Shown: one piece after another, positions 1-64,000 of the stretch | How positions within the stretch are numbered: the first letter of the stretch is position 1 | Layout of the letters: each line of letters starts with the position of its first letter | Notes under the pieces: model-generated | Told to the model about the DNA's origin: nothing | The model's database searches: none | What the model saw: the letters and a program-made list of their open reading frames with translations, nothing else | Made by a program: the position numbers and the translations under genes | Assembly (NCBI GenBank): GCA_017514665.1 | Contig: JAFWIX010000001.1 | Location: forward strand, 62,001-126,000 | Length of the DNA: 64,000 bases | DNA from: Candidatus Saccharimonadota bacterium | Lineage (GTDB): Bacteria; Patescibacteriota; Saccharimonadia; Saccharimonadales; Saccharimonadaceae | Direction of reading: 5' to 3'

Positions 1-886
1 CATTAATTTTCATTGTGGTTCCACTTTTATCCAACAAACGAATAACTACCTGCTCGCCCCATACTACCGGTGAAATTGCAATACGTAAATCGATTTCTTT
101 CCCTGCAGCCATCACCGTAAACTGACCATCTTGCGGGATTCTATGTTCATCAATCTTTAAGTTCGCTAGAATTTTAATCCTTGATATCAAGGCCGGCTCA
201 ATTGCCTTCGGCAGTTCCATAATCTGCCTCAACACACCATCTATGCGACATCTAATTATCAAAGATTCTTCTGTTGGTTCAACATGTATATCAGATGCTT
301 TCGATTTTGCCGCATAATCAAGAATCTGATTCAAAGCTCTAGAAATCGGTGAATCCTCATTAATAACCTTAATATCGCCACGAGCCTTTTTCTGTTCTAT
401 TTCGCTGTTTGTCGCCTTTACTGCTTGCTTAACGCTCGAAAAATCTCCCTTGTACTGTTCTAGTACCGCTTGCACCCCTTCAGTGGAGGTCATATAGGTT
501 TTAATTGGCTTCTGCGCTACCGAAGCCAAATAATCAATCGCTTGTACATTTGTAGTGTCAAGCATTGCCACCACCAATTGGCCATTTAGCTCACCTAATG
601 GTATCGCCATTGAGCGTTCCACCACGTCACGCGGCAGAGCCAACAAAATTTCCTGTTCTACGCGTACATTTTTTAAATTCACATACGGAATATTATTAAC
701 TACTGCAGTCGCATGTGCTATAGCTTCATCAGTTACCGCGTTTTGCGACGCCAGTATCGCCAAAATTGGTTTTCTTACCTTTTCCGCTTCAATCTGAGCT
801 TGTTGTACCACATTAGCATCAGCCAAGCCTTCGTTCACCAAAAGCGTCAAAACTTGATCTTGGGCTTCTTTCGTTAAAAGCCCCAT
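1..886 (-). CDS. pilB: Type IV pilus assembly ATPase PilB, 5' part (cut by window edge)
   Basis: Cytoplasmic hexameric ATPase that powers pilus extension. About 295 N-terminal residues are visible. They start MGLLTKEAQDQV, pass through a GspE/MshE N-terminal domain (roughly residues 1-150), and enter the secretion-ATPase fold with the hallmark segments ASDIHVEP, RCRIDGVLRQ and IDEHRIPQDGQF. The Walker A region lies outside the window. The ATG at 884-886 sits directly behind the stop of the preceding small gene, so it is the last visible gene of a tightly packed pilM-pilN-pilO-like-pilB operon. PilB and not PilT, because the N-terminal GspE domain is present. Partial only because the window ends. 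Confidence 0.93.
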   Translation of the reverse strand, partial: MGLLTKEAQDQVLTLLVNEGLADANVVQQAQIEAEKVRKPILAILASQNAVTDEAIAHATAVVNNIPYVNLKNVRVEQEILLALPRDVVERSMAIPLGELNGQLVVAMLDTTNVQAIDYLASVAQKPIKTYMTSTEGVQAVLEQYKGDFSSVKQAVKATNSEIEQKKARGDIKVINEDSPISRALNQILDYAAKSKASDIHVEPTEESLIIRCRIDGVLRQIMELPKAIEPALISRIKILANLKIDEHRIPQDGQFTVMAAGKEIDLRIAISPVVWGEQVVIRLLDKSGTTMKIN

Positions 887-887
887 T

Positions 888-1241
888 TTATTCCCTTACG
901 AGATCAAGAGTAGCACCTCCCCCACCACTCTCATTATTCTCATTATTAGAGTTTTCTTCTTCCTCTGTGTTGTGGCAAGCCGTCCACTCTGCATCATCAA
1001 TTGTGCCATTTCTATCCCAGTCTTCACAATCCCCTACGTACACTTCAACTGTTGGATTGATTGCCTTAGAATTAAATACTTCCGAGTTAGGTTCATCTAC
1101 TTCGTTCGAAACCACATTAATAGTCTTAAAGCTTTTTGAATTCTCTTCTGGGTCACCTAGCAACATATTGCAAAGTAGTAATGAGACCAAGAAACCGCTA
1201 ATTGCTAACACAGCTACCATTAAAATGTCACTTTGTTTCAT
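888..1241 (-). CDS. Small membrane-anchored protein of the pilus operon with an EF-hand-like loop
   Basis: 117 residues; family not recognised. One N-terminal transmembrane segment (about residues 7-29) is followed by an acidic, presumably extracytoplasmic part. This contains D-x-D-x-N-G-x-I-D-x-x-E-W (CEDWDRNGTIDDAEW, about residues 72-86), which matches a single EF-hand/dockerin-type calcium loop. The C-terminus is low complexity (E, N and G runs). It starts one base from the stop of the pilO-like gene and ends one base before pilB, so it is co-transcribed with pilus genes. A role as a calcium-sensing or minor pilus component is inference from position. Confidence 0.7.
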   Translation of the reverse strand: MKQSDILMVAVLAISGFLVSLLLCNMLLGDPEENSKSFKTINVVSNEVDEPNSEVFNSKAINPTVEVYVGDCEDWDRNGTIDDAEWTACHNTEEEENSNNENNESGGGGATLDLVRE

Positions 1242-2192
1242 TTATTTTTCCTCCGTAGTCGTTACGCCTGTTGTCGCTGAAGAGCTACCAACAGCTGTAG
1301 CTTTATCACCACCATACACAGTTTTGTCAAATTCGCGCGCCTTCAAGTCATTCGAATAATAAGCATCGGAATTTACAGTTGTCTCTAACACACCATTACT
1401 CCATTCAAAATTCGCAGTTTTTATATGAAAAGTCCTAATTGATATTTCCAAATTTTCTAAAAATTTTTGTACTGTAACCAAAGGAGCTTTCATCGAAAAT
1501 GTTATTGGTATTTTTTGTAAGCTAGAACTCTTTGTCGGATCCGTTTCCGCTCCTTCATCTTCTACTACAGCCATTTCTTGATCGTCTGCTGACAAAGTTT
1601 CCGGCTCTGTTCCTGTTAACAAGAAAATTTGGTTTAAGCTTGCCATCGTTGCCTCTAGGTTCTCTTGTCCGGGCAAAGCATCTGGTATCACCCTCAAAGC
1701 AGAACACATACTCATCATCTTCAAGGCTTGTTCTTTTTCTTTGTCTGAGGTCGCTTTTTGATATTCTTTACTAAAATCAACCTTCTCATTGCCATCGTAG
1801 CACACAGCCTGGCTCTCTCGCGCCACCGACTCCAAGCTTTGATTGTTTGCCATCTCAACCAACACATTATATCTTAAAGTTTCTGGAATATCTTGTATAT
1901 TAATTGAATTCGGATCGCAAGAAGCCAACTCAGCATCACTTAATTTTTTATCGCCACCCGGATTACATACTCCTATATTGATAATTGTATCTTCGTAGGC
2001 TCTAATCGTTTTGCCATATTCAGCAGAAAGTTTATTGTTGAAAACAACATATTTTACCAACCAAATCGACAAAACTATCGTCACGCCCAAAAGTAGCGAC
2101 GTTATTAGCACCTCTAGTAATGTATACTGTTGCGCTTTTGAAATCTTCAAGCTCTTAGAAATAGCTAATGTTTTTTTGTTATCTTTTGCCAT
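1242..2192 (-). CDS. PilO-like inner-membrane pilus assembly protein (positional call)
   Basis: 316 residues with a short basic cytoplasmic N-terminus, one transmembrane helix (about residues 29-50) and a large extracytoplasmic part. Near the C-terminus, IPITFSMKAPLVTVQKFLENLEISIRTF looks like the ferredoxin-like fold of PilO/GspM proteins. It lies directly after pilN with a one-base gap, where pilO is found in classical pilMNOP operons. PilO pairs with PilN to link the cytoplasmic PilM ring to the outer parts of the machine. The central 110-230 region, rich in C, D and E, has no counterpart I recognise. The PilO call rests on position and topology more than sequence. Confidence 0.6.
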   Translation of the reverse strand: MAKDNKKTLAISKSLKISKAQQYTLLEVLITSLLLGVTIVLSIWLVKYVVFNNKLSAEYGKTIRAYEDTIINIGVCNPGGDKKLSDAELASCDPNSINIQDIPETLRYNVLVEMANNQSLESVARESQAVCYDGNEKVDFSKEYQKATSDKEKEQALKMMSMCSALRVIPDALPGQENLEATMASLNQIFLLTGTEPETLSADDQEMAVVEDEGAETDPTKSSSLQKIPITFSMKAPLVTVQKFLENLEISIRTFHIKTANFEWSNGVLETTVNSDAYYSNDLKAREFDKTVYGGDKATAVGSSSATTGVTTTEEK

Positions 2193-2193
2193 T

Positions 2194-3309
2194 CTAATCG
2201 TTTCCTTCTTTATTATTACTTTCTGGATTTACTTGGCAATCAGCGTCATTACTAGCACAATCTTTAGCTCGATTAGCAAACATATTTTCAATTTGTTCAT
2301 AGGAATCCGTCACATTTTGTCCATTTGGTCTAATTATTGTCAAGAAATTATTTCTCGACTTAAAAACATCTTCTCCAATTAAGATAGTGCCAGTAAATCT
2401 CAACATTAATTCGTCATTTTCATCCCTGCCGTTCGAAGATTCACTCACTAATAATCCGTCCGGTGCTACTAAACAAACTTCATCTACGGTGTCCCAACGT
2501 ACCGAATTACCAACCGAAGTTCCGGAATACGTTTTACACTTACTTTCAAAATGAGCTACATTAGAAATTTGCCCGTCCAAAGTCATTTTCTTTTCTTTAT
2601 ACCACTTATCAAATTGTGGTGTACGATAAATTTTTTCATCCTTATTGGTATCACGATTGGCAATCTTTAATGTCCCCTCGTCTGGCTTCTCTGGATTACA
2701 AGTTTTTACCCCTTTGTACCATATCGCATAACTACTACCGTTCTCCATCAAAGCGCTGCCGTCCTCACCGACTTCGGTCAAACACATCGCCGGAATTTTA
2801 TTATTCTTTTCATCTACATAATCACCATAATCATAATGCGTCATCGCAATACTCTTCTTAAACGACTCTAGCACCCTATAATCAATGTATGGTTCTTCTC
2901 CGGCATTAGCCTGTCCTTCAATAGTCAAAGTGTTTCCTTCTAGCGACAACATCATCTCAGACAACGTCACGGTATCTGGACCAGTAGGCAAAACTGCCTT
3001 CAAAAGCTTAAATACTCTAGACACAGATTGCTCTTCCTCCGCAATAGTTGCAAGATTTCCCAATTCATCTTGAATTGTCAGGAATTCATTTAAATTATCA
3101 AAGCTTGCCAATTTATTAGACATCTCTTTCATTTTGTTCTCTTGCACAGTCAAAGAAATGTCTTGGCCACCTTTTATTGCAAATAATACCATAATTACAC
3201 CAAGAGCTGTCGTTGATATTATAATACATACAAACAAAATCAAATTGCGCAATTTTTGTGCTTTTATTGCCTCTTTTTTAATATCTGGCACCAAACTAAT
3301 CTCAAACAT
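2194..3309 (-). CDS. pilN: PilN-like type IV pilus assembly protein
   Basis: 371 residues from the ATG at 3307-3309, chosen because AAAGGAG lies 8 bases upstream; a start further upstream would overlap pilM more. The protein begins MFEISLVPDIKKEAI, the typical PilN opening whose short motif binds the groove of PilM. One transmembrane helix follows (about residues 24-46), then a coiled-coil stretch and a PilN-type segment (VLPTGPDTVTLSEMMLSLEG). A C-terminal extension of about 200 residues makes it roughly twice the length of proteobacterial PilN. Overlaps the end of pilM by 8 bases. Confidence 0.8.
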   Translation of the reverse strand: MFEISLVPDIKKEAIKAQKLRNLILFVCIIISTTALGVIMVLFAIKGGQDISLTVQENKMKEMSNKLASFDNLNEFLTIQDELGNLATIAEEEQSVSRVFKLLKAVLPTGPDTVTLSEMMLSLEGNTLTIEGQANAGEEPYIDYRVLESFKKSIAMTHYDYGDYVDEKNNKIPAMCLTEVGEDGSALMENGSSYAIWYKGVKTCNPEKPDEGTLKIANRDTNKDEKIYRTPQFDKWYKEKKMTLDGQISNVAHFESKCKTYSGTSVGNSVRWDTVDEVCLVAPDGLLVSESSNGRDENDELMLRFTGTILIGEDVFKSRNNFLTIIRPNGQNVTDSYEQIENMFANRAKDCASNDADCQVNPESNNKEGND

Positions 3310-4354
3310 TTTCGTTGCTCCTTTCAGCCAATCCAATTACTACCGCAAATTCATTAACCACCGGTTGTAAAGCCTGTTGTTGTTCCGGTGTTGCTTTCAC
3401 TAATTGCCATGGATTTCCTAATTTAGTCGAAACCGTAGTTTTCGCTTCAATATATTCTGCCATAAACGGTACCGCACCAGCAAAACCAGATAGCACAATT
3501 CCGCCAACTGGCGCATTAGTGTATTTACCACTAAAGAATTGAATCGATTTTACCAATTCTGATGCGAAATTCTCTAGTACGCTGTCTAATGCTTTGAATA
3601 CTTGGCCTTCAATCTTGTCTTGGGCTAAACCAAATTTCAAAATATATTGCCTAGCCTGGTCTTCATTTACTGATAGTGTCGCTGCCACTGTTTTAACTAA
3701 CATCGAGAAGCCACCAGGAATCGAACGCACCAAGCGTGGCGCCCCCAAATACATCATCACGATATCGCAAGACTTTTCGCCTAAATCAATAATTAAATGA
3801 GCATCCTGAGCTCCCACTGGCATCAAAGCTCGCGCCATCGCCAAAGGTTCTGGTTCTTGTGCAACCACATTCAATTCCAAATTTTCTAACATTTCCATCT
3901 GTTTTTCTGCATTTGCAATCGAAGTCGAAGATATTAAAACTTCAGTTTGGTTCGGATCGTTAGGACTATCACCCAAAATTACATAATCAGCCTTTGCTTC
4001 GTCAATCGCCATCGGAATATACTTATCCAATTGATATTTCAAGGTTTTTGTCATTTCTTTAGGGTCTTGCTTGGGGACATCAATAATCGCCGTATAAGTC
4101 TTATTTGCCGGCATACCCACCGCAATACTTTTAGTAGTAATACCAGCCTGTTTCATAGCCCCCAAAATGATTTCCCCCATCTGCTTTTTCCCTACTTCAG
4201 AATCATCTTGAATTATTTTAGGATCCACTGGCACATAAGCAAAATGCTGCAAATTCCAGCCCCGCTGCACATCACCAGATAGTTGTACTAATCTTATTGA
4301 GTTCGTTCCGACATCTAAAGCAAAGAAGTCGCCCACTCCGTGAATCAAATTCAT
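3302..4354 (-). CDS. pilM: PilM, actin-like type IV pilus assembly ATPase
   Basis: 350 residues. Begins with an FtsA/actin-like phosphate loop (FFALDVGTNSIRLVQLSGD), has the second nucleotide-contact segment (LIIDLGEKSCDIVMM) and an adenosine-region glycine motif (GGIVLSGFAGAVPF). PilM is a cytoplasmic ATP-binding ring component that recruits PilN and couples to the assembly motor. It is the first gene of the pilus operon and has its own TATAAT-N6-ATG promoter, so its message should be leaderless. Length fits the family. Confidence 0.92.
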   Translation of the reverse strand: MNLIHGVGDFFALDVGTNSIRLVQLSGDVQRGWNLQHFAYVPVDPKIIQDDSEVGKKQMGEIILGAMKQAGITTKSIAVGMPANKTYTAIIDVPKQDPKEMTKTLKYQLDKYIPMAIDEAKADYVILGDSPNDPNQTEVLISSTSIANAEKQMEMLENLELNVVAQEPEPLAMARALMPVGAQDAHLIIDLGEKSCDIVMMYLGAPRLVRSIPGGFSMLVKTVAATLSVNEDQARQYILKFGLAQDKIEGQVFKALDSVLENFASELVKSIQFFSGKYTNAPVGGIVLSGFAGAVPFMAEYIEAKTTVSTKLGNPWQLVKATPEQQQALQPVVNEFAVVIGLAERSNENV

Positions 4355-4360
4355 ACTACC

Positions 4361-4366
4361 ATTATA
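4361..4366 (-). promoter_or_regulatory. -10 box of pilM, leaderless
   Basis: TATAAT on the minus strand, 6 bases (GGTAGT) before the ATG. Confidence 0.7.
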
Positions 4367-4385
4367 ACCGTAAGTTTTATAAAAA

Positions 4386-5084
4386 TCAAGTTTTTTGTGC
4401 TAATTTTAATAAATAAAATCTTTCCTTGTTGCCATTTTTGCCCGCCAATTGATTATCTCGCTTATTTAAAATCACAAAATTATTTTCAATCAACCATTTT
4501 TCAAAATCCTTGATAATTTCTCGTCTGATTTTTTCATTCTTTACCACACCTTTTACCAACTGCTCCGGTTTCGCTTCAAATTGCGGTTTTAACATCACCA
4601 AAAACTCCGCTTTCTTTCCCGTTAACTCCTTCGCCTTCAACAAAATCGGCCTCAGCGACACAAACGACACATCCGCGAGCACTACATCTATGGGAGATTT
4701 TAGCAAACAGTCTTTTGAGGGACGTTTATGGTTAGGTTGAAATGCCTGAACATTTTTCGAAGAGGATAAGACTTGGGCTAGCGCCCCGGAGCGCCCTCGA
4801 GAAAAATCGTTCAGGCATTTCAGAGTAACATCAAATATGTCAGTCTTCTCGTGTAACTCGATTCGCGGATCATATCGCAAGGGCGCTTTCATCTGATTCG
4901 TCCCTTTCTCTACAGCAATCACTTTCTCTGCCCCCTTTTTCAGCGCCACTTCCGTAAATCCGCCCGTCGATGACCCGATATCTAATACTGTTTTTCCACG
5001 AAAATCAAACCTAAACGCTTCCACCGCGCCTAGCAACTTCAATTCCCCTCTCGTGGAATTATTTTTTACGTTCTCGGTAGACAT
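4386..5084 (-). CDS. tlyA: TlyA-family rRNA 2'-O-methyltransferase with an in-frame palindromic insert
   Basis: 232 residues of FtsJ-type SAM methyltransferase: STRGELKL opening, SAM-binding DIGSSTGGFTEVAL, and VVLADVSFVSLRPILLKAKEL with the catalytic region. Relatives methylate 16S/23S rRNA cytidines. Two oddities. The S4 RNA-binding domain that normally precedes the methyltransferase is absent. Between IFDV and SPIDVVLADVSF there are about 40 extra residues (about 88-130), encoded by DNA that contains a near-perfect inverted repeat (4738-4822). The start overlaps the end of efp by 26 bases, so the genes are probably translationally coupled. The alternative name 'hemolysin A' is historical. 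Confidence 0.82.
   Translation of the reverse strand: MSTENVKNNSTRGELKLLGAVEAFRFDFRGKTVLDIGSSTGGFTEVALKKGAEKVIAVEKGTNQMKAPLRYDPRIELHEKTDIFDVTLKCLNDFSRGRSGALAQVLSSSKNVQAFQPNHKRPSKDCLLKSPIDVVLADVSFVSLRPILLKAKELTGKKAEFLVMLKPQFEAKPEQLVKGVVKNEKIRREIIKDFEKWLIENNFVILNKRDNQLAGKNGNKERFYLLKLAQKT
4738..4822. repeat. Palindromic element inside tlyA
   Basis: Arms TGAAATGCCTGAAC (4738-4751) and GTTCAGGCATTTCA (4809-4822) are perfect 14-bp inverted complements. The pairing extends inward with small interruptions (ATTTTTC against GAAAAAT). The core holds GC-rich text (AGCGCC, CGGAGCGC, CGAG). It lies within, and is translated as part of, the tlyA reading frame. See the matching element in lepA. Confidence 0.85.
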
Positions 5085-5619
5085 AAGTCTCCGTATCTAC
5101 CGAAACTACATCACCAGTTTTGATAAACGCCGGTACTTTTATTACTACGCCAGTTTCCAGAGTTGCATCTTTGGTAATCGCCGAAGATGTATCGCCTTTT
5201 ACTGCATTCTCTGTGTAAGTCACTTTGAGCCATAAATTCTTTGGCAAAGTCAAATTTATTGGGTTACCATTATAAAATTGAATCTCCATCTCATCGCCAT
5301 CACGCATAAAATCCTTTGCGTCACCTACCAAATCCGCCATCAACTCATATTGCTCAAAGCTAGTTGGATCCATAAAGTAAAATTTCTCATCATCGCGATA
5401 CAAGTATTGCACTTTTCTAGTCTCTACTTCTGCGGGTTCAATTTTTTCTTGCCCTTTAAAAGTCTTTGGCAACAACGCTCCCGTGACCAAATTTTTTACT
5501 TTCACGTTTACGATTGAACCACCTCTACCCATTACCTTCTGGGAATATTCCACCACTTTATAGGGTTGTCCATCCAAGGTAATCAACACATTTTTCTTTA
5601 AATCTGTTGGTCCATACAT
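5059..5619 (-). CDS. efp: Translation elongation factor P
   Basis: 186 residues, standard EF-P length. EF-P binds between the P and E sites and relieves ribosome stalling at polyproline stretches. The KOW-like N domain, OB domain (TRKVQYLYRDDEKFYFMDPTSFEQYEL) and C-terminal OB domain (PAFIKTGDVVSVDTETYVYRER) are all visible. The tip residue that carries post-translational modification in other bacteria is Arg32 (KVMGRGGS), as in rhamnosylated EF-Ps, not lysine. GGGAG upstream of the ATG is the ribosome binding site. It follows rpsR by 31 bases and overlaps tlyA. Confidence 0.96.
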   Translation of the reverse strand: MYGPTDLKKNVLITLDGQPYKVVEYSQKVMGRGGSIVNVKVKNLVTGALLPKTFKGQEKIEPAEVETRKVQYLYRDDEKFYFMDPTSFEQYELMADLVGDAKDFMRDGDEMEIQFYNGNPINLTLPKNLWLKVTYTENAVKGDTSSAITKDATLETGVVIKVPAFIKTGDVVSVDTETYVYRERKK

Positions 5620-5650
5620 AACTTCTCCCTTTTTTTAAAAATTGAACAAA

Positions 5651-5848
5651 TTAGTTATTCGCTACAAACGGCAACAATGCCAAATGACGCGCACGCTTCA
5701 CAGCCACCGCTAACTGTCGCTGTTGCTTGGCCGACAAACCAGTCTTAGCAATTGGTTCAATTCTGCCGTAAGTATCTACGTAACGTTGCAGAGTCTTTAC
5801 ATCACGATAATCAAAGTAAAGATCTGGGGCACTCTTAATTTTTTTCAT
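5651..5848 (-). CDS. rpsR: 30S ribosomal protein bS18
   Basis: 65 residues, a little shorter than the usual 70-80. Core motif [48 protein letters not shown] spans most of the protein and is diagnostic of S18. It forms a heterodimer with S6 on the 30S platform. Located after ssb in the common rpsF-ssb-rpsR order, with AAGGAG ahead of the ATG. Confidence 0.97.
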
Positions 5849-5870
5849 TTATTCTCCTTCCTTTTGTTCC

Positions 5871-6311
5871 CTAAAATGGGATGTCATCCATATCAATATT
5901 GTCTGGGATATCTTCTGGGACTTCCTCGGTGACACTATCGCTTGCAGTGTCATCGTTGCCGCCAGCATTACCGCCAGTCCTATTACCAATAAAGTTGAAA
6001 TCTTCTACTACCAATTCTACACGAGAGCGTTTTTGGCCAGTTTCTTTATCTTCCCAACTTCTTTGGTCAAGTCGGCCAGAAACCAAGATACTGTCACCTT
6101 TTTTTGCATATTGAGCAATAGTTTCGCCCATTTTGCCCCAAGCAGAGCAATCAAAAAACGAGACTTTCTCTTGCTTATTACCAGAACTATCTCTAAAAAC
6201 TCTGTTCACAGCAATTGAAAAACCAGTTACCTGTGCACCAGATGGCGTATTTCTAGTTTCTGGGTCACGGGTTAAATTACCCGCCAAAACCGCTTTACTA
6301 AAACCTCTCAT
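5871..6311 (-). CDS. ssb: Single-stranded DNA-binding protein
   Basis: 146 residues. The OB fold runs over residues 1-110 (SKAVLAGNLTRDPETRNTPSG, FFDCSAWGKMGETIAQYAKKGD, VSGRLDQRSWEDKETGQKRS). A glycine- and acid-rich linker follows, ending in the acidic tip MDDIPF that recruits partner proteins. Coats single-stranded DNA in replication, repair and DNA uptake. The start codon overlaps the rpsF stop (TAATG), indicating translational coupling in the S6-SSB-S18 operon. Confidence 0.97.
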   Translation of the reverse strand: MRGFSKAVLAGNLTRDPETRNTPSGAQVTGFSIAVNRVFRDSSGNKQEKVSFFDCSAWGKMGETIAQYAKKGDSILVSGRLDQRSWEDKETGQKRSRVELVVEDFNFIGNRTGGNAGGNDDTASDSVTEEVPEDIPDNIDMDDIPF

Positions 6312-6676
6312 TATTCTTCCTCCTTATCTGAGCTATCACTGCCCTCACTTTCTTCTTTGTTGTCAGTCTTTTTTGCCAACATTTTTAGTTTACGTTCATC
6401 TACTCTTACCAAGAGATAACGCAAAACTTCATCGGTAATATTAAGTACTGAAGAAATCTTGCCGGGTGCTTCAGCTGGTAGACTAATCTCCATAAAGTAA
6501 TATACCGCAAAATCTTGGTCGGCGATTTTGTACGCCAAGCGTTTCTTGCCGTCTTCGGTAATTTTATTAATTTTTCCCCCGTTTTCTTCGACAATTTTTT
6601 TCACCTTGTCGACAGAAGGCTCTAGGTTCATCTCCAAATCAGGATGAAACAGAACCGTAAGTTCGTAATCTTTCAT
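6311..6676 (-). CDS. rpsF: 30S ribosomal protein bS6
   Basis: 121 residues. MKDYELTVLFHPDLE, LAYKIADQDFAVYYFMEISLPAEA and LLRYLLVRVDERK are S6 signatures; the tail is acidic and serine-rich. Binds the central domain of 16S rRNA together with S18. A GGAG ribosome binding site lies 8 bases before the ATG. The transcript leader contains a hairpin resembling the S6:S18 autoregulatory motif, so expression of this operon is probably repressed by excess S6:S18 complex (inference). Confidence 0.97.
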   Translation of the reverse strand: MKDYELTVLFHPDLEMNLEPSVDKVKKIVEENGGKINKITEDGKKRLAYKIADQDFAVYYFMEISLPAEAPGKISSVLNITDEVLRYLLVRVDERKLKMLAKKTDNKEESEGSDSSDKEEE

Positions 6677-6695
6677 TACTGACTCCTTTGGTTAA

Positions 6696-6722
6696 AGCAA
6701 GTACGGCTAATACCCACTTGCT
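6696..6722 (-). promoter_or_regulatory. Candidate S6:S18 leader hairpin upstream of rpsF
   Basis: On the minus strand the leader reads AGCAAGT-GGGTATTAGCCGT-ACTTGCT: a perfect 7-bp stem with a large loop that contains GGGTA and CCG, ending 20 bases before the rpsF ATG. Established knowledge: many bacteria carry an S6:S18-binding hairpin with an exposed CCG in the rpsF leader. The match here is by eye only. Confidence 0.6.
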
Positions 6723-6754
6723 GAGCTAATATTACTCAAATTTTATCACGCTCT

Positions 6755-8974
6755 CTATAAACTGTCAACTATCTGGTCAAATTCTTCCATTGAAGAAATC
6801 AACATTTCGCGTGGTTTGTTGCCATTAGATGGGCCAATCACCCCTATCTCTTCAAACCAAATTGCCAGCCCTGCTACAAAACCATGGCCCTTTCCTAGCC
6901 AGGTCTGCAGAGATGCCGTCGAGAATTTACCATTCTTCAACGAAATCTCGACCGCCTTCCTTACTAATGGATCGTTCGGGTCATATTTACGCCCCAAATC
7001 GCCTATCGAGCCACCATCTACCGGGCCCAAGCCCTTAATCTGTACTGGTTGAGCCACCACTTCATCGTTATAATTTGGCCCCTGTTGCTCACGTAAGAAA
7101 TTCGTCACTTTTGCCACATCTTCGTCACTCGAAAATGCACCCTGAATACGACGTGGTTTACCCATCATTTCAGTGGTCAGCATTAACATATCGCCCTTGC
7201 CAAGCAATTTTTCCGCACCGCTCTTGTCTAACATAATCCTTGAATCAATCTGTGAACCCACCGCAAATGCAATTCTTCCCGGGATATTGGCTTTAATCAA
7301 ACCAGTAATTACCTTTACTTCTGGACGCTGAGTCGCCAATACTAGATGAATGCCAGCCGCTCTACCTTTTTGCGCTACTCTCACAATCAAAAGCTCCAAA
7401 TCTTTCCCTGCCATCATCATTAAGTCCGCCATCTCGTCAATCACAATCACAATATACGGCATCTTGCCGCCGTCGTGTTGCTGTTCAGCTCCATCAGCGT
7501 CCTTCATGGTCACCTTGCCGCCATCTTCTGCCATCTTTTTATTGTAATCAACGATATTCTTTACTTTTTCTTTAGCCATCAATGAATAACGTTTTTCCAT
7601 TTCATTGACCGACCACTTCAAAGCCGAAAGTACTTTCTCGGTAGAAGTAATAATTGGTGTAAGCAAGTGTGGAATATCCTCGTATTGCGCCATTTCTACC
7701 TGTTTCGGATCTACAATAATCAATTTCATATCACTTGGCGAATTACGATATAGGAGCGAGGTAATCAAAGTATTGGTCATCACCGACTTACCAGAACCAG
7801 TAGTACCAGCAATCAGAAGATGCGGCATCTTTGCCAGATTTGCTACTACTGATCTACCCGAAATATCCTTACCAACCGCAAACGTCAATGGGTTAGTATC
7901 ATTCTTCCATTCATCACTTTCAAGCACGCCACGCAGTCTAACATCCGCCGGCTTCACATTTGCCACTTCCACGCCTACAGAACGTGTACCCGGTATTGGT
8001 GCTTCCACCCTAATCTTATCTACTGCCAAATTCAATGCTAGTTCTTTATCGCGAGCCACAATTTTCGACAAATTCACTCCTCGTGGCGGCTTCAAGGTAT
8101 ATTGGGTTACTTTCGGTCCAATATTCGCCTCTTCCATTTCCACATTAATACCAAATTCCGCCAAAGTATTTTGAATAATCGCTGCATTCTGTTCAATATC
8201 ACCAGGATCCGCCGGCAATTGCTTTTTCTCCAACAAGTTAACTGATGGCATCTTCCAATTTGGATCGCTCACCGAAACCAAAGCCATATCTGCAGTATTC
8301 GGCTTCTTGGCCTCAGCCGCCGCTTCGCGTTTCTTTGGTGTATCTGCCACGCTTACTCCGGGATTAATCTTAAATCTACCACTCTTTTCTGCGCTATTAG
8401 CTGCAGTCGCAACTTCAGCATTTTTGTCTTCTTCCTTATTAGACTTACCAAATGCGTTTTTAATTCCTCTAAACACTCCTGTTGGGCTTGCTTGCAAGAT
8501 GAAGAGAGCAGTTATAAACGCTAATACCAAATATATAAACACTGCCATCCCCGGTACCATTATTTGCGTCACTAAACCATTTAATAGCGCGCCAATCGAA
8601 CCGCCCGTTGGATCCGCTTGTCCCAGCGTCGGAATCCCCGCTATCCCCGCAATCCATAATGTCATCAAAAACGAAGCCAACCACACCGCTATTGATAAGC
8701 GATTATTCTCGGCTCGAAAAATCTTCACCGCCAGATACACTAGTAACACTGGCACCAAATATGCCGCTAAACCAATCAGATTAATTGCTACTTTATGAAT
8801 CTCGGCAAACACCGTATCACCACTGCTAAACCATGTCGCAACTAGCACCACCGCTATTGCTATCATCAGCACAGCTCCTACTTGTCGCCAAAAACCACCA
8901 GGTAATTCGTGCTCTACCTCTACCTCTTTATTGCGATGTTTGGCCCTAGCCTTCGACTTCTTCTTTTTTGCCAT
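6755..8974 (-). CDS. ftsK: DNA translocase FtsK/SpoIIIE
   Basis: 739 residues. N-terminal transmembrane helices (about residues 28-175) anchor it at the division septum. A disordered linker leads to the alpha/beta motor with Walker A GTTGSGKSVMTN, a Walker B region ending VIVIDEMADLM, and ATQRPEVKVITGLIKANIPGRIAFAV. The C-terminal gamma winged-helix domain (about 670-739: YDPNDPLVRKAVEISLKNGKFSTASLQ) normally reads polar KOPS-like sequences. Pumps chromosome termini apart during division. Lies 22 bases after lepA, with a TATAAT element just upstream of its ATG. Confidence 0.95.
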   Translation of the reverse strand: MAKKKKSKARAKHRNKEVEVEHELPGGFWRQVGAVLMIAIAVVLVATWFSSGDTVFAEIHKVAINLIGLAAYLVPVLLVYLAVKIFRAENNRLSIAVWLASFLMTLWIAGIAGIPTLGQADPTGGSIGALLNGLVTQIMVPGMAVFIYLVLAFITALFILQASPTGVFRGIKNAFGKSNKEEDKNAEVATAANSAEKSGRFKINPGVSVADTPKKREAAAEAKKPNTADMALVSVSDPNWKMPSVNLLEKKQLPADPGDIEQNAAIIQNTLAEFGINVEMEEANIGPKVTQYTLKPPRGVNLSKIVARDKELALNLAVDKIRVEAPIPGTRSVGVEVANVKPADVRLRGVLESDEWKNDTNPLTFAVGKDISGRSVVANLAKMPHLLIAGTTGSGKSVMTNTLITSLLYRNSPSDMKLIIVDPKQVEMAQYEDIPHLLTPIITSTEKVLSALKWSVNEMEKRYSLMAKEKVKNIVDYNKKMAEDGGKVTMKDADGAEQQHDGGKMPYIVIVIDEMADLMMMAGKDLELLIVRVAQKGRAAGIHLVLATQRPEVKVITGLIKANIPGRIAFAVGSQIDSRIMLDKSGAEKLLGKGDMLMLTTEMMGKPRRIQGAFSSDEDVAKVTNFLREQQGPNYNDEVVAQPVQIKGLGPVDGGSIGDLGRKYDPNDPLVRKAVEISLKNGKFSTASLQTWLGKGHGFVAGLAIWFEEIGVIGPSNGNKPREMLISSMEEFDQIVDSL

Positions 8975-8995
8975 AATTATTATAATTATATCATA

Positions 8996-10855
8996 TTAAT
9001 CGCGTTTCAGCATCACCGTAAATGCTTCAGAGGGGATATCTACCTTGCCAAATCGTTTCATCCGCGCTTTACCGCGTTTTTGTTTCTGTAATAGTTTCGC
9101 CTTTCTGTCTCTGTCACCAGTATGAATTTTTACCGTTACATCCTTGCGATAAGCCCCAATAGTTTCGCGCGCAATGATTCTCGCACCAATTGCCGCCTGC
9201 AAAGCCACTTCAAAACTCTGTCTCGGTATCACCTCTTTTAACTTCTTTACTACTTCACGCCCCATCGCTTCAGCTTCACTTCTATGGCACATCACACTCA
9301 GGGCGTCTATGCGATTTCCTGCTACCAAAAAATCCACTCTCACCAAATCTTCGGCTTTATAACCATTCAATTCATAATTAAATGACGCATACCCACTCGT
9401 CACTGATTTCAACTGATCATAAAAATCCGTCAAAAGATTCGCCATTGGCGCTTCAAAATCTATCACTGCTCTATCCTCTATGTAGGATAGATTCGTCTGA
9501 TGACCACGTTTTTTATTAATCAAGTCCAGTACTCCGCCAATCATTTCTTTTGGCAAGATAATTTCACCCTTCACCCACGGCTCGCGAACCTCTGCCACTT
9601 CAGTCTGATCTGGTAAGTCTCCCGCTGATTTTATCTCCATCTCTTCACCATTCATCAGCGTCACTTGATAATTTGTCGATGGATTCGTCACCACCAAATC
9701 TAATTTGAACTCTCTCTCCAGTCGTTCTCTGATAATATCCATATGTAAAAGCCCCAAAAAGCCAATCCTTAAGCCAAATCCTAACACCGGCGAATTTTCT
9801 GGTTCAAATCTTAGCGCCGAATCGCTCAACGCCAACTTCTCCACTGCCTCTTTCAAGTCCTTGTACTGATCATTTGAGACTGGGAAAAATCCCGCATACA
9901 CAAACGGCAACACTTCTTTATATCCAGGCAACGCCTCCTTTGCTGGTTGATACGTCAACGTCACTGTATCACCTACTTTGGCTTCTCTTGTAGTCTTCAA
10001 GTTTGTCACTATATAGCCAATCTCTCCCTCGCTCAGCTTCTCTAGCGGTATCATTTTTGGCGTCAATATCCCGACTTCCAACGCAATACCATTCGTCTCT
10101 GCCGCCATCATCCGTATCTCATCCCCCCGCTTCAGTTCTCCCTCAAACACCCTCACATACAACACCACCCCCCGATAATCATCAAAGTATGAATCAAAGA
10201 TAAGTGCTTTGAGTGGGGTTTGCGATAGGGGTTGCTCCGGGGTATTTCGGAGCGCGGCAGCGCGAGATATAGCGCCAGCCGCCCGTGGCGACGGGCTGGC
10301 TGGACGCGACCCCGCAGCAACCTCTATCGCAACTATCCTATCTAATACCTTATCGATATTTTTACCCGTTTTTGCTGATACTTCAATAATCTCATCCTTA
10401 TCACACCCCAACAAATTCACTATCTGCTCTTTGACCTTCTCTGTTTCTGCTGCCAGCAAATCCACCTTATTCACCACCGGTATAATTGTCAAATTTTGTT
10501 CCAGTGCCAAGTATACATTTGCCAATGTTTGTGCCTGTATTCCCTGCGTTGCATCCACCACTAACACTGCTATCTCTACCGCCTGCAAACTCCTCGACAC
10601 TTCGTACGAAAAATCCACATGCCCAGGCGTATCTATCAAATTCAGTTGATATCCTCTCCACTTCATTGTCACCGGCGCCAATTTAATCGTAATCCCTTTC
10701 TCACGCTCCAGTTCCATTGAATCCAAAAGTTGCGATTTCATCTCACGCTTACTCACCGTCCCTGTAATTTCCATCATTCTATCTGCCAATGTCGATTTGC
10801 CGTGATCAATATGCGCAATAATACAAAAATTCCGAATTTTCTTCTCTGTTATCAT
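8996..10855 (-). CDS. lepA: Elongation factor 4 (LepA) with an in-frame palindromic insert
   Basis: 619 residues from the ATG at 10853-10855. A frame opening 6 codons earlier (MWYNED) would translate the promoter TGGTATAAT and is rejected. GTPase motifs AHIDHGKSTLADRM, DTPGHVDFS and NKVDLL are intact, followed by EF-G-like domains and the LepA C-terminal domain (TGDRDRKAKLLQKQKRGKARMK). LepA remodels stalled or assembling ribosomes. Between VLDRIVA and TPLKALIFDSYFDDYRG, where relatives have a short PPP-type linker, there are about 30 extra A/R/P/S-rich residues encoded by a palindromic DNA segment (10220-10332). Confidence 0.95.
   Translation of the reverse strand: MITEKKIRNFCIIAHIDHGKSTLADRMMEITGTVSKREMKSQLLDSMELEREKGITIKLAPVTMKWRGYQLNLIDTPGHVDFSYEVSRSLQAVEIAVLVVDATQGIQAQTLANVYLALEQNLTIIPVVNKVDLLAAETEKVKEQIVNLLGCDKDEIIEVSAKTGKNIDKVLDRIVAIEVAAGSRPASPSPRAAGAISRAAALRNTPEQPLSQTPLKALIFDSYFDDYRGVVLYVRVFEGELKRGDEIRMMAAETNGIALEVGILTPKMIPLEKLSEGEIGYIVTNLKTTREAKVGDTVTLTYQPAKEALPGYKEVLPFVYAGFFPVSNDQYKDLKEAVEKLALSDSALRFEPENSPVLGFGLRIGFLGLLHMDIIRERLEREFKLDLVVTNPSTNYQVTLMNGEEMEIKSAGDLPDQTEVAEVREPWVKGEIILPKEMIGGVLDLINKKRGHQTNLSYIEDRAVIDFEAPMANLLTDFYDQLKSVTSGYASFNYELNGYKAEDLVRVDFLVAGNRIDALSVMCHRSEAEAMGREVVKKLKEVIPRQSFEVALQAAIGARIIARETIGAYRKDVTVKIHTGDRDRKAKLLQKQKRGKARMKRFGKVDIPSEAFTVMLKRD
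10220..10332. repeat. Palindromic element inside lepA
   Basis: Arms TTGCGATAGGGGTTGCT (10220-10236) and AGCAACCTCTATCGCAA (10316-10332) pair over 17 bp with one mismatch; CCGGGGT and ACCCCGC extend them inward. A nested hairpin (CCAGCC..CCGT..ACGG..GGCTGG) and GC-rich core text (CGGAGCGC, GCGAG, TAGCGCC) fill the middle. Base composition is much more GC-rich than the flanks. It is translated in frame within lepA. Confidence 0.85.
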
Positions 10856-10861
10856 ATCCTC

Positions 10862-10867
10862 ATTATA
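10862..10867 (-). promoter_or_regulatory. -10 box of lepA, leaderless
   Basis: TGGTATAAT, 6 bases (GAGGAT) before the ATG. Confidence 0.75.
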
Positions 10868-10936
10868 CCACAAGAAATAAACTAAAACTCTACGTATCAG
10901 CTATTAAACACTTAACAGAAAAAACGCAAGTGCCGC

Positions 10937-11836
10937 TTATATTACAAAATAATCCCTGCCCATCTTCACCAGTTTATTTTTCGGTAAATTAAACACCTTT
11001 CCTGGCATATATTCACGAATCGCCCACAAAAAGTCTTTCAGTTGTGGTCTCGTGCATTTTAAATCCAATCTTTCTCGCGCCAACGTTTTAATTAATTCCG
11101 TCGCTACCTCATCATCCATCTCCTTGAACGCTCCCCTCGGTACCGCCAACGCTCCCTCTGTCTTTTGCCATGCTTCATCGCCTGTCAGTTCACTCATGAT
11201 TTCGTTCACAATTTCCGTCACTTCAGTTCGTAACTTGCACTGTTTATTCCTTAGTGCCAATAGTTGTTCTTTTTCTTCTCTTGGCATCATAAAAGTCACT
11301 TGTCTCACCCGATTCCTCATATAGGTATCCTCGGTATTTGTCGGGTCCTGACGGTAGTAAACCTCATTTTCTGCTGCATATCTTAAAATATCTCTTCGAT
11401 CATAAATTTCACCAAATTCACCGCTTAAAAACGGTCGTTTTACTTTACTGCTATTCATCACGGCAAGCCCTCGCCATCCCGTTCCGCGCAGCAAATTAAT
11501 CGCCACTGATTCCACCAAGTCATCCAAATGATGTGCCGCCAAAATCTCGTTTGTACTATATTTTTTCTGCACTTGAGCAAAAAAATTATACCGCAAATCT
11601 CGCGCCATTTCCTCTGATAAATGCTCGCTCATATCTCGCTTCACTTCAGAATACATAAATTCAATATTTCGCACCTGACAAAATTTTTGTACAAAAATTC
11701 TATCCGTCCTTGACGACGGTCTAGCGCAATGATCAAAGTGTGCTACTACTATATTTTCGCGCCCAAATTTCTTTACACACATATCCAGTAACACCATCGA
11801 GTCCACCCCTCCCGAAACTGCAACGATTTTCACCAT
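10937..11836 (-). CDS. tilS: tRNA(Ile)-lysidine synthase
   Basis: 299 residues, a short form compared with about 430 in E. coli. The PP-loop ATP pyrophosphatase motif SGGVDSMVLLDM is at residues 8-19, followed by HFDHCARPSSRTD and AAHHLDDLVESVAINLLRGTGWRGL. It converts the wobble cytidine of the CAU-anticodon tRNA-Ile to lysidine, allowing AUA decoding, and is essential in most bacteria. The start ATG follows TATAAT by 6 bases. Divergent from the PRC-barrel gene across a 51-base gap containing both promoters. Confidence 0.92.
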   Translation of the reverse strand: MVKIVAVSGGVDSMVLLDMCVKKFGRENIVVAHFDHCARPSSRTDRIFVQKFCQVRNIEFMYSEVKRDMSEHLSEEMARDLRYNFFAQVQKKYSTNEILAAHHLDDLVESVAINLLRGTGWRGLAVMNSSKVKRPFLSGEFGEIYDRRDILRYAAENEVYYRQDPTNTEDTYMRNRVRQVTFMMPREEKEQLLALRNKQCKLRTEVTEIVNEIMSELTGDEAWQKTEGALAVPRGAFKEMDDEVATELIKTLARERLDLKCTRPQLKDFLWAIREYMPGKVFNLPKNKLVKMGRDYFVI

Positions 11837-11842
11837 ATATAT

Positions 11843-11848
11843 ATTATA
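11843..11848 (-). promoter_or_regulatory. -10 box of tilS, leaderless
   Basis: TGATATAAT, 6 bases (ATATAT) before the ATG. Confidence 0.7.
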
Positions 11849-11875
11849 TCACCCTGGTTATTAAAAATAATATGG

Positions 11876-11881
11876 TATAAT
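11876..11881 (+). promoter_or_regulatory. -10 box of the PRC-barrel gene, leaderless
   Basis: TGGTATAAT, 6 bases (TAACTT) before the ATG. Confidence 0.75.
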
Positions 11882-11887
11882 TAACTT

Positions 11888-12502
11888 ATGTTAATCGATG
11901 TTTCTCGAGTCATCAATTGCCCTGTTCTCAGTCTCCATCTTGGTGGCCCCATCGCTCGTACTGTTGCTCCTATTATCGACCCAGAGAAACTACAAGTCAT
12001 CGCTTTCACCGTCAATGGTCCTGCTACTGGTAATGGCGAGGTCGGCGACATTCTCGATACTCGTTCCATTCGTGAATTCAGCGATCTTGGCATGATCATC
12101 GATTCCGATGACGAACTCGTCTCACGCACTGATGTTGTTAAAATTGACAAAGTTATGTCATTAAACTTTCATCTCATAGACCTAAAAGTCGAAACTAAAC
12201 GTGGCTCTCATCTCGGTAAAGTTCTCAGCTTTGTTGTTGATTCTGAGACTTTTATCATTGCTCAAATCATCGTCAAACGCCCCGCCCTCAAATCTTTTAT
12301 GGACCCCGAGCTTACCATTCATCGCAATGAAATTGTTGAAGTCAATGATTACAAAATCATCATCAAAGACGAAGAAAAGGCTCTCAAGAAAGCCGATGCT
12401 GATAATTTCACCCCTAACTTCGTCAATCCGTTTCGCAGTGATTCTCACGAACCACAGTTTGCGCCAAGTGATAATCAAACCCCTGACGCACCAAATAACT
12501 AA
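11888..12502 (+). CDS. PRC-barrel domain protein
   Basis: 204 residues with two PRC-barrel-like halves: VINCPVLSLHLGGPIARTVAPIIDPEKLQVIAF (about 8-40) and HLIDLKVETKRGSHLGKVLSFVVDSETFIIAQIIVKRP (about 97-134). The C-terminal tail is polar and disordered. PRC barrels occur in RNA-processing (RimM) and photosynthetic proteins; the exact role here is unknown. TATAAT-N6-ATG promoter. Its last 80 bases overlap recX on the opposite strand. Confidence 0.75.
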   Translation: MLIDVSRVINCPVLSLHLGGPIARTVAPIIDPEKLQVIAFTVNGPATGNGEVGDILDTRSIREFSDLGMIIDSDDELVSRTDVVKIDKVMSLNFHLIDLKVETKRGSHLGKVLSFVVDSETFIIAQIIVKRPALKSFMDPELTIHRNEIVEVNDYKIIIKDEEKALKKADADNFTPNFVNPFRSDSHEPQFAPSDNQTPDAPNN

Positions 12503-13109
12503 TTAATCTCTCATCATCATACCTAGTTCGCTTTTTGGCAACTATTTTTTTGATTTCCGTCTCATCACCTCGTCCTATTTTATTTATTGTTGCTTCCGCT
12601 AACTCTCGTTTAACTCCCTTCTTCATTAATTCCATCTTCAGCCGTTTTATCGACACCCCCTTCTTCACAAATCGATTCTCCACATACCACTCCGCAAACT
12701 TCTCATCATCCAAATATTTTTTTAACTTTAATTTTTCAATTATCTTTTCTATATAATTATTATCTAATTTCTTATCATATATCTTTTTTCTTAAATAATC
12801 ACGTGTTTCTCTTTCCGAGCGAGGTCTTGTTAAAACCCATTCTAATGTCCTTTGATATAATTTTCCATATTCCGAAGCCTTCTTATATTCCGCCACCTGC
12901 TCCGCCGTGAGTTTCATTCCCTTCTTCAACTTATATTCCACTACCTGCGTCACATCTAGTGAAAACTCATACTTACCATCAATAAACACGTTCACTCGAT
13001 TCGGGTTTTTCACCCCCTGTCTCAATTCTGTCACCACAAACTTTTGCCCATTAAGGTTTTCTTCCCCCTGAATCTTTGCATCGCTATCTTTTAAGCTATA
13101 AATCTCCAT
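12423..13109 (-). CDS. recX: RecX family regulator of RecA
   Basis: 228 residues from ATG at 13107-13109 (a TTG lies one codon upstream). The three-helix RecX repeats are visible from about residue 85: RTLEWVLTRPRSERETRDYLRKK, YLDDEKFAEWYVENRFVKKGVS and YLVRQGFDYHLAQTVV. An N-terminal extension of about 80 residues (VTELRQGVKNPNRVNVFIDGKYEFSL) is common in this clade. RecX caps and restrains RecA filaments. It follows recA and a NUDIX gene in the same operon and runs 80 bases into the 3' end of the convergent PRC-barrel gene. Confidence 0.88.
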   Translation of the reverse strand: MEIYSLKDSDAKIQGEENLNGQKFVVTELRQGVKNPNRVNVFIDGKYEFSLDVTQVVEYKLKKGMKLTAEQVAEYKKASEYGKLYQRTLEWVLTRPRSERETRDYLRKKIYDKKLDNNYIEKIIEKLKLKKYLDDEKFAEWYVENRFVKKGVSIKRLKMELMKKGVKRELAEATINKIGRGDETEIKKIVAKKRTRYDDERLISYLVRQGFDYHLAQTVVRENHCETD

Positions 13110-13121
13110 CAAGTGGCCGCC

Positions 13122-13676
13122 TTAAATCAACCCGTGCATTTTCAGCCATTCTTTCAAGAATGCAAAAGTCAAACTATCTTCTCTGAGTGCTGGTTTTAAA
13201 TATTTTTTTCTAAAATCTTCTAGTTTTGCATACGGCACCCATTTGACCTCTGACACTTCATTATCATTAAATTTAAATTTATCCGGTTTACCAGTCCAGT
13301 CCACTGCATATATCCATGCAAATCGATTTTTATTAAACGGTCGCATCGTTACAAATTGCAAATCTTTCTTAGCGACTTTTACTCCTATTTCTTCGTGGCA
13401 TTCCCGCACTGCGCCTTCTGCTACTGATTCGCCCAAATTTATATGCCCACCCGCCGAAATATCATAATAGCCAGCAAATCTATTAACGTTTTTAGAACGT
13501 TTTTGCCACAAAAATTCCAATTCTCCTTTCTCAGAAAAACGATACAAAAACACCACGGCTATGCCTACAATTTCAGTCGCCTCCCCTTCGGGATTGTCAA
13601 GAGCCGAATCCCACCCCACTCCTGAAATCGGTTCTCCATTTGGCGCATATAGTTGCCATTTTTCGTCGATATGCAT
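13122..13676 (-). CDS. NUDIX hydrolase
   Basis: 184 residues with a complete Nudix box GHINLGESVAEGAVRECHEEIGV (about residues 92-114), whose REXXEE glutamates bind the catalytic metal. Hydrolyses a nucleoside-diphosphate-X substrate; the substrate cannot be told from sequence. The upstream part (LWQKRSKNVNRFAGYYDISAGGH) is typical of NUDIX proteins related to IPP isomerase. Its ATG overlaps the recA stop (TAATG), so it is translationally coupled to recA, suggesting nucleotide-pool or repair housekeeping (inference). Confidence 0.88.
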   Translation of the reverse strand: MHIDEKWQLYAPNGEPISGVGWDSALDNPEGEATEIVGIAVVFLYRFSEKGELEFLWQKRSKNVNRFAGYYDISAGGHINLGESVAEGAVRECHEEIGVKVAKKDLQFVTMRPFNKNRFAWIYAVDWTGKPDKFKFNDNEVSEVKWVPYAKLEDFRKKYLKPALREDSLTFAFLKEWLKMHGLI

Positions 13677-14692
13677 TATTCAGCGGCTTTCTCGCGTACT
13701 TGTTTCTCAATCTCCGCCATCAATTTTGGATTTTCTTTTAGCAACTTCTTTACTGCTTCACGTCCTTGACCCAACGTCTCGCCCTTGTATTTCAAGAATG
13801 CTCCTGACTTTTCAATCACGTCATATTGCACTGCCAAATCCAAAATATCGCCAGTCTTTGAAATTCCTTCGTTATACATAATGTCAAATTCTGCCGTTCT
13901 GAATGGTGCTGCAATCTTGTTTTTTACTATCTTTACTTTAGTGCGATTTCCCGCTACTTGATCACCATTTTTTATTTGGCCAACTCTTCGGATATCTACT
14001 CTCACCGAAGAGTAAAACTTCAAGGCATTACCACCCGTAGTCGTCTCAGGATTACCAAACATCACGCCAATCTTCATGCGAATTTGATTAATAAAGATTA
14101 CTGTCGCCTTTGACTTAGAAATAATGCCAGTCAATTTGCGCATCGCTTGCGACATCAATCTTGCTTGCAAACCCATTTGTGCGTCACCCATATCACCGTC
14201 AATTTCAGCTTGTGGCACCAAAGCTGCCACCGAATCTACCACAATCAAATCTACCGCACCCGAACGCACTAAGGTCTCACAAATTTCTAAAGCTTGCTCA
14301 CCATTATCTGGTTGTGAAATTAACAAATCCTCAGTCTTAACGCCAATTTTGGCTGCATAGGCCGGGTCTAGAGCATGCTCAGCGTCAATAAATGCCGTCT
14401 GGCCACCCTGTTTTTGCATCTCCGCAATTGCATGCAAAGCCAAAGTCGTTTTGCCAGAAGATTCTGGGCCATAAATCTCAATAATCCTACCTTTTGGATA
14501 ACCACCACCCAGCGCCAAATCTAGCGACAATGAGCCACTCGGTAATAGTTCTACATCAATCTTCTTCGCTTCACCTAGTCGCATAATCGACCCATCACCA
14601 AATTGTTTGGTAATCTGTGCTACCGCCAATTCCAAAGCTTGATTTTTACCATTTTCCACCGCTTCAGTCTTTTTACTTTCTTTTTTTGCCAT
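13676..14692 (-). CDS. recA: Recombinase RecA
   Basis: 338 residues, normal length. Walker [15 protein letters not shown] (about 70-83), [42 protein letters not shown] (L2 region) and C-terminal domain are all intact. Catalyses strand exchange in repair and in integration of incoming DNA. AGGAAGG lies 6 bases before the ATG. First gene of a recA-nudix-recX operon. Confidence 0.98.
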
Positions 14693-14822
14693 ATATTACC
14701 TTCCTTAAATTGTTAATTATATTATACCTCATTTAATTGATTTTTCCCACAAAATCTCAAGGCACCACCACCCTAGCACACTCAAAAATCTAAAGTCAAG
14801 CTTAATCTCAATATTTCATCAA

Positions 14823-14852
14823 AAAAGTGCCAACCCCCTTGGCACTTTTTGG
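14823..14852. terminator. Bidirectional rho-independent terminator
   Basis: AAAAAGTGCCAA-ccccc-TTGGCACTTTTT: a 12-bp stem with A/T tracts on both sides, 8 bases beyond the stop of the minus-strand gene at 14860. Confidence 0.85.
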
Positions 14853-14859
14853 TCTCAAA

Positions 14860-15492
14860 TTACCATTCAGACACTTCAGAAACTCGATAAGTAGCCGCTT
14901 TCATTGCGTCTTTATCATCATCCAACACATACTTAAAGGCCGTTTCTTCGACGGTATCACCTGCGCCCAAGCTGCCTACAAAGACGTCTTCTGAGTCGAT
15001 GATTACTTCTTCGCTATTGACCGCTTCAATCTTGATATTCACCGAGATTGTTCTATCGGTTTTATTAGTCACAGTCACTGGTAAAGCCGTATCCGCAAAG
15101 CTATCATCATCTTTCACAGTAAATTTGCCAATTCTCACGTCAATATCATTTTCCAAAACGTAATCGGTAGCTTCACCAGAAGCTTTCTTGGCATAATCAT
15201 TAATCATCGTATTTGCGACATTAAACACCAAAACATTCATAAGTGTTGCAACTACAATCGTGGCAATACCCAAGATCAAACCCGCAATTGCTTTGCCGCC
15301 GTGTTTTTTATAGACACCAATTGCGCCAAAAATAATCGCCAATGCGCCTAGTGGGTAAGCTATAAAAATATTTACCACTGGCATAAAAGCAAATACTGCG
15401 CCAATAATCCCTAGTACCAACGCTGCCGTAGTCAAACCGGTACCGCCTTTTGGCTCCTCCTTTTTATCAGTTGATTTTTTTGTAGTAGCCAT
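14860..15492 (-). CDS. Membrane protein with DUF4190-like N-terminus and extracytoplasmic beta domain
   Basis: 210 residues from ATG 15490-15492; an earlier in-frame ATG lies in the GAGGAGGAG ribosome binding site and is rejected. A lysine-rich N-terminus precedes glycine-rich hydrophobic segments (about 20-95: AALVLGIIGAVFAFMP, LGALAIIFGAIGVYKKHGGKAIAGLILGIA) that resemble DUF4190. The C-terminal domain (about 115-210: VRIGKFTVKDDDSFADTALPVTVTNKTDRTISVNIKIEA) resembles FxLYD-type beta domains. Function unknown. Followed by a strong terminator. Confidence 0.7.
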   Translation of the reverse strand: MATTKKSTDKKEEPKGGTGLTTAALVLGIIGAVFAFMPVVNIFIAYPLGALAIIFGAIGVYKKHGGKAIAGLILGIATIVVATLMNVLVFNVANTMINDYAKKASGEATDYVLENDIDVRIGKFTVKDDDSFADTALPVTVTNKTDRTISVNIKIEAVNSEEVIIDSEDVFVGSLGAGDTVEETAFKYVLDDDKDAMKAATYRVSEVSEW

Positions 15493-15544
15493 AACGCTCC
15501 TCCTCATTAATTAACTCTATTATAGCATGGCCTCAATTTTCGAT

Positions 15545-15835
15545 TCAAATCTTTGTCAAATCATAGCTCAGTCGCACCAAGTCGCGCACTTCGCTATCTG
15601 TCAGCTGTCCGCTCATCACAATCTCAATTCCCCCCTTACCAAAATAACGCGACTCCATCACCGACTCATATTTTTCACACAGCACTTCTCTTAGTTTGGC
15701 GTCTGTTCGCACCTCTATGGTATTTTTATGCACCACCAAAAACGCTCTTTCATTCACCATATATAACGTATCTTCCCCCTGTTTTTTCTCTTCAAAATCT
15801 AAAAGACCCTCTACTTCATGAACGTCAAATACCAC
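15545..15835 (-). CDS. MmcQ/YjbR family protein
   Basis: 96 residues from a GTG start that overlaps the end of orn by 25 bases. AFLVVHKNTIEVRTDAKL, ESRYFGKGGIEIVMSG and the ending LVRLSYDLT fit the MmcQ/YjbR fold (PF04237), a compact CyaY-like DNA-binding fold of unclear function. Shorter than the usual 110-120 residues. The start codon is uncertain. Confidence 0.65.
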   Translation of the reverse strand: MVFDVHEVEGLLDFEEKKQGEDTLYMVNERAFLVVHKNTIEVRTDAKLREVLCEKYESVMESRYFGKGGIEIVMSGQLTDSEVRDLVRLSYDLTKI

Positions 15836-16338
15836 TTCAGTTCCTCCATCGACCCTTTGATATCATCGAGCGCTCTATGTGCTTCACGTTTCACGAATTT
15901 CTTGCCTAAAGCTCCTTCAAAATATACCTTCCATGCACTAACATCTAGCATGCGGTAGTGCAACTTCTCGGCCACCTTTGGCCATTCCCTATCAATAAAC
16001 TTTCTATCTTGGTGAATCGAGTTTCCCGCCAAGATTATTTCTTTACCAAAATTATCCTCTATAAATTTCAAGACTAATTTTTCCATCTCGCTCGCCGCAA
16101 CCCCCTCTGCATTTTGCTTCATCAATGCTTCACGTGCGGCACTATTCTTCTCCCAAAATCCCCCCACCATCCTCTCTTCCATCAATTTCAAAGGCACTTT
16201 TACTACGCCTGTCATCTCTGCCAAAGACTCCAAATCCCATCTTGTCGCTATGCAAGCCACCTCTAGAATTCGATCTTTTTCGGGCTCAAGTCCCGTCATT
16301 TCCAAATCAATCCACAATAAATTCGCTTTTTTACTCAC
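15811..16338 (-). CDS. orn: Oligoribonuclease
   Basis: 175 residues, DEDDh-type 3'-5' exoribonuclease. WIDLEMTGLEPEKDRILEVA holds the first catalytic Asp/Glu pair, GNSIHQDRKFIDREWP the next Asp, and HRALDDIKGSMEELKWY the catalytic His and last Asp. Degrades 2-5 nt RNA fragments and linear dinucleotides to mononucleotides. Its ATG overlaps the argS stop; operon aspS-argS-orn-yjbR-like. Confidence 0.95.
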   Translation of the reverse strand: MSKKANLLWIDLEMTGLEPEKDRILEVACIATRWDLESLAEMTGVVKVPLKLMEERMVGGFWEKNSAAREALMKQNAEGVAASEMEKLVLKFIEDNFGKEIILAGNSIHQDRKFIDREWPKVAEKLHYRMLDVSAWKVYFEGALGKKFVKREAHRALDDIKGSMEELKWYLTFMK

Positions 16339-17978
16339 TACATCTCCTCTGGCACTTCAATACCTAATAGATTCAGCCCCTTTGTCATCACATCCAAATA
16401 CGTCTTCACTATCTCCATCCTTTCGCTTTCTCTATCATTCCCCACTACTGGACATTTTTCATAAAATCTTGAAAATTCCTGTGCTAGTTCATATAAATAA
16501 TTACATAATTTATGTGGTGCCTTTTCGTGTATCACTTCTTCTAATACGCCCCTATACTCTATAATTTTCTTCACCAACGGCTTCTCTTCATTAGTAATAT
16601 TCTTCAATTCCGCTTCGCTCTTCTTATTACTTAAAATCTTCTTTGCCCTCACACATGAATATTGCAAATACGGTCCACTATTGCCGGTCATTTTCACCGA
16701 ATTTTCCACGTCAAAGATGATGTCACCCCCAATTTTGTACTTCAAAAAGGCATATTTTGTCGCGCCCAGCGCCACCATAAAGTCTTCCGACTTATAATCA
16801 CGCTTCAAGGCTTCTGCTATCATGTCTAGCACGTCTATTGCCTTCAAGAAATTCCCTTTTCTCGAAGACATTTTGATGCTACCAGGTAATTTCACATTGC
16901 CATGCGTCAAATGCGTCGTGCGTTTTGGCAATTCCGCGTTCATTTTTCCTACGCTCGCCAGCACCACTTTCATATAATCGACAATGTCATTTCCCGTGAT
17001 CACTACTGATTCATCAAATTGCCAATCGTCCCACTTTGTAAAAATCAAGCCCACATCTTTTGTTTCGTAAGTCGGCAAGCCTTCGTTATTAATAAAGACC
17101 CTAGTATGCAAGCCTTCCTTCTCACCCTTATAGACCACGGCGCCATCGCTCTCTTCGTATACACCATCCTTTAGGCCTTTGCGCACCTCTTTTAGGCCTC
17201 GCCCCGCCACTTCAGATTCTGGATAATATTTATCAAACTTCAAACCAATCTTTGCATAAAAATCTTCAAAGTATTTATAGCTCAACTCTCTGCCCTGCCA
17301 ATATAGTTCCGCAACTTTTGAGTCGTGCAGATCACCTTCCGAGATTGCATAAATTTCTTTATTTAATTGAATAATTTCTTTGTGAGCTTTTTTGTCCTCT
17401 TCATAAGCTCGCGTACCTTCCACGTAGCACTTCGCAATGTCCTCGATTGTCAAATCTTCAGTATTTTTGTCCTTCAAGGCATACAAAGTTTTAGCTACAT
17501 GTAGTCCCACATCGCCACCAAAATTCGCGCGAATTACTCTACCACCTGCAAATTCAATCAGTCGTGAAATTGCATCCCCCACTACAGAAGTATATAAATG
17601 CCCCACATGCAATACTTTAAATGGATTCGGATCGCTAAATTCACACACCACCGTTTTACCAGCATATTCATCACAGGCAATAGATTTTGCAAAATCAGTC
17701 TTCATCTCCCCCATTTTTTCAATAAAATATTCGTCTGGTGATATAAAATTTAAAAAACCTGGTTTTGAAACTTCCATCTTTCCCGCAAATTTCATTTTGC
17801 CGGCAATCTGCTCTGCAATCTCCATTGGCGCCTTATGCAGTTGTCCCGCCAGTCGCATTGCCACATTCGAAGAAAAATCAGCTTCCACGCCTTCAGGCGC
17901 TCTCGTCACTTCTGGTTCAATATCAACTCCAAACAGTTCACTAATTATATCACCCAGCGAATTTTTAAGCTCTTGCAT
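16338..17978 (-). CDS. argS: Arginyl-tRNA synthetase
   Basis: 546 residues, class I. The HIGH motif is VLHVGHLYTS (about residue 124) and the KMSKS-loop is MSSRKGN. DALR anticodon-binding domain at the C-terminus (ends RFYEKCPVVGND..LLGIEVPEEM). An N-terminal Add-1 domain is present. Charges tRNA-Arg, including the unusual GCG-anticodon tRNA found at 38092-38168. Starts directly after the aspS stop codon (TAGATG). Confidence 0.97.
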   Translation of the reverse strand: MQELKNSLGDIISELFGVDIEPEVTRAPEGVEADFSSNVAMRLAGQLHKAPMEIAEQIAGKMKFAGKMEVSKPGFLNFISPDEYFIEKMGEMKTDFAKSIACDEYAGKTVVCEFSDPNPFKVLHVGHLYTSVVGDAISRLIEFAGGRVIRANFGGDVGLHVAKTLYALKDKNTEDLTIEDIAKCYVEGTRAYEEDKKAHKEIIQLNKEIYAISEGDLHDSKVAELYWQGRELSYKYFEDFYAKIGLKFDKYYPESEVAGRGLKEVRKGLKDGVYEESDGAVVYKGEKEGLHTRVFINNEGLPTYETKDVGLIFTKWDDWQFDESVVITGNDIVDYMKVVLASVGKMNAELPKRTTHLTHGNVKLPGSIKMSSRKGNFLKAIDVLDMIAEALKRDYKSEDFMVALGATKYAFLKYKIGGDIIFDVENSVKMTGNSGPYLQYSCVRAKKILSNKKSEAELKNITNEEKPLVKKIIEYRGVLEEVIHEKAPHKLCNYLYELAQEFSRFYEKCPVVGNDRESERMEIVKTYLDVMTKGLNLLGIEVPEEM

Positions 17979-19730
17979 CTATTCCTCCTCTGACACTATC
18001 GCTAGTCCTAATTCGTCTAGTTGCTCAGCATCCACTTCAGACGGCGAATCCATCATCAAATCCTCACCAGCGCCATTCTTTGGAAACGGCACAATGTCGC
18101 GAATATTCTCTAAGCCTTCTAGCACCATAAACATTCTATCTACCCCAGGAGCACAACCAGCGTGTGGCGGGGCGCCATACTTAAACGCATTCAGCATTCC
18201 ACCAAACCTGGCTTCTACATAATCATTGTTATACCCCAATATATTGAACGCTTTGTACATAATCTCCGGGCTATAGTTTCTTACCGCTCCCGAACCAATC
18301 TCATAACCATTTACTACTAAGTCATACTGGTCGGCCATAATTTCTAATTTATCTTCAGTTTCTTCTAGCGCTTTTAGGCCGCCCTTTGGCATTGAAAACG
18401 GGTTGTGGCCAAAGTCTAATCTATTATTTCCTTCATCCCATTCATAAAACGGAAAATCAACTATCCAACAAATTGCAAATTTATTAGGATCTTTCAAGCC
18501 AAAATGATCCGCAAATGCTATGCGTAGTTGTCCTAGCACCTTATTTACCTTCACGCGCTCATCCGCACCAAAGAACACTGCGTCGCCATCTTTCGCCCCA
18601 GTTAATTTTTTCACTGCAACAATTTCTGCTTCGCTCATAAATTTCAAAATTGGCGACTTTGCTTCCCCTTTTTCGTATAATATGTATGCCAAACCACCAG
18701 CCCCCAATTTACGCGCTTGTTCAGTAAATCCATCAATCTGCGACCTACTTAACGTCGCGCCACCCTTCACGCATAGTGCCTTTACACAAGGTTGTTTAAA
18801 CACTTTAAAATCAGTCTTTGAAAATACCTCAGTTAGTTCTATCATTTCCATTCCGTAACGCAAATCTGGTTTATCGGTGCCATACTTCTCCATCGCTTCA
18901 TGATAGGAAATTCTCGGTACATCTTTAAATACTAATTCTTTTCCTGCAAAATCCGTCACCAATTTCTTATAAAGTGGCTCTAGCACTTGGCGCACCACTT
19001 CGCCGTCATCTACAAACGCCATTTCCATGTCTAGTTGATAAAAATCACCATATAATCTATCTGCTCTCGGATCTTCGTCACGGAAACACGGCGCTATTTG
19101 AAAATACTTATCGAGTCCTCCCACCATTAATAATTGCTTAAATTGCTGTGGCGCTTGCGGTAATGCATAAAACTTACCTGGATGCAACCTCGATGGCACC
19201 AAGAAATCACGTGCACCTTCTGGTGATGAATTTGCCAAAATTGGCGTCGCCACTTCAGTAAATCCTTGCTCATACATATAATCGCGCAAGTACTTAATAT
19301 ATTCCGAACGGCGTTTCAAAATCTTCTGCATTTTAGGTCTGCGAAGATCCAAAAAACGGTACTTCAAGCGCAATTTTTCACTTGATTCATCACCATCATC
19401 ATGCGTATTTACCGGTGGAGTCTCAGATTTATTTAACACCACCAGCTCATTCACCACCAATTCAATGTCACCAGTTTCGATATTCGGATTCTTCAAATTT
19501 TCACCACGTTCACGCACCACACCAGTTACTTCCAATACATATTCATCTCGCACCGCTTCTGCCAATTTGAATGCTTTTTCGTTATCCGGTGTCACTACTA
19601 ACTGGATAATTCCCTTGTGGTCACGCAAATCTATAAAAATCAATCCTCCGTGATCACGACGTGAATTTACCCACCCTGCTACGGTTACAATTTTCTTTCC
19701 TACTTTTAACTCATTTGATAACTCTCTCAT
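17979..19730 (-). CDS. aspS: Aspartyl-tRNA synthetase (bacterial type)
   Basis: 583 residues from ATG 19728-19730; an ATG three codons earlier overlaps the TATAAT box and would precede the transcript. OB-fold anticodon-binding domain (VTVAGWVNSRRDHGGLIFIDLRD), class II motif 2 (FRDEDPRADRLYGDFYQLDMEM), bacterial GAD insertion (about 320-420, GGATLSRSQIDGF) and motif 3 (GCAPGVDRMFMVLEG) are visible. Without the Asn-tRNA synthetase context I cannot tell whether it is discriminating or not. Confidence 0.96.
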   Translation of the reverse strand: MRELSNELKVGKKIVTVAGWVNSRRDHGGLIFIDLRDHKGIIQLVVTPDNEKAFKLAEAVRDEYVLEVTGVVRERGENLKNPNIETGDIELVVNELVVLNKSETPPVNTHDDGDESSEKLRLKYRFLDLRRPKMQKILKRRSEYIKYLRDYMYEQGFTEVATPILANSSPEGARDFLVPSRLHPGKFYALPQAPQQFKQLLMVGGLDKYFQIAPCFRDEDPRADRLYGDFYQLDMEMAFVDDGEVVRQVLEPLYKKLVTDFAGKELVFKDVPRISYHEAMEKYGTDKPDLRYGMEMIELTEVFSKTDFKVFKQPCVKALCVKGGATLSRSQIDGFTEQARKLGAGGLAYILYEKGEAKSPILKFMSEAEIVAVKKLTGAKDGDAVFFGADERVKVNKVLGQLRIAFADHFGLKDPNKFAICWIVDFPFYEWDEGNNRLDFGHNPFSMPKGGLKALEETEDKLEIMADQYDLVVNGYEIGSGAVRNYSPEIMYKAFNILGYNNDYVEARFGGMLNAFKYGAPPHAGCAPGVDRMFMVLEGLENIRDIVPFPKNGAGEDLMMDSPSEVDAEQLDELGLAIVSEEE

Positions 19731-19737
19731 ATTCTTC

Positions 19738-19743
19738 ATTATA
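19738..19743 (-). promoter_or_regulatory. -10 element of aspS
   Basis: TGATATAAT on the minus strand, 7 bases before the chosen ATG; the message would be leaderless or nearly so. Confidence 0.6.
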
Positions 19744-19813
19744 TCATAGAATCACCACTTATAAACACTCCAAAAATCATAAAAAACTTTGCCCAAAATA
19801 AGCATATGTATGT

Positions 19814-19819
19814 TATAAT
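19814..19819 (+). promoter_or_regulatory. Extended -10 promoter of the giant surface-protein gene
   Basis: TGTTATAAT, about 28 bases before the GTG start. Unlike most single genes here, this transcript has a leader carrying a ribosome binding site (GGGAG, 6 bases before GTG). Confidence 0.65.
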
Positions 19820-19847
19820 GGTTATGTATAGCAAATTGGGAGTTTAA

Positions 19848-22800
19848 GTGAATAATACATTCCGCGAATTGATTACTAGAACTCTATCGCATTTTGGGCA
19901 TAAATATTCTTTATTACCGATAATTGCCTTGTGCGCAATTTTTGGTTCTATTTTGTCAACTACACCTACGCACGCCACGGCTAAGGCCAGCGTAATTTCT
20001 CTCGGAGTCAATGTACATGACTTATCTATAGATTTGATTCCATCGCCCAACGGTTCTTTTGGTAAATCTAATGATGCTACTATCTCTGTCAGCACTGACA
20101 ATTTCACCGGCTACACTCTGACTGTCAGCGCAGCCGACAATTCCGGTTTAATTAACGAAGATGATGATATTATCAACCCCCTAACAACGGCTATCTCTGA
20201 AAACACTTTCATTAACGACATCACTTATAACAACAAATGGGGATATAAGCCCAGTCAATATATATCTTCTGGCAGCGTCATCAGTAATAGTAATTTCTTG
20301 CCTCCTCCTACTACTTCAGGTGATACTATAGACATTACAAATGCCGCTAATTCAACCAGTAATACTTATACAATTGCCTTTGGCACAAAAGTTAATTTTG
20401 AGCAGCCTTCAGGTATTTACGAATATACTTATGTTATCACCGCCGTCGGCAATGATATCACTTACAATATCACTTATAATACCAACACTACTGACACTGT
20501 CACCAATATGCCTTCACCCAACCCTCAAATTGCAGAAATTGCTGGTGGTACTGCCACAGCAGACAGTTACACAACTTTAAGCAGTAACGTTCCAATTAGA
20601 ACTGATCGAGTTTTCGGTGGTTGGTGCGACGAAGCTACCACCACCGACCCGACGACTGGCAATCAAATCTGTTCTGGCACTACTTATAATGCCAGTGATC
20701 AATACGGCATTGATCAAACCGTCGATGGTAGCAACATCCAACTTTATGCAATTTGGCTAGTAGATCCATTTCCTACTGTTTGGAGTCAAATGGGGGCTTG
20801 TGAATTCCACGGCAAAACTGGTGGTAATATCACCGGTACAGAATGTTCCAAATACACGAATAACCAATTCATTGATACTGAAATTCCTTTATACAGTAGC
20901 GCTAATTATCTTAAAGATTTCGAAATTCACTTTACCATTGATTCTTACGATCCAAGCAACCAACAATCCGGTGAAACTCAACAGACTTTTGTTAATGATA
21001 AATTGTCTTCTACCGCTGCCGATGGCAAAGCGCCTGGTTTTGTTTTACGCAGAAACGGTCGTGATATAGAATTCAACTCAAAAATGAATGATACTCAAAT
21101 CAAACCCACTGTTTCAACTTCCGGTCTTACCGACGTCAACCTTTATCGTATCAACAATGTACTTTATTACAGCACCAACAACGGCCCCTTAATTATGCTT
21201 CAAGATATTACCGGATTTTCCCAACAATTTGATCTAAATACTTGGTTTGGTGGTTATCCATCTGACAATTGTACGGGTAGTCCCGATCCCTGTACTAATG
21301 CCAAGAGGTTTATTGAAGCAACCTTTAGCAACATGTATATCAAACTAGGCGACTACCCTGATGAAAGTTTACATCATGTTACTTTCAACGCCAATGGTGG
21401 CACACCAGCCAGCACTAATTACCTAATAGCTGACGGTAATGCTCTAAGTACTCTACCCACCGTCACTTATACCAATCGTCTCTTCGATGGTTGGTTTACA
21501 GCTGCATCTGGTGGTACTCAAATTTCTGCCGCAACCGTACCAAGTGGCAACGATACTTATTACGCTCACTGGACTAAATCAGTAGCTCTAGCTCAACTCG
21601 AAAGTGACAATATCACCGTCGCTCGTAATGATACGGCCACCATCAACGTCACCAATTCCGCTGATCTAGAACCTTACACCTTCAGCTCCAATAACACTTC
21701 CATAGCTACAGTCAACTCATCCACCGGCGTAATCACCGGCGTATCTGCTGGTACCGCCACCATCACTATGACCGGTACTAGATCTCACAGTACTAAAACC
21801 ATCACCGTCAATGTCACCGGCAACACGGTTACTCTTTCGTTCAATGCTCAAGGTGGTGAGTCCGTAGCGGACATACAAGTGGGCCAAGGCGCTTCCCTCC
21901 CCATCAACGACATCCCTTATACGACCAAACAAGGCTACATCCTCGACGGCTGGTATACTGGCGCCAATGGTACTGGCACAAAATTAACTTCTTCCACTGT
22001 CATCAGTAGTACAACTACTTACTTTGCAAACTGGACTCAAGATTCATTCGTTTGTAAAGCCGCTTCTACCCTACATACTGAAACTTGTAGTAGGTCTTCA
22101 CAAGGTTGTCGCGCCGCCGGCTACACCACCAGTGGTGATAGCAGCATTATTACCTATGGCAATTTAATTTCTTCTACTACTATGGCTTATGGCGACGCTT
22201 ATAATTGCGATGTCAACAATGACGGCTCCTACGACGAGACAACCGAAAGATTCTATCTCATCAGTTATAACGATAACACCGCTTCGCTCATCCATTATCG
22301 TAGCACTTCGAACGCCGATTTTCAATACGATCCCGCCATTGCGGAGTTACCCACTACTTCTACCTGGACTAATCCTAACCTCAACATTATCGACGGCACT
22401 AGAGTATCCAGATTCATGACTCGCGCCGAGCTCCAAGAAGTTTGCAATGATAGTAACACCCTACCTAGTGGCTTAGGTGCCGATGGTAAATGTACATTCC
22501 TTATGGAACAATCTAATTTCTCCACCACTGCTAGACGTGATGGTATCTGGCTTGCCATGGAAGGCACCACCAAATACCGTATTCAGACTCAGAGCCGCGC
22601 TGTTACCTCCAACACTACTGCCAACACGCCTCGTGCAGTCATTGAAATATCTCTTCCCTACTTACAAAGAGGTACCGACCCAGTCGCAGATTACATCATT
22701 CATTTTAACCCGCACGGCGGCTCCCAACCTTCAGACATGTCAGTCACCCCAGGCACTCAGCTTGGCTCCCTACCTGCCACCACCTATACCAATCATTTAT

Positions 22801-25283
22801 TCCAGGGTTGGTTCACAGCTGAAACCGGCGGTACTCAAATTTCCACCTCTACTACTCCCGAAGCTAGCACCACTTACCATGCTCAGTGGAAGAAAACCGT
22901 AGCCCTAGCAGAAATTTCTAATAACGACTTTACTCTACCAATCGGCGGTCATCTCGCTATCGGTGTTACCAATGCCACCGAATTAGAGCCTTACACCTTT
23001 AGTTCCGATGATACTAGCATCGCTACAGTCAATTCTAGCACCGGCGAAATCACCGGCGTATCAGAAGGTACTACCGACATCATCATGACTGGCACCACTT
23101 CAGGCGCCACTAAGACGCTCGAGGTAAACGTCACAGCCGATAGTACTTTCACGGTAACTTTCGACACGCAAGGTGGTTCTAGTATTGGTCAAAATCCATG
23201 GGAAGTCACAGCTAACACTGCAATTGGTTCTCTTCCCACCACCACTAAAACCGATTATCGTTTCTTTGGCTGGTATACCGATACTACCTACGAAACCGAG
23301 GTCACTCCCGCTACTATCGTTAGTGATAATACTATCTATTATGCCAGATGGATCGAAGATACCACTAATTTTCCCATTGTCTTTGCTGAAACCAACGCCT
23401 GCACCTTTAACGGCACTAGCGTCATCTCTGGCGACTACTGCGCGGCCGACAAGACCAAGACTTATATTGACACTGCCGTTCAACTTTTTTCTACAACCAA
23501 TTACAACAAAGATTTCGAAATCGGTTTCAATATTGTCAGCTATGATGCCGGCGACAATATCGCTCAAGCTACTCTAGTTAATTCCAAAGAAGAAAATCAG
23601 GCCCAAAATTATCCAGGCTTCGTTATGCGCAAAGTTGATGCCACTTTCGATTTGACTGCAAGGTTTAGTAACGGCACTCCGTCTTCTACGGTTGCTGCTG
23701 CTGGTCTCAAGCAAGTTAGAATCACCAGAAGAAACGGTGTAATGTATTATTCCTGGAATGGTGGTTCCGAAACTCAATACTTTGATACCACTGGCAACTC
23801 TAAACGCTTCAACACTGCAGTCTGGTTTGGTGCTGCACCTCAATCCGACGGTACTACGCCACAAAGGCAACTTAATGGTACTTTGACCGATATGTATATC
23901 AGGCTTGGCGCTAACAATGAATATTCTATTACCTTTGACGCTAATGGTGGTTACGTTGAAGGTACCAATACAATAACTCGTATGATCAATCAAGGCGGTC
24001 CTGTTGGTTCACTACCTACAACCACTCGTGGCGGCAATTGGACTTTTGATGGCTGGTTCACAGACGCATCTGGCGGTACTCAAATTTCTGCTTCTACCAC
24101 ACCTAGTGGTGACACCACTTATTACGCTCATTGGACTCATACTTCTTCCAGTACGCCTGTCTCGTTCAATGTTTCCAATAACGCCACTCGAGGCTACGAA
24201 ACTATTATTGATAGCTGGAGACAAAGTCCGGTCAACATTACTACCTTCAATAAAAACACCACTGATCTCACTCTATCCACTTGGGGTGACACTACTGAAC
24301 TCTCCGAAGCCAGTTTTTGGTCCACTCTCAGAAACAATTTCGAAACTAACACCTGCAAACGACCTAGCTACGGTGATTCCTATTACGATTCCACAGTCAA
24401 TCCAGGACCCTGGACTAGTGGTGCCACCGACTGTTCTCAACCAGACGCTTATGATACCGGCGTTAATGATTTAGTCAACGTTTATCTATATAATACTTCT
24501 ACTTCTACTTTGGGTTCACAAGTTAATTACGCTAAAGCCTCTAGAGGTGTCATTCATAATTTAATTCCAGGTCAAACCTATTATTGGGAAAAGGATGGCG
24601 ACAACACCATTTACGGTTATATCTCAGCCATCGAATCACATGGTATCAGGTGGCTTAACACTGGCCAAGTTCGCAACACTCGCGATCTTGGCGGCCTACC
24701 AGTAGACACTAATAATGACGGCACCAATGACGGCACTCTAGTTTATGGCAGACTCGTTCGCGGCGAACGTATTTGGTCTAACTCTGCCAACGTCACAGAA
24801 CTCACCAATATCGGTCTTAACAAAGAATATGACTTAAGTGAAGGCACTGAGTTAGGTGGTGACGCTCGGCTCAGTCAATACAAGCAAGATACCATAATAC
24901 ACTATAACTTCGATTACGGCTCCGCCAATTATACTGCCGCTTGGAACGCTGTCACCGATATTATGACCGATATAGCCGACAATAATAAAAACATCTACTT
25001 CCATTGTCGCGTTGGCGCCGACCGCACTGGCACTATTGCTTATATTCTAGAAGGTCTACTCGGCGTTCCCGATGAAGAACGTTATCAGGAATACGAACTC
25101 ACCCACCTTTCTGGTTTAACTGACCGTACCCGTTACTACAAGAAAAAGAACACCAACACTACCAAGTTTGTCTTCATGATGGATTACCTCTCCACTAAAC
25201 AAAACGTCTATAATTGGTACATGCAAAATCCTTCAGCCGATGCCACTCTAATCCAGCGTTTCCGCACCGCTATGATTGAATAA
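19848..25283 (+). CDS. Giant secreted InlB-repeat protein with C-terminal tyrosine-phosphatase-like domain
   Basis: 1811 residues from GTG (GGGAG ribosome binding site). Domains in order: signal peptide (about 1-43, ending THA); N-terminal module shared with two other surface proteins here (about 45-200); InlB/Listeria-Bacteroides repeats near 202-304, 509-576, 658-731, 949-1015, 1101-1172 and 1360-1433; two homologous LamG-like domains (about 307-499 and 1173-1355); two Big_2 Ig-like domains (about 578-660 and 1018-1098); a cysteine-containing unknown domain (about 734-942); an Fn3-like linker; and a Y_phosphatase3-like domain (about 1600-1811). This last part has RDLGG at 1612-1616 and the CX5R loop HCRVGADRTG with Cys1720 and Arg1726. 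No LPXTG or C-terminal membrane helix is seen. Likely an exported adhesin carrying a phosphotyrosine or lipid phosphatase. The substrate is unknown. Confidence 0.88.
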   Translation: MNNTFRELITRTLSHFGHKYSLLPIIALCAIFGSILSTTPTHATAKASVISLGVNVHDLSIDLIPSPNGSFGKSNDATISVSTDNFTGYTLTVSAADNSGLINEDDDIINPLTTAISENTFINDITYNNKWGYKPSQYISSGSVISNSNFLPPPTTSGDTIDITNAANSTSNTYTIAFGTKVNFEQPSGIYEYTYVITAVGNDITYNITYNTNTTDTVTNMPSPNPQIAEIAGGTATADSYTTLSSNVPIRTDRVFGGWCDEATTTDPTTGNQICSGTTYNASDQYGIDQTVDGSNIQLYAIWLVDPFPTVWSQMGACEFHGKTGGNITGTECSKYTNNQFIDTEIPLYSSANYLKDFEIHFTIDSYDPSNQQSGETQQTFVNDKLSSTAADGKAPGFVLRRNGRDIEFNSKMNDTQIKPTVSTSGLTDVNLYRINNVLYYSTNNGPLIMLQDITGFSQQFDLNTWFGGYPSDNCTGSPDPCTNAKRFIEATFSNMYIKLGDYPDESLHHVTFNANGGTPASTNYLIADGNALSTLPTVTYTNRLFDGWFTAASGGTQISAATVPSGNDTYYAHWTKSVALAQLESDNITVARNDTATINVTNSADLEPYTFSSNNTSIATVNSSTGVITGVSAGTATITMTGTRSHSTKTITVNVTGNTVTLSFNAQGGESVADIQVGQGASLPINDIPYTTKQGYILDGWYTGANGTGTKLTSSTVISSTTTYFANWTQDSFVCKAASTLHTETCSRSSQGCRAAGYTTSGDSSIITYGNLISSTTMAYGDAYNCDVNNDGSYDETTERFYLISYNDNTASLIHYRSTSNADFQYDPAIAELPTTSTWTNPNLNIIDGTRVSRFMTRAELQEVCNDSNTLPSGLGADGKCTFLMEQSNFSTTARRDGIWLAMEGTTKYRIQTQSRAVTSNTTANTPRAVIEISLPYLQRGTDPVADYIIHFNPHGGSQPSDMSVTPGTQLGSLPATTYTNHLFQGWFTAETGGTQISTSTTPEASTTYHAQWKKTVALAEISNNDFTLPIGGHLAIGVTNATELEPYTFSSDDTSIATVNSSTGEITGVSEGTTDIIMTGTTSGATKTLEVNVTADSTFTVTFDTQGGSSIGQNPWEVTANTAIGSLPTTTKTDYRFFGWYTDTTYETEVTPATIVSDNTIYYARWIEDTTNFPIVFAETNACTFNGTSVISGDYCAADKTKTYIDTAVQLFSTTNYNKDFEIGFNIVSYDAGDNIAQATLVNSKEENQAQNYPGFVMRKVDATFDLTARFSNGTPSSTVAAAGLKQVRITRRNGVMYYSWNGGSETQYFDTTGNSKRFNTAVWFGAAPQSDGTTPQRQLNGTLTDMYIRLGANNEYSITFDANGGYVEGTNTITRMINQGGPVGSLPTTTRGGNWTFDGWFTDASGGTQISASTTPSGDTTYYAHWTHTSSSTPVSFNVSNNATRGYETIIDSWRQSPVNITTFNKNTTDLTLSTWGDTTELSEASFWSTLRNNFETNTCKRPSYGDSYYDSTVNPGPWTSGATDCSQPDAYDTGVNDLVNVYLYNTSTSTLGSQVNYAKASRGVIHNLIPGQTYYWEKDGDNTIYGYISAIESHGIRWLNTGQVRNTRDLGGLPVDTNNDGTNDGTLVYGRLVRGERIWSNSANVTELTNIGLNKEYDLSEGTELGGDARLSQYKQDTIIHYNFDYGSANYTAAWNAVTDIMTDIADNNKNIYFHCRVGADRTGTIAYILEGLLGVPDEERYQEYELTHLSGLTDRTRYYKKKNTNTTKFVFMMDYLSTKQNVYNWYMQNPSADATLIQRFRTAMIE

Positions 25284-25303
25284 ATATAATAATAAATAAG
25301 CAT

Positions 25304-26170
25304 ATGAGCAATAATAAAGTTGAAATCAAAGGCGTCAAAAATACCAAAACCGAAGATAATTCGATAAGTGTTCGTAAGCGCATTTTTACTATTATTGAAC
25401 CTCACAAAGGCTCCGATCATGCCAGCCGTTTTTATGACTATGCTATGGTTATAGTTATCGTCTGTAGCCTCGTGCCGCTACTTTTTAAAGATGAATCTGG
25501 TTTTCTTTTTGCTATCGATAAAATTTGCGTTTCTATTTTCATTATGGATTACATCCTTCGCTGGATTACCGCCGATTATCGTTTTAAGGATCATAGTCGT
25601 CGCGCCTTCCTTCATTACCCTTTCTCCGTTATGGCCATTATCGATCTCATCTCTATCCTACCTTCTCTCACCATCATTAATAATAGTTTCAAACTTTTCC
25701 GTCTCATCCGTCTTGCCAAACTCGTTCGCCTTGCCAAGTTTATACGTTATTCCAGAAATTTCAAAATCATCATCGGTATTCTCAAAAAGACTTATCATTC
25801 TCTCGTTGCCGTCGGCATTGCTGGTGCTGCCTATGTCGTTATCGCCGGCCTTATTGCCTTCAACGCAGAACCCGAAAATTTCGACTCTATTTTCGACGCT
25901 ATGTACTGGGCAGTTATCGTCTGGAACATCGATCCCACTTCTGTTAGCGGCCACATCGTCGCCGTCTGTTCGGTAATTTTTGGTCTTGCTATTGTTGCTC
26001 TACCTACCAGTATCATCACCGCCGAATACATCAACAAGCTCAATCGCGCTGAGCACTCTGATGATTTTAAGAAAGAAATTCAAGAAATCAATCGCGAAAT
26101 CGAAGAAGATATCGAAAAAGATATCAAAAAAGATCTTAAAAAAGACCTCGAAAAAGATCTCAAGAAGTAA
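25304..26170 (+). CDS. Voltage-gated-type ion channel protein with atypical pore
   Basis: 288 residues, Ion_trans-like. Four helices (about 45-170) include an S4-like helix with regularly spaced arginines and lysines (FRLIRLAKLVRLAKFIRY, about 127-144). S5 and S6 flank a pore loop YWAVIVWNIDPTS (about 203-215). The K+ signature TVGYGD is missing, although S6 and the WAV lead-in look like Kv channels. The cytoplasmic tail is a charged repeat (EKDIKKDLKKDLEKDLKK). It starts 20 bases after the giant surface-protein gene with no promoter I can see, so probably co-transcribed. Ion selectivity cannot be assigned. Confidence 0.8.
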   Translation: MSNNKVEIKGVKNTKTEDNSISVRKRIFTIIEPHKGSDHASRFYDYAMVIVIVCSLVPLLFKDESGFLFAIDKICVSIFIMDYILRWITADYRFKDHSRRAFLHYPFSVMAIIDLISILPSLTIINNSFKLFRLIRLAKLVRLAKFIRYSRNFKIIIGILKKTYHSLVAVGIAGAAYVVIAGLIAFNAEPENFDSIFDAMYWAVIVWNIDPTSVSGHIVAVCSVIFGLAIVALPTSIITAEYINKLNRAEHSDDFKKEIQEINREIEEDIEKDIKKDLKKDLEKDLKK

Positions 26171-26180
26171 TTACTACCAG

Positions 26181-26714
26181 TTAATCTTCAAAATATTCTT
26201 TTGTTTGTTCAAAATCTGTCTTGTATAAATCCAAAAGCCCTTCTTTAATCACCCTCACATACTCGTCGCTTGGCGGATTTAGTTCATTTTCTAACTTATA
26301 TTTAGAAGTAAAAGAAAATACAGGCAAACCATCAATCTCATCAACCAAAAGAATCGCATTGTACAATTTGCAGCTCTGTTCTTGTTTTAAGATGTCTTTA
26401 AATTGACTCGTCTTTATTTTATAAATTTTTCCATAACTTTTACCTTTATTTTTATAATCTAAAAAGGCCATTCCGCCACCACCCCATTTTTTGCTCACAC
26501 CAGCAAAATAAATTGGGTGATTAAAAATATATTTTCTTTCCTCTGCGGGTCTTTTTTTATCAACACAACCAGTAGCTGAGCTATACTTTCCTGATTTGTC
26601 TCCGTTTATATAACACATTAGCCGATCACGATTAATATTAGAGCCATAGCACGCATACCATACAAAATCATCGCCCCCATAGTTATCCAAATATTTTTTA
26701 TCTATCTCTTTCAC
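26181..26714 (-). CDS. Gamma-glutamylcyclotransferase-like protein
   Basis: 177 residues from GTG at 26712-26714. A frame open further upstream runs through the tRNA-Ser gene and cannot be coding. WYACYGSNINRDRL (about 22-35) is the glycine loop of the GGCT/AIG2 fold, and a long region with YFAGVSKKWGGGGMAFLD follows. Members cleave gamma-glutamyl groups or gamma-glutamylamines; the substrate is unknown. It begins 12 bases after tRNA-Ser(GGA) on the same strand and may be cotranscribed with it. The start is uncertain because no ATG is available. Confidence 0.65.
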   Translation of the reverse strand: MKEIDKKYLDNYGGDDFVWYACYGSNINRDRLMCYINGDKSGKYSSATGCVDKKRPAEERKYIFNHPIYFAGVSKKWGGGGMAFLDYKNKGKSYGKIYKIKTSQFKDILKQEQSCKLYNAILLVDEIDGLPVFSFTSKYKLENELNPPSDEYVRVIKEGLLDLYKTDFEQTKEYFED

Positions 26715-26726
26715 AAAAAACAACCT

Positions 26727-26816
26727 TGGCGGAAGGGACAGGATTCGAACCTGCGAAGAGCGTAAACCCTTACACGCTTTCCAAGCGTGCGCCTTCAACC
26801 ACTCGGCCACCCTTCC
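26727..26816 (-). tRNA. tRNA-Ser (anticodon GGA)
   Basis: Acceptor GGAAGGG/CCCTTCC, D-arm GCCGAGTGG, anticodon loop CTTGGAAAG with GGA, a long class II variable arm, T-loop GGTTCGAATCC, discriminator G and an encoded CCA. Reads UCC and UCU codons. Confidence 0.96.
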
Positions 26817-26889
26817 GCATAGCTTCATTATACCACACCCCTAGATAATATGATATAATTAATTTAAATAAGCTAAAGGAGTTTCTATC

Positions 26890-27150
26890 ATGGCACAATC
26901 CAAATCAAATAATAAAGAAATTAATAAACACCTTTTTGTCTGGGTCTTTGCTTTCTTGCTCGGCGGCCTTGGCGTTGATCGCTTTTTGCGCGGCCAAATC
27001 GGTGTTGGTATTTGCAAACTTCTCTTCAACTGGATGACTCTTGGCATCTGGGAACTTGTTGATTTCATCATCGCTGCCATCAAGGCCTACGGCGGCGCCT
27101 ATCAAGGCGATAATCTCATCTTCGACGAAAACGGCAAATATACTGCTTAA
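26890..27150 (+). CDS. TM2 domain protein
   Basis: 86 residues. A polar N-terminus is followed by two hydrophobic helices with the TM2 pattern GGLGVDRFLRGQIGVGICKLL and GIWELVDFI. TM2 proteins are small membrane proteins of unknown role, common in bacteria. AAAGGAG 9 bases before the ATG, and TATAAT near 26854. Its stop overlaps the tsaD stop on the other strand by 4 bases. Confidence 0.88.
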   Translation: MAQSKSNNKEINKHLFVWVFAFLLGGLGVDRFLRGQIGVGICKLLFNWMTLGIWELVDFIIAAIKAYGGAYQGDNLIFDENGKYTA

Positions 27151-28178
27151 TTAATTTTACTTCTTGGCATAATATCTAAATAGCAAGGGTCTACTGATTT
27201 TGCACCCGCCAAAATTTCGTAATACGCAGCCGCCCCCACCATCGCCGCATTATCTCCAGCAAATTTCGGTTCCGGGAAATACACTTTATCGCCAAATTTT
27301 TCTTTAAAAACCTTTCGGAGTTCTTCATTTGCCGACACTCCACCAGACACCACGATTGATTTTGCTTCTGGAAACTTCGTCAGCGCTTGTTCCATCTTCT
27401 CTGCTAAAATTTCTATCGCTGTTCTCTGAAAGCTTGCCGCAAAATCTGCCACCTGTTGCTTGTTTAAGTAATTTTTCAAATCGTGGCTCGGATGCGAAAT
27501 TGGCAACCCTAGTTCCTTTTGCACTGCTCTCAATACCGCTGTCTTCAGCCCCGAAAACGAAAAGTCCAACCCTTCCACCCGTGGGTGTGGCAATTTGTAT
27601 TTGTTATTTTTGCTTGCCACTTTTGCGATGCTTGGTCCTCCCGGATACGGCAACCCTAATATCTTTGCCACTTTATCAAAACATTCTCCCACCGCATCAT
27701 CTCTAGTCGTCCCCACAATCTCAAACTGATTATGCCCTTTCATATATATAATCTGCGTGTGTCCCCCCGAAATCACCAACGCTAGTAGAGGAAAAGCAAT
27801 ATTATTACTTTCCAACCAATTAGCATATATATGCGATTTCAAATGGTGTATCGCATAAAGTGGCTTATTATGCAATATTGCAAGTTGTCTTGCCGTCAAA
27901 GTTCCAATCAATAGAGATCCCAAAAGCCCTGGTGTGTGCGTCACCGCAATTGCATCAATTTCATTCCAGGAAATTCCTTCCATTGTCTTGTCTAATACTG
28001 GCATCATCGCTTCCAAATGCGACCGCGCCGCCACTTCTGGAATCACTCCTCCATACGCCGCAAAAATATCCACCTGTGACACCACCACATTACTCAAAAT
28101 TTTCAAATCTTCATCTACGCCTTCCACCACCGCCGCTGCCGTTTCGTCACACGACGTTTCAATCGCCAATATTTTCAT
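27147..28178 (-). CDS. tsaD: tRNA N6-threonylcarbamoyladenosine transferase TsaD
   Basis: 343 residues. ETSCDETAAAVVEG opens the ASKHA fold; HHLKSHIYANW carries the two metal-binding histidines (HxxxH), and VSGGVSANEELR and EPKFAGDNAAMVG complete the nucleotide site. Transfers threonylcarbamoyl from TC-AMP (made by TsaC) to A37 of tRNAs reading ANN codons, with TsaB and TsaE as partners; those are not in this window. TATAAT-N6-ATG promoter. Confidence 0.96.
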   Translation of the reverse strand: MKILAIETSCDETAAAVVEGVDEDLKILSNVVVSQVDIFAAYGGVIPEVAARSHLEAMMPVLDKTMEGISWNEIDAIAVTHTPGLLGSLLIGTLTARQLAILHNKPLYAIHHLKSHIYANWLESNNIAFPLLALVISGGHTQIIYMKGHNQFEIVGTTRDDAVGECFDKVAKILGLPYPGGPSIAKVASKNNKYKLPHPRVEGLDFSFSGLKTAVLRAVQKELGLPISHPSHDLKNYLNKQQVADFAASFQRTAIEILAEKMEQALTKFPEAKSIVVSGGVSANEELRKVFKEKFGDKVYFPEPKFAGDNAAMVGAAAYYEILAGAKSVDPCYLDIMPRSKIN

Positions 28179-28184
28179 ACCCCA

Positions 28185-28190
28185 ATTATA
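28185..28190 (-). promoter_or_regulatory. -10 box of tsaD, leaderless
   Basis: TGATATAAT, 6 bases (TGGGGT) before the ATG. Confidence 0.75.
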
Positions 28191-28218
28191 TCACCCAATA
28201 TCAAGCACACCAATATGT

Positions 28219-28224
28219 TACAAT
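28219..28224 (+). promoter_or_regulatory. -10 box of the DUF5674 gene, leaderless
   Basis: TACAAT, 6 bases (AGTAAT) before the ATG. Confidence 0.6.
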
Positions 28225-28230
28225 AGTAAT

Positions 28231-28566
28231 ATGAAAATTATTGATTCTCCTATCTCCAAATCCGACCTACTGGCCTCCGAAATCGTTTTCGATGGCCCCA
28301 TGGTCAAAGGCGTCGTTGATATCAAAAAAGAACTCCTTGGCATTGACGCTCATATGCACGCCGATATTGAACAATTTATGTTAAGTAACGGCTCAAATCA
28401 AGATGATTTATGGGGTATCAATCTCTACCCAAAAGATTTAGAAGATTTTATCGAATTTGATTCGATGATCAATATTCGCCCTCGCCAAGGTAATCGTAGT
28501 CGCTCTGTCGAAAATCCTGAAATTCAAGCCAAAATTGTCAAAGTAGTCACAAAATGGATCAAATAA
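28231..28566 (+). CDS. DUF5674 family protein
   Basis: 111 residues from ATG 28231. GPMVKGVVDIKKELLGIDAHMHADIEQFML, DDLWGINLYP, FIEFDSMINIRP and QGNRSRSVENPEI match DUF5674, a conserved small family of unknown function frequent in Patescibacteria. TACAAT lies 6 bases before the ATG. Its end overlaps the next gene by 13 bases. Confidence 0.85.
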   Translation: MKIIDSPISKSDLLASEIVFDGPMVKGVVDIKKELLGIDAHMHADIEQFMLSNGSNQDDLWGINLYPKDLEDFIEFDSMINIRPRQGNRSRSVENPEIQAKIVKVVTKWIK

Positions 28567-28877
28567 TCCAGCACCAAAATCTTTATCACGATTGGAAAAA
28601 TCATTCTCTTCCCTACCAAATGGCCAACATTGGCAGTGAAGTTTCAAGATCTTTCAAAAATCAAAACAACCCCTCCCGTTTCCAGGGCGCCTTTAATCGT
28701 GCGCTTGAACTTTTTGATTTTACTATCAATAGCGAAGTCGAAAAAGGTCATACTGGCTCCCTTCGCGAAATCTGTCGTGCTCGCGAAGAATTTTGCGATT
28801 ATTTCAACGGCAATTCCTTCCATTCTGATCCCGCCAAAATTCAGCTTTATTACGATCAATTCGCCACTGTGTTATAA
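28554..28877 (+). CDS. Hypothetical protein, probably helical
   Basis: 107 residues, family not recognised. Polar and helix-rich with many aromatics (NPSRFQGAFNRALELFDFTINSE, EICRAREEFCDYFNG). No signal peptide or membrane segment. It overlaps the DUF5674 gene start-to-stop by 13 bases, implying translational coupling and possibly a joint function. Confidence 0.65.
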   Translation: MDQIIQHQNLYHDWKNHSLPYQMANIGSEVSRSFKNQNNPSRFQGAFNRALELFDFTINSEVEKGHTGSLREICRAREEFCDYFNGNSFHSDPAKIQLYYDQFATVL

Positions 28878-28878
28878 T
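28873..28878 (+). promoter_or_regulatory. -10 box of the CBU_0592-like gene, leaderless
   Basis: TGTTATAAT, 6 bases (AAGTCT) before the ATG; it overlaps the stop of the preceding gene. Confidence 0.75.
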
Positions 28879-28884
28879 AAGTCT

Positions 28885-29160
28885 ATGTTTTATGATGTCA
28901 TCGGCTGGACTGGTATGATTCTAGTACTTCTAGCGTACTTCTTGCTTTCTACTGGTAAAATCACTAATGGCAAGCTTTATCAATCGCTCAATCTCTTAGC
29001 CGCTCTCTTGATGGCCATTGGTCTCTTTCCTAAAAATGCTTGGTTCTCCTTTGTCCTTCAAGTCATCTGGGGATTAGTCGCCATCTTCGCTCTCATTAAG
29101 TTCACTAAAGCACCAAAGAAAGGCTCAAAAAATGTCCACAAAAGCGCAAAACGTCATTGA
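28885..29160 (+). CDS. Small membrane protein, CBU_0592-like
   Basis: 91 residues from ATG 28885, six bases after TATAAT. Three hydrophobic helices (IGWTGMILVLLAYFLLS, SLNLLAALLMAIGLFP, FVLQVIWGLVAIFALI) resemble the CBU_0592 membrane domain, followed by a lysine-rich tail. Function unknown. The tail overlaps the following HD-domain gene by 29 bases. Confidence 0.75.
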   Translation: MFYDVIGWTGMILVLLAYFLLSTGKITNGKLYQSLNLLAALLMAIGLFPKNAWFSFVLQVIWGLVAIFALIKFTKAPKKGSKNVHKSAKRH

Positions 29161-29755
29161 ATTCTATCTAATTTGTAATAAACTTAAAGACACCATCCGC
29201 ACTGGTTGGCAAAACTGGGGCGTTCACCGCAACCGCCTCGAAAGTGTCGCCGAGCATATCTACGGCACTCAGATGCTCGCCATCGCTATTCATTCTGAGT
29301 TTGATTACCCCCTCGATCTCAAGAAAATCCTCTATATGCTTGCTATCCATGAACTTGGCGAAGCTCTCATCGGTGACTACACTCCTTTTGAAATTAATCA
29401 AGACGAAAAAGTTAAACTTGAACGCACTGCAGTCCACAAAGTTCTTCAAAATCTCAACAATTATCAAGAGATTGAAGCGCTTTTTCTCGAGTTTGACGAA
29501 CACAAAACTCCCGAAGCCAAGTTTGCTTTTATGTGTGACAAGCTCGAAAGCGATATTCAATGTAAACTTTATGACAACGAACATACCGTAGACCTCAAAA
29601 AGCGTCCTTATACTAATGCTCTCAAAAACCCCGAAATTCAAGAACTTCTCCAAAACGACGCTTCTTGGTCTGAAATCTGGCTCAAATATAGCCAAAATCA
29701 CAACAATTACGATTCAAATTTTCAAGTTATCTCAGATTATCTTTTAAATAGCTAA
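29132..29755 (+). CDS. HD-domain phosphohydrolase, YfbR/HDDC2-like 5'-nucleotidase
   Basis: 207 residues. NRLESVAEHIYGTQML, then LYMLAIHELGEALIGDYTP, supply metal ligands of the HD fold in a short-spaced arrangement typical of YfbR/HDDC2 nucleotidases; CDKLESDIQCKLY supplies the later Asp. Likely dephosphorylates (deoxy)nucleoside monophosphates. Overlaps the preceding membrane-protein gene. Confidence 0.82.
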   Translation: MSTKAQNVIEFYLICNKLKDTIRTGWQNWGVHRNRLESVAEHIYGTQMLAIAIHSEFDYPLDLKKILYMLAIHELGEALIGDYTPFEINQDEKVKLERTAVHKVLQNLNNYQEIEALFLEFDEHKTPEAKFAFMCDKLESDIQCKLYDNEHTVDLKKRPYTNALKNPEIQELLQNDASWSEIWLKYSQNHNNYDSNFQVISDYLLNS

Positions 29756-29762
29756 TCCAAAA

Positions 29763-29797
29763 GTTTTCCACAACCTAACCCACACCCTGTGGAAAAC
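29763..29797. repeat. Inverted pair of TTTTCCACA boxes
   Basis: GTTTTCCACA (29763-29772) and TGTGGAAAAC (29788-29797) are perfect inverted complements across 15 bases. The 9-mer TTTTCCACA is the same one found three times upstream of dnaA. No T-tract follows, so this is not a standard terminator. It may be a DnaA-binding site or a weak terminator. Confidence 0.6.
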
Positions 29798-29828
29798 TCT
29801 CATTCTTCCCTGTTAAATTGCGTTGTGG

Positions 29829-29834
29829 TATAAT
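29829..29834 (+). promoter_or_regulatory. -10 box of the FemABX gene, leaderless
   Basis: TGGTATAAT, 6 bases (AACTTT) before the ATG. Confidence 0.75.
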
Positions 29835-29840
29835 AACTTT

Positions 29841-30830
29841 ATGCAAATTCCGCTTCAGCAGACCAAAAAATGGCAAAAATTTTTAGACGACACTGGCGCC
29901 ACTACTTTTTTTGAAGAAACTGACGATTTTACTTATCTTGCCGAGCTCAAAACCACCCCCCTCGGTAATTACCTTTATTTACCCTACGGTCCTTATACCC
30001 CACATAAAAATAGTCTCAAAAAGGCTTTTCAGAGCCTCCAACAGCTTGCAATCGCCAAAAAGGCTATGTTTATCAGGATTGAACCTCAAACGCCTTCAGA
30101 CACCAAAATTTTACGTCAAGCCGCTGCTCAAGCCGTTCTTCACGGACCCAAGCATAAAAAACCTTTTAAAATTAAAAAATCTCATGATCTTGACCCCGCC
30201 GACACCTGGGTACTTGACCTCACCCCTGATAAATCCGCCATTATTAGCGGCTTTACTCAAGGCACGCGCACTCGCTATAATCAATTTGCTAAAAAGGGCC
30301 TCTCTGTTACCACTTCCAAAGACCCCGATGATATTAAATATCTCGTCAAATTGCAGCACAAACTCGCCCAAAACAAAAAAATTGGCACTTTTTCCGAAAA
30401 ATACTTAAAAAAAGAACTCGAGCAAGACTTTGCCACCCTTTATCTCGTTCACTATACTCCCGCCGATGAAAAAACCGATAAAATCATCGCTGCTTCCCTG
30501 TTTTTTGACCATGCCGACACTCGTTATTATATGCAATCCGCCGCCGATCTTGATTATCGCAAACTTCCTGCCACTGTTGCTTTGCTTACCACCGCCATTT
30601 TTGACGCCAAAGACAATGGTCTAAAAAAATTTGATTTCTGGGGTATCGCTCCTGATGGCGCTCCCAAAGATCACCCCTGGGCTGGTTTTACCGATTTCAA
30701 AAAATCCTTCGGCGGTCAAGCCGTTCACTACTCCGGCACCTATGATCTCGTTCTTAAATCTTTCAAATACACACTTTATAAGATTTTTCGCGTCATCAAC
30801 CGCCTCAAGCGTCGTATTTTTTCAAATTAA
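29841..30830 (+). CDS. FemABX-type aminoacyltransferase
   Basis: 329 residues from ATG 29841; the six upstream in-frame codons (MWYNNF) encode the TGGTATAAT promoter. Two GNAT-like halves are visible: YLPYGPYTPHKNSLKKAFQSL in the first, and WVLDLTPDKSAIISGFTQGTRTRYNQFAKKGLSV, YYMQSAADLDYRKLPATVALL, KKFDFWGIAPDGAPKDHPWAGFTDFKKSFGG in the second, typical of FemX/MurM proteins. They add amino acids from aminoacyl-tRNA to the peptidoglycan stem peptide, which suggests an interpeptide bridge in this organism. The 3' end overlaps a convergent small gene by 26 bases. Confidence 0.88.
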   Translation: MQIPLQQTKKWQKFLDDTGATTFFEETDDFTYLAELKTTPLGNYLYLPYGPYTPHKNSLKKAFQSLQQLAIAKKAMFIRIEPQTPSDTKILRQAAAQAVLHGPKHKKPFKIKKSHDLDPADTWVLDLTPDKSAIISGFTQGTRTRYNQFAKKGLSVTTSKDPDDIKYLVKLQHKLAQNKKIGTFSEKYLKKELEQDFATLYLVHYTPADEKTDKIIAASLFFDHADTRYYMQSAADLDYRKLPATVALLTTAIFDAKDNGLKKFDFWGIAPDGAPKDHPWAGFTDFKKSFGGQAVHYSGTYDLVLKSFKYTLYKIFRVINRLKRRIFSN

Positions 30831-31008
30831 ACAGTGGTTTTTTCTCAGCATCAATAATTCCCTGTGCTTTTTTCATTAATTTTTTCAGCGTCGCTTCTGA
30901 TTTTGCCGACCCCACGTGTACTGTGCGTACTACTTTTCCCTGTTCTTTGTAACACACTTGCACGCCAGTTGCCCCCGATCCAGTCTCAAATTTGCGAATA
31001 TAAGCCAT
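30805..31008 (-). CDS. Small protein resembling the N-terminus of IS1634-type transposases
   Basis: 67 residues. MAYIRKFETGSGATGVQVCYKEQGKVVRTVHVGSAKSEATLKKLM resembles the N-terminal SH3-like segment of actinobacterial IS1634-family transposases (pattern RKxxTxSGATAVQ...HIGSA). No catalytic DDE part follows, and no IS ends are seen. A TATAAT-N6-ATG promoter suggests it is expressed, so it may be a domesticated remnant or an independent small family. Recognition is from memory of the family pattern. Confidence 0.55.
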   Translation of the reverse strand: MAYIRKFETGSGATGVQVCYKEQGKVVRTVHVGSAKSEATLKKLMKKAQGIIDAEKKPLFNLKKYDA

Positions 31009-31014
31009 AGCCTA

Positions 31015-31020
31015 ATTATA
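31015..31020 (-). promoter_or_regulatory. -10 box of the 67-residue gene, leaderless
   Basis: TGATATAAT, 6 bases (TAGGCT) before the ATG. Confidence 0.75.
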
Positions 31021-31079
31021 TCAAGTTTTGCACAATTTAGTTCACGATTTTATTTGTTTTCTCTTATGTTTAGCAACCA

Positions 31080-31108
31080 CTTGACTTAGCAACCCGCCTA
31101 TGCTAAAC
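31080..31108 (+). promoter_or_regulatory. Promoter of the structured RNA
   Basis: TTGACT, a 17-base spacer, then TAAACT. It points away from the flanking gene at 31008 and towards the stem-loop region. A full -35/-10 pair, unlike the extended -10 promoters of the leaderless genes. Confidence 0.6.
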
Positions 31109-31113
31109 TAAGA

Positions 31114-31318
31114 ATAACAATTATCATTCACGATAATTGGGAGAGCACGATGCACCTTATTTCACGTAGGCAAATCCTCAAAATTTGCCTATTCGTGCTA
31201 TGAAAAAATGGTTATGCAATGTTAAGCTTAAGCTTGCAACTTTAATAAACCATAACCATCAAATAGTCAAAAAATTTCACGGACCGACCAGGGAACCGTG
31301 AAATCTTTTTTATTTTTT
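31114..31318 (+). ncRNA. Structured small RNA, family not recognised
   Basis: About 200 bases between its own promoter and a terminator, with four consecutive helices: CAATTATC/GATAATTG; AGCACGA/TCGTGCT enclosing TAGGCAAAT/ATTTGCCTA with loop CCTCAAA; ATGGTTATG/CATAACCAT; and TTTCACGG/CCGTGAAA followed by T6. The second hairpin exposes UCCUC, complementary to Shine-Dalgarno GAGGA, as in regulatory RNAs that block translation. It lacks the conserved texts of SRP RNA, tmRNA and RNase P RNA as I know them. Two tiny overlapping frames (31150-31203, 31200-31301) lie inside. This also covers the 308-base gap between protein genes. Confidence 0.6.
31277..31312. terminator. Bidirectional terminator between the small RNA and valS
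   Basis: ATTTCACGG...CCGTGAAAT with T-tracts on both sides (CTTTTTT on plus, ATTTTTTG on minus). Serves the plus-strand RNA and the minus-strand valS. Confidence 0.85.
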
Positions 31319-33935
31319 AGATGACCTCTAATTCTCTTTTCAGCCTCTCTATTAATGCCTGTTTCTCTTTAATCCCATCTTGCGTCTGCTTCACTAGATG
31401 TATTGGGGCCTTATCTACGTATGCCGGGTTCATCATCCTTGCATTCAATGCATCAAGTTCGCGACCCACCTCTAGAATTTTCTCTTCTAGTGTCGTACGA
31501 TATTTTGTCACTACCTTCTCTGGTACATCCAAATAAATCTCGCTATTCATCGTTGCCAGCCTCAATCCTCTCGGCTGGCCTTCACATGACTCTACCGCCG
31601 GCACTCCAGTCAATTTCTTGATCAAATCCGTATTTTCTGCCACCAGGGAATCATCACCGTACAGTAATTTCCAACGCTTACCACCTTCAATCACCTGTGA
31701 AGTTGCTCTCACTTCGCTAACGATATCAATGATCCGTTCAAATTCACTCGCTGTCATTGGATCATATTCTAACTTAGCAGGCCATTTCTGTGTGATAATC
31801 ATATCCTCTGTCCACGACAAATTCTGCCAAATTGCCTCTGTTACAAATGGTGCAAATGGATGCAACATTATCAAAATCATCTCCAAGGTTTTCTTTAACA
31901 ACGGGGAATTACGATAAATTTTTTGGCTTTCCAAGAACCAATCTGCATACTTATCCCAAATCGTCGAATATAAAGTTTCCACCGCCTCAGCAAAACGATA
32001 ATTCATCATATCGAGCTCCACCTTCTCGCGGCACTGATCTATCTCCCGACAAATCCAATCCTCTCCCGTGTTAAGCGTCGTATAAGTATCAAAGTTTTCA
32101 TTTTCTTCTACGATATCTTCAATCAACCTTGCTACATTCCACAACTTATTGCACAAATTTCTCCCTGATACTACCGAATTCTCCGAGAACGCTTGGTTCA
32201 TCCCCGCCGATCGGCCACGCAGAATTCCCAATCTAAACGCATCCGATCCATATTTGGTTACCAAATCCATCGGGTTTATCACATTCCCTTTGGACTTGCT
32301 CATCTTCTGCCCGTGTTCATCTAACACTAAGCCATGCAAATACACCTCACGGAAGGGAACTTCACCCGTCACATATACGCCAATCATAATCATTCGTGCC
32401 ACCCAGGCAAACAAGATATCTGCACCTGTTTCCATCACATTCAATGGGTAATACGGGTTTGGCACATCTTCTACCCAATCTGTACAAATCATTGGCCAAT
32501 GCGCCGACGAGAACCATGTATCAAACGTATCCTCATCTCGCACATATTTCACACCACCTACTTCTATCTCTGTTAAATTCGTCCTGGTATCAAAAATCCA
32601 GTCCGGCGAATCCGTCGCGTCTTCATTTGCTTTTCTAAACATTGGAATCGCAATTCCCCACGGAATCTGCCTAGAAATATTCCAATCCTTGAGCCCGCGT
32701 AGATAATTTATCAACACCTTCTTTTTATTAGCAGGGAAGAACTTAATTTCGTGATTTTCTAGTCGCTCAATCGCTAATTCGGCCAATTTTTCAACGTCAA
32801 TAAACCACTGCTCTTTCAACATCGGTTCAATTACCGTGCCGCACTTATAACAATGCGCCACTGCATGCTCAATTTTCTTTTCGCCACGCAACAGTCCCTG
32901 TTCTTTCAAATCTTTCAAAGCCTTTTTACGACAGTCTTCGGTAGTTAATCCTGCATAATCCACACCCGCTGTATCCAGCATCGTGCCATCTTCACCAATC
33001 ACCTGTATACGTGGTAAATCGTGTCGTTCTCCTACTTCAAAATCATCGTAATCATGCGCCGGTGTAATCTTTACTACTCCTGTTCCATACTCCATATCCG
33101 CATGTTCATCAGCTATAACAGGAATTTCACGTTTTGTCAAGGGCAACCTTACATGCTGACCCACCAAATTTTTGTATCTTTCGTCTTCCGGATTCACCGC
33201 CACTGCCACATCTCCAAACAGCGTTTCGGGGCGCGTCGTGGACACAATTAATTCAAAGTCATCACCAGGGTATGCAATCTCCCACAACGTTCCTTTTTCG
33301 TCTTTGTGTTCCACTTCAATATCTGCAAACGCCGTTCTGTGTTTCGGACAATAATTCACCAATTTTTCGCCTCTGTAAATCATGCCGTCGTTCCACATTT
33401 TCTCAAATGTTTTATACACTCTCGCTACCACATTTTCATCTAACGTAAACGTCAAGTCATTCCAGGCGCACGACGCTCCTAGCGCCCTCAATTGCAACTC
33501 CATATTCCCCCGTTGCTCTTCTACGAAATCCCAGACCTGTGCATATAATTCATCTCGCGAATATTCGAAACGCGATTTCCCCACTTTTTCTAGCGACTTT
33601 TCATACACCACCCAAGTCTCAAATCCAGCGTGGTCCGCCCCTGGTATATACCAAGTCGAACGGCCCCTCAGGCGATAATATCTCACTAGCGAATCTTCCA
33701 GCGCTACCGTCAAACCATGGCCAATGTGCAGGTTGCCATTCGCATTCGGTGGTGGCATCACAATACCATAATATTTGCTCTGATCTAAATCTTTTTCAGA
33801 ATCTGCGCCCCTCAAAGACGCATCATTTACGGGATACTGCGGTACCTTTGGTTGAAATACGCTCGCCGCCTCCCAAGCTGCATAGATTTCTGGTTCCTTA
33901 TCCCCCGGTTCATAAGACTTCGCAAATTTCATCAT
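31317..33935 (-). CDS. valS: Valyl-tRNA synthetase
   Basis: 872 residues, class I. The HIGH motif is NLHIGHGL, the KMSKS motif GQKMSKSKGN; the editing CP1 domain (STTRPETLFGDVAVAVNPED) and C-terminal coiled coil (about 810-872) are present. The CxxC-type element HCYKCGTVIEP resembles the zinc site of archaeal-type ValRS. Promoter TATAAT-N6-ATG; ends in a shared terminator. Confidence 0.97.
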   Translation of the reverse strand: MMKFAKSYEPGDKEPEIYAAWEAASVFQPKVPQYPVNDASLRGADSEKDLDQSKYYGIVMPPPNANGNLHIGHGLTVALEDSLVRYYRLRGRSTWYIPGADHAGFETWVVYEKSLEKVGKSRFEYSRDELYAQVWDFVEEQRGNMELQLRALGASCAWNDLTFTLDENVVARVYKTFEKMWNDGMIYRGEKLVNYCPKHRTAFADIEVEHKDEKGTLWEIAYPGDDFELIVSTTRPETLFGDVAVAVNPEDERYKNLVGQHVRLPLTKREIPVIADEHADMEYGTGVVKITPAHDYDDFEVGERHDLPRIQVIGEDGTMLDTAGVDYAGLTTEDCRKKALKDLKEQGLLRGEKKIEHAVAHCYKCGTVIEPMLKEQWFIDVEKLAELAIERLENHEIKFFPANKKKVLINYLRGLKDWNISRQIPWGIAIPMFRKANEDATDSPDWIFDTRTNLTEIEVGGVKYVRDEDTFDTWFSSAHWPMICTDWVEDVPNPYYPLNVMETGADILFAWVARMIMIGVYVTGEVPFREVYLHGLVLDEHGQKMSKSKGNVINPMDLVTKYGSDAFRLGILRGRSAGMNQAFSENSVVSGRNLCNKLWNVARLIEDIVEENENFDTYTTLNTGEDWICREIDQCREKVELDMMNYRFAEAVETLYSTIWDKYADWFLESQKIYRNSPLLKKTLEMILIMLHPFAPFVTEAIWQNLSWTEDMIITQKWPAKLEYDPMTASEFERIIDIVSEVRATSQVIEGGKRWKLLYGDDSLVAENTDLIKKLTGVPAVESCEGQPRGLRLATMNSEIYLDVPEKVVTKYRTTLEEKILEVGRELDALNARMMNPAYVDKAPIHLVKQTQDGIKEKQALIERLKRELEVI

Positions 33936-33941
33936 GATTTC

Positions 33942-33947
33942 ATTATA
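33942..33947 (-). promoter_or_regulatory. -10 box of valS, leaderless
   Basis: TGATATAAT, 6 bases (GAAATC) before the ATG. Confidence 0.75.
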
Positions 33948-34078
33948 TCACACAAAAACATTCGCCCGCTTTCCTTCGATAAACCTTTTTCACTTTTTCT
34001 CCGATTTATGTTATAATTTACGTAGTAAGTTATTGTCACGCTAGCTAGTTATACTTATGCACCTTAAGGAGGGGAAAC

Positions 34079-34468
34079 ATGGAACGAATTAAGGAATTTA
34101 AAGAATTTGTCAAAAAATTTAACAAGCGGCATGACGCATTATCTTTAGAATTATTGCGTCCCGACGCTGAATCAAGCCAAACACGGCTTGTTGTCCATTG
34201 GCATCAAGGAGTACGTTTCGACATAGACAGAACTGGTTGGGAAATACTCCGCGCAAAAGTATTCTGCAGGACCAATCAAGTCTTGCAAATCATTCCCGAC
34301 CCAGGGAATCAAAATCTCGAGGAGTTTACGGCCACTAAAAACGGCAAACTCACTCTAATCTTTAGAAAAGATGTCGACAAAATCAGCGACACTGAATTTG
34401 GCAAGTTTATTGCCAAATTAGAACAGTTGCTCACCGAAACACTCGCTGAATATGAATATAATGGATAA
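34079..34468 (+). CDS. Hypothetical protein
   Basis: 129 residues, family not recognised. Charged helical N-terminus (ERIKEFKEFVKKFNKRHDALSLELL), then a beta-rich middle (TRLVVHWHQGVRFDIDRTGWEIL) and C-terminal helix. Soluble. It stands alone: TGTTATAAT near 34011, an approximately 55-base leader, a strong AAGGAGGGG ribosome binding site and its own terminator. This is a well-equipped single-gene unit between two minus-strand genes. Confidence 0.7.
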   Translation: MERIKEFKEFVKKFNKRHDALSLELLRPDAESSQTRLVVHWHQGVRFDIDRTGWEILRAKVFCRTNQVLQIIPDPGNQNLEEFTATKNGKLTLIFRKDVDKISDTEFGKFIAKLEQLLTETLAEYEYNG

Positions 34469-34518
34469 TTCCTCCGTAACGACCTCACTCCACGGGTTGA
34501 TTATGGTACTTCCTTTCC

Positions 34519-34550
34519 AAAAGCCCGCAGCCTTTGTGCTACGGGCTTTT
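34519..34550 (+). terminator. Rho-independent terminator
   Basis: AAAAGCCCG-cagcctttgtgcta-CGGGCTTTT, about 50 bases after the stop of the hypothetical gene at 34079-34468. Confidence 0.85.
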
Positions 34551-34625
34551 AACATTTTACTGCCCTTTTATCACGTTTATGCTAAAAATCGCTCTAAGAC
34601 CCCAAAATTCGCGAAATACGCCTAT

Positions 34626-35000
34626 TTATAATGCCAACTTGTCCGTTATTTCCTGCATCTCAGCTTCTGCCAATTTCAAAGTTTTACCGTATTCCCAATT
34701 TTCATCTAGCGGCGTCAGGTGTACATGCGCATGTGGTACATCAGTTCCCACCACCTTGATTAGCGTTCTCTGACCCATCACTTCCTCCATGTGCTTTGCC
34801 AACTTCTTCACTGTCGCCATCAATGCTTGATAGTCCTCGTCGTCAAGATCATAGATCTTATCTACTTCCACTTTTGGCACTACCAAAGTATGCCCCTTCA
34901 CTTCTGGATTAATATCTAAAAACGCAAAAGTTTTATCATCTTCATAAATTTTATAACAGGGAATTTCGCCCGCAATAATTTTACTAAAAATACTACTCAT
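34626..35000 (-). CDS. HIT family nucleotide hydrolase/transferase
   Basis: 124 residues. FSKIIAGEIPCYKIYEDDKTFAFLDINPEVKGHTLVVPK and the catalytic histidine triad HAHVHL (about 92-97) are canonical for HINT/HIT proteins, which hydrolyse nucleoside phosphoramidates or related adenylates. TATAAT-N6-ATG promoter. Lies just downstream of the large FISUMP gene on the same strand. Confidence 0.94.
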   Translation of the reverse strand: MSSIFSKIIAGEIPCYKIYEDDKTFAFLDINPEVKGHTLVVPKVEVDKIYDLDDEDYQALMATVKKLAKHMEEVMGQRTLIKVVGTDVPHAHVHLTPLDENWEYGKTLKLAEAEMQEITDKLAL

Positions 35001-35006
35001 ATTTTC

Positions 35007-35012
35007 ATTATA
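35007..35012 (-). promoter_or_regulatory. -10 box of the HIT gene, leaderless
   Basis: TGGTATAAT, 6 bases (GAAAAT) before the ATG. Confidence 0.75.
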
Positions 35013-35033
35013 CCATCAACGCTTCTATTTTTA

Positions 35034-37907
35034 TCATTTTACAATACAGCGTACCGCAAAGGCATCCCACTTATTCCAGGAGCCAGTAGGTGTAGCTCCA
35101 CTAGCGGTAACCCCAAGGCGATAAGCATTATTTGCCCCATTAGGTGTTGCACTCCAATAACGACCATATGAATGTCGACCATTAGGAGTATTATAATTAT
35201 AATCACCGGCATAAATAAAATTGTCAGGGAATTTAACAAGGCCAGTGTCAACTTTAGTAGAAGCATTATTAGCTAAATTATTCAATGTTACATATTCACC
35301 TGAAGTTCCACCAGTTGGTAAACGCCAACCAGTTGGACAAATATCGCCAGCCACATTACCACTAGTCATCGAGAAAGTACCATTTCCAGCCGAAGCGGTA
35401 TACCAATTATACATTACACCATAACCATACCATGAACTATTGACACTATTGTTATTGTGCGAAGCGGGCAAATTACGATTAATGGTGTTGGTATTATACT
35501 TAACCGTATCAATACAATCGCTAGTATTAGTTTTACACAATACATTACTAGTTGAGGAACTAGCCGCCATAGTCACAAAATTAGAAGTAGGCAAATTAGT
35601 GTTGTTGCTATCAAACGTAATCGCAGCTGGATTTAGACGCAAATTTTCGGTCATCCAGCAATTGCCATCCTCTAATTTAGCAACCGAATATGTATTATTA
35701 TCGCGCGTATCTCTCAATGCAATCATGCCACCACTGTTTATAGCATTACATGCGGCACTATTAAACGATTGCATAGTATAGGTAGTGTCTTCTGGTAGCC
35801 AAACGGCATATAAGTCAATATGGTTATTCGCGTCAGCGTGAGCAAGAAAGGCGTTATCTACGTTGATTGTTTCATTAGGACCATAGATTGTTACCGAATT
35901 GCCATTTATAAATTTCGTACCAGCATTAGCGTCTAAACTCCAACCAATAAAACCATAGCCATTACGTGAAAAATTAGAAGCTACAAGCGGAAGCTTGCCT
36001 ATGCTTAATGACTCAACATCTGCACTGCTCATAGAACCAGCAGTAGCACCATTGCCGTCATAAGACAAATTATATTCTGAGCGCCAAATAGCATAAAGTG
36101 TCAATGTATCACCATCGCCAAGACCCATATATTCAGCCGCCTCAGACACCATACCGCCCTCAGTCACTACTATTCCAGAACCATCTGACGCAGTATTCCA
36201 ATTAAGAAAAGTCGCATGTTGTTTTGTAAATTCATTATTCGCCGCTAATGCGACACCAAAATCTACATCCACTTCGTCTGCCATTGTACCGGCACCACCA
36301 TTAGCATTATAATGAATGTTGCCGTTAGCATGGTATTCCTCACTAAAAACGCAGCGAACAGTTTGGCCACGTACTTTTAAAGTGTTGTTGGAATTCATAT
36401 ATATGCTATCAGCTTTTATCCAAAGGTTTGAAGAGCGCTCTGCACTATACGTGTTTGCAGTGTTGTAATTGCTGGAAATCGCTCGATTGCCAGCTGTTTC
36501 ACCTCTTTGCTCACCGCTATACACAAAGTTCAAAGGGTACGTTCGCCAACGTATCGAACCCGCAAGCGCACCCGCAGATCCAGGAGCTTTGTTTTTGCCA
36601 TTGCCACCTAAAAGAACATCTAACCTCGACAGTTCTCCATTGTCACTATAGCCAGACGGAATTCGCCAATTAGCTGGACAGATATCACCACTTACGGCCG
36701 CCCCAGTAACAGAAAAATCATAAGTACCATTACCGGCAGTAGCGGTATACCAGTTATAATAATTACCATAAGAATACCAAGAACTACTAGTGTTGTTTGC
36801 GTCATAAGAAGCCGTTAAATCACGGTTAGTATTATTGGTATTATGCAAAACTCTATTTATACAATTTGCGTTATTATTAACGCAAAAATCATTAGTCGAC
36901 GCAGGATGCCCATTATTGATAGCACTAATAAACGAATCTGTTGGTTGATTAGTGTTTAAATTACTAATTTCAAGATTCGGATTGGAAAGATCAAGACGAA
37001 GATTTTCCATCATCCAACACTGGCCGTCTACATATTTAGCCACAGCATAAGTTTCACCATCACGCACATCAGTCAGCGCAGTAACGTCTCCTATATTTAG
37101 GTTTTTACAGCCCGCCCAATCCTGAAGATTACCAGCAGAAGGAGCCCATTTGGCATAAAGTTGTAGACCTTCGGCAGTCAAATCACCGGTTGTAATGGTA
37201 GCATTTGGTCCATAATTAGTACCACTACCGTCAATTTCGGTATTCCAGCCAACAAAACCATAACCAGGACGCGAAAAATTAGACGGAATCAAGGTGATAT
37301 CAGTACTAGAGCTAGCCAGTTGGTTCTCCATAGTACCAGTACCGTCATCATCATTGCCGTAATAACAAATATTATTCTCGGGGCACGGAGCCAAATTAAC
37401 TACTGCTTGAATAATCAAAGTATTACTATATGTTCCGCTAGGTTGCTCTGGTGACACCAAAGTACCATAAGTTAAATTATGTTCGTTTTCGCCAGCACTA
37501 CTAGTTTCAAAAATCTTCTGGCTAAAACCCGGTTCTGGAATCGAAAAATAATTAGCTCCACCATCTACACTAAACCCATAGCCATAGCCAGTACTTCCAG
37601 CTGGTATACTAGTGGCACCCGTAGGAAGCGTAAAAGTAGGGATACTGAGATTAGGGTTTAACTGATGAATTAAAGCATTGCTAGAACCAGTAGCAGCTAT
37701 ACTAACAGTGTAACCAGCAAGATTAGTAGTTGAAACCGTCAAGGTTTGTGATGTAGTAGCAAAAACGTCCGCAGTTGCTTCCATACTAGCAGCACTAGGT
37801 GAAATAGCAATCGATAAGCTATCTTCAGCAAAAACCGCCTGGTTAGCAAAAACCAAGTTAAACAACGAGAAAATGCTAATACAAAGTATTTTTATTGTTT
37901 TTTTCAT
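35034..37907 (-). CDS. Secreted FISUMP/InlB-repeat surface protein
   Basis: 957 residues. Signal peptide about 1-27 (FANQAVFA). The N-terminal module shared with two other proteins here (about 45-170) has STTNLAGYTVSIAAT and EQPSGTYSNTLIIQAVVN. InlB-like repeats lie at about 181-257, 535-607 and 610-700. Two FISUMP domains (Fibrobacter succinogenes major paralogous type; about 262-520 and 712-957) both carry a VAKxxDGxCWMxENLRL motif, GDICPxxWRxP and a terminal RCxxx. Probably cell-surface exposed. The ligand is unknown. No sorting signal. Confidence 0.85.
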   Translation of the reverse strand: MKKTIKILCISIFSLFNLVFANQAVFAEDSLSIAISPSAASMEATADVFATTSQTLTVSTTNLAGYTVSIAATGSSNALIHQLNPNLSIPTFTLPTGATSIPAGSTGYGYGFSVDGGANYFSIPEPGFSQKIFETSSAGENEHNLTYGTLVSPEQPSGTYSNTLIIQAVVNLAPCPENNICYYGNDDDGTGTMENQLASSSTDITLIPSNFSRPGYGFVGWNTEIDGSGTNYGPNATITTGDLTAEGLQLYAKWAPSAGNLQDWAGCKNLNIGDVTALTDVRDGETYAVAKYVDGQCWMMENLRLDLSNPNLEISNLNTNQPTDSFISAINNGHPASTNDFCVNNNANCINRVLHNTNNTNRDLTASYDANNTSSSWYSYGNYYNWYTATAGNGTYDFSVTGAAVSGDICPANWRIPSGYSDNGELSRLDVLLGGNGKNKAPGSAGALAGSIRWRTYPLNFVYSGEQRGETAGNRAISSNYNTANTYSAERSSNLWIKADSIYMNSNNTLKVRGQTVRCVFSEEYHANGNIHYNANGGAGTMADEVDVDFGVALAANNEFTKQHATFLNWNTASDGSGIVVTEGGMVSEAAEYMGLGDGDTLTLYAIWRSEYNLSYDGNGATAGSMSSADVESLSIGKLPLVASNFSRNGYGFIGWSLDANAGTKFINGNSVTIYGPNETINVDNAFLAHADANNHIDLYAVWLPEDTTYTMQSFNSAACNAINSGGMIALRDTRDNNTYSVAKLEDGNCWMTENLRLNPAAITFDSNNTNLPTSNFVTMAASSSTSNVLCKTNTSDCIDTVKYNTNTINRNLPASHNNNSVNSSWYGYGVMYNWYTASAGNGTFSMTSGNVAGDICPTGWRLPTGGTSGEYVTLNNLANNASTKVDTGLVKFPDNFIYAGDYNYNTPNGRHSYGRYWSATPNGANNAYRLGVTASGATPTGSWNKWDAFAVRCIVK

Positions 37908-38065
37908 TAATAACCCTTAGTTACAGTAGTTATAGTATAGTCACAACCAAAATACCACCTCCATTCCCTCAGCAGATAACTCTTGGTACTTTTTTATTCG
38001 ATACCTCATTCTGCTTACATTTTATTATATCATGTTTATGATTAAAATACTGTGAAAAGCATAAC

Positions 38066-38087
38066 AAAAAGCCCCCAAGGGGGGTTT
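38066..38087 (-). terminator. Terminator downstream of tRNA-Arg
   Basis: On the minus strand: AAACCCCCC-TT-GGGGGCTTTTTG. Placed directly behind the tRNA-Arg gene in its reading direction. Confidence 0.75.
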
Positions 38088-38091
38088 GATG

Positions 38092-38168
38092 TGGTATGCC
38101 CGACAGGATTCGAACCTACGACCTTTGGCTCCGCAAGCCAACGCTCTATCCAGCTGAGCTACGGGCAC
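38092..38168 (-). tRNA. tRNA-Arg (anticodon GCG)
   Basis: 77 bases with encoded CCA. Acceptor GTGCCCG/CGGGCAT, D-arm GCTCAGCTGGATAGAGC, anticodon stem TTGGC/GCCAA with loop TTGCGGA, T-arm around GGTTCGAATCC, discriminator A. The anticodon is GCG, whereas almost all bacteria encode ACG that is edited to ICG by TadA. As written it reads CGC and CGU but not CGA. Confidence 0.93.
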
Positions 38169-38289
38169 ATATGTGGATGTTTGAATAAATCCATACATCC
38201 ACCTAGAAATTAAATGAACATTGCAGGTACACTGCAACGACTATATTATACCACATTTTTCCAATTTGTGGTAAAAATTACAATAAAAA

Positions 38290-38379
38290 TGGCGGAAGCG
38301 AGAGGATTCGAACCTCCGAACGGCGTAAACCGTCACACGATTTCGAGTCGTGCGCCTTCAACCACTCGGCCACGCTTCC
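38290..38379 (-). tRNA. tRNA-Ser (anticodon CGA)
   Basis: Acceptor GGAAGCG/CGCTTCC, anticodon stem CACGA/TCGTG with loop CTCGAAA, long variable arm, GGTTCGAATCC T-arm, discriminator G and encoded CCA. Reads UCG. Confidence 0.95.
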
Positions 38380-38396
38380 ACCCCTATTTTATCACA

Positions 38397-39062
38397 CTAT
38401 TGATAAATCTTCTTCATTCTCAGAGTTTCTGGTAGCATTTCCATCGCTCTATCGGTAGTATCTGAATCTAATTTCACTCCGTAAATTATCACATATACTT
38501 CATCGTCAAACTTTGTCGCATAGCCTACCATTGAACCATTCTCGGCTTTTATCCAGCTCGTACCACTTACCTCATAGTCATCATCAACCACTTCTAACGT
38601 CGAACTTAGGCTCAGCATATATCTCTCTGCCGACAAATAACTCTTATTCACATACACTCTCACATCTGCCCAACCATCATCATTAGTCAAATTATAAACA
38701 TAAATCCCATTTTGGCCATTGCTCATCGCCGGCGAGAAGGCATAGGGCAAAGAAAATTCCAAATTCTTTATCTCTATCAAACGACCAGCTGCCCAGACAC
38801 GTGGATTTGGATTATCTACCAATTGTGGTTCGCCAAGGCTAATGCTTGTTCCTTCTTTAGTATCACTAATTTGCTCTATAAATTTACTTATACCAGCCAA
38901 TCTCGCAAAATCTATCTCACCCTTATGGATATTAAACAGTCCGGTTGCGAGAAATAGAAAACCTCCCATTACCACAAAAAGCAGCGCCCCGCCAATCGCC
39001 CCCAATATTACCGCTGCATCGGTGCTCATTCCCGGTTTTTTATCATTCTTCTTATCTGTCAT
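38397..39062 (-). CDS. Single-pass membrane protein with extracytoplasmic domain
   Basis: 221 residues from an ATG with AAGGAGG 5 bases upstream. A lysine-rich cytoplasmic tail precedes one transmembrane helix (about 17-42) and an extracytoplasmic domain of about 170 residues (GIYVYNLTNDDGWADVRVYVNKSYLSAERYML; VGYATKFDDEVYVIIYGVKLDSDT). Family not recognised. It ends 18 bases from the tRNA-Ser gene. Confidence 0.7.
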   Translation of the reverse strand: MTDKKNDKKPGMSTDAAVILGAIGGALLFVVMGGFLFLATGLFNIHKGEIDFARLAGISKFIEQISDTKEGTSISLGEPQLVDNPNPRVWAAGRLIEIKNLEFSLPYAFSPAMSNGQNGIYVYNLTNDDGWADVRVYVNKSYLSAERYMLSLSSTLEVVDDDYEVSGTSWIKAENGSMVGYATKFDDEVYVIIYGVKLDSDTTDRAMEMLPETLRMKKIYQ

Positions 39063-39100
39063 AATTCCTCCTTTTTCTTATCTTATTATATCATATGTGA

Positions 39101-39106
39101 TATAAT
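39101..39106 (+). promoter_or_regulatory. -10 box of the MurE-like pseudoenzyme gene, leaderless
   Basis: TGATATAAT, 6 bases (ATAGAT) before the ATG. Confidence 0.75.
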
Positions 39107-39112
39107 ATAGAT

Positions 39113-39829
39113 ATGAATAACAGTAAGCTTCGCACCAGTACCACCCGTGCTCGTACCAAGATTCTTTCGGCTTATTACGGCCACCCTGCCAAGAACCTCA
39201 AACTCATCTGTATTACCGGCTCCACTGGTAAAGCCATCGTCGCTCGCTATGTCCACGAAATTCTTCAAGCTGCCAACATCAAATCCGCCGTGCTCGCTTC
39301 CGATGGCAACATCAAGACCAGCGTCATCCACAAATTCTTAAGCGACGCCAAGAAAAACGATGCCAATTATGCCATCCTCACCACCCCAGCTGAAGCTCTC
39401 AACGACAATGCTTTCTATGGTCTCCCTATTCACATTGCCGCTCTCACCAATTTTATCCCTTCCACCCTCAGTGGTGTCAGCGCCGACGAATATCTCGCCG
39501 CCAAGACCATCCTTTTCAAAATGAATCCTAGCTACATCATCCTCAATCAAGACGATCGCCATTTCGCCGACTTTGTCAAATTCCACGGCGTCAAAGACAC
39601 CTATACTTATGGTGTCGACGAAGGCACCACCGTTCGTATCGATGATTTCACTCTCTATAAAAAGGGTACCGAAGCCAACCTCGCCATCGGCTTCAAGAAT
39701 TTCTCCACCGCCACTTTTGTCACCGGCGAACCCGCCGTTTCTTACATGGCCTGCGCTGCTTGTATCGCCAGCGCTCTCAAAGTTTCCACCAATATCATCT
39801 CCACCGGCATTGCTAATTACGAAGATTAA
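39113..39829 (+). CDS. Degenerate, truncated MurE-like protein
   Basis: 238 residues resembling the Mur-ligase central domain: YYGHPAKNLKLICITGSTGKAIVARYVHEILQAANIKSAV aligns with the start of the MurE-like ligase at 41364-42617. The ATP loop reads GSTGKA where active ligases have GTNGKT, the LTHEHLDYH metal/ADP region is replaced by LTNFIPSTLSGVSADEY, and the C-terminal ligase domain is absent. Catalysis is therefore unlikely. The frame is intact and has a clean TATAAT-N6-ATG promoter, so a non-catalytic role is possible. Only 50 bases separate it from the divergent gene at 38397-39062. Confidence 0.65.
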   Translation: MNNSKLRTSTTRARTKILSAYYGHPAKNLKLICITGSTGKAIVARYVHEILQAANIKSAVLASDGNIKTSVIHKFLSDAKKNDANYAILTTPAEALNDNAFYGLPIHIAALTNFIPSTLSGVSADEYLAAKTILFKMNPSYIILNQDDRHFADFVKFHGVKDTYTYGVDEGTTVRIDDFTLYKKGTEANLAIGFKNFSTATFVTGEPAVSYMACAACIASALKVSTNIISTGIANYED

Positions 39830-39855
39830 TTATTGTCACTAAACCATAAGCATGA

Positions 39856-39861
39856 TATAAT
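39856..39861 (+). promoter_or_regulatory. -10 box of the second FISUMP gene, leaderless
   Basis: TGATATAAT, 6 bases (AACTGC) before the ATG. Confidence 0.75.
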
Positions 39862-39867
39862 AACTGC

Positions 39868-41334
39868 ATGAACAAGTTCAAAGTTACATGTTCTGTTCTG
39901 ATACTTACCTTTTTGGTGAGTATTTTTTCTGGTGCTGTTTATGCCACTCAGGCTAGTACTGATACAGAAGTAGAGTTAAATGTCTCTACCGTTATTAACA
40001 TTTCTACACCAGACACTACTACCATTAACTGTGCTAGTCTTAATACTCTATGTACTGCTAATACTACTATTACTGTAGGTACTAATAACATTACTGGCTA
40101 TACTTTACAGTTAAATGCTACTTCTGGTTATTCTAATAGTCTTACTAATTCTGCTACTAATGAAACTATTCCTACCTTATCTCAATCTTATGCTTCAGGT
40201 TCCTTTCCCACTAACTATTGGGGCTACACTGGTGGTCTAGATAAATCAGGAGAAACAGGAGGCTTAGACTGTTTTGCTAACTATTGTCCTATCCTTGCTT
40301 ATCAATCTACTGAATCTAATTACACACCAAACCACGCTATTAAAGTTACTGATGCTCCAGCTACTGCTTCTAATACTACTATTACTTTTGGTGCTAAAGC
40401 TGATATTACTAAATCTGCTGGTACTTATTCTACTTCTGTTACCTTTACGGCAGTTACTAACTATGTACCTCATCCTATTACTAATGGTATGAGTATGACG
40501 GATATAGACGCTAATACTTGTTCAGATACCCCACTTGAAACTACTTATACTGTAGTAGATCCAAGAGACAATAAATCATATGCTGTAGCTAAGCTAAAAG
40601 ATGGTAACTGCTGGATGCAAGATAACCTTGCTTTAGATATAGTTGCTTCCAAAAACAACATCACTTCATCAAATACTAATGCCTCAGATACTTATCTAAA
40701 CTATCTTAAAGGTATAAGCACTGGCACTACTTCAGACCAATATCCTACTGCTGGAGTAGCCTATTGGACTAGTAGCTATAGCTACTCCGATCCTCTCATT
40801 GCCGTTAGTGGTAATTGTTCTGACACAAACTGCGTTAATGACCCATCTTCTGGTGAGTGGCGTAGTGACGCTGTAGCTCCCGTTACTTATGGTAATGGTA
40901 GCGGTAAAATTGGTGTCTACTATAACTTCTGTGCCGCCTCTGCTGGTTCATATTGTTGGGGTAATGGTACAAGTGGCACTGGTTCTCCCTCTTCAGACCC
41001 TAAGTCTGGTACCTCTTATGACATAGACGCTGATATCTGTCCGGCTGGCTGGCATATGCCTACTACAAACGGTGGTGAATATTCCGCCCTCACCAAGTAT
41101 TATACTATCTACTCCTCTAACGACTACAGAAACGCCCTCTCTACGCCTCTCTCTGGCTTCTTCTACAATGGCTCGGCGTACAGTCAGGGGCTGTGGGGTC
41201 TCTTCTGGTCTTCTACCTGGAGAACTGCGAATGCCATGAAAGACCTCCACTTAAATGCCAGTATTGTAGAACCATACGAGGGTAATTATCGCACCGAGGG
41301 CCAGTCGTTGAGGTGTGTAATAAACGGATTGTAG
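39868..41334 (+). CDS. Secreted FISUMP-domain surface protein
   Basis: 488 residues. Signal peptide about 1-27 (SGAVYATQA), then the shared N-terminal module (about 50-200: GTNNITGYTLQLNATSG ... FGAKADITKSAGTYSTSVTFTAVTN), then one FISUMP domain (about 215-488: VVDPRDNKSYAVAKLKDGNCWMQDNLALD, DICPAGWHMPT, FWSSTWR, LRCVI). Rich in T, S and N, with A/T-rich codons in the first half. No anchor seen. TATAAT-N6-ATG promoter. Confidence 0.85.
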   Translation: MNKFKVTCSVLILTFLVSIFSGAVYATQASTDTEVELNVSTVINISTPDTTTINCASLNTLCTANTTITVGTNNITGYTLQLNATSGYSNSLTNSATNETIPTLSQSYASGSFPTNYWGYTGGLDKSGETGGLDCFANYCPILAYQSTESNYTPNHAIKVTDAPATASNTTITFGAKADITKSAGTYSTSVTFTAVTNYVPHPITNGMSMTDIDANTCSDTPLETTYTVVDPRDNKSYAVAKLKDGNCWMQDNLALDIVASKNNITSSNTNASDTYLNYLKGISTGTTSDQYPTAGVAYWTSSYSYSDPLIAVSGNCSDTNCVNDPSSGEWRSDAVAPVTYGNGSGKIGVYYNFCAASAGSYCWGNGTSGTGSPSSDPKSGTSYDIDADICPAGWHMPTTNGGEYSALTKYYTIYSSNDYRNALSTPLSGFFYNGSAYSQGLWGLFWSSTWRTANAMKDLHLNASIVEPYEGNYRTEGQSLRCVINGL

Positions 41335-41363
41335 CGAAGCTGAAGTTTCTCCTCTTATATAAA

Positions 41364-42617
41364 TTACTTTTTCTTCTTTAATTTCCTCAATTCTTCTCTC
41401 GAAACTTTCAAATCTTCAAACGGATGCTCACCATCCGCGCGAAGAATCGTTTTTTCGTGTCCCTTACCTAGTACCAACACCAAATCACCTTTCTTGGCCA
41501 TCTCAAACGCCTTGCGAATCGCTTTGCGTCGATCTAATTCCACAAACAAATCTTTCCCCATCTTCTTCCCAACTTTCTCTGCCCCCTCTATAAAACCGTC
41601 GGCAATTTTCTGCACATCCTCATCTCTTGAATCGTCTTCAGTTACAATCACAATGTCGCTTTCCCGACCCAAAATTTCACCCCGTTCTGGCCTTGTGGTC
41701 TCATCGCGTCTTCCAGCCCCACCATGCAGGGAAATAATTCGCTTCGCTGTGCCACGCACCGAATCAAACACTTTTTGAATCGCATCCGGCGTGTGCGCAT
41801 AATCCACAATCACGGTAAAATTCTGTCCTTCATCTACCAAGTTCATGCGCCCCTCTACGTCTTTCAAATCATAAATTCCCTTCTCAATCTGCTTGTTAGT
41901 CAATCCCAAACGTTTTCCAGCACCCACCGCCGCCAGGGAATTATAGACATTAAATTCGCCTGGAATTTGTGTCTTGATTGATATATCACCACACGAATAT
42001 TTTACGCCATTTGCTTCCAATTTCACCTTTTTAGCCTTCAAATCACCGTGCTTTATACCATACATGACATATTCATCTACATCTTCCGCAAAATATTTAC
42101 CACTCGGATCATCCGCATTTATCACGCCATACTTTGCTTTCTTAAACAATTTGCGCTTAGCATCGCGGTAATTCTCCAAAGTCTTGTGGTAATCCAAATG
42201 CTCGTGCGTCAAATTCGTAAACACTGCTACCTCTATTGGTACTCCCAATGCACGAAATTGCACCAAGGCATGCGAAGTCAATTCTAGCACCAAATATTCC
42301 GCACCCGCCTCAGCGATTTTATTCATTCTCTGATTCAAAGTAAACGCATCTACTGTAGTCATATGCTGAATTTGCTTCTCCAGCTTATCAACCCCCCAAG
42401 CCACCGTGGTCATCAAGCCAGTTTTGTAACCAGCTTCATTTAACATGTTCCAAATCATAAAACAAGTTGTGGTCTTGCCGTTTGTCCCTGTCACACCAAT
42501 CACTTTGAGTTTCTTTGCCGGCCAATGATACTTAGTCCCCGCTATCGCCGATTGGGCGAAATGATATGGTAATACTGCTTGATTGTAAAAAGGTAATTTC
42601 TCTAATAATTCTTTCAT
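41364..42617 (-). CDS. MurE-like UDP-MurNAc-peptide ligase without the N-terminal domain
   Basis: 417 residues against about 490 for typical MurE. Central domain with GVTGTNGKTTT (about 41-51), FTNLTHEHLDYHKTLENY and ADDPSGKYF; C-terminal domain with VDYAHTPDAIQKVF, GAGRRDETTRPERG and LGKGHEKT. Domain 1, which binds the UDP part of the substrate, is missing. The position that selects the third amino acid (DNPR for mDAP, often DNPA/DDPN for lysine) reads DDSR. Likely adds the third stem-peptide residue in the cytoplasm; substrate uncertain. TATAAT-N6-ATG promoter. Confidence 0.85.
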   Translation of the reverse strand: MKELLEKLPFYNQAVLPYHFAQSAIAGTKYHWPAKKLKVIGVTGTNGKTTTCFMIWNMLNEAGYKTGLMTTVAWGVDKLEKQIQHMTTVDAFTLNQRMNKIAEAGAEYLVLELTSHALVQFRALGVPIEVAVFTNLTHEHLDYHKTLENYRDAKRKLFKKAKYGVINADDPSGKYFAEDVDEYVMYGIKHGDLKAKKVKLEANGVKYSCGDISIKTQIPGEFNVYNSLAAVGAGKRLGLTNKQIEKGIYDLKDVEGRMNLVDEGQNFTVIVDYAHTPDAIQKVFDSVRGTAKRIISLHGGAGRRDETTRPERGEILGRESDIVIVTEDDSRDEDVQKIADGFIEGAEKVGKKMGKDLFVELDRRKAIRKAFEMAKKGDLVLVLGKGHEKTILRADGEHPFEDLKVSREELRKLKKKK

Positions 42618-42623
42618 TTGTCT

Positions 42624-42629
42624 ATTATA
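42624..42629 (-). promoter_or_regulatory. -10 box of the MurE-like ligase gene, leaderless
   Basis: TGATATAAT, 6 bases (AGACAA) before the ATG. Confidence 0.75.
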
Positions 42630-42998
42630 TCACGTTTCATATTCCCGCTTCACCCAAGTCATTATCAGCCTCACAATCGCTGCGGTTTCTTTAGCGGTCA
42701 ATTCTCGTCCCTTTGGTATCCCATACCATTTCATCAAACACCCCCTGCAACACGTCGCTGTCGCATGCTGTGCAATAAATACCGGGTGATTTTTCATCGG
42801 CGTCTGCCTGCCATCATTCGGAATCTCCGCCGGCTTCAAACGCTTATTAATAAAATCACGTGCATGCTCTTCAATCGCCTCCAAACCTTTATCATCAATA
42901 TATTTCATCAGATACTTCGGCAATTTGAAACTCGCTCTAAATTTAGATTTTGCAAGCTCCTCCAGCAATACTTCTGGATTATCTGTGATTTTCAACAT
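42630..42998 (-). CDS. DUF4186 family protein
   Basis: 122 residues. FRASFKLPKYLMKYIDDKGLEAIEEHARDFI, HPVFIAQHATATCCRGCLMKWYGIPKG and the C-terminal helix fit DUF4186, a family of unknown function. H and paired C residues (ATCCRGC) may bind a metal (inference). TATAAT-N6-ATG promoter; its start is adjacent to the CIRCE operator of the groES operon on the other strand. Confidence 0.85.
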   Translation of the reverse strand: MLKITDNPEVLLEELAKSKFRASFKLPKYLMKYIDDKGLEAIEEHARDFINKRLKPAEIPNDGRQTPMKNHPVFIAQHATATCCRGCLMKWYGIPKGRELTAKETAAIVRLIMTWVKREYET

Positions 42999-43004
42999 AC
43001 TTTT

Positions 43005-43010
43005 ATTATA
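43005..43010 (-). promoter_or_regulatory. -10 box of the DUF4186 gene, leaderless
   Basis: TATAAT, 6 bases (AAAAGT) before the ATG; borders the CIRCE operator. Confidence 0.7.
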
Positions 43011-43013
43011 CTA

Positions 43014-43040
43014 TTAGCACTCAGCACTTGCAAGTGCTAA
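43014..43040 (+). promoter_or_regulatory. CIRCE operator (HrcA binding site)
   Basis: TTAGCACTC-AGCACTTGC-AAGTGCTAA: a 9-9-9 inverted repeat differing from the CIRCE consensus (TTAGCACTC-N9-GAGTGCTAA) at one position. It lies just upstream of the groES promoter (TGCTACAAT, 43047-43055). This implies HrcA repression of groESL, and possibly of the divergent DUF4186 gene. Confidence 0.93.
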
Positions 43041-43076
43041 TATATTGTGCTACAATGGAGACAAAAGGAGAAATTT

Positions 43077-43331
43077 ATGGCATTAAAACCTTTAACTAAT
43101 CATGTTGTGGCCAAAAAAGAGGCCGCTCTTTCAAAGACTAAATCTGGTATTTTACTCGGCGAAGCCAAAGAACAACCCGCCTATGCCGTGGTTGAAGCTG
43201 TCGGTCCTGACGTTAAAACCATCAAAAAAGGCGACAAAATTATCTTCAAAGAATATTCCACCTCAGAAATTAAATTAGATGACACAAACTATATTATCGT
43301 CGAGGAAAAAGATATCCTCGCTACATTATAA
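43077..43331 (+). CDS. groES: Co-chaperonin GroES
   Basis: 84 residues from ATG 43077 (AAAGGAG 6 bases upstream); shorter than the usual 94-97. LTNHVVAKKEAALSKTKSGILLGE contains the mobile loop, and VEAVGPDVKTIKKGDKIIFKEYS the beta-barrel core. Caps the GroEL chamber. First gene of a CIRCE-controlled groES-groEL operon. Confidence 0.96.
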   Translation: MALKPLTNHVVAKKEAALSKTKSGILLGEAKEQPAYAVVEAVGPDVKTIKKGDKIIFKEYSTSEIKLDDTNYIIVEEKDILATL

Positions 43332-43342
43332 AGGAGTAATTT

Positions 43343-44965
43343 ATGGCAAAGAAAATTTTCTACAATGAAGAAGCTCGCGACAAAGTTTTGAGCGGTGCCA
43401 AACAGCTTTACGACGCCGTCAAAGTCACTTTTGGCCCCAAAGGCCAAAACGTCGTCATTGAAAAATCTTACGGCTCACCCACCATCACTCACGACGGTGT
43501 TACTGTTGCCGAAGCCGTTGATCTCGGCAGCACCGAAGACAATCTTGGCGAACAAATCGGCGCCCGCATCATCAAAGAAGCCGCCCAGAAACTTAATAAA
43601 GTAGCTGGTGATGGCACCACTACTGTCACTGTTCTTACCTACAATATCCTAAACGAAGCCAATAAGCTCATCGCCGCTGGCGTTAATCCTATGGAACTCC
43701 GCAAGGGAATTGAAACCGCCGGCGAACAAATCATCAAAGGTATCGAAAAATCCGCCGAACAAATCGCTGGCGATGACGCCAAGGTTGCCGAAGTTGCCAC
43801 TATCTCTGCCGGTGACGCTGAAATTGGTAAATTAATCGCCGAAGTTATCAGTAAAATCGGCCCCGATGGCGTCGTCACTGTCGAACAAGGCCAAGGCCTC
43901 GAAATGGAACAGGAAATCGTCGAAGGCTTCAGCTACGATAAGGGTTATTCTTCTCCTTTCTTTGTCACTGACGTCAATCGCCAAGAGGCTATTTTCGACA
44001 AACCTCTCATCCTTGTCACCGACAACAAAATCAGCTCCGCCAATGAAATCGTCCCTCTCCTTGAAAAAGTTGCCCAGACTGGTAAAAAAGAGCTTGTTAT
44101 CATTGCTGAAGAGGTTGAAGGCGAGGCTCTTTCCCTGCTTGTGCTCAACAAACTCAAAGGCGTCTTCAATACTTTAGTTCTCAAAGCTCCTGCCTTTGGT
44201 GATCGCCGCAAGGAAATCATGGAAGACATCGCCATCCTCACCGACGCTACCGTTGTTTCTGCTGACAAGGGCCTTAAATTAGAAGAGGTTGGCCTCGAAG
44301 TTCTTGGTTCCGCCAACAAAATCATCGCTACCAAAGATGAATCTACTATCATTAAAGGTGCTGGTGACAACAAAGCCGTCAAAGAACGCATCGCTCTTAT
44401 CAAATCTCAAGCCGATATCGCCACCAGTGATTACGAACGCGAAGAATTTGAAAAACGCGCTGCCGCCCTTCTCGGCAAAGTTGCTGTCATCAAAGTTGGT
44501 GGTACCACCGAAACCGAAATCAACGAAAAGAAATTCCGCGTCGACGACGCCGTTGCTGCCACCAAAGCTGCTCTTGTCGACGGCGTAGTTGCCGGTGGTG
44601 GTGTCACTCTCGTTAATCTTGCTAATAAACTTAAGGGTAACGACCAGGGGACTATCATTGTCAAAAACGCCCTCAAAACTCCGTTTATTCATATCACCAA
44701 AAACGCTGGTCTCAACTCTCAGGCACTCCTAGCTGAAGTCGAAAAAGCCAAACCAGGTTTTGGTGTCAACGTTATGGCTCCCGAAGACGGTTTAGTCGAC
44801 CTCAAAAAAGCCGGTGTCATTGATCCCGCCAAGGTCGCCAAAGAAGCGGTCGCTAATAGCATCAGCATCGCTGCTACCGCCATCACCATGGGCGCTCTCA
44901 TCGTCGACATCCCCGAACCCGAAGCTCCCGCGGCTCCTGCCGGCGGCATGGGAAGTATGTACTAA
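43343..44965 (+). CDS. groEL: Chaperonin GroEL
   Basis: 540 residues, full length. KVTFGPKGQNVVIEKSYGSPTITHDGVTVA, AGDGTTTVTVLTYNIL (with the catalytic Asp) and the GGM-type tail GGMGSMY are intact. Forms the double-ring ATP-driven folding chamber. GGAG ahead of the ATG, 11 bases after groES, and a terminator right after the stop. Confidence 0.98.
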   Translation: MAKKIFYNEEARDKVLSGAKQLYDAVKVTFGPKGQNVVIEKSYGSPTITHDGVTVAEAVDLGSTEDNLGEQIGARIIKEAAQKLNKVAGDGTTTVTVLTYNILNEANKLIAAGVNPMELRKGIETAGEQIIKGIEKSAEQIAGDDAKVAEVATISAGDAEIGKLIAEVISKIGPDGVVTVEQGQGLEMEQEIVEGFSYDKGYSSPFFVTDVNRQEAIFDKPLILVTDNKISSANEIVPLLEKVAQTGKKELVIIAEEVEGEALSLLVLNKLKGVFNTLVLKAPAFGDRRKEIMEDIAILTDATVVSADKGLKLEEVGLEVLGSANKIIATKDESTIIKGAGDNKAVKERIALIKSQADIATSDYEREEFEKRAAALLGKVAVIKVGGTTETEINEKKFRVDDAVAATKAALVDGVVAGGGVTLVNLANKLKGNDQGTIIVKNALKTPFIHITKNAGLNSQALLAEVEKAKPGFGVNVMAPEDGLVDLKKAGVIDPAKVAKEAVANSISIAATAITMGALIVDIPEPEAPAAPAGGMGSMY

Positions 44966-44967
44966 AA

Positions 44968-44993
44968 AAATTGCCCCTAGGGGCAATTTTTTT
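44968..44993. terminator. Bidirectional terminator after groEL
   Basis: AAAAAATTGCCCC-TA-GGGGCAATTTTTTT: a palindromic stem flanked by A and T tracts, shared with the convergent gene at 44992-45768. Confidence 0.9.
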
Positions 44994-45768
44994 ATTTATC
45001 TAATAAGTCAACTAGCTTAAGTAGTGCTTCACCGCGTACGTTGTCATCACCAATCTGTGTTGCTACTTCGTAAGCGTCATTGGCAATATCTTTTTCGTCC
45101 AACGCTTCCATTATGTCACAGTAAACCTTAAATTTCTTTTCAGTGTCTACATTATTCATCTTGCCAAGTATTGGCATCAGATCGCGCAAAGCTTTTTCCT
45201 TAACACCACCTGGTTCTACTTCCATTTTTTCACTAAAATTTGTGGTTGGTTCTTCAACTGGTTTTTCTTCTTTTGGTTCTTCAGGAGCCTCGGGAGTTTG
45301 AGCTTCTGGTTCTCCCAATGGTTCAGGGGTTGATTCAGCAACCGGTTCTGGTGTAGGTTCGGGCTCACTAATTGGATCCGGCATCGAAAGATCTGGAATA
45401 TCAGACGCTGCTACTTCGGGTGTCGCCTCAGGAGCTTCTGGTGCCGTCACAGGCATATCTACCGCACCACCCTGACCAGCATCTACGACAGGTTCTGCTG
45501 CTGGTGCATCCATTACTGGAGTTGCCGGCGCTTCTGGCGCTACTGGCGCTTCCGTTACTGGAGCCACTTGCAAATTCGGTGCATTTGGTAATGGTTCTAC
45601 CACCGGCGGAGTCATTCCTGGGGCCTCCGATGCAATTGGATCAGTCGGCACATCCGCAGCTGGCGCTGGTTGAACCGCTTCACCCTCAGGTGTTACCGGC
45701 GTTTCATTCAACGCATTATTAGTAATATCATTTATTGCTTTTTGAAGCTCATCTTCGTTAGAATTCAT
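44992..45768 (-). CDS. Pro/Ala/Glu-rich disordered protein with helical C-terminus
   Basis: 258 residues; family not recognised. Residues about 20-180 are low-complexity P, A, E and V with many APEAP/EPEP-type units and must be disordered. The C-terminal 75 residues (GGVKEKALRDLMPILGKMNNVDTEKKFKVYCDIMEALDEKDIAND) look like a small helical domain. No signal peptide. Cytoplasmic scaffold or linker is a guess. Confidence 0.65.
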   Translation of the reverse strand: MNSNEDELQKAINDITNNALNETPVTPEGEAVQPAPAADVPTDPIASEAPGMTPPVVEPLPNAPNLQVAPVTEAPVAPEAPATPVMDAPAAEPVVDAGQGGAVDMPVTAPEAPEATPEVAASDIPDLSMPDPISEPEPTPEPVAESTPEPLGEPEAQTPEAPEEPKEEKPVEEPTTNFSEKMEVEPGGVKEKALRDLMPILGKMNNVDTEKKFKVYCDIMEALDEKDIANDAYEVATQIGDDNVRGEALLKLVDLLDK

Positions 45769-45817
45769 AACCCACCTTCTTATTAAAATTACTTATGTTT
45801 ATTATACATCACATTTT

Positions 45818-46285
45818 TTAAATGCGCAAGAGTTTTACAATTTTATCCACAAAATCTGGCTTAACCTCTTCCATTGGCAACCTCATACCAAACATATCTA
45901 CAATCTTTTCGCCACTTTCTTGCGGGAAATATACTCTCACTCGTGGCGAAAAACGCTTTTTAGAAATCAAAACTATTGCATAATAATTGTCGTCTTTATC
46001 AATCCCAAACGCCCTAAAATCTTCAAATTTATATAATTTAGTTTCTTCTTTTAAACCGTCTTTATTCAAAACATAGTGTAGCTTACGCGGCGGACGTACC
46101 GAATAGATAATTAACGAAATTACACACACTACTATTAAAGCTGCAAAGGTCCACCAACCTCGCCATACTGCTAAAGCTACTATAGCCGCAGCTACCAATA
46201 TCATAGCTACGTACCAACCAGTGTTTTTCTCGCGCTGAATATATTCGTGCGCTTCCCATTTTATATCATTAGCGTTTTCTGCCAT
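45818..46285 (-). CDS. Two-helix membrane protein with PH-like C-terminal domain
   Basis: 155 residues from ATG 46283-46285; six upstream in-frame codons (MWYNKA) overlap TGGTATAAT and are rejected. Two helices (about 27-68: WYVAMILVAAAIVALAVW, FAALIVVCVISLIIYSV) are followed by a domain of about 85 residues (LHYVLNKDGLKEETKLYKFEDFRAFGID ... RVRVYFPQESGEKIVDMF) resembling bacterial PH-like membrane proteins. Function unknown. Divergent from tRNA-Ser(GCT). Confidence 0.7.
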   Translation of the reverse strand: MAENANDIKWEAHEYIQREKNTGWYVAMILVAAAIVALAVWRGWWTFAALIVVCVISLIIYSVRPPRKLHYVLNKDGLKEETKLYKFEDFRAFGIDKDDNYYAIVLISKKRFSPRVRVYFPQESGEKIVDMFGMRLPMEEVKPDFVDKIVKLLRI

Positions 46286-46291
46286 AGCTTT

Positions 46292-46297
46292 ATTATA
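46292..46297 (-). promoter_or_regulatory. -10 box of the 155-residue membrane-protein gene, leaderless
   Basis: TGGTATAAT, 6 bases (AAAGCT) before the ATG. Confidence 0.75.
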
Positions 46298-46311
46298 CCA
46301 CAACTTTATGC

Positions 46312-46317
46312 TATAAT
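46312..46317 (+). promoter_or_regulatory. -10 element of tRNA-Ser(GCT)
   Basis: TGCTATAAT ending 9 bases before the tRNA 5' end. Confidence 0.55.
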
Positions 46318-46326
46318 GGCAAATAC

Positions 46327-46419
46327 GGAGGGTTACCCAAGTGGCTGAAGGGGACGGTTTGCTAAATCGTTAGTCTGGGGAAACCTGGAGCGGGAGTTCG
46401 AATCTCCCACCCTCCGCCA
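46327..46419 (+). tRNA. tRNA-Ser (anticodon GCT)
   Basis: Acceptor GGAGGGT/ACCCTCC, anticodon stem ACGGT/ATCGT with loop TTGCTAA, long variable arm, AGTTCGAATCT T-arm, discriminator G and encoded CCA. Reads AGC and AGU. Confidence 0.95.
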
Positions 46420-46461
46420 GAATAAATAATTAAGAGTTTATCCTTGATTATTTATTCTGAA
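46420..46461. repeat. 12-bp inverted repeat behind tRNA-Ser(GCT)
   Basis: AGAATAAATAAT and ATTATTTATTCT are perfect inverted complements around a 16-base loop, starting directly at the tRNA 3' end. No T-tract follows. It could be a processing or termination hairpin, or an end of an integrated segment. Confidence 0.6.
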
Positions 46462-46500
46462 AGACAAGCAGAATGATTAATGAATACAGAGGAAATAAAT

Positions 46501-46932
46501 ATGGGGTTTACAACACACTTAAATTCTTTTAGTATAACTCTACGAGAAGGAGCAGAGGCGGCAAAAACAACAGCACCATCTACTAATCAATCAATCGCAA
46601 GTATAGATTATTCGTTGCTTACGCTTCAACTTATAGAATTCATCTTACCGGTCATTATGGCTATCGCTTTCAATAAGAGTGTTAAAAACAAAATTAAACA
46701 AAAAGAAAGTTTTAGTGGAGTGAAGTGGGGGCTCGCCAACGGAATTCTTGGCGGTGGCATTCTCTGGGTTATTATAGCTCACAGTTCAATTAATAAAGAA
46801 GTCGAGAAGATAAAAGACAAAAAATACAAAAAATACGTAGAATCACAAATGAAAGATTTCGTTAAAACTTACGGCATTTGTCTGGCAGTCTGGGTTGTAA
46901 TTTTAATCATCATATTTACAACCACTAAATGA
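46501..46932 (+). CDS. Hypothetical membrane protein, possibly acquired
   Basis: 143 residues from ATG 46501 (GAGGA 8 bases upstream; an earlier in-frame ATG at 46480 would translate that site). Three hydrophobic helices (about 40-60, 80-97, 118-140) and a charged linker (NKEVEKIKDKKYKKYVESQM). The N-terminus has REGAEAAK, which echoes RDGAEAAKG in the pilin at 47870. A-rich codons (aaa, ata, aga) differ from the C-ending codons of neighbours. Placed behind a tRNA-Ser gene, a common integration site. Confidence 0.6.
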   Translation: MGFTTHLNSFSITLREGAEAAKTTAPSTNQSIASIDYSLLTLQLIEFILPVIMAIAFNKSVKNKIKQKESFSGVKWGLANGILGGGILWVIIAHSSINKEVEKIKDKKYKKYVESQMKDFVKTYGICLAVWVVILIIIFTTTK

Positions 46933-46946
46933 GTTTTCGTATTTTT

Positions 46947-47804
46947 CTATTTTTCGCATACCCCGCCCACTAAATCCTTCACCAACCCTCTCCCTTTCAA
47001 ATAATGCTCCAACGAATCATATTTTCCATCATTATATTTACCCTCAGCTATTTCTGTTGCCGCTTTCACTCCTACATAACGATAATGCCAAGTTTCATAT
47101 AATCCTGTCGAACCATTTTCGTCCACATTTATTGGCTCTAACATCGAACCACCCGCCCATTCTTCTGGGTAACGATCAATAAATCCATACCTATACGAAT
47201 TCTCTTTCAACCACTGCCAATCCACGTGCTGCGCGTAATAATCTGTATCTAATTCGCTACCATATGTTGTGTCTATTAAATCGCACGTATAACCCAAGTG
47301 GTGATCTGATTTTCCCGTTTCCGCACATAATCTTCCACATTGTGTTCCTACTCTACGGAAACACGACATTGTTTGCATTTCATGGCCAGGATAAGCTTCT
47401 TTATAGGCGCTTAGCATTTCGTTCAAATGTTCTGCTGCTTCCTTATCTAACATTGGCGCTCCATTATAAGGGTGTGCTTCATTTATTCCATATAAATCCG
47501 TAATATTTATCAATTGCTCAGCTCGCCCCGCAATGAAATCATCGTCCACCGTAAAATTATAATTCACTACTGCTAATTTGCCGAAGTCCAATGTGCAATT
47601 TCCCGTATTACTCTTCGGCAAATCACTTATTAGTTCTTCTTCTAGCTCATCAACCTCTACCGCCTCCTCAACCTGCGCCTCTTCCACTATTTCGGCTTTT
47701 TCATTACTCCTTAAAATTATCGTTGTAATTATTGCCGACAAAATTACCACCCCGAGGATTATCCACTTTGCCTTAAGATCTCGCAGCTTTTTCTTTGTTA
47801 ACAC
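46947..47804 (-). CDS. VanY-type D-alanyl-D-alanine carboxypeptidase (M15 family)
   Basis: 285 residues from a GTG that follows TATAAT by exactly 6 bases. One N-terminal membrane anchor (about 13-31), an acidic linker, then the M15B fold: SCFRRVGTQCGRLC, SDHHLGYTCDLID (zinc-binding His and Asp) and ETWHYRYVG (third ligand). Trims the terminal D-Ala from peptidoglycan stem peptides outside the membrane. Extra cysteines suggest disulfides. Confidence 0.88.
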   Translation of the reverse strand: MLTKKKLRDLKAKWIILGVVILSAIITTIILRSNEKAEIVEEAQVEEAVEVDELEEELISDLPKSNTGNCTLDFGKLAVVNYNFTVDDDFIAGRAEQLINITDLYGINEAHPYNGAPMLDKEAAEHLNEMLSAYKEAYPGHEMQTMSCFRRVGTQCGRLCAETGKSDHHLGYTCDLIDTTYGSELDTDYYAQHVDWQWLKENSYRYGFIDRYPEEWAGGSMLEPINVDENGSTGLYETWHYRYVGVKAATEIAEGKYNDGKYDSLEHYLKGRGLVKDLVGGVCEK

Positions 47805-47810
47805 ATTAAA

Positions 47811-47816
47811 ATTATA
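47811..47816 (-). promoter_or_regulatory. -10 box of the VanY-like gene, leaderless at a GTG
   Basis: TGTTATAAT, 6 bases (TTTAAT) before a GTG start. Confidence 0.7.
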
Positions 47817-47869
47817 ACATTTTTAGAATTGCATTAAAATGTGCTATAATGATTCCAAGAGGTTTTATT

Positions 47870-48274
47870 ATGAAAAAAATTACTAAATTCATTACAACTG
47901 CAACTACCGCTATTGCTACCACCTGCACTTTAGCTGCTGGCAAGGTTATGGCTTTTGGTGTCCGCGATGGTGCTGAGGCCGCCAAGGGCGACGACATGCC
48001 CCGCAACCTGATTGGTGCTGAGGGCGTCTTTACTAAAATTTCTAACACCATCCTTTATATTGTTGGTATCGTTTCAGTTATTATGCTTATTTGGGGCGGT
48101 GTCCGTTATATTCTTTCTGGCGGCGACAATAAAAAAGTCACCGACGCCAAAAACACTATCCTTTATGCTATCATTGGTTTAATTATCGCTATTCTTGCCT
48201 TCGCTATTGTCAACTTTGTTCTTAACGCTATCGGCGTCGAAAACAGCACCACCGAAGTTATCACTGGCGAATAA
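47870..48274 (+). CDS. T4SS-type pilin-like protein
   Basis: 134 residues from ATG 47870 (AAGAGG upstream). Signal peptide about 1-28 (TLAAGKVMA). Two hydrophobic helices are separated by a short basic loop: TILYIVGIVSVIMLIWGGVRYILSGGDNKKVTDAKNTILYAIIGLIIAILAFAIVNFVL contains both. This is the VirB2-like pattern of the T4SS_pilin family common in Patescibacteria. It lies 1.3 kb from the five-pilin cluster on the other strand. Its last 96 bases overlap comF. Confidence 0.82.
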   Translation: MKKITKFITTATTAIATTCTLAAGKVMAFGVRDGAEAAKGDDMPRNLIGAEGVFTKISNTILYIVGIVSVIMLIWGGVRYILSGGDNKKVTDAKNTILYAIIGLIIAILAFAIVNFVLNAIGVENSTTEVITGE

Positions 48275-48958
48275 TTGCATTCTACTCACTACAATCACTG
48301 CGCCAAAAACTTTTTGGGCACCACCCTTCTTCAACAGCTCCGCGCCCGCCATCATACTCGCACCAGTCGTCCAAATATCATCAAATAACAAATAGATCGC
48401 CTTATTTCTGACTTTACTCCTTAATTCAAAGGCTTTTTTAGCCTGCTTTTTCCTTTGTTCATTATCCGCCCCTACTTGTACCGTATTTTTTCTTCTTATC
48501 AAAATATTCTGCGTTTTCCATCCTCTTCTGCGCGCCAATTTTCGTGCAACCATTTTTGTATGATCAAACCCGCGTTCTCTAATGTGCTTTCTAATTGTTG
48601 GTAAAGGCACAACTATCACTTCACCTTCTAAATGGGGAATTACTGCATCCAAAATTTCCGCCAAATCACTACTTGCACTTCTTATGGATTGATATTTATA
48701 TTCTTCTACCAACTCTCCAATAGCCGTATCACGCCATCCTACCATAAACAAACCGTCAAACTGTAATTCGCAAGTCTTACATTTTCCTTTGCTCGGCACG
48801 TGACAAGCCGGACAATAATTAGTACAACTCTTAATGATGTCATTTTTACAACACTCGCAAAATGGCCTCCCCAGGCGCCCACAACCCCTACAGAAGTGGG
48901 GACAAAGTAGGTCTAACAAACTAGCACTCGTTGTATTTTTTACAATAAAATCGCTCAT
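48179..48958 (-). CDS. comF: ComF family phosphoribosyltransferase-like protein
   Basis: 259 residues. An N-terminal zinc-ribbon region (CPHFCRGCGRLGRPFCECC, CPACHVPSKGKCKTC) is followed by a PRTase domain with LLFDDIWTTGASM as PRPP loop. ComFC proteins are needed for natural transformation, linking imported single strands to the cytoplasmic machinery. Its last about 30 codons overlap the convergent pilin gene antisense. Together with pilus genes, RecA and SSB it suggests competence (inference). Confidence 0.9.
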   Translation of the reverse strand: MSDFIVKNTTSASLLDLLCPHFCRGCGRLGRPFCECCKNDIIKSCTNYCPACHVPSKGKCKTCELQFDGLFMVGWRDTAIGELVEEYKYQSIRSASSDLAEILDAVIPHLEGEVIVVPLPTIRKHIRERGFDHTKMVARKLARRRGWKTQNILIRRKNTVQVGADNEQRKKQAKKAFELRSKVRNKAIYLLFDDIWTTGASMMAGAELLKKGGAQKVFGAVIVVSRMQLFASDNFGGAVFDADSVKNKVDNSEGKNSDN

Positions 48959-48963
48959 TTCTC

Positions 48964-48992
48964 TTGATTTTACTATGAAATGCCTTTATAAT
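48964..48992 (+). promoter_or_regulatory. Promoter of hsp20
   Basis: TTGATT, 17-base spacer, TATAAT. A leader of about 30 bases with GGAGG precedes the ATG. No CIRCE repeat is visible here. Confidence 0.65.
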
Positions 48993-49030
48993 AAAGCATA
49001 ACAAGAGTTAAAAGTGGAGGAAATATAATC

Positions 49031-49546
49031 ATGGCTCGTAAAGATACTGACGACATGCTAATGGAGGATGAATTAGCTGCCGCTTTCTTAGACGACGAAA
49101 ATACTACTATTATTGACAAAGAGGCCGAAACCAATATCGAAGTGGCTCCCGAAGAAGAAGTTCCTGCCGAAGCAGAACCAACTTCCGAGGAGTGGGAAGA
49201 GACCACTGATGATTTTCCTGGCCAATTAGCTGTTGATGTTTATGAGACTGCCGACAAATTAGTCGTCAAAGCTCGTACCGCTGGTATCAACAAATCCGAT
49301 CTCAACGTTACTATCGCCGACAACATCCTCACCATTTCTGGCGTATTAAGTGGCGGCGAAGACGATCGCACCACACGTTGGCACATTCAAGAGTGTTATT
49401 GGGGTGAATTCTCTCGTACTATCGCTCTTCCAGTCCAGGTTCGCGAAGATGAAGGCAGTGTCAAAGCTGAGCTCAAAGATGGTGTCCTCACTATCACCTT
49501 TGAGAAAGAACGCGTCGAACCGGCCCTCAAAATCAAGGTTCAATAA
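49031..49546 (+). CDS. Small heat-shock protein Hsp20
   Basis: 171 residues. The alpha-crystallin domain runs from about residue 65: LAVDVYETADKLVVKARTAGINKSDLNVTIADNILTISG, WGEFSRTIALPVQV and AELKDGVLTITFEK. The N-terminal 60 residues are strongly acidic (EEEVPAEAEPTSEEWEE), unusual for the aggregation-binding arm of the family. ATP-independent holdase. Own promoter and terminator. Confidence 0.93.
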   Translation: MARKDTDDMLMEDELAAAFLDDENTTIIDKEAETNIEVAPEEEVPAEAEPTSEEWEETTDDFPGQLAVDVYETADKLVVKARTAGINKSDLNVTIADNILTISGVLSGGEDDRTTRWHIQECYWGEFSRTIALPVQVREDEGSVKAELKDGVLTITFEKERVEPALKIKVQ

Positions 49547-49560
49547 CATTCGACCTTCAA

Positions 49561-49583
49561 AATACCGCCTTCCTCGCGGGGCG
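49561..49583 (+). terminator. Terminator of hsp20
   Basis: AATACCGCC-ttcct-cgcgg-GGCGGTATT followed by T7. The stem begins 14 bases after the stop codon. Confidence 0.85.
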
Positions 49584-49607
49584 GTATTTTTTTATAAATC
49601 AACTAAT

Positions 49608-50051
49608 TCAATTAATACTATCTATCATCTCAATATAACTAGTTTTCTTTTTATTCAAACCATCAGATTTAAACACGTCTTGCAATACAAAATTCACAAT
49701 TGCAAAAGCCAAAAGTGCAATCACCAAACCTATCACGCTATAGATAATTGTATCTCTGGCTTTTTTAGTCTTAGTAGCATCACCTCGCGAGGTTGTAAAT
49801 TCAATACCAGCAATAATAATCATAATTACAGCTATTACCGCCACAATGCCCAAAACTACGTTGATAGCAACTTTCACTGTAGACCAAATATCTTCTTTGC
49901 TTTCGCTAGCCCCTATATTACATTCTGAATAACTCTTAACTGCCTCACCTTCACGAATCGTTCCGTTAGGGCACTTCAAAGCGCCAACACTAGGCGCCAA
50001 TAACCCCACTCCAAAAACCATCATTACAAACGCTAATAAAATCTTTTTCAT
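49608..50051 (-). CDS. T4SS-type pilin-like protein, copy 1 of tandem set
   Basis: 147 residues from ATG 50049-50051. An ATG seven codons upstream lies only three bases behind TATAAT and would fall before the expected transcript start. Signal peptide about 1-24 (GLLAPSVGA), a cysteine-bearing middle, then VAINVVLGIVAVIAVIMIIIAG and TIIYSVIGLVIALLAFAIVNFVL helices around FTTSRGDATKTKKARD. Separated from copy 2 by a terminator and its own promoter, so it is regulated independently. Confidence 0.82.
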   Translation of the reverse strand: MKKILLAFVMMVFGVGLLAPSVGALKCPNGTIREGEAVKSYSECNIGASESKEDIWSTVKVAINVVLGIVAVIAVIMIIIAGIEFTTSRGDATKTKKARDTIIYSVIGLVIALLAFAIVNFVLQDVFKSDGLNKKKTSYIEMIDSIN

Positions 50052-50091
50052 CTTTACATTACTTCTTTTCATACTATTATAATACCACAAA

Positions 50092-50120
50092 AAGCCCCAC
50101 AAATAAATTTTATGGGGCTT
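50092..50120 (-). terminator. Terminator between pilin copies 2 and 1
   Basis: On the minus strand AAGCCCCA-taaaatttatttg-TGGGGCTT followed by TTTG. It lies between the stop of copy 2 (50134) and the start of copy 1, immediately before the TATTATAAT promoter of copy 1. Confidence 0.75.
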
Positions 50121-50133
50121 AAAATTTTCTCTA

Positions 50134-50556
50134 TTACAAACTCTGGCCACTAAATACGTTGACTAACACGAAGTTCACGATTGCAAAAGCCAATAGTGCA
50201 ATTACTAAACCAATCACGCCATAAAGAATTGTATCTTTAGCTTTCTTGACTTTTGTAGCCTCACCCTGGGAAGTAGTATAATTAAGGCCACCGATAATAA
50301 TCATAATCACTGCTGCCAACGCAATCAAACCTAATACAACATTAATACCGACTTTCACAATTCCTAAAACATCTGTCTCTTGTTGTGAACCACCAGACTT
50401 GCCTAAATACTCAGTACCTTTTTTGGCTCCATCTTTTTCGCTGGCGGCAATTGTAGTCAAACTATCTGTTGCGTAAACCGGCGAGAGCATTGCTACGCCA
50501 CCCAAACCTAATACTGTCATTACGGCTATCATTGCGCTCAGTATTAATTTTTTCAT
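50134..50556 (-). CDS. T4SS-type pilin-like protein, copy 2
   Basis: 140 residues. Signal peptide about 1-29 (SPVYA), polar linker, then VGINVVLGLIALAAVIMIIIGG and TILYGVIGLVIALLAFAIVNFVL around the loop YTTSQGEATKVKKAKD. Close relative of copy 1 (same loop and second helix). AAGGAG 8 bases upstream of the ATG. Mature protein probably forms or supports the secretion channel or pilus. Confidence 0.82.
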   Translation of the reverse strand: MKKLILSAMIAVMTVLGLGGVAMLSPVYATDSLTTIAASEKDGAKKGTEYLGKSGGSQQETDVLGIVKVGINVVLGLIALAAVIMIIIGGLNYTTSQGEATKVKKAKDTILYGVIGLVIALLAFAIVNFVLVNVFSGQSL

Positions 50557-50628
50557 AATTTAATAACTCCTTTTTCTTATTTACATTTTTAATATATCAT
50601 ACTTATATTTAAAAATCAACATTCAGTC

Positions 50629-50970
50629 TCAACCATCACCAAATAATGAAACATTCACAAAATTCACAATTGCAAAAGCCAAGATTGCCAATACCAATCC
50701 AATTACACTGTAGAGAATTGTATCTTTGGCTTTCTTCGCTTTGCCAGCATCTCCAGCGCTCGTTGTATAATTTATACCACCAATAATTATCATTATCACC
50801 GCTACTACTGCAGCTACGCCAATTGCTACCTCAATCATACCTTGAAAATACGAAAACGCGTCACTGCTTCCGCCATTACATCCAGCCGCTTCTTTCGCTT
50901 CATCAGACAATCCTTTACCTTTACATGCTGGATCTGTATAAGCTATTATTTCTAAAATTTTTCCTCTCAT
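50629..50970 (-). CDS. T4SS-type pilin-like protein, copy 3, no signal peptide
   Basis: 113 residues. Both hydrophobic helices and the conserved loop (YTTSAGDAGKAKKAKD) are present, but the N-terminus is short and polar (DPACKGKGLSDEAKEAAGC) with no export signal. Cysteines flank the polar part. It begins 3 bases after the stop of copy 4. Confidence 0.8.
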   Translation of the reverse strand: MRGKILEIIAYTDPACKGKGLSDEAKEAAGCNGGSSDAFSYFQGMIEVAIGVAAVVAVIMIIIGGINYTTSAGDAGKAKKAKDTILYSVIGLVLAILAFAIVNFVNVSLFGDG

Positions 50971-50973
50971 ATT

Positions 50974-51279
50974 CTAACTCGCTTTTACATTCCCTGACAC
51001 GAATAATATGATTGCTTCTGCTGTTATCACGATTATCAAACCTATAACCGCATAAATAATGCCATTCCTTGCCTTCTTTACTTTTTCTGGATTACCGTTT
51101 GAGGTTGACATTTGAATAGCATTTATTACAATAAATGCCACTGCTACCAAACCTGCTGCCGCAATTGCCACCTGAAAAATCGAAGCAATTGCACTGGCTT
51201 CACTCCATTTATTGGGGTTATTATAATCAGGAAGATTTTTAAGCCCTGGCAAATCTCCTAAAATTTTAATAATTTCCAT
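50974..51279 (-). CDS. T4SS-type pilin-like protein, copy 4, no signal peptide
   Basis: 101 residues, the most divergent copy: loop MSTSNGNPEKVKKARN and helices VAIAAAGLVAVAFIVINAI and IIYAVIGLIIVITAEAIILFV. No signal peptide. One-base gap to copy 5, so both are read from one message. Confidence 0.78.
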   Translation of the reverse strand: MEIIKILGDLPGLKNLPDYNNPNKWSEASAIASIFQVAIAAAGLVAVAFIVINAIQMSTSNGNPEKVKKARNGIIYAVIGLIIVITAEAIILFVSGNVKAS

Positions 51280-51280
51280 C

Positions 51281-51688
51281 TTATACTCCTAATATCACTA
51301 AAATCGTTCTAATAATCACATTCGCTAATATCGCAATAATCAGCCCTATTATTGCTGCTTTTATCGTCTTCATCCCACTCGCGGTCTTGTTTGGGTCGCC
51401 ATTTGACATGATATACAAATATCCACCATACATCAAGAATCCTACTGCCAAGAACCCTACCGCCATAAACAAATCCACCAAAATATTTGCCACAATCGTC
51501 CATACAAATTTAGCAATTGAATTGCCGCTTGTATCACCGGTCGGGGCTTGAATCACACCACTACCGTCAGTCAATCCTTCATACCAAGGTCTAAACCCCA
51601 AGAAATTACTGGCATATACCGGCACCGAGCTAAACGCTAACCACGCTACCATCACGATACCGACGAAAACTAGTATTTTCTGCTTCAT
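51281..51688 (-). CDS. T4SS-type pilin-like protein, copy 5
   Basis: 135 residues. Signal peptide about 1-26 (SSVPVYA). Helices LVDLFMAVGFLAVGFLMYGGYLYI and IKAAIIGLIIAILANVIIRTILV around MSNGDPNKTASGMK, matching the spacing of the other copies. First gene of the pilin cluster, divergent from the VirB6-like operon with about 160 bases between them. Confidence 0.8.
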   Translation of the reverse strand: MKQKILVFVGIVMVAWLAFSSVPVYASNFLGFRPWYEGLTDGSGVIQAPTGDTSGNSIAKFVWTIVANILVDLFMAVGFLAVGFLMYGGYLYIMSNGDPNKTASGMKTIKAAIIGLIIAILANVIIRTILVILGV

Positions 51689-51786
51689 ATGCTATAATAA
51701 TAACATCATTTTTTCTAAAATGCCAGCATAATTATCATTATGCTAAAATCATCAAAAATTTACTGAGGTGAAATATGTCATAACTG

Positions 51787-51815
51787 TTGACTATTTTGCT
51801 TATGTGTGCTATAAT
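51787..51815 (+). promoter_or_regulatory. Promoter of the VirB6-PrgI-VirB4 operon
   Basis: TTGACT, exactly 17 bases, TATAAT, the latter preceded by TG (extended). It is the best match to a sigma-70 consensus in this window. AAGGAG in the leader serves the VirB6-like gene. Confidence 0.8.
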
Positions 51816-51847
51816 TAGGGCGTAAGCTCTAAGGAGTTATTATAGAG

Positions 51848-54751
51848 ATGATAAAGCGACAAACTAGAATGCCGAAGTTATTCCTAGCGCTGCTTGGGTT
51901 GTTTTTTGGCTCTCTAGTATTGTTTTCTTCTACCCCTGTTACAGCAATTCCAGAAACTACCACTAATTCCGCTGAAACTTCAGAAACCGTCGAAGCCACC
52001 GAAAATACTAACACAAATACCACAGAAAACTCAGATACAACCACCAAAGATTCCGCTAACAACTCTAACTCAGTCAATTGTTATGATCAAGCTGGAGCCA
52101 TCAGTTGGATTGTTTGTCCTACAATTAAAGTTATTTCAAAAGCCGTTGATACTATTTACAATATCATTGAAGAATTTCTTATTGTTAAACCTATTTCTAC
52201 TGATACCAGTTCTCCTGTATATCAAGTTTGGGAATACGCCCGTAGCGTCACTAATATCGTTTTCATTATTTTCATCTTGATTATTGTTTATTCACAAATT
52301 ACCGGTCTTGGCATCAGTAATTACGGCATTAAAAAGACCTTGCCCAAAATTATTATCGCCGCTATTCTTGTTAATCTCAGTTACATCCTTTGTTCACTCG
52401 CAGTCGATATTAGCAATATCATTGGTAGCAGCCTAGTTGGGCTCTTTGATAATATTACCGAAACCGCCATCGGCAACAACGGCACCGGTGAAATTTCTCA
52501 TTTATCTTGGGGTGAAATTGCCGGTGTAGTCCTCACTGGCACCGGCGTTTTAGGCGCCGGCCTACTTACTATTTCTTTAGCTGGTGGTATCGTTGGCCTA
52601 CTCTGGCTACTTATTCCAGTCGTCATCGGGGCAATCATCTCTATCATTATCGCTCTTATTATGATTTCTCTTCGTCAAGCTCTCATAGTTATTCTTGTCA
52701 TGATTGCTCCACTCGCCTTTGTAGCCTATCTCTTACCCAACACCAGCAAGCTATTTGATCGTTGGCGCAAACTCTTCGTTACCATGCTCGTTTTTTATCC
52801 TATGTTTAGCTTTCTTTTTGGTGCTTCCAGTTTAGTTGGATGGATTCTCATCGCCTCGGCTCAAAACGCTTTTTGGATTATTATCGGTATGGCTGTTCAA
52901 ATCATTCCACTCTGTCTTGCTTTACCATTGATGAAAACCTCTGGCACATTCCTTGATCGTGCCAGTAATATTGCTAATCGCGCCGGTGGTGGAATCCATG
53001 GTGGTGTTCGCAGCCTCGCCGCTCAGCGACAAGCCACTGCTCGTGCTCGTCATACCGCCAAAGGTCTCCAAAATCCACTAGCATTTCGTAATCCTATCCA
53101 ACGTGGTGCCGATGGTAGACGTCGTTTCGTTCGCCCAGTTACCGGTCGATCTCTAGCTGGTGCTATGGCTAATTATCGTGCTAAAAATGCCGAACGACTC
53201 AAACAATATGAAGATCTCGCTAATATGCGCCTCAAACAACAACTCGAAGCTCAATCTATGGGTAAGCAAATTACCGGCTTTGATAAAACTACTGGTAAAG
53301 CCATCTATGCCAAAGATCCTCAAACCGGTGAAGATTTAGTAAAATCCAACCGTTATATGCGTGAAAATCTACTTAACCGCGCTGCCGCTTTTGATGCTGC
53401 AAACACTCATCAAGCTGCTGAAAACGCCATCGGTTCTATGGGTACTTACCTCACTCAACACAATATTACTGACGTAAATCTACGTTCAATTGCTAATCAA
53501 CAAGCTCAAAATTATCTTGAAAGTGAAACACTCAAATCTGCCGCTCGTCGCAATGACCTTAGTGATAAACGTTATTATTTTAGTGAATTGCAAAAGGCTG
53601 CTGAACGCCATAGCGACGGTAGCCTCAAAAACCCCGACGCCTATCGCCGCTTCATCGAAGCTGGTGCTGGTGCTGATGCTTTTGTTGATTCTAGCCTTAC
53701 TGGTCAAGCTCGTGTTGACGCCGAAAAAGCTCGCTTTGATGCCACCACTTCAGTAGTTGCCGATGCTTACGACATGATTGAAAAAGAACGTGCCATCAAT
53801 ACCGCTAAATACACTACTTATCTCGACAAGCAAGTTAGCTTTGAAGTTGATAAAGTTTATGATCAAATGCTTGCTAGTAAAAATATTGAAGGTATCGTCG
53901 CTGCTCAAAATATTACCGCCAAGCGTGGTGATTATGACAAAATCGAGAAGAAACTTGGTGAATATATAGATAAAGAAGGTTATCTCGAACTTAACACTGA
54001 CTTCGCTAACGTACTCGCTCTCAACCTCTTGGGCATGAAAGATGCCGCACCTAGTCTTGGTCGTCTCGGCAAGCATATTAACGTCGAAACCTGGAAATAT
54101 ACCAACGGTGAACGTGATACCAATTATGTTACTATGAAAGAATATTTCACTGGTCGCGATGCTAATGGTGATCCTACTAAATTTAACGTCCAAGGCCTCC
54201 TCCAGGGTACTAGCCTTAAAGATATTGATCGTACCTTCTATGGCGGTTTAGAGCACGATATTGATAAATATCTTGTCGCTGAAAACTTCGGTGGTAACGC
54301 CACTGAAGCCAACGATGCTCGCAAACTTCTCTTCCGCAATATGACCCCTAGTATTATCGGTGCTTTAGAAGGCTTCTCTTCTGGTAGTGAACAAATGGTT
54401 AATACGGCCGGCTTTATTACTGGCGCCAAATATGACACTAAAACTGACACCTGGAGTATTCCGGTTAATAAACTTACCAGTGAAAAAATCAATGAACATT
54501 ATGATCGTACCAAAACTTATCTTGGTATGCTTACTACTAAGAATGTTATCAATATGAAAACTGACGCTTTTAACGCCGTTATTGCTCAACTACAGCATCA
54601 ACACGGTGGCGATAAAGCCGCTGCTATTGCTGAATTTCGTCAAATTCTTGCCGATAAAGGTATCGTCGCAGACCTCGAACAAATTAAGCGCAAAAATCTC
54701 AGCGCCATCAGTGGTATGCGTCCGGGTATTCGCCGTGCACTTGGCGTTTAA
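51848..54751 (+). CDS. VirB6-like polytopic T4SS membrane protein with large cytoplasmic tail
   Basis: 967 residues. Signal peptide (about 1-36), a T/E/N-rich disordered stretch (37-78), then roughly seven hydrophobic segments (about 125-365) including SLRQALIVILVMIAPLAFVAYLLPNTSKLFDRW, a typical VirB6/TrbL segment. Residues about 375-967 are hydrophilic and helical, starting with an arginine-rich part (GGVRSLAAQRQATARARH). VirB6 forms part of the inner-membrane channel. The long tail is typical of Patescibacteria versions. First gene of the operon. Confidence 0.85.
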   Translation: MIKRQTRMPKLFLALLGLFFGSLVLFSSTPVTAIPETTTNSAETSETVEATENTNTNTTENSDTTTKDSANNSNSVNCYDQAGAISWIVCPTIKVISKAVDTIYNIIEEFLIVKPISTDTSSPVYQVWEYARSVTNIVFIIFILIIVYSQITGLGISNYGIKKTLPKIIIAAILVNLSYILCSLAVDISNIIGSSLVGLFDNITETAIGNNGTGEISHLSWGEIAGVVLTGTGVLGAGLLTISLAGGIVGLLWLLIPVVIGAIISIIIALIMISLRQALIVILVMIAPLAFVAYLLPNTSKLFDRWRKLFVTMLVFYPMFSFLFGASSLVGWILIASAQNAFWIIIGMAVQIIPLCLALPLMKTSGTFLDRASNIANRAGGGIHGGVRSLAAQRQATARARHTAKGLQNPLAFRNPIQRGADGRRRFVRPVTGRSLAGAMANYRAKNAERLKQYEDLANMRLKQQLEAQSMGKQITGFDKTTGKAIYAKDPQTGEDLVKSNRYMRENLLNRAAAFDAANTHQAAENAIGSMGTYLTQHNITDVNLRSIANQQAQNYLESETLKSAARRNDLSDKRYYFSELQKAAERHSDGSLKNPDAYRRFIEAGAGADAFVDSSLTGQARVDAEKARFDATTSVVADAYDMIEKERAINTAKYTTYLDKQVSFEVDKVYDQMLASKNIEGIVAAQNITAKRGDYDKIEKKLGEYIDKEGYLELNTDFANVLALNLLGMKDAAPSLGRLGKHINVETWKYTNGERDTNYVTMKEYFTGRDANGDPTKFNVQGLLQGTSLKDIDRTFYGGLEHDIDKYLVAENFGGNATEANDARKLLFRNMTPSIIGALEGFSSGSEQMVNTAGFITGAKYDTKTDTWSIPVNKLTSEKINEHYDRTKTYLGMLTTKNVINMKTDAFNAVIAQLQHQHGGDKAAAIAEFRQILADKGIVADLEQIKRKNLSAISGMRPGIRRALGV

Positions 54752-54784
54752 TAACCATAAATATTATGCTATAATGTATAATGT

Positions 54785-55666
54785 ATGGCACAATATAAAG
54801 TACCTCAAGACGTCGAAGCCGACGATAAACTCATCGGGCCTTTTTCCTTCCGTCAATTTATCTATCTCCTAATCGCTGGTTTTTGTGCCGCTATCGCTAT
54901 TGGGCTTTTTCAAATTTTTCCTTTACTCGTAGTTGTTCCTCTGCCAATCATTTTTTTCTTTGCTATCTTAGCTCTTCCTCTTAAAAAAGACCAACCTATG
55001 GAGACTTATCTTGCCGCTCTCGTTTCTTTTTATCTTAAACCTCGCAAACGCTTTTGGATACCCGGACAACGCGAATCTACCATCACTATTACCGCCCCTA
55101 AAACTGTCGAAAAGCCCCGTGTTCGTGATATCTCAGAAGAAGAAGCCAGTCACCGCTTATCTTTCTTAGCTGATATCGTTGATACTGAGGGTGAATCTAT
55201 CAAAAACACCACATCTATGCGTGATGATTATGCCGCCGAAGCTAATAACGCTCCTGATATTTTTGATGATGCTAATATTAATAATATCGATCATATGATT
55301 GATCAAGAACAAGTTGCTCATAAAAACGAAGTCTTAAATCAAATGCGCACCGCTATTCGAGAAATTAATAAAGAAAAGGATTTAAACCCACCCCAAATTC
55401 AAAAACACGACGAAAAACCAGAGGAAAAACCAATAGAAAAGCCAATAAAAGAACCTCAAAATATTCAAGAATCCAAGTCTGAAGTTAACACTAAAAAAGA
55501 TGTTGTAATTAAACCTGATCCTAAATTACAAAAAACCACTAGCACAAAACCACCTAAACCTAGTATAATAGAACTAGCTAATAATCCCGACTATTCAATC
55601 GAGACTATTCAAAAAGAAGCTAATCGTATTAAACAAAAGGATGAAGTTTATATTTCTTTGAGGTAA
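54785..55666 (+). CDS. PrgI family protein (VirB3-like) with extended tail
   Basis: 293 residues. QYKVPQDVEADDKLIGPFSFRQFIYLLIAG and two adjacent helices (about 24-65) match PrgI, the Gram-positive counterpart of VirB3. The segment FYLKPRKRFWIPG ends the PrgI part. A charged, proline- and lysine-rich tail (about 100-293) follows. Precedes the VirB4 genes by 2 bases. TATAAT elements directly upstream may give extra transcription. Confidence 0.88.
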   Translation: MAQYKVPQDVEADDKLIGPFSFRQFIYLLIAGFCAAIAIGLFQIFPLLVVVPLPIIFFFAILALPLKKDQPMETYLAALVSFYLKPRKRFWIPGQRESTITITAPKTVEKPRVRDISEEEASHRLSFLADIVDTEGESIKNTTSMRDDYAAEANNAPDIFDDANINNIDHMIDQEQVAHKNEVLNQMRTAIREINKEKDLNPPQIQKHDEKPEEKPIEKPIKEPQNIQESKSEVNTKKDVVIKPDPKLQKTTSTKPPKPSIIELANNPDYSIETIQKEANRIKQKDEVYISLR

Positions 55667-55668
55667 TT

Positions 55669-56556
55669 ATGGATAATACTACACCACAGAATCAACCAAT
55701 ACCACCCACCGAACAGCCAGTACAGCAACCTGCACAGGCCTATCAACAAATGCCTCAACAACCCACACAACAACCCACACAACAAATGATACAACAGCAA
55801 CCAGCGCCAGGACAACCATCCGCCCCTAATCAACAGCAGATTCCATCCACTCACGCTACTACTGATTCACCCGTAGCCACTCAATCTACTCTGCTTATTT
55901 CTGAACTTAGAGATAGTTTAGTTATTATGAAAGATGGTTCTTTCCGTGCTGTTATCGCTTGCAAATCTATTAATTTCGATTTAATGTCAGCCGCCGAACG
56001 TGAAGGCGTCGAATATTCCTATCAAAATTTTCTTAATTCACTTACTTTTACTATCCAAATCCTTGTTCGTTCCCAGCGTGTCGATATTGGCCCTTATCTA
56101 GAACGTCTTTCCGATATTCGTCGCAATAATGATAATATGCTTCTCGGGGTTTTGATGGATGATTATATTAACTTTATCGACATTCTTTCTCAAGAAGCTA
56201 ATATTATGGATAAGTCCTTTTTTATCGTTATTCCTTATTATACTTCCCCGGAAGCTGAAAAAGCTCTCGAAGAAAGTAAAAATTTCTTTAAAACTTTCGG
56301 TAAAACCAAAGCTCCCGAAGTTACCCGTATTAATCGTGACACTTACGAAAAAGCTATCACCGAAATTAATAACCGTGTTGAATCTGTTATCTCTGGCCTT
56401 TTTCAAATTGGTATTCAATCCGTCCGTCTCAACACTAAAGAATTAGGTGAGCTTTACTATAACTTCAATAATCCAGATACTGCTGTCCGTGAACCGCTCG
56501 GTGATTTCAAAAAAATCGCCACCACCTACGTAAAGAAAGGAGTTCAAAATGGCTAA
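55669..56556 (+). CDS. TraC/VirB4 N-terminal-domain protein
   Basis: 295 residues. The first 65 are Q/P-rich and repetitive (PQQPTQQPTQQM). The rest (LLISELRDSLVIMKDGSFRAVIACKSINFDLMSAAERE, FTIQILVRSQRVDIGPYLERL, YYTSPEAEKALEE) is the VirB4/TraC N-terminal domain. The ATPase domain is on the next gene, which it overlaps by 8 bases, so VirB4 is split in two polypeptides that presumably assemble. Confidence 0.85.
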   Translation: MDNTTPQNQPIPPTEQPVQQPAQAYQQMPQQPTQQPTQQMIQQQPAPGQPSAPNQQQIPSTHATTDSPVATQSTLLISELRDSLVIMKDGSFRAVIACKSINFDLMSAAEREGVEYSYQNFLNSLTFTIQILVRSQRVDIGPYLERLSDIRRNNDNMLLGVLMDDYINFIDILSQEANIMDKSFFIVIPYYTSPEAEKALEESKNFFKTFGKTKAPEVTRINRDTYEKAITEINNRVESVISGLFQIGIQSVRLNTKELGELYYNFNNPDTAVREPLGDFKKIATTYVKKGVQNG

Positions 56557-58417
56557 AAAACAACCTCAGCCTACTGCCGCCCAAATTGCCGCTAGTGCCG
56601 AAGCTCAAGAAGAAGCTGAAATCCAGCGCGCCTTCGAGCAGGGCATTACCACTCTTCGCGACATGATTTCTCCTTCCTCTATTGAAATTCATTCTAGTTA
56701 TTTCCGTCTCGGTACTAAATATGGTCGCACTATTTACGTTTACGGTTATCCACGCGAACTTTTTACTGGTTGGCTTTCTTCTATTATTAATATTGATGAA
56801 GTCCTTGATCTCTCTATGTATATTTATCCAGTTGATACTGGTGTAGTTATGAAAAATCTCCGCAAAAAAGTTACTCAACTTGAAGCTTCTTATAGTATTA
56901 ACTCTGAAAAAGGTAGAGTACGTGATCCTGAACTCGAAGCTGCTATTACTGACGCCGAGGAACTCCGTGATCAACTCCAAGTCGGTGCTGAAAAATTCTT
57001 CCGTTTTGGTCTTTATATTACCCTTTGGGCTAGTTCATTAGAAGAGCTTGAATTTGTTCAACATAAAATTGAAACTATTTTTGGCCAACAAATGGTCTTC
57101 TCTAAAGTTGCTAGTTCACAACAAGAACAGGGAATGAATAGTACTATGCCTCAATGTACCGACCAGCTTCAGATTCGCCGTAATATGAATACTGGTGCTA
57201 TTTCTACTAGCTTTCCTTTCACTTCTGCTGATCTTACTCAAGAAAAAGGTATCCTTTATGGTATTAATATGCACAATAATGGTTTAGTAATCTTTGATCG
57301 TTTCACTCTCGAAAATGCTAATATGGTGGTCTTTGCTAAATCTGGTGCTGGTAAATCGTTCGCCGTTAAACTTGAAGCTATTCGCTCTATGATGATTGGT
57401 TCTGAAATTATTATTATCGATCCCGAAAACGAATATCAAAAACTCTGTGATGCCGTCGGTGGTTCCTATATTCGTCTCTCGCTCAACTCGGACGTTCGTA
57501 TTAATCCTTTTGATCTACCTAAAGTAATTGATTCTGAAGATGCTAACGACGCCTTGCGTGCTAATCTAGTTACTTTACATGGCCTCTTCCGTTTAATGAT
57601 GGGTGGTGCCGCCACTTCTGGCGCTGGTGTGGTAATTCCTGCACTTTCTGCCAACGAAGAAGCCGATCTTGATCAAGCTCTTATCGATACTTACGCTCGT
57701 GCCGGTATCACTTCTGATCCTCTCACTCATCAATCACCACCTCCTACCATCAAAGAACTTTATGATACTTTAGCTCATATGGAAGGCTCTGGTCCAGAAC
57801 TCGCTCAACGTCTCCGTAAATATACCACTGGTACTTTTGCTGGCATCTTTTCCCAACAATCTAACGTTGATATTAATAATCAAATGGTTGTTTTTAATAT
57901 ACGCGATCTCGAAGACGAACTCCGTCCAGTTGCTATGTATATAATCCTTAGCCATATTTGGAATGTTGTCCGCGCCGAGCAAAAGAAACGCCTTCTAATT
58001 GTAGATGAGGCATGGCAATTAATGCAATTTGAAGATTCTGCCAACTTCCTTTTCTCGCTCGCTAAACGCGCCCGTAAATATTATCTTGGTCTTACTACTA
58101 TCACTCAGGATGTTGAAGATTTCATGTCTACTAAAATGGGCCGCGCTATCGTGAATAACTCTTCTATGCAGTTACTTCTCAAGCAGTCTTCCTCGGCGGT
58201 TGATGTCCTTTCTGATGTATTTAAACTCACCGATGAAGAGCGCAAACGTCTCAATAACTTCCCAGTCGGTCAAGGCCTCTTCTTTGCTGGTAGTAATCAT
58301 GTTCATATTCAAGTTATTGCTTCTGAAACTGAAGAATCTCTCATCACTACTAATCCAGCAGCTGCTACTAATGAAACCAATAATCGACCACAAACTCCAC
58401 TTAATTCAAATTCTTAG
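56549..58417 (+). CDS. VirB4-like T4SS ATPase
   Basis: 622 residues. A further VirB4 N-terminal part (about 30-230) is followed by the P-loop domain: Walker A AKSGAGKSFAVKL (about 265-277), IIIDPENEYQKLCDAVGG, Walker B RLLIVDEAWQLM, and the sensor-like TITQDVEDFMSTKMGRAIVNNS. Energises substrate transfer or pilus assembly at the inner membrane. Its 3' end overlaps recF (opposite strand) by 17 bases. Confidence 0.93.
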   Translation: MAKKQPQPTAAQIAASAEAQEEAEIQRAFEQGITTLRDMISPSSIEIHSSYFRLGTKYGRTIYVYGYPRELFTGWLSSIINIDEVLDLSMYIYPVDTGVVMKNLRKKVTQLEASYSINSEKGRVRDPELEAAITDAEELRDQLQVGAEKFFRFGLYITLWASSLEELEFVQHKIETIFGQQMVFSKVASSQQEQGMNSTMPQCTDQLQIRRNMNTGAISTSFPFTSADLTQEKGILYGINMHNNGLVIFDRFTLENANMVVFAKSGAGKSFAVKLEAIRSMMIGSEIIIIDPENEYQKLCDAVGGSYIRLSLNSDVRINPFDLPKVIDSEDANDALRANLVTLHGLFRLMMGGAATSGAGVVIPALSANEEADLDQALIDTYARAGITSDPLTHQSPPPTIKELYDTLAHMEGSGPELAQRLRKYTTGTFAGIFSQQSNVDINNQMVVFNIRDLEDELRPVAMYIILSHIWNVVRAEQKKRLLIVDEAWQLMQFEDSANFLFSLAKRARKYYLGLTTITQDVEDFMSTKMGRAIVNNSSMQLLLKQSSSAVDVLSDVFKLTDEERKRLNNFPVGQGLFFAGSNHVHIQVIASETEESLITTNPAAATNETNNRPQTPLNSNS

Positions 58418-59414
58418 TTACACTTGTTAATATTACTTGATGATTTTGAAAATTTTTCACTAAATATTTTTGACGTTTTTTATCTAATTCCGAAAATACA
58501 TCATCAAGTAATACTAATGGTTTCTTACCAGTATTTTCTTGTAATTTCTTTGCTTCAATAAATTTTAATGCCAATATTACCGAGCGATTTTCACCTCTAC
58601 TCGCCGAACCATCCGCATCCCTACCATTAAACATAAATTTATAATTATCTTTATGTATACCAAAACTAGTGTGTTGTAATATCTTATCGCGTTCAAAATC
58701 CGCTTCTAATCGTCTTAAATATTGAGATTCGTCTATTAAAATCTCATCTATTTCACCAAAATTTAAATATTCTATCCATACCTTATCTTTATTTTCTGCT
58801 ATCGAATGATAATAATCAGTTAATTCATTATTTATCTCATTTATCAAACCTCGTCGTTTCTCTACAATTTCGCAACCTAGTTTAGCTAGTAAAACATTCC
58901 ATGAAAATAATATATCCTTTGTTGTAAAATCACTTTTTAAGGCCTCATTTCGCTGTTTCAGCGCTTTTTTATACTTATTAAGATTAGATGTATATTTTTC
59001 ATCAAAACCGCTCATAAAACGGTCAAAATACTCCCGTTTTTTAGTTGGACTCGCACTAATTAAATTTAAATCACTCGGTTCAAATAATATCACCGGGTAT
59101 CGATTTTTCCTTGGTAATCTAGCAAATTTCTTATCTTCCACTAAAAATTGTTTTTTGGCACCATTATATACTACTATTACTCGCTCACCGTTATTATATT
59201 CTATCTCTATCCGATAAAACTCTTCACCTCTTTTCAAAATTTCCGCATCTATTGCCCGAAAACTTTTGCCTCTAGTGGCTTCATAAATTGCTTCCAATAC
59301 TGAAGTTTTACCAGAACCATTTTCACCTAAAATTTGCGATGTCATCTCGGTACATTCTAATTTATACTCTGAATGACAACGAAAATTTACTAGTTTTACA
59401 TTCTTAATTATCAT
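58401..59414 (-). CDS. recF: DNA repair and replication protein RecF
   Basis: 337 residues, SMC-like ATPase. Walker A LGENGSGKTSVLEAIYEA (about 29-46), signature SRGENRSVILALKFIEAKK and Walker B KPLVLLDDVFSELDKKRQ are present. Loads RecA at gaps with RecO/RecR. Its start overlaps dnaN by 4 bases (ATGA), giving the classic dnaA-dnaN-recF order. Confidence 0.96.
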   Translation of the reverse strand: MIIKNVKLVNFRCHSEYKLECTEMTSQILGENGSGKTSVLEAIYEATRGKSFRAIDAEILKRGEEFYRIEIEYNNGERVIVVYNGAKKQFLVEDKKFARLPRKNRYPVILFEPSDLNLISASPTKKREYFDRFMSGFDEKYTSNLNKYKKALKQRNEALKSDFTTKDILFSWNVLLAKLGCEIVEKRRGLINEINNELTDYYHSIAENKDKVWIEYLNFGEIDEILIDESQYLRRLEADFERDKILQHTSFGIHKDNYKFMFNGRDADGSASRGENRSVILALKFIEAKKLQENTGKKPLVLLDDVFSELDKKRQKYLVKNFQNHQVILTSVTKNLN

Positions 59415-60520
59415 TTCATATTTAATGGCATAATTATATGCGTATAGTCACCCTTATCTGAAGCATTTTTTACCACCACTGGATCTAATTTATTTGAAAA
59501 ACTCAGTTTTACTTTTTTATCTTTTAAAATATTTAATACATCAAGTAAATACTTTGAATTTAACACTACTTTTACATCCATATCTATCTTAGTTTCAATC
59601 TCTGAAGTATTCTCGCCATATTCATTTACTACTGAAGCTATCGAAAAAAGTTGTTTTTCTTTATTAGTTTCTAAAATTACTGAACCACCCACTTCTCTTG
59701 CAAATAATGCTGCTAATTTTGTTACTCTTATTAATTCTTCACATTCTAATTCTACTGTTATATCTGATTTCTTTGGTATTAATTGACGGTAATCAGGGAA
59801 TGATCCATCAATTAATTTTGAAGTTATCTCAATTTCGTCCAATCTAAATCTCACCTGAGACTCATCAAATAAAATCTCAATCTCTTCAGTTTCATCATTT
59901 ATAGAACGTAAGACCTCCTGCAGCGATCCAGCTGGCACAATTGCTTCTACTTCACTTTTTATTTTACTAATAAATTTACGTTCTGCTAATCTATAACCAT
60001 CTGTTGCTGCTAAATATAAATCTCCGTCATTTGTATTAAAATATACACCAGTTAAGGCTGGTCTAGTTAAATCATTCGAACTCGCAAAAACTATACCCTC
60101 TAGTCCTTCTTTAAAATCATCTATATTCATCTTAAAGGTTACCGCTTTTTTCTCATCAATCTCTGGTAATTCTGGATAATCATCTGCTGACGTACCATTA
60201 ATAATTGAAGTATACTTACCTGATTTAATATTTACTTTATCGCCGTCAGTTTTAATTTCTACCATTTCACCCTTAGGCAAATTACTTACAAAATCCGCTA
60301 ATAATCTTGCAGGAATCGTTACTTCGCCATCTTCTGATTTACTAGCTGGTACAAAATCCACTATCGCTACATCTAAATTAGTTGCAGTTAATGAAACTTT
60401 CTTTTTTTCAACTTTTATTAATATATTATTTAAAATTGGAAGTGTCGATCTACCAGCTGCTACTCGACTTACAATATTTAAAGCTTTATTAATTTTATCT
60501 TGTGTGACTTCGATTTTCAT
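59411..60520 (-). CDS. dnaN: DNA polymerase III beta subunit (sliding clamp)
   Basis: 369 residues from ATG 60518-60520, chosen over the GTG two codons upstream because GGAGG is 5 bases away. Three repeated clamp domains are visible (MKIEVTQDKINKALNIVSRVA; TFKMNIDDFKEGLEGIVFASS; TVELECEELIRVTKLAALFAREVG). Encircles DNA and tethers the polymerase. Follows dnaA with a 270-base gap rich in DnaA-box-like 9-mers. Confidence 0.97.
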   Translation of the reverse strand: MKIEVTQDKINKALNIVSRVAAGRSTLPILNNILIKVEKKKVSLTATNLDVAIVDFVPASKSEDGEVTIPARLLADFVSNLPKGEMVEIKTDGDKVNIKSGKYTSIINGTSADDYPELPEIDEKKAVTFKMNIDDFKEGLEGIVFASSNDLTRPALTGVYFNTNDGDLYLAATDGYRLAERKFISKIKSEVEAIVPAGSLQEVLRSINDETEEIEILFDESQVRFRLDEIEITSKLIDGSFPDYRQLIPKKSDITVELECEELIRVTKLAALFAREVGGSVILETNKEKQLFSIASVVNEYGENTSEIETKIDMDVKVVLNSKYLLDVLNILKDKKVKLSFSNKLDPVVVKNASDKGDYTHIIMPLNMK

Positions 60521-60526
60521 ACACAC

Positions 60527-60790
60527 CTCCTAACTTTATTATAATCCCTTTTTAATAAATAATTCATTATAGTAATAATAAACCCTGTGGAAATTGTGTA
60601 TAACTTACTAAAATAACAGAGGTATTTTTCTTGTGTAAAACCTAGTGTAAAACCATTATTAAGGTGTGTAAAATCACTATTTTTTTCACAATTTAAAATT
60701 ATTTTTATAAAATTCCACATTTTTTTATAACTTTTTTCGCAATTTTCGCACAGACTTACACACAGATTTCTCCACATTTTATCCACAAAT
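60527..60790. other. dnaA-dnaN intergenic region, origin-like DnaA-box cluster
   Basis: 264 bases of very AT-rich DNA. DnaA-box-like 9-mers: TTATCCACA (60779-60787, perfect consensus), TGTGTATAA (60595-60603, complement TTATACACA), TGTGTAAAA (60632-60640 and 60665-60673) and AGTGTAAAA (60644-60652). T-runs near 60680-60740 could be an unwinding element. No convincing gene. Confidence 0.7.
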
Positions 60791-62143
60791 TTATTCATAA
60801 AGCCCCTCCCGAATTCCTGCAATTTGTTCTCTGAGACTAAAATTTAATTTTAGATCATTTTTAATTTTTTTAATTCCATGCATTACCGTAGTATGATCTT
60901 TTACTCCCACCTCGCGTGCAATTTTTGGTGTACTCATCTCTAATTCTTCCGACAATAGATACATTGCTACTTGTCTAGCATTCTTAATATGCGACACACG
61001 GCTCTTACTACACATCTCTTTTACTGTTAAATCGTAATATTTAGCAGTTTTTTCGATAATCTTTTTTGGTGATAAAGCCTGCATATGTGGTGCTTTAATT
61101 GTATTTATATAACCGTCATTAATCACCTCGAGCGGTGTAATATTCTTTAAATCCGCAATTGCTAATAAATGATTTAATTCACTCTCAAGATCACGAATAT
61201 TAGTCCTAACATTATCCGCTAAATATTCTATTGCTTCATCTTCTATATCTACCCCCATAAATTCTGCCTTTGATTTCAGAATTGCACACTTATCCTCAAA
61301 ACTCGGCATCTGTAAATCAATCGCATTACCCCAAGTTAATCTCGAAGCTAATCTTTCGTCTACGGTTTTAATTTGACTCGGTAAACGGTCGCTAGTTACG
61401 ATAATCTGTTTATTTAATTGATATAAGTCATTAAAAATATGAAAAAATTCTTCCTGACTTCTATCTTTACCCACAATAAATTGAAAATCATCTACAATTA
61501 ATACATCTAATTTACGGAACTTTTTCGTAAATTCTTCACTAGTTTTATTTTGAATAGAGTTAATAAAATCTGAATAAAAGTGACTAATTGGTATATATAA
61601 TACTTTAAAATTTGGATTACGCTCTAGAATCGCATTACCAATCGCCTGTACCAGATGAGTTTTGCCAAGACCTGGTCCACTATATAAGAAAAATGGATTA
61701 GCTTTTACACCAGGGTTTTCTACTACGCTCTTTGCTACGCTCACTGCTAAATCATTATTTGAGCCAATCACAAAATTATCTAGAGTGTAACGTGGATTGA
61801 GTCCGGTTTGAAAAGTAGTCGGTTTTTTTAATAAACTAACCTTTTTCTTTTTTATAGTTGGTAACTCACCAGTTACTTCACGCGACTTAGGTTTAGTTTT
61901 TGCTTTAGTATGAACGATATATTTTACTTCTTTAAAATCCACCCCATTGTTTTTAAGGGCGGTTTTTACATGATCATTATATTTTACTTCTAACTGTTTT
62001 ACTTTTAAAACATTTGGTACACCCACAATCACCACACCATCATCGACTGAGATTAGGGTTACTCCGGTAAACCAAGTTGAAAAAGCTGCGTGCGGAATCT
62101 TTTGCTCTACCTCGGCAAGCACATTCTTCCACACATCAAACAT
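60791..62143 (-). CDS. dnaA: Chromosomal replication initiator DnaA
   Basis: 450 residues. Domain I (WKNVLAEVEQKIPHAAFSTWFTGV), AAA+ domain with Walker A GPGLGKTHLVQAIGNAI and VLIVDDFQFIVGKDRSQEEFFHIFN, and domain IV with KNARQVAMYLLSEELEMSTPKIAREVGVKDHTTVMHG (DnaA signature) are complete. Binds DnaA boxes on both sides of its own gene and opens the origin. Confidence 0.98.
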   Translation of the reverse strand: MFDVWKNVLAEVEQKIPHAAFSTWFTGVTLISVDDGVVIVGVPNVLKVKQLEVKYNDHVKTALKNNGVDFKEVKYIVHTKAKTKPKSREVTGELPTIKKKKVSLLKKPTTFQTGLNPRYTLDNFVIGSNNDLAVSVAKSVVENPGVKANPFFLYSGPGLGKTHLVQAIGNAILERNPNFKVLYIPISHFYSDFINSIQNKTSEEFTKKFRKLDVLIVDDFQFIVGKDRSQEEFFHIFNDLYQLNKQIIVTSDRLPSQIKTVDERLASRLTWGNAIDLQMPSFEDKCAILKSKAEFMGVDIEDEAIEYLADNVRTNIRDLESELNHLLAIADLKNITPLEVINDGYINTIKAPHMQALSPKKIIEKTAKYYDLTVKEMCSKSRVSHIKNARQVAMYLLSEELEMSTPKIAREVGVKDHTTVMHGIKKIKNDLKLNFSLREQIAGIREGLYE

Positions 62144-62391
62144 TTAACCTCCTGACTTCACAACTTTAACTTTAAAACTAATTCTATTATAACAGATTTT
62201 CTTAGTTTTCCACAGATTTTACCATCGAATTTTTATTTTATAATAGTTAACACTCTAAATAGGGGTTATTTTTTCCACAAACACCATTAGTAATCAGGAT
62301 TTTATGTGGAAAACTTCTTGAAAATAGTGGAAATCTACGCTATACTATAAACAATATTTGTCAATTTAAAAAATTTATATAGGAATTATTT
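62144..62391. other. dnaA-rpmH intergenic region, probable replication origin
   Basis: 248 AT-rich bases between divergent dnaA and rpmH. The 9-mer TTTTCCACA occurs at 62206-62214 and 62271-62279 and inverted at 62305-62313; each differs from the DnaA box TTATCCACA at one base. AT-rich tracts (ATTTTTATTTTATAATAG, TTTAAAAAATTTATATAGG) flank them. Gene direction switches here, as expected at an origin. Also carries the promoters of dnaA and rpmH. Confidence 0.75.
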
Positions 62392-62529
62392 ATGCCAAAA
62401 CGTACTTATCAACCACACACTCGTCAGCGTAAACGCGAACATGGTTTCATGAAACGCAATAGTTCTACTGCTGGTAAAAAAGTCCTCAAACGTCGCCGCA
62501 TTAAGGGTCGCGCTCGCCTTAGCGCCTAA
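62392..62529 (+). CDS. rpmH: 50S ribosomal protein bL34
   Basis: 45 residues: [19 protein letters not shown] opening and [24 protein letters not shown] ending, diagnostic of L34. AGGAATT precedes the ATG. First gene of the rpmH-rnpA-yidC-jag cluster reading away from the origin. Confidence 0.98.
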
Positions 62530-62538
62530 AAGGGAATT

Positions 62539-62871
62539 ATGATCGCCAAAAAATACCGTTTCCATTCTCGTGGAGGTATTAAGTATACCTACAAAAACGG
62601 TACGACTATTCGTGGTACACAAATTTCCCTAGTTTTTGCTACTAATTCCCGTAACCACCAGAGATTTGGTGTAGTCGTCTCTAAAAAAATTTTAAAAAGT
62701 GCTGTCGATCGCAACCGAATTCGTCGCCGTGTTTATGAGGCGATTCGGCTAGAATTACCTAATTTTTCAAAAAATCTAGACTGTTTATTTATTATTAATA
62801 ATAAAAACGTCCTAAATTTACCATTTTCTAAACTCCAAGGTCTGATTACTGAGCTTTTGAGTAAAACCTAG
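62539..62871 (+). CDS. rnpA: Ribonuclease P protein component
   Basis: 110 residues. The RNR signature KSAVDRNRIRRRVYEAIR (about 54-71) and FGVVVSKKI are characteristic. Assists the RNase P RNA in 5' maturation of tRNAs. Starts 9 bases after rpmH. Confidence 0.95.
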   Translation: MIAKKYRFHSRGGIKYTYKNGTTIRGTQISLVFATNSRNHQRFGVVVSKKILKSAVDRNRIRRRVYEAIRLELPNFSKNLDCLFIINNKNVLNLPFSKLQGLITELLSKT

Positions 62872-62894
62872 TTTCGTGATATAATATACAAAGT

Positions 62895-63893
62895 ATGTTT
62901 GAATTTATTGATATGATTATAGTTCGCCCAATCGCGAACATCCTCTTCGTCATCTATAATTTTGTTGGCGATTTTGGTTTAGCAATCATTCTTTTTACTC
63001 TCATCGTTCGTCTCTGTATGTGGCCACTCATGAAGCGTCAATTTCATCAAACCAAGCTCATGCGTAGCTTACAACCAGAACTTGCTAAAATTAAGAAAAA
63101 TTGTAAAGGGAATCGTCAAATGGAGTCTATTCAGACTATGGATCTCTATAAACGCCACAACGTCAAACCATTTCGCTCTATCTTAACTCTTTTGATTCAG
63201 CTTCCTATCTTTATCGCTATTTATACTGCCATCCGTGTTATGGTGATGCCTACTCCTACTGATAATTTAGAGATTCGTGCCTATTCTTTTGCGCAGACTT
63301 CTAATACAGCTGACGTCATTAATAAACAACAAGCTTATCTTGCTGATACCGTCAATGGTACTTATGATTTTCATCCCCAATTGTTTGGCTTAGTTGATTT
63401 AGATGTTCGTGCTACTGATATTTTATCAGATAGAGTCTCTGTTAGTGCATTTATTATTCTGATTTTTGCGCTTTCAGCAGCTGGGGTACAGACGCTTGTT
63501 ATGCGTCAACAAATGCCATCAAGCAAAGACAAAAAGAAGAAAACTATTCGCCAGATGATGAAAGAAGCCGCTGAAGGTAAAGAACCAGATCAATCCGAAC
63601 TTAATTCGGTTATGACTGGACAAATGACCAAAATTATGCCTATCATGATGCTATTTATTATGATTCCTTTACCGGGTGCCCTAGTGTTTTACTTCCTCTT
63701 AATTAACATTATCAATGCTTTTCAACAAAAGTTTATCTTCAAAAAAGACGAGACCGAACTCGAGGCTATCGCCGGAGAAAAAACTGCGACTAAAGTCAAA
63801 AATATCAAAGAGGCTGAAGTCATCGAAAACAAAAAAACAGGCACAAAAATCACCCGTATTTCTGCTAAAGATAATAAGAAAAGGAGAAAATAA
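62895..63893 (+). CDS. yidC: Membrane protein insertase YidC/Oxa1
   Basis: 332 residues, the short form without the large proteobacterial periplasmic domain. About five helices: VIYNFVGDFGLAIILFTLIVRLCMWPLM, SILTLLIQLPIFIAIYTAI, VSAFIILIFALSAAGVQTL, MMLFIMIPLPGALVFYFLLINIINAF. A cytoplasmic loop (KRQFHQTKLMRSLQPELAKIKK) and a lysine-rich C-terminal tail interact with ribosomes. TATAAT lies 9 bases before the ATG. Confidence 0.96.
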   Translation: MFEFIDMIIVRPIANILFVIYNFVGDFGLAIILFTLIVRLCMWPLMKRQFHQTKLMRSLQPELAKIKKNCKGNRQMESIQTMDLYKRHNVKPFRSILTLLIQLPIFIAIYTAIRVMVMPTPTDNLEIRAYSFAQTSNTADVINKQQAYLADTVNGTYDFHPQLFGLVDLDVRATDILSDRVSVSAFIILIFALSAAGVQTLVMRQQMPSSKDKKKKTIRQMMKEAAEGKEPDQSELNSVMTGQMTKIMPIMMLFIMIPLPGALVFYFLLINIINAFQQKFIFKKDETELEAIAGEKTATKVKNIKEAEVIENKKTGTKITRISAKDNKKRRK

Positions 63894-63895
63894 TT

Positions 63896-64000
63896 ATGGA
63901 TAAAGACGAATCAATTCGTTTTGCAACTAAATTTCTCGAAGATTTACTTTCATTCTTCGGCATTAATGTTGCAGTATATTCAACCATAGATGATGAAGTT
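63896..64000 (+). CDS. jag: Jag/KhpB RNA-binding protein, 5' part (cut by window edge)
   Basis: 35 N-terminal residues, MDKDESIRFATKFLEDLLSFFGINVAVY and following, matching the start of Jag (SpoIIIJ-associated) proteins (A-x-x-FLxxLLxxxG). The KH and R3H domains would lie beyond the window. Position right after yidC supports the call; GGAG is 8 bases before the ATG. Confidence 0.8.
   Translation, partial: MDKDESIRFATKFLEDLLSFFGINVAVYSTIDDEV

Follow-up and report, generated by a model that had tools for sequence, protein, structure and literature searches.

The open reading frame at positions 19848-25283 of the window (the whole stretch of 64,000 nucleotides that was analysed) encodes an 1811-residue protein, which is read here as an exported enzyme-adhesin that removes phosphate monoesters at the surface of a bacterial cell to which it is bound; we give this reading roughly even odds (about 0.5). 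The catalytic competence of its phosphatase domain is well supported by sequence comparison, whereas the substrate is one that we infer.

The gene lies on the plus strand, starts with GTG and contains no internal stops. The genome from which the window derives comprises 670,673 bases in 10 contigs, its relatives are Candidatus Saccharibacteria, and its only PF13350 match is the 1811-residue protein. The features are listed below, with the basis for each in brackets.

19848..25283, plus strand: whole gene for the 1811-residue exported phosphatase-adhesin (open frame; same layout in relatives of 1617-2355 residues)
19848..19976, plus strand: predicted signal peptide, residues 1-43, with the predicted cut at THATA|KA (hydrophobic stretch and Ala-x-Ala site; like site in 16 relatives)
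19974..20465, plus strand: N-terminal module, residues 43-206, common to other exported proteins of the genome (profile match to 35034-37907 and 39868-41334)
20754..21377, plus strand: LamG-like domain 1, residues 303-510 (AlphaFold2 pLDDT 89.6; Foldseek LG/LNS domains)
21375..21572, plus strand: List_Bact repeat, residues 510-575 (PF09479 and own profile)
21579..21821, plus strand: Big_2 domain 1, residues 578-658 (PF02368 and own profile)
21831..22034, plus strand: List_Bact repeat, residues 662-729 (PF09479 and own profile)
22032..22667, plus strand: conserved domain of unknown fold, residues 729-940 (alignment; only in the phosphatase-adhesin across four genomes)
22695..22889, plus strand: List_Bact repeat, residues 950-1014 (PF09479 and own profile)
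22896..23138, plus strand: Big_2 domain 2, residues 1017-1097 (PF02368 and own profile)
23151..23351, plus strand: List_Bact repeat, residues 1102-1168 (PF09479 and own profile)
23349..23927, plus strand: LamG-like domain 2, residues 1168-1360 (35% identity to domain 1; only here in four genomes)
23925..24134, plus strand: List_Bact repeat, residues 1360-1429 (PF09479 and own profile)
24150..24665, plus strand: Fn-like beta domain, residues 1435-1606, with two conserved Cys, a probable disulphide (AlphaFold2 secondary structure; Cys in 29 of 29 rows)
24666..25208, plus strand: Y_phosphatase3 catalytic domain, residues 1607-1787 (PF13350; Foldseek 8dhi and 2oz5; conserved in all relatives)

Regarding the phosphatase domain, the PF13350 match over residues 1607-1787 has an E-value of 4.5e-16 (60 bits against a gathering cut-off of 22.2), and the same family is above cut-off in 20 of 20 aligned relatives. 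The intact RDLGG and HCX5R(T) motifs reported in the initial annotation were found as RNTRDLGG (residues 1609-1616) and as the P-loop HCRVGADRTG (residues 1719-1728), with the catalytic Cys at residue 1720, as it had given. An AlphaFold2 model of residues 1435-1811, computed with 19 relatives, has moderate confidence (pLDDT 72.9, pTM 0.79); Foldseek matched it to the Clostridioides difficile PTP (8dhi, E 1.1e-7) and to Mycobacterium tuberculosis PtpB (2oz5, E 2.5e-5), both with a probability of 1.00 but with TM-scores of only about 0.5, and a profile search of the PDB agreed with the fold (8dhi, E 4.3e-6). The model thus points to a PtpB-type PTP fold with a CX5R loop (HCRVGADR), the structure that the initial annotation had expected of this region. 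Every one of the 30 relatives keeps the catalytic Cys, Asp and Arg, and the NxRD[LI]GG motif (NxREIGG in two) is present in 29 of the 30 copies. The dN/dS of the catalytic part ranges from 0.03 to 0.12 over six pairs and is usually below that of the stalk modules. Because the fold match, the conserved motifs and the strong purifying selection agree, the domain is very probably active, and the competent Cys-phosphatase first proposed is borne out as a prediction. Conceivably, the domain could have lost catalysis and serve adhesion as a phosphate-binding fold, as other lectin-like binding parts surround it, but complete retention of the Cys, Asp and Arg under such selection makes this very unlikely. 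Directly before the phosphatase lies the Fn-like beta domain, which was absent from the domain list of the initial annotation and whose conserved Cys pair fits a disulphide outside the cell.

The P-loop also bears on the substrate class. In the group of MptpB and LipA, the P-loop signature is HCXXGKDR[TA]G, in which Asp serves as the catalytic acid and Lys is required for phosphoinositide binding (PMC3091653). The loop of the present family reads HCxxG[AS]DR in 30 of 30 copies, with Ala or Ser where the atypical lipid phosphatases (ALPs) have Lys, and none of these copies carries the full signature. The Asp is kept in all 30, and a role as general acid is assigned to it by analogy. Since the Asp is kept but the Lys is missing, the family is, on its sequence, a member of Y_phosphatase3 that falls outside the lipid-phosphatase signature, and a LipA/PtpB-type substrate, to which the earlier comparison with these enzymes had pointed, is not upheld. 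Nor can the substrate be read from the family name, because Pho16B, a secreted GKDR-type Y_phosphatase3 enzyme from soil, is promiscuous and on phytate, which it also cuts, reaches about 30% of its best rate (PMC6409689).

Action on animal or protozoan phospho-proteins or phosphoinositides, in the manner of LipA and PtpB, would be in keeping with the shared Pfam family and fold of PtpB and with the gut habitat. A further point in its favour is that 21 of 30 copies carry Arg at position 2 of the P-loop, since a basic residue at this position raised the poly-phosphoinositide activity of MptpB (PMC3091653). However, the phosphoinositide-binding Lys is replaced in every copy, there is no visible route by which the enzyme would be delivered into eukaryotic cells, and the closest kin found outside Saccharibacteria are proteins of phage tail modules. 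Set beside a bacterial surface and phosphate scavenging, an animal target is the least supported of the three and is considered unlikely; the suggestion that the enzyme acts on host phospho-proteins or phospholipids, if an animal host was meant, thus gained no specific support.

The phosphatase is carried at the end of a long repeat stalk. Five stretches of List_Bact repeats pass in Pfam (PF09479, E 5.8e-52), TIGR02543 also matches (E 3.4e-10), and a degenerate first repeat was recognised by eye at about residues 206-306, so that six repeats are counted, in agreement with the six InlB-type repeats initially annotated. PF02368 matches twice (E 4.6e-11), which accounts for both Big_2 domains described before. 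No Pfam family is above cut-off for the LamG-like units of the window copy, and Laminin_G_2 is matched by only one of 31 LamG-like members (E 0.0019). The model of LamG-like domain 1 is nevertheless of LG type (pLDDT 89.6, pTM 0.88 in AlphaFold2), its best PDB fold matches being the LG/LNS domains of agrin, neurexin and laminin (Foldseek E about 1e-5, probability 1.00), and the two units share 35% identity; the naming of two LamG-like domains was therefore right on the fold, although Pfam misses both. Residues 729-940 form a conserved Cys-containing domain of about 210 residues, which the initial annotation did not list and for which no sequence match was found in Pfam or the PDB. In the four genomes tested, the LamG-like and 729-940 domains are confined to the phosphatase-adhesin, suggesting that they are dedicated to the phosphatase, whereas the N-terminal module is common to other exported proteins. 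The domain layout is constant across copies of the phosphatase-adhesin, and the adhesin-like architecture, a repeat stalk with LG-fold domains, was recovered as first described.

Export is well supported as a prediction from sequence pattern. An Ala-x-Ala cut site resembling THATA|KA is present in 16 relatives, and all readable N-termini in the family hold a signal peptide or a transmembrane helix, in line with an exported rather than a cytoplasmic protein; some relatives have N-terminal transmembrane helices. The N-terminal module matches two other proteins of the window by profile, 35034-37907 (E 1.7e-9) and 39868-41334 (E 9.9e-10); the former looks exported and contains FISUMP domains and List_Bact repeats.

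Anchoring differs among the copies. After the phosphatase, 16 of 30 copies continue into a tail comprising a Ser/Thr/Asn-rich linker, a PLGV motif (with the variants PLNA, PQGV and PLGA), a hydrophobic helix and a charged end. Gain or loss of this tail amounts to six changes on the family tree, at least five of which are forced by well-supported branches. The window copy stops at ...FRTAMIE right after the phosphatase, with no vestigial tail in three frames of the next 400 bases and no C-terminal sorting signal of the sortase-anchored wall proteins, as expected from the statement that no wall anchor is visible. The proposal that attachment relies on the shared N-terminal module may hold for the window copy, but about half of the family has an anchor-like C-terminal tail instead. 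In many relatives, the linker-PLGV-transmembrane tail or the N-terminal transmembrane helices would fix the enzyme to the epibiont, and in the tailed relatives it would be kept near the epibiont's own wall. The window copy, with neither tail nor N-terminal transmembrane helices, is probably shed or held through its binding domains.

The P[LQ]GV tail, with its short linker, hydrophobic helix and charged end, is also found at the end of other giant exported proteins and of a 437-residue protein from the window's own genome; examples include the C-terminal ends of L009, L016, L023 and others, G000:C10:38643-38801 (L073), L077 and L080. NCBIfam did not recognise the PLGV-type tail of the relatives. 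From its pattern, the tail looks like a sorting or anchoring signal of Saccharibacteria. Two sortase-family genes are present in the window's genome (G000:C5:73019-73426 and G000:C10:19689-19961); on contig 10, one of them is separated from the PQGV-tailed protein by about 19 kb.

The loci of the phosphatase gene in relatives have differing neighbourhoods. The window neighbours, aspS and an ion channel, do not recur within 10 kb of the other loci. The Ion_trans channel gene (25304-26170) is on the same strand, 20 bp downstream of the phosphatase gene, and may be co-transcribed with it; it was not found beside other copies. An exception to this variation is L022, in which an orthologue of the FISUMP protein 35034-37907 (55% over 961 residues) adjoins the phosphatase gene. 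These observations also bear on a polymorphic-toxin-style role, in which the C-terminal domain would be a tip injected into the bound bacterium. A giant exported protein with a C-terminal enzyme would suit such a role, and there are weak, below-cut-off matches to PF22785, the DSP-PTPase domain of polymorphic toxin systems. Polymorphic toxins are defined by a variable tip with an immunity gene, but here the phosphatase is the most conserved part and the downstream channel is not conserved elsewhere; in many copies the enzyme is followed by a linker and a membrane tail, and phosphatases outside the cell are not self-toxic. A toxin tip is accordingly very improbable.

A scan of 84,980 species genomes, made with a three-sequence alignment, returned 19 loci, every one in Saccharibacteria. 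The scan was keyed on one peptide pattern from the Fn-like part and a second from close to the C-terminal end of the phosphatase region, and would therefore miss more distant enzymes. The carriers with a stated source are from ruminant guts (water buffalo, sheep, goat, yak and roe deer), which is in line with a distribution across host-associated Saccharibacteria, and the other titles give read-archive numbers only. In whole genomes sampled from the class, the module is present in 22 of 295 genomes and 2 of 129 genera, both genera belonging to one Saccharibacteria family, and most genomes of the same genera are without the phosphatase-adhesin. The gene is kept only patchily, and its binding parts are dedicated to it. 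Two sister genomes encode separate proteins of about 410 residues (L051:5758-6993 and L052:3920-5146), in which a GKDR-type Y_phosphatase3 domain is combined with a transmembrane stretch at the N-terminus; these proteins lie far from the exported family in the tree.

Searches for relatives outside Saccharibacteria led to gut phages. The window's own phosphatase domain had no match in phage or plasmid records, and a first viral scan likewise found nothing; an origin from a mobile element was rejected on these results, the phage kin having emerged only through a P-loop pattern. This pattern (HCxxGADRTG-T) was found on 20 viral contigs; in profile comparison, 18 of them encode proteins clearly homologous to the Saccharibacteria module (E 3e-22 to 3e-40). 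The best phage match covers profile positions 71-380 and so takes in the Fn-like part and the phosphatase as well as the final helix; the phage module shares 30% identity with the window protein over 263 residues in pairwise alignment. The complete phage proteins are mostly about 600-615 residues long; examples of about 610 residues, with the gene in a tail module, come from L125, L126, L130, L134 and L137. In L125, L126, L130 and L137 (IMG/VR contigs), the gene is in the tail module and adjoins genes for a tail protein, a collagen-like fibre, a minor tail protein or Dit; in L126 it is immediately 5' of the holin and endolysin genes. One of four phage copies checked by neighbours, L131, adjoins a head gene, not a tail gene. 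PHROGs has no family for the phage protein, and when named phages were searched with the module of the phage contigs, no annotated match of use was obtained. A viral search with the GKDR pattern returned mostly short phosphatases of dual-specificity-like type that are unrelated and have no RDxGG motif.

In a tree of the phage proteins, the Saccharibacteria proteins and nine sampled GKDR enzymes, from which cellular Clostridia and Bacteroidota were left out, the phage and Saccharibacteria proteins stand apart from the GKDR enzymes (support 98/91), and the Saccharibacteria proteins form one group (support 100/99). The shared GADR motif partly reflects selection of the sample, because the phage contigs were picked by a pattern containing it. 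Secreted GADR-loop phosphatases also exist in cellular Clostridia and Bacteroidota, which is a lead rather than a test.

From these features, a course of action can be proposed. The signal peptide would export the protein, and the stalk of List_Bact and Big_2 domains would carry the two LamG-like lectin-fold domains and the 729-940 domain, which may hold the protein to a glycan-bearing surface, the fold being modelled for the LamG-like unit. Cys1720 would act as the nucleophile, Arg1726 would bind the phosphate and Asp1725 of the P-loop would serve as the general acid, by analogy with MptpB, so that phosphate monoesters near the bound surface might be stripped. The likeliest target would be phosphorylated surface material of the bacterium that carries the epibiont or is being approached by it. 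A bacterial surface is favoured because the nearest outside kin found are in gut phage tail modules; as a best guess for the target, it has about one chance in three. Tentatively, and with less than even probability, gut phages and epibiotic Saccharibacteria may use one GADR-type module on phosphorylated bacterial exteriors during attachment.

The main rival is phosphate scavenging, in which the enzyme would free phosphate, inositol or nucleosides from soluble organophosphates in digesta (phytate, nucleotides and sugar phosphates) and the LamG domains would merely keep it near plant or mucin glycans. Phytate is common in the ruminant gut, from which the source-named carriers come, and other PTP-like phytases are known; the phytate activity of Pho16B mentioned above points the same way. 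However, the P-loop is without the extra Lys of Pho16B, scavenging has no need of a giant dedicated binding stalk in so patchy a family, and the phage tail-module kin would gain nothing from free phosphate. Scavenging is thus regarded as possible but doubtful.

The catalytic family, the repeats, the LG fold and secreted members of Y_phosphatase3 are already known. Literature searches, which left many subscription journals outside, found no description of such a Saccharibacteria protein or of a tyrosine-phosphatase domain in phage tails. They likewise turned up no account of three features predicted here from sequence: the combination of these parts in one giant adhesin, a GADR loop typical of a whole family of such proteins, and the occurrence of this module in clusters of phage tail genes. 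Host recognition and action by Saccharibacteria are largely unknown beyond type IV pili (PMC12206443). A conserved, dedicated exported phosphatase with its own binding domains would be a purifiable enzyme, the substrate of which could be found in the laboratory. That gut phage tail genes share the module may point to a phosphorylated structure on the bacterial surface with which both parasites have to cope, and the phage copies mark a type of protein outside the PHROGs descriptions. If the shared use of the module is true, it would add a kind of host-surface enzyme beyond the known depolymerases and wall hydrolases, and would provide a molecular step in the contact between episymbiont and host.

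Among known systems, MptpB/PtpB of M. tuberculosis, LipA (Lmo1800) of Listeria and Pho16B share with the window protein the PF13350 family, the fold, the CX5R nucleophile, export, the P-loop Asp as the likely general acid and the NxRDLGG motif, and they differ in the P-loop Lys (HCXXGKDR), which is Ala or Ser in the Saccharibacteria family. The known ALPs consist of the phosphatase domain only (PMC3091653), whereas here this domain ends an adhesin stalk of 1400 residues. The C. difficile PTP (8dhi and 8dhj) is the best PDB match by both fold and profile, but shares only about 17% identity over the fold, has the P-loop HCTAGKDRTG and is a single-domain protein of about 250 residues. Rumen bacteria have PTP-like phytases, which are likewise exported Cys-phosphatases of the anaerobic gut but belong to a different Pfam family, PF14566; this family was absent among the Pfam hits of all aligned relatives. 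Adhesins with List_Bact/InlB-type repeats, Big_2 and LamG-like domains likewise have a signal peptide, a repeat stalk and lectin-fold domains, whereas the window protein ends in an enzyme and has LamG-like and 729-940 domains restricted to it within the four genomes tested. The gut phage proteins share the whole module of Fn-like domain, phosphatase and C-terminal helix together with the GADR P-loop, and differ in their length of about 610 residues, the lack of a signal peptide, their other N- and C-terminal modules and their virion gene context.
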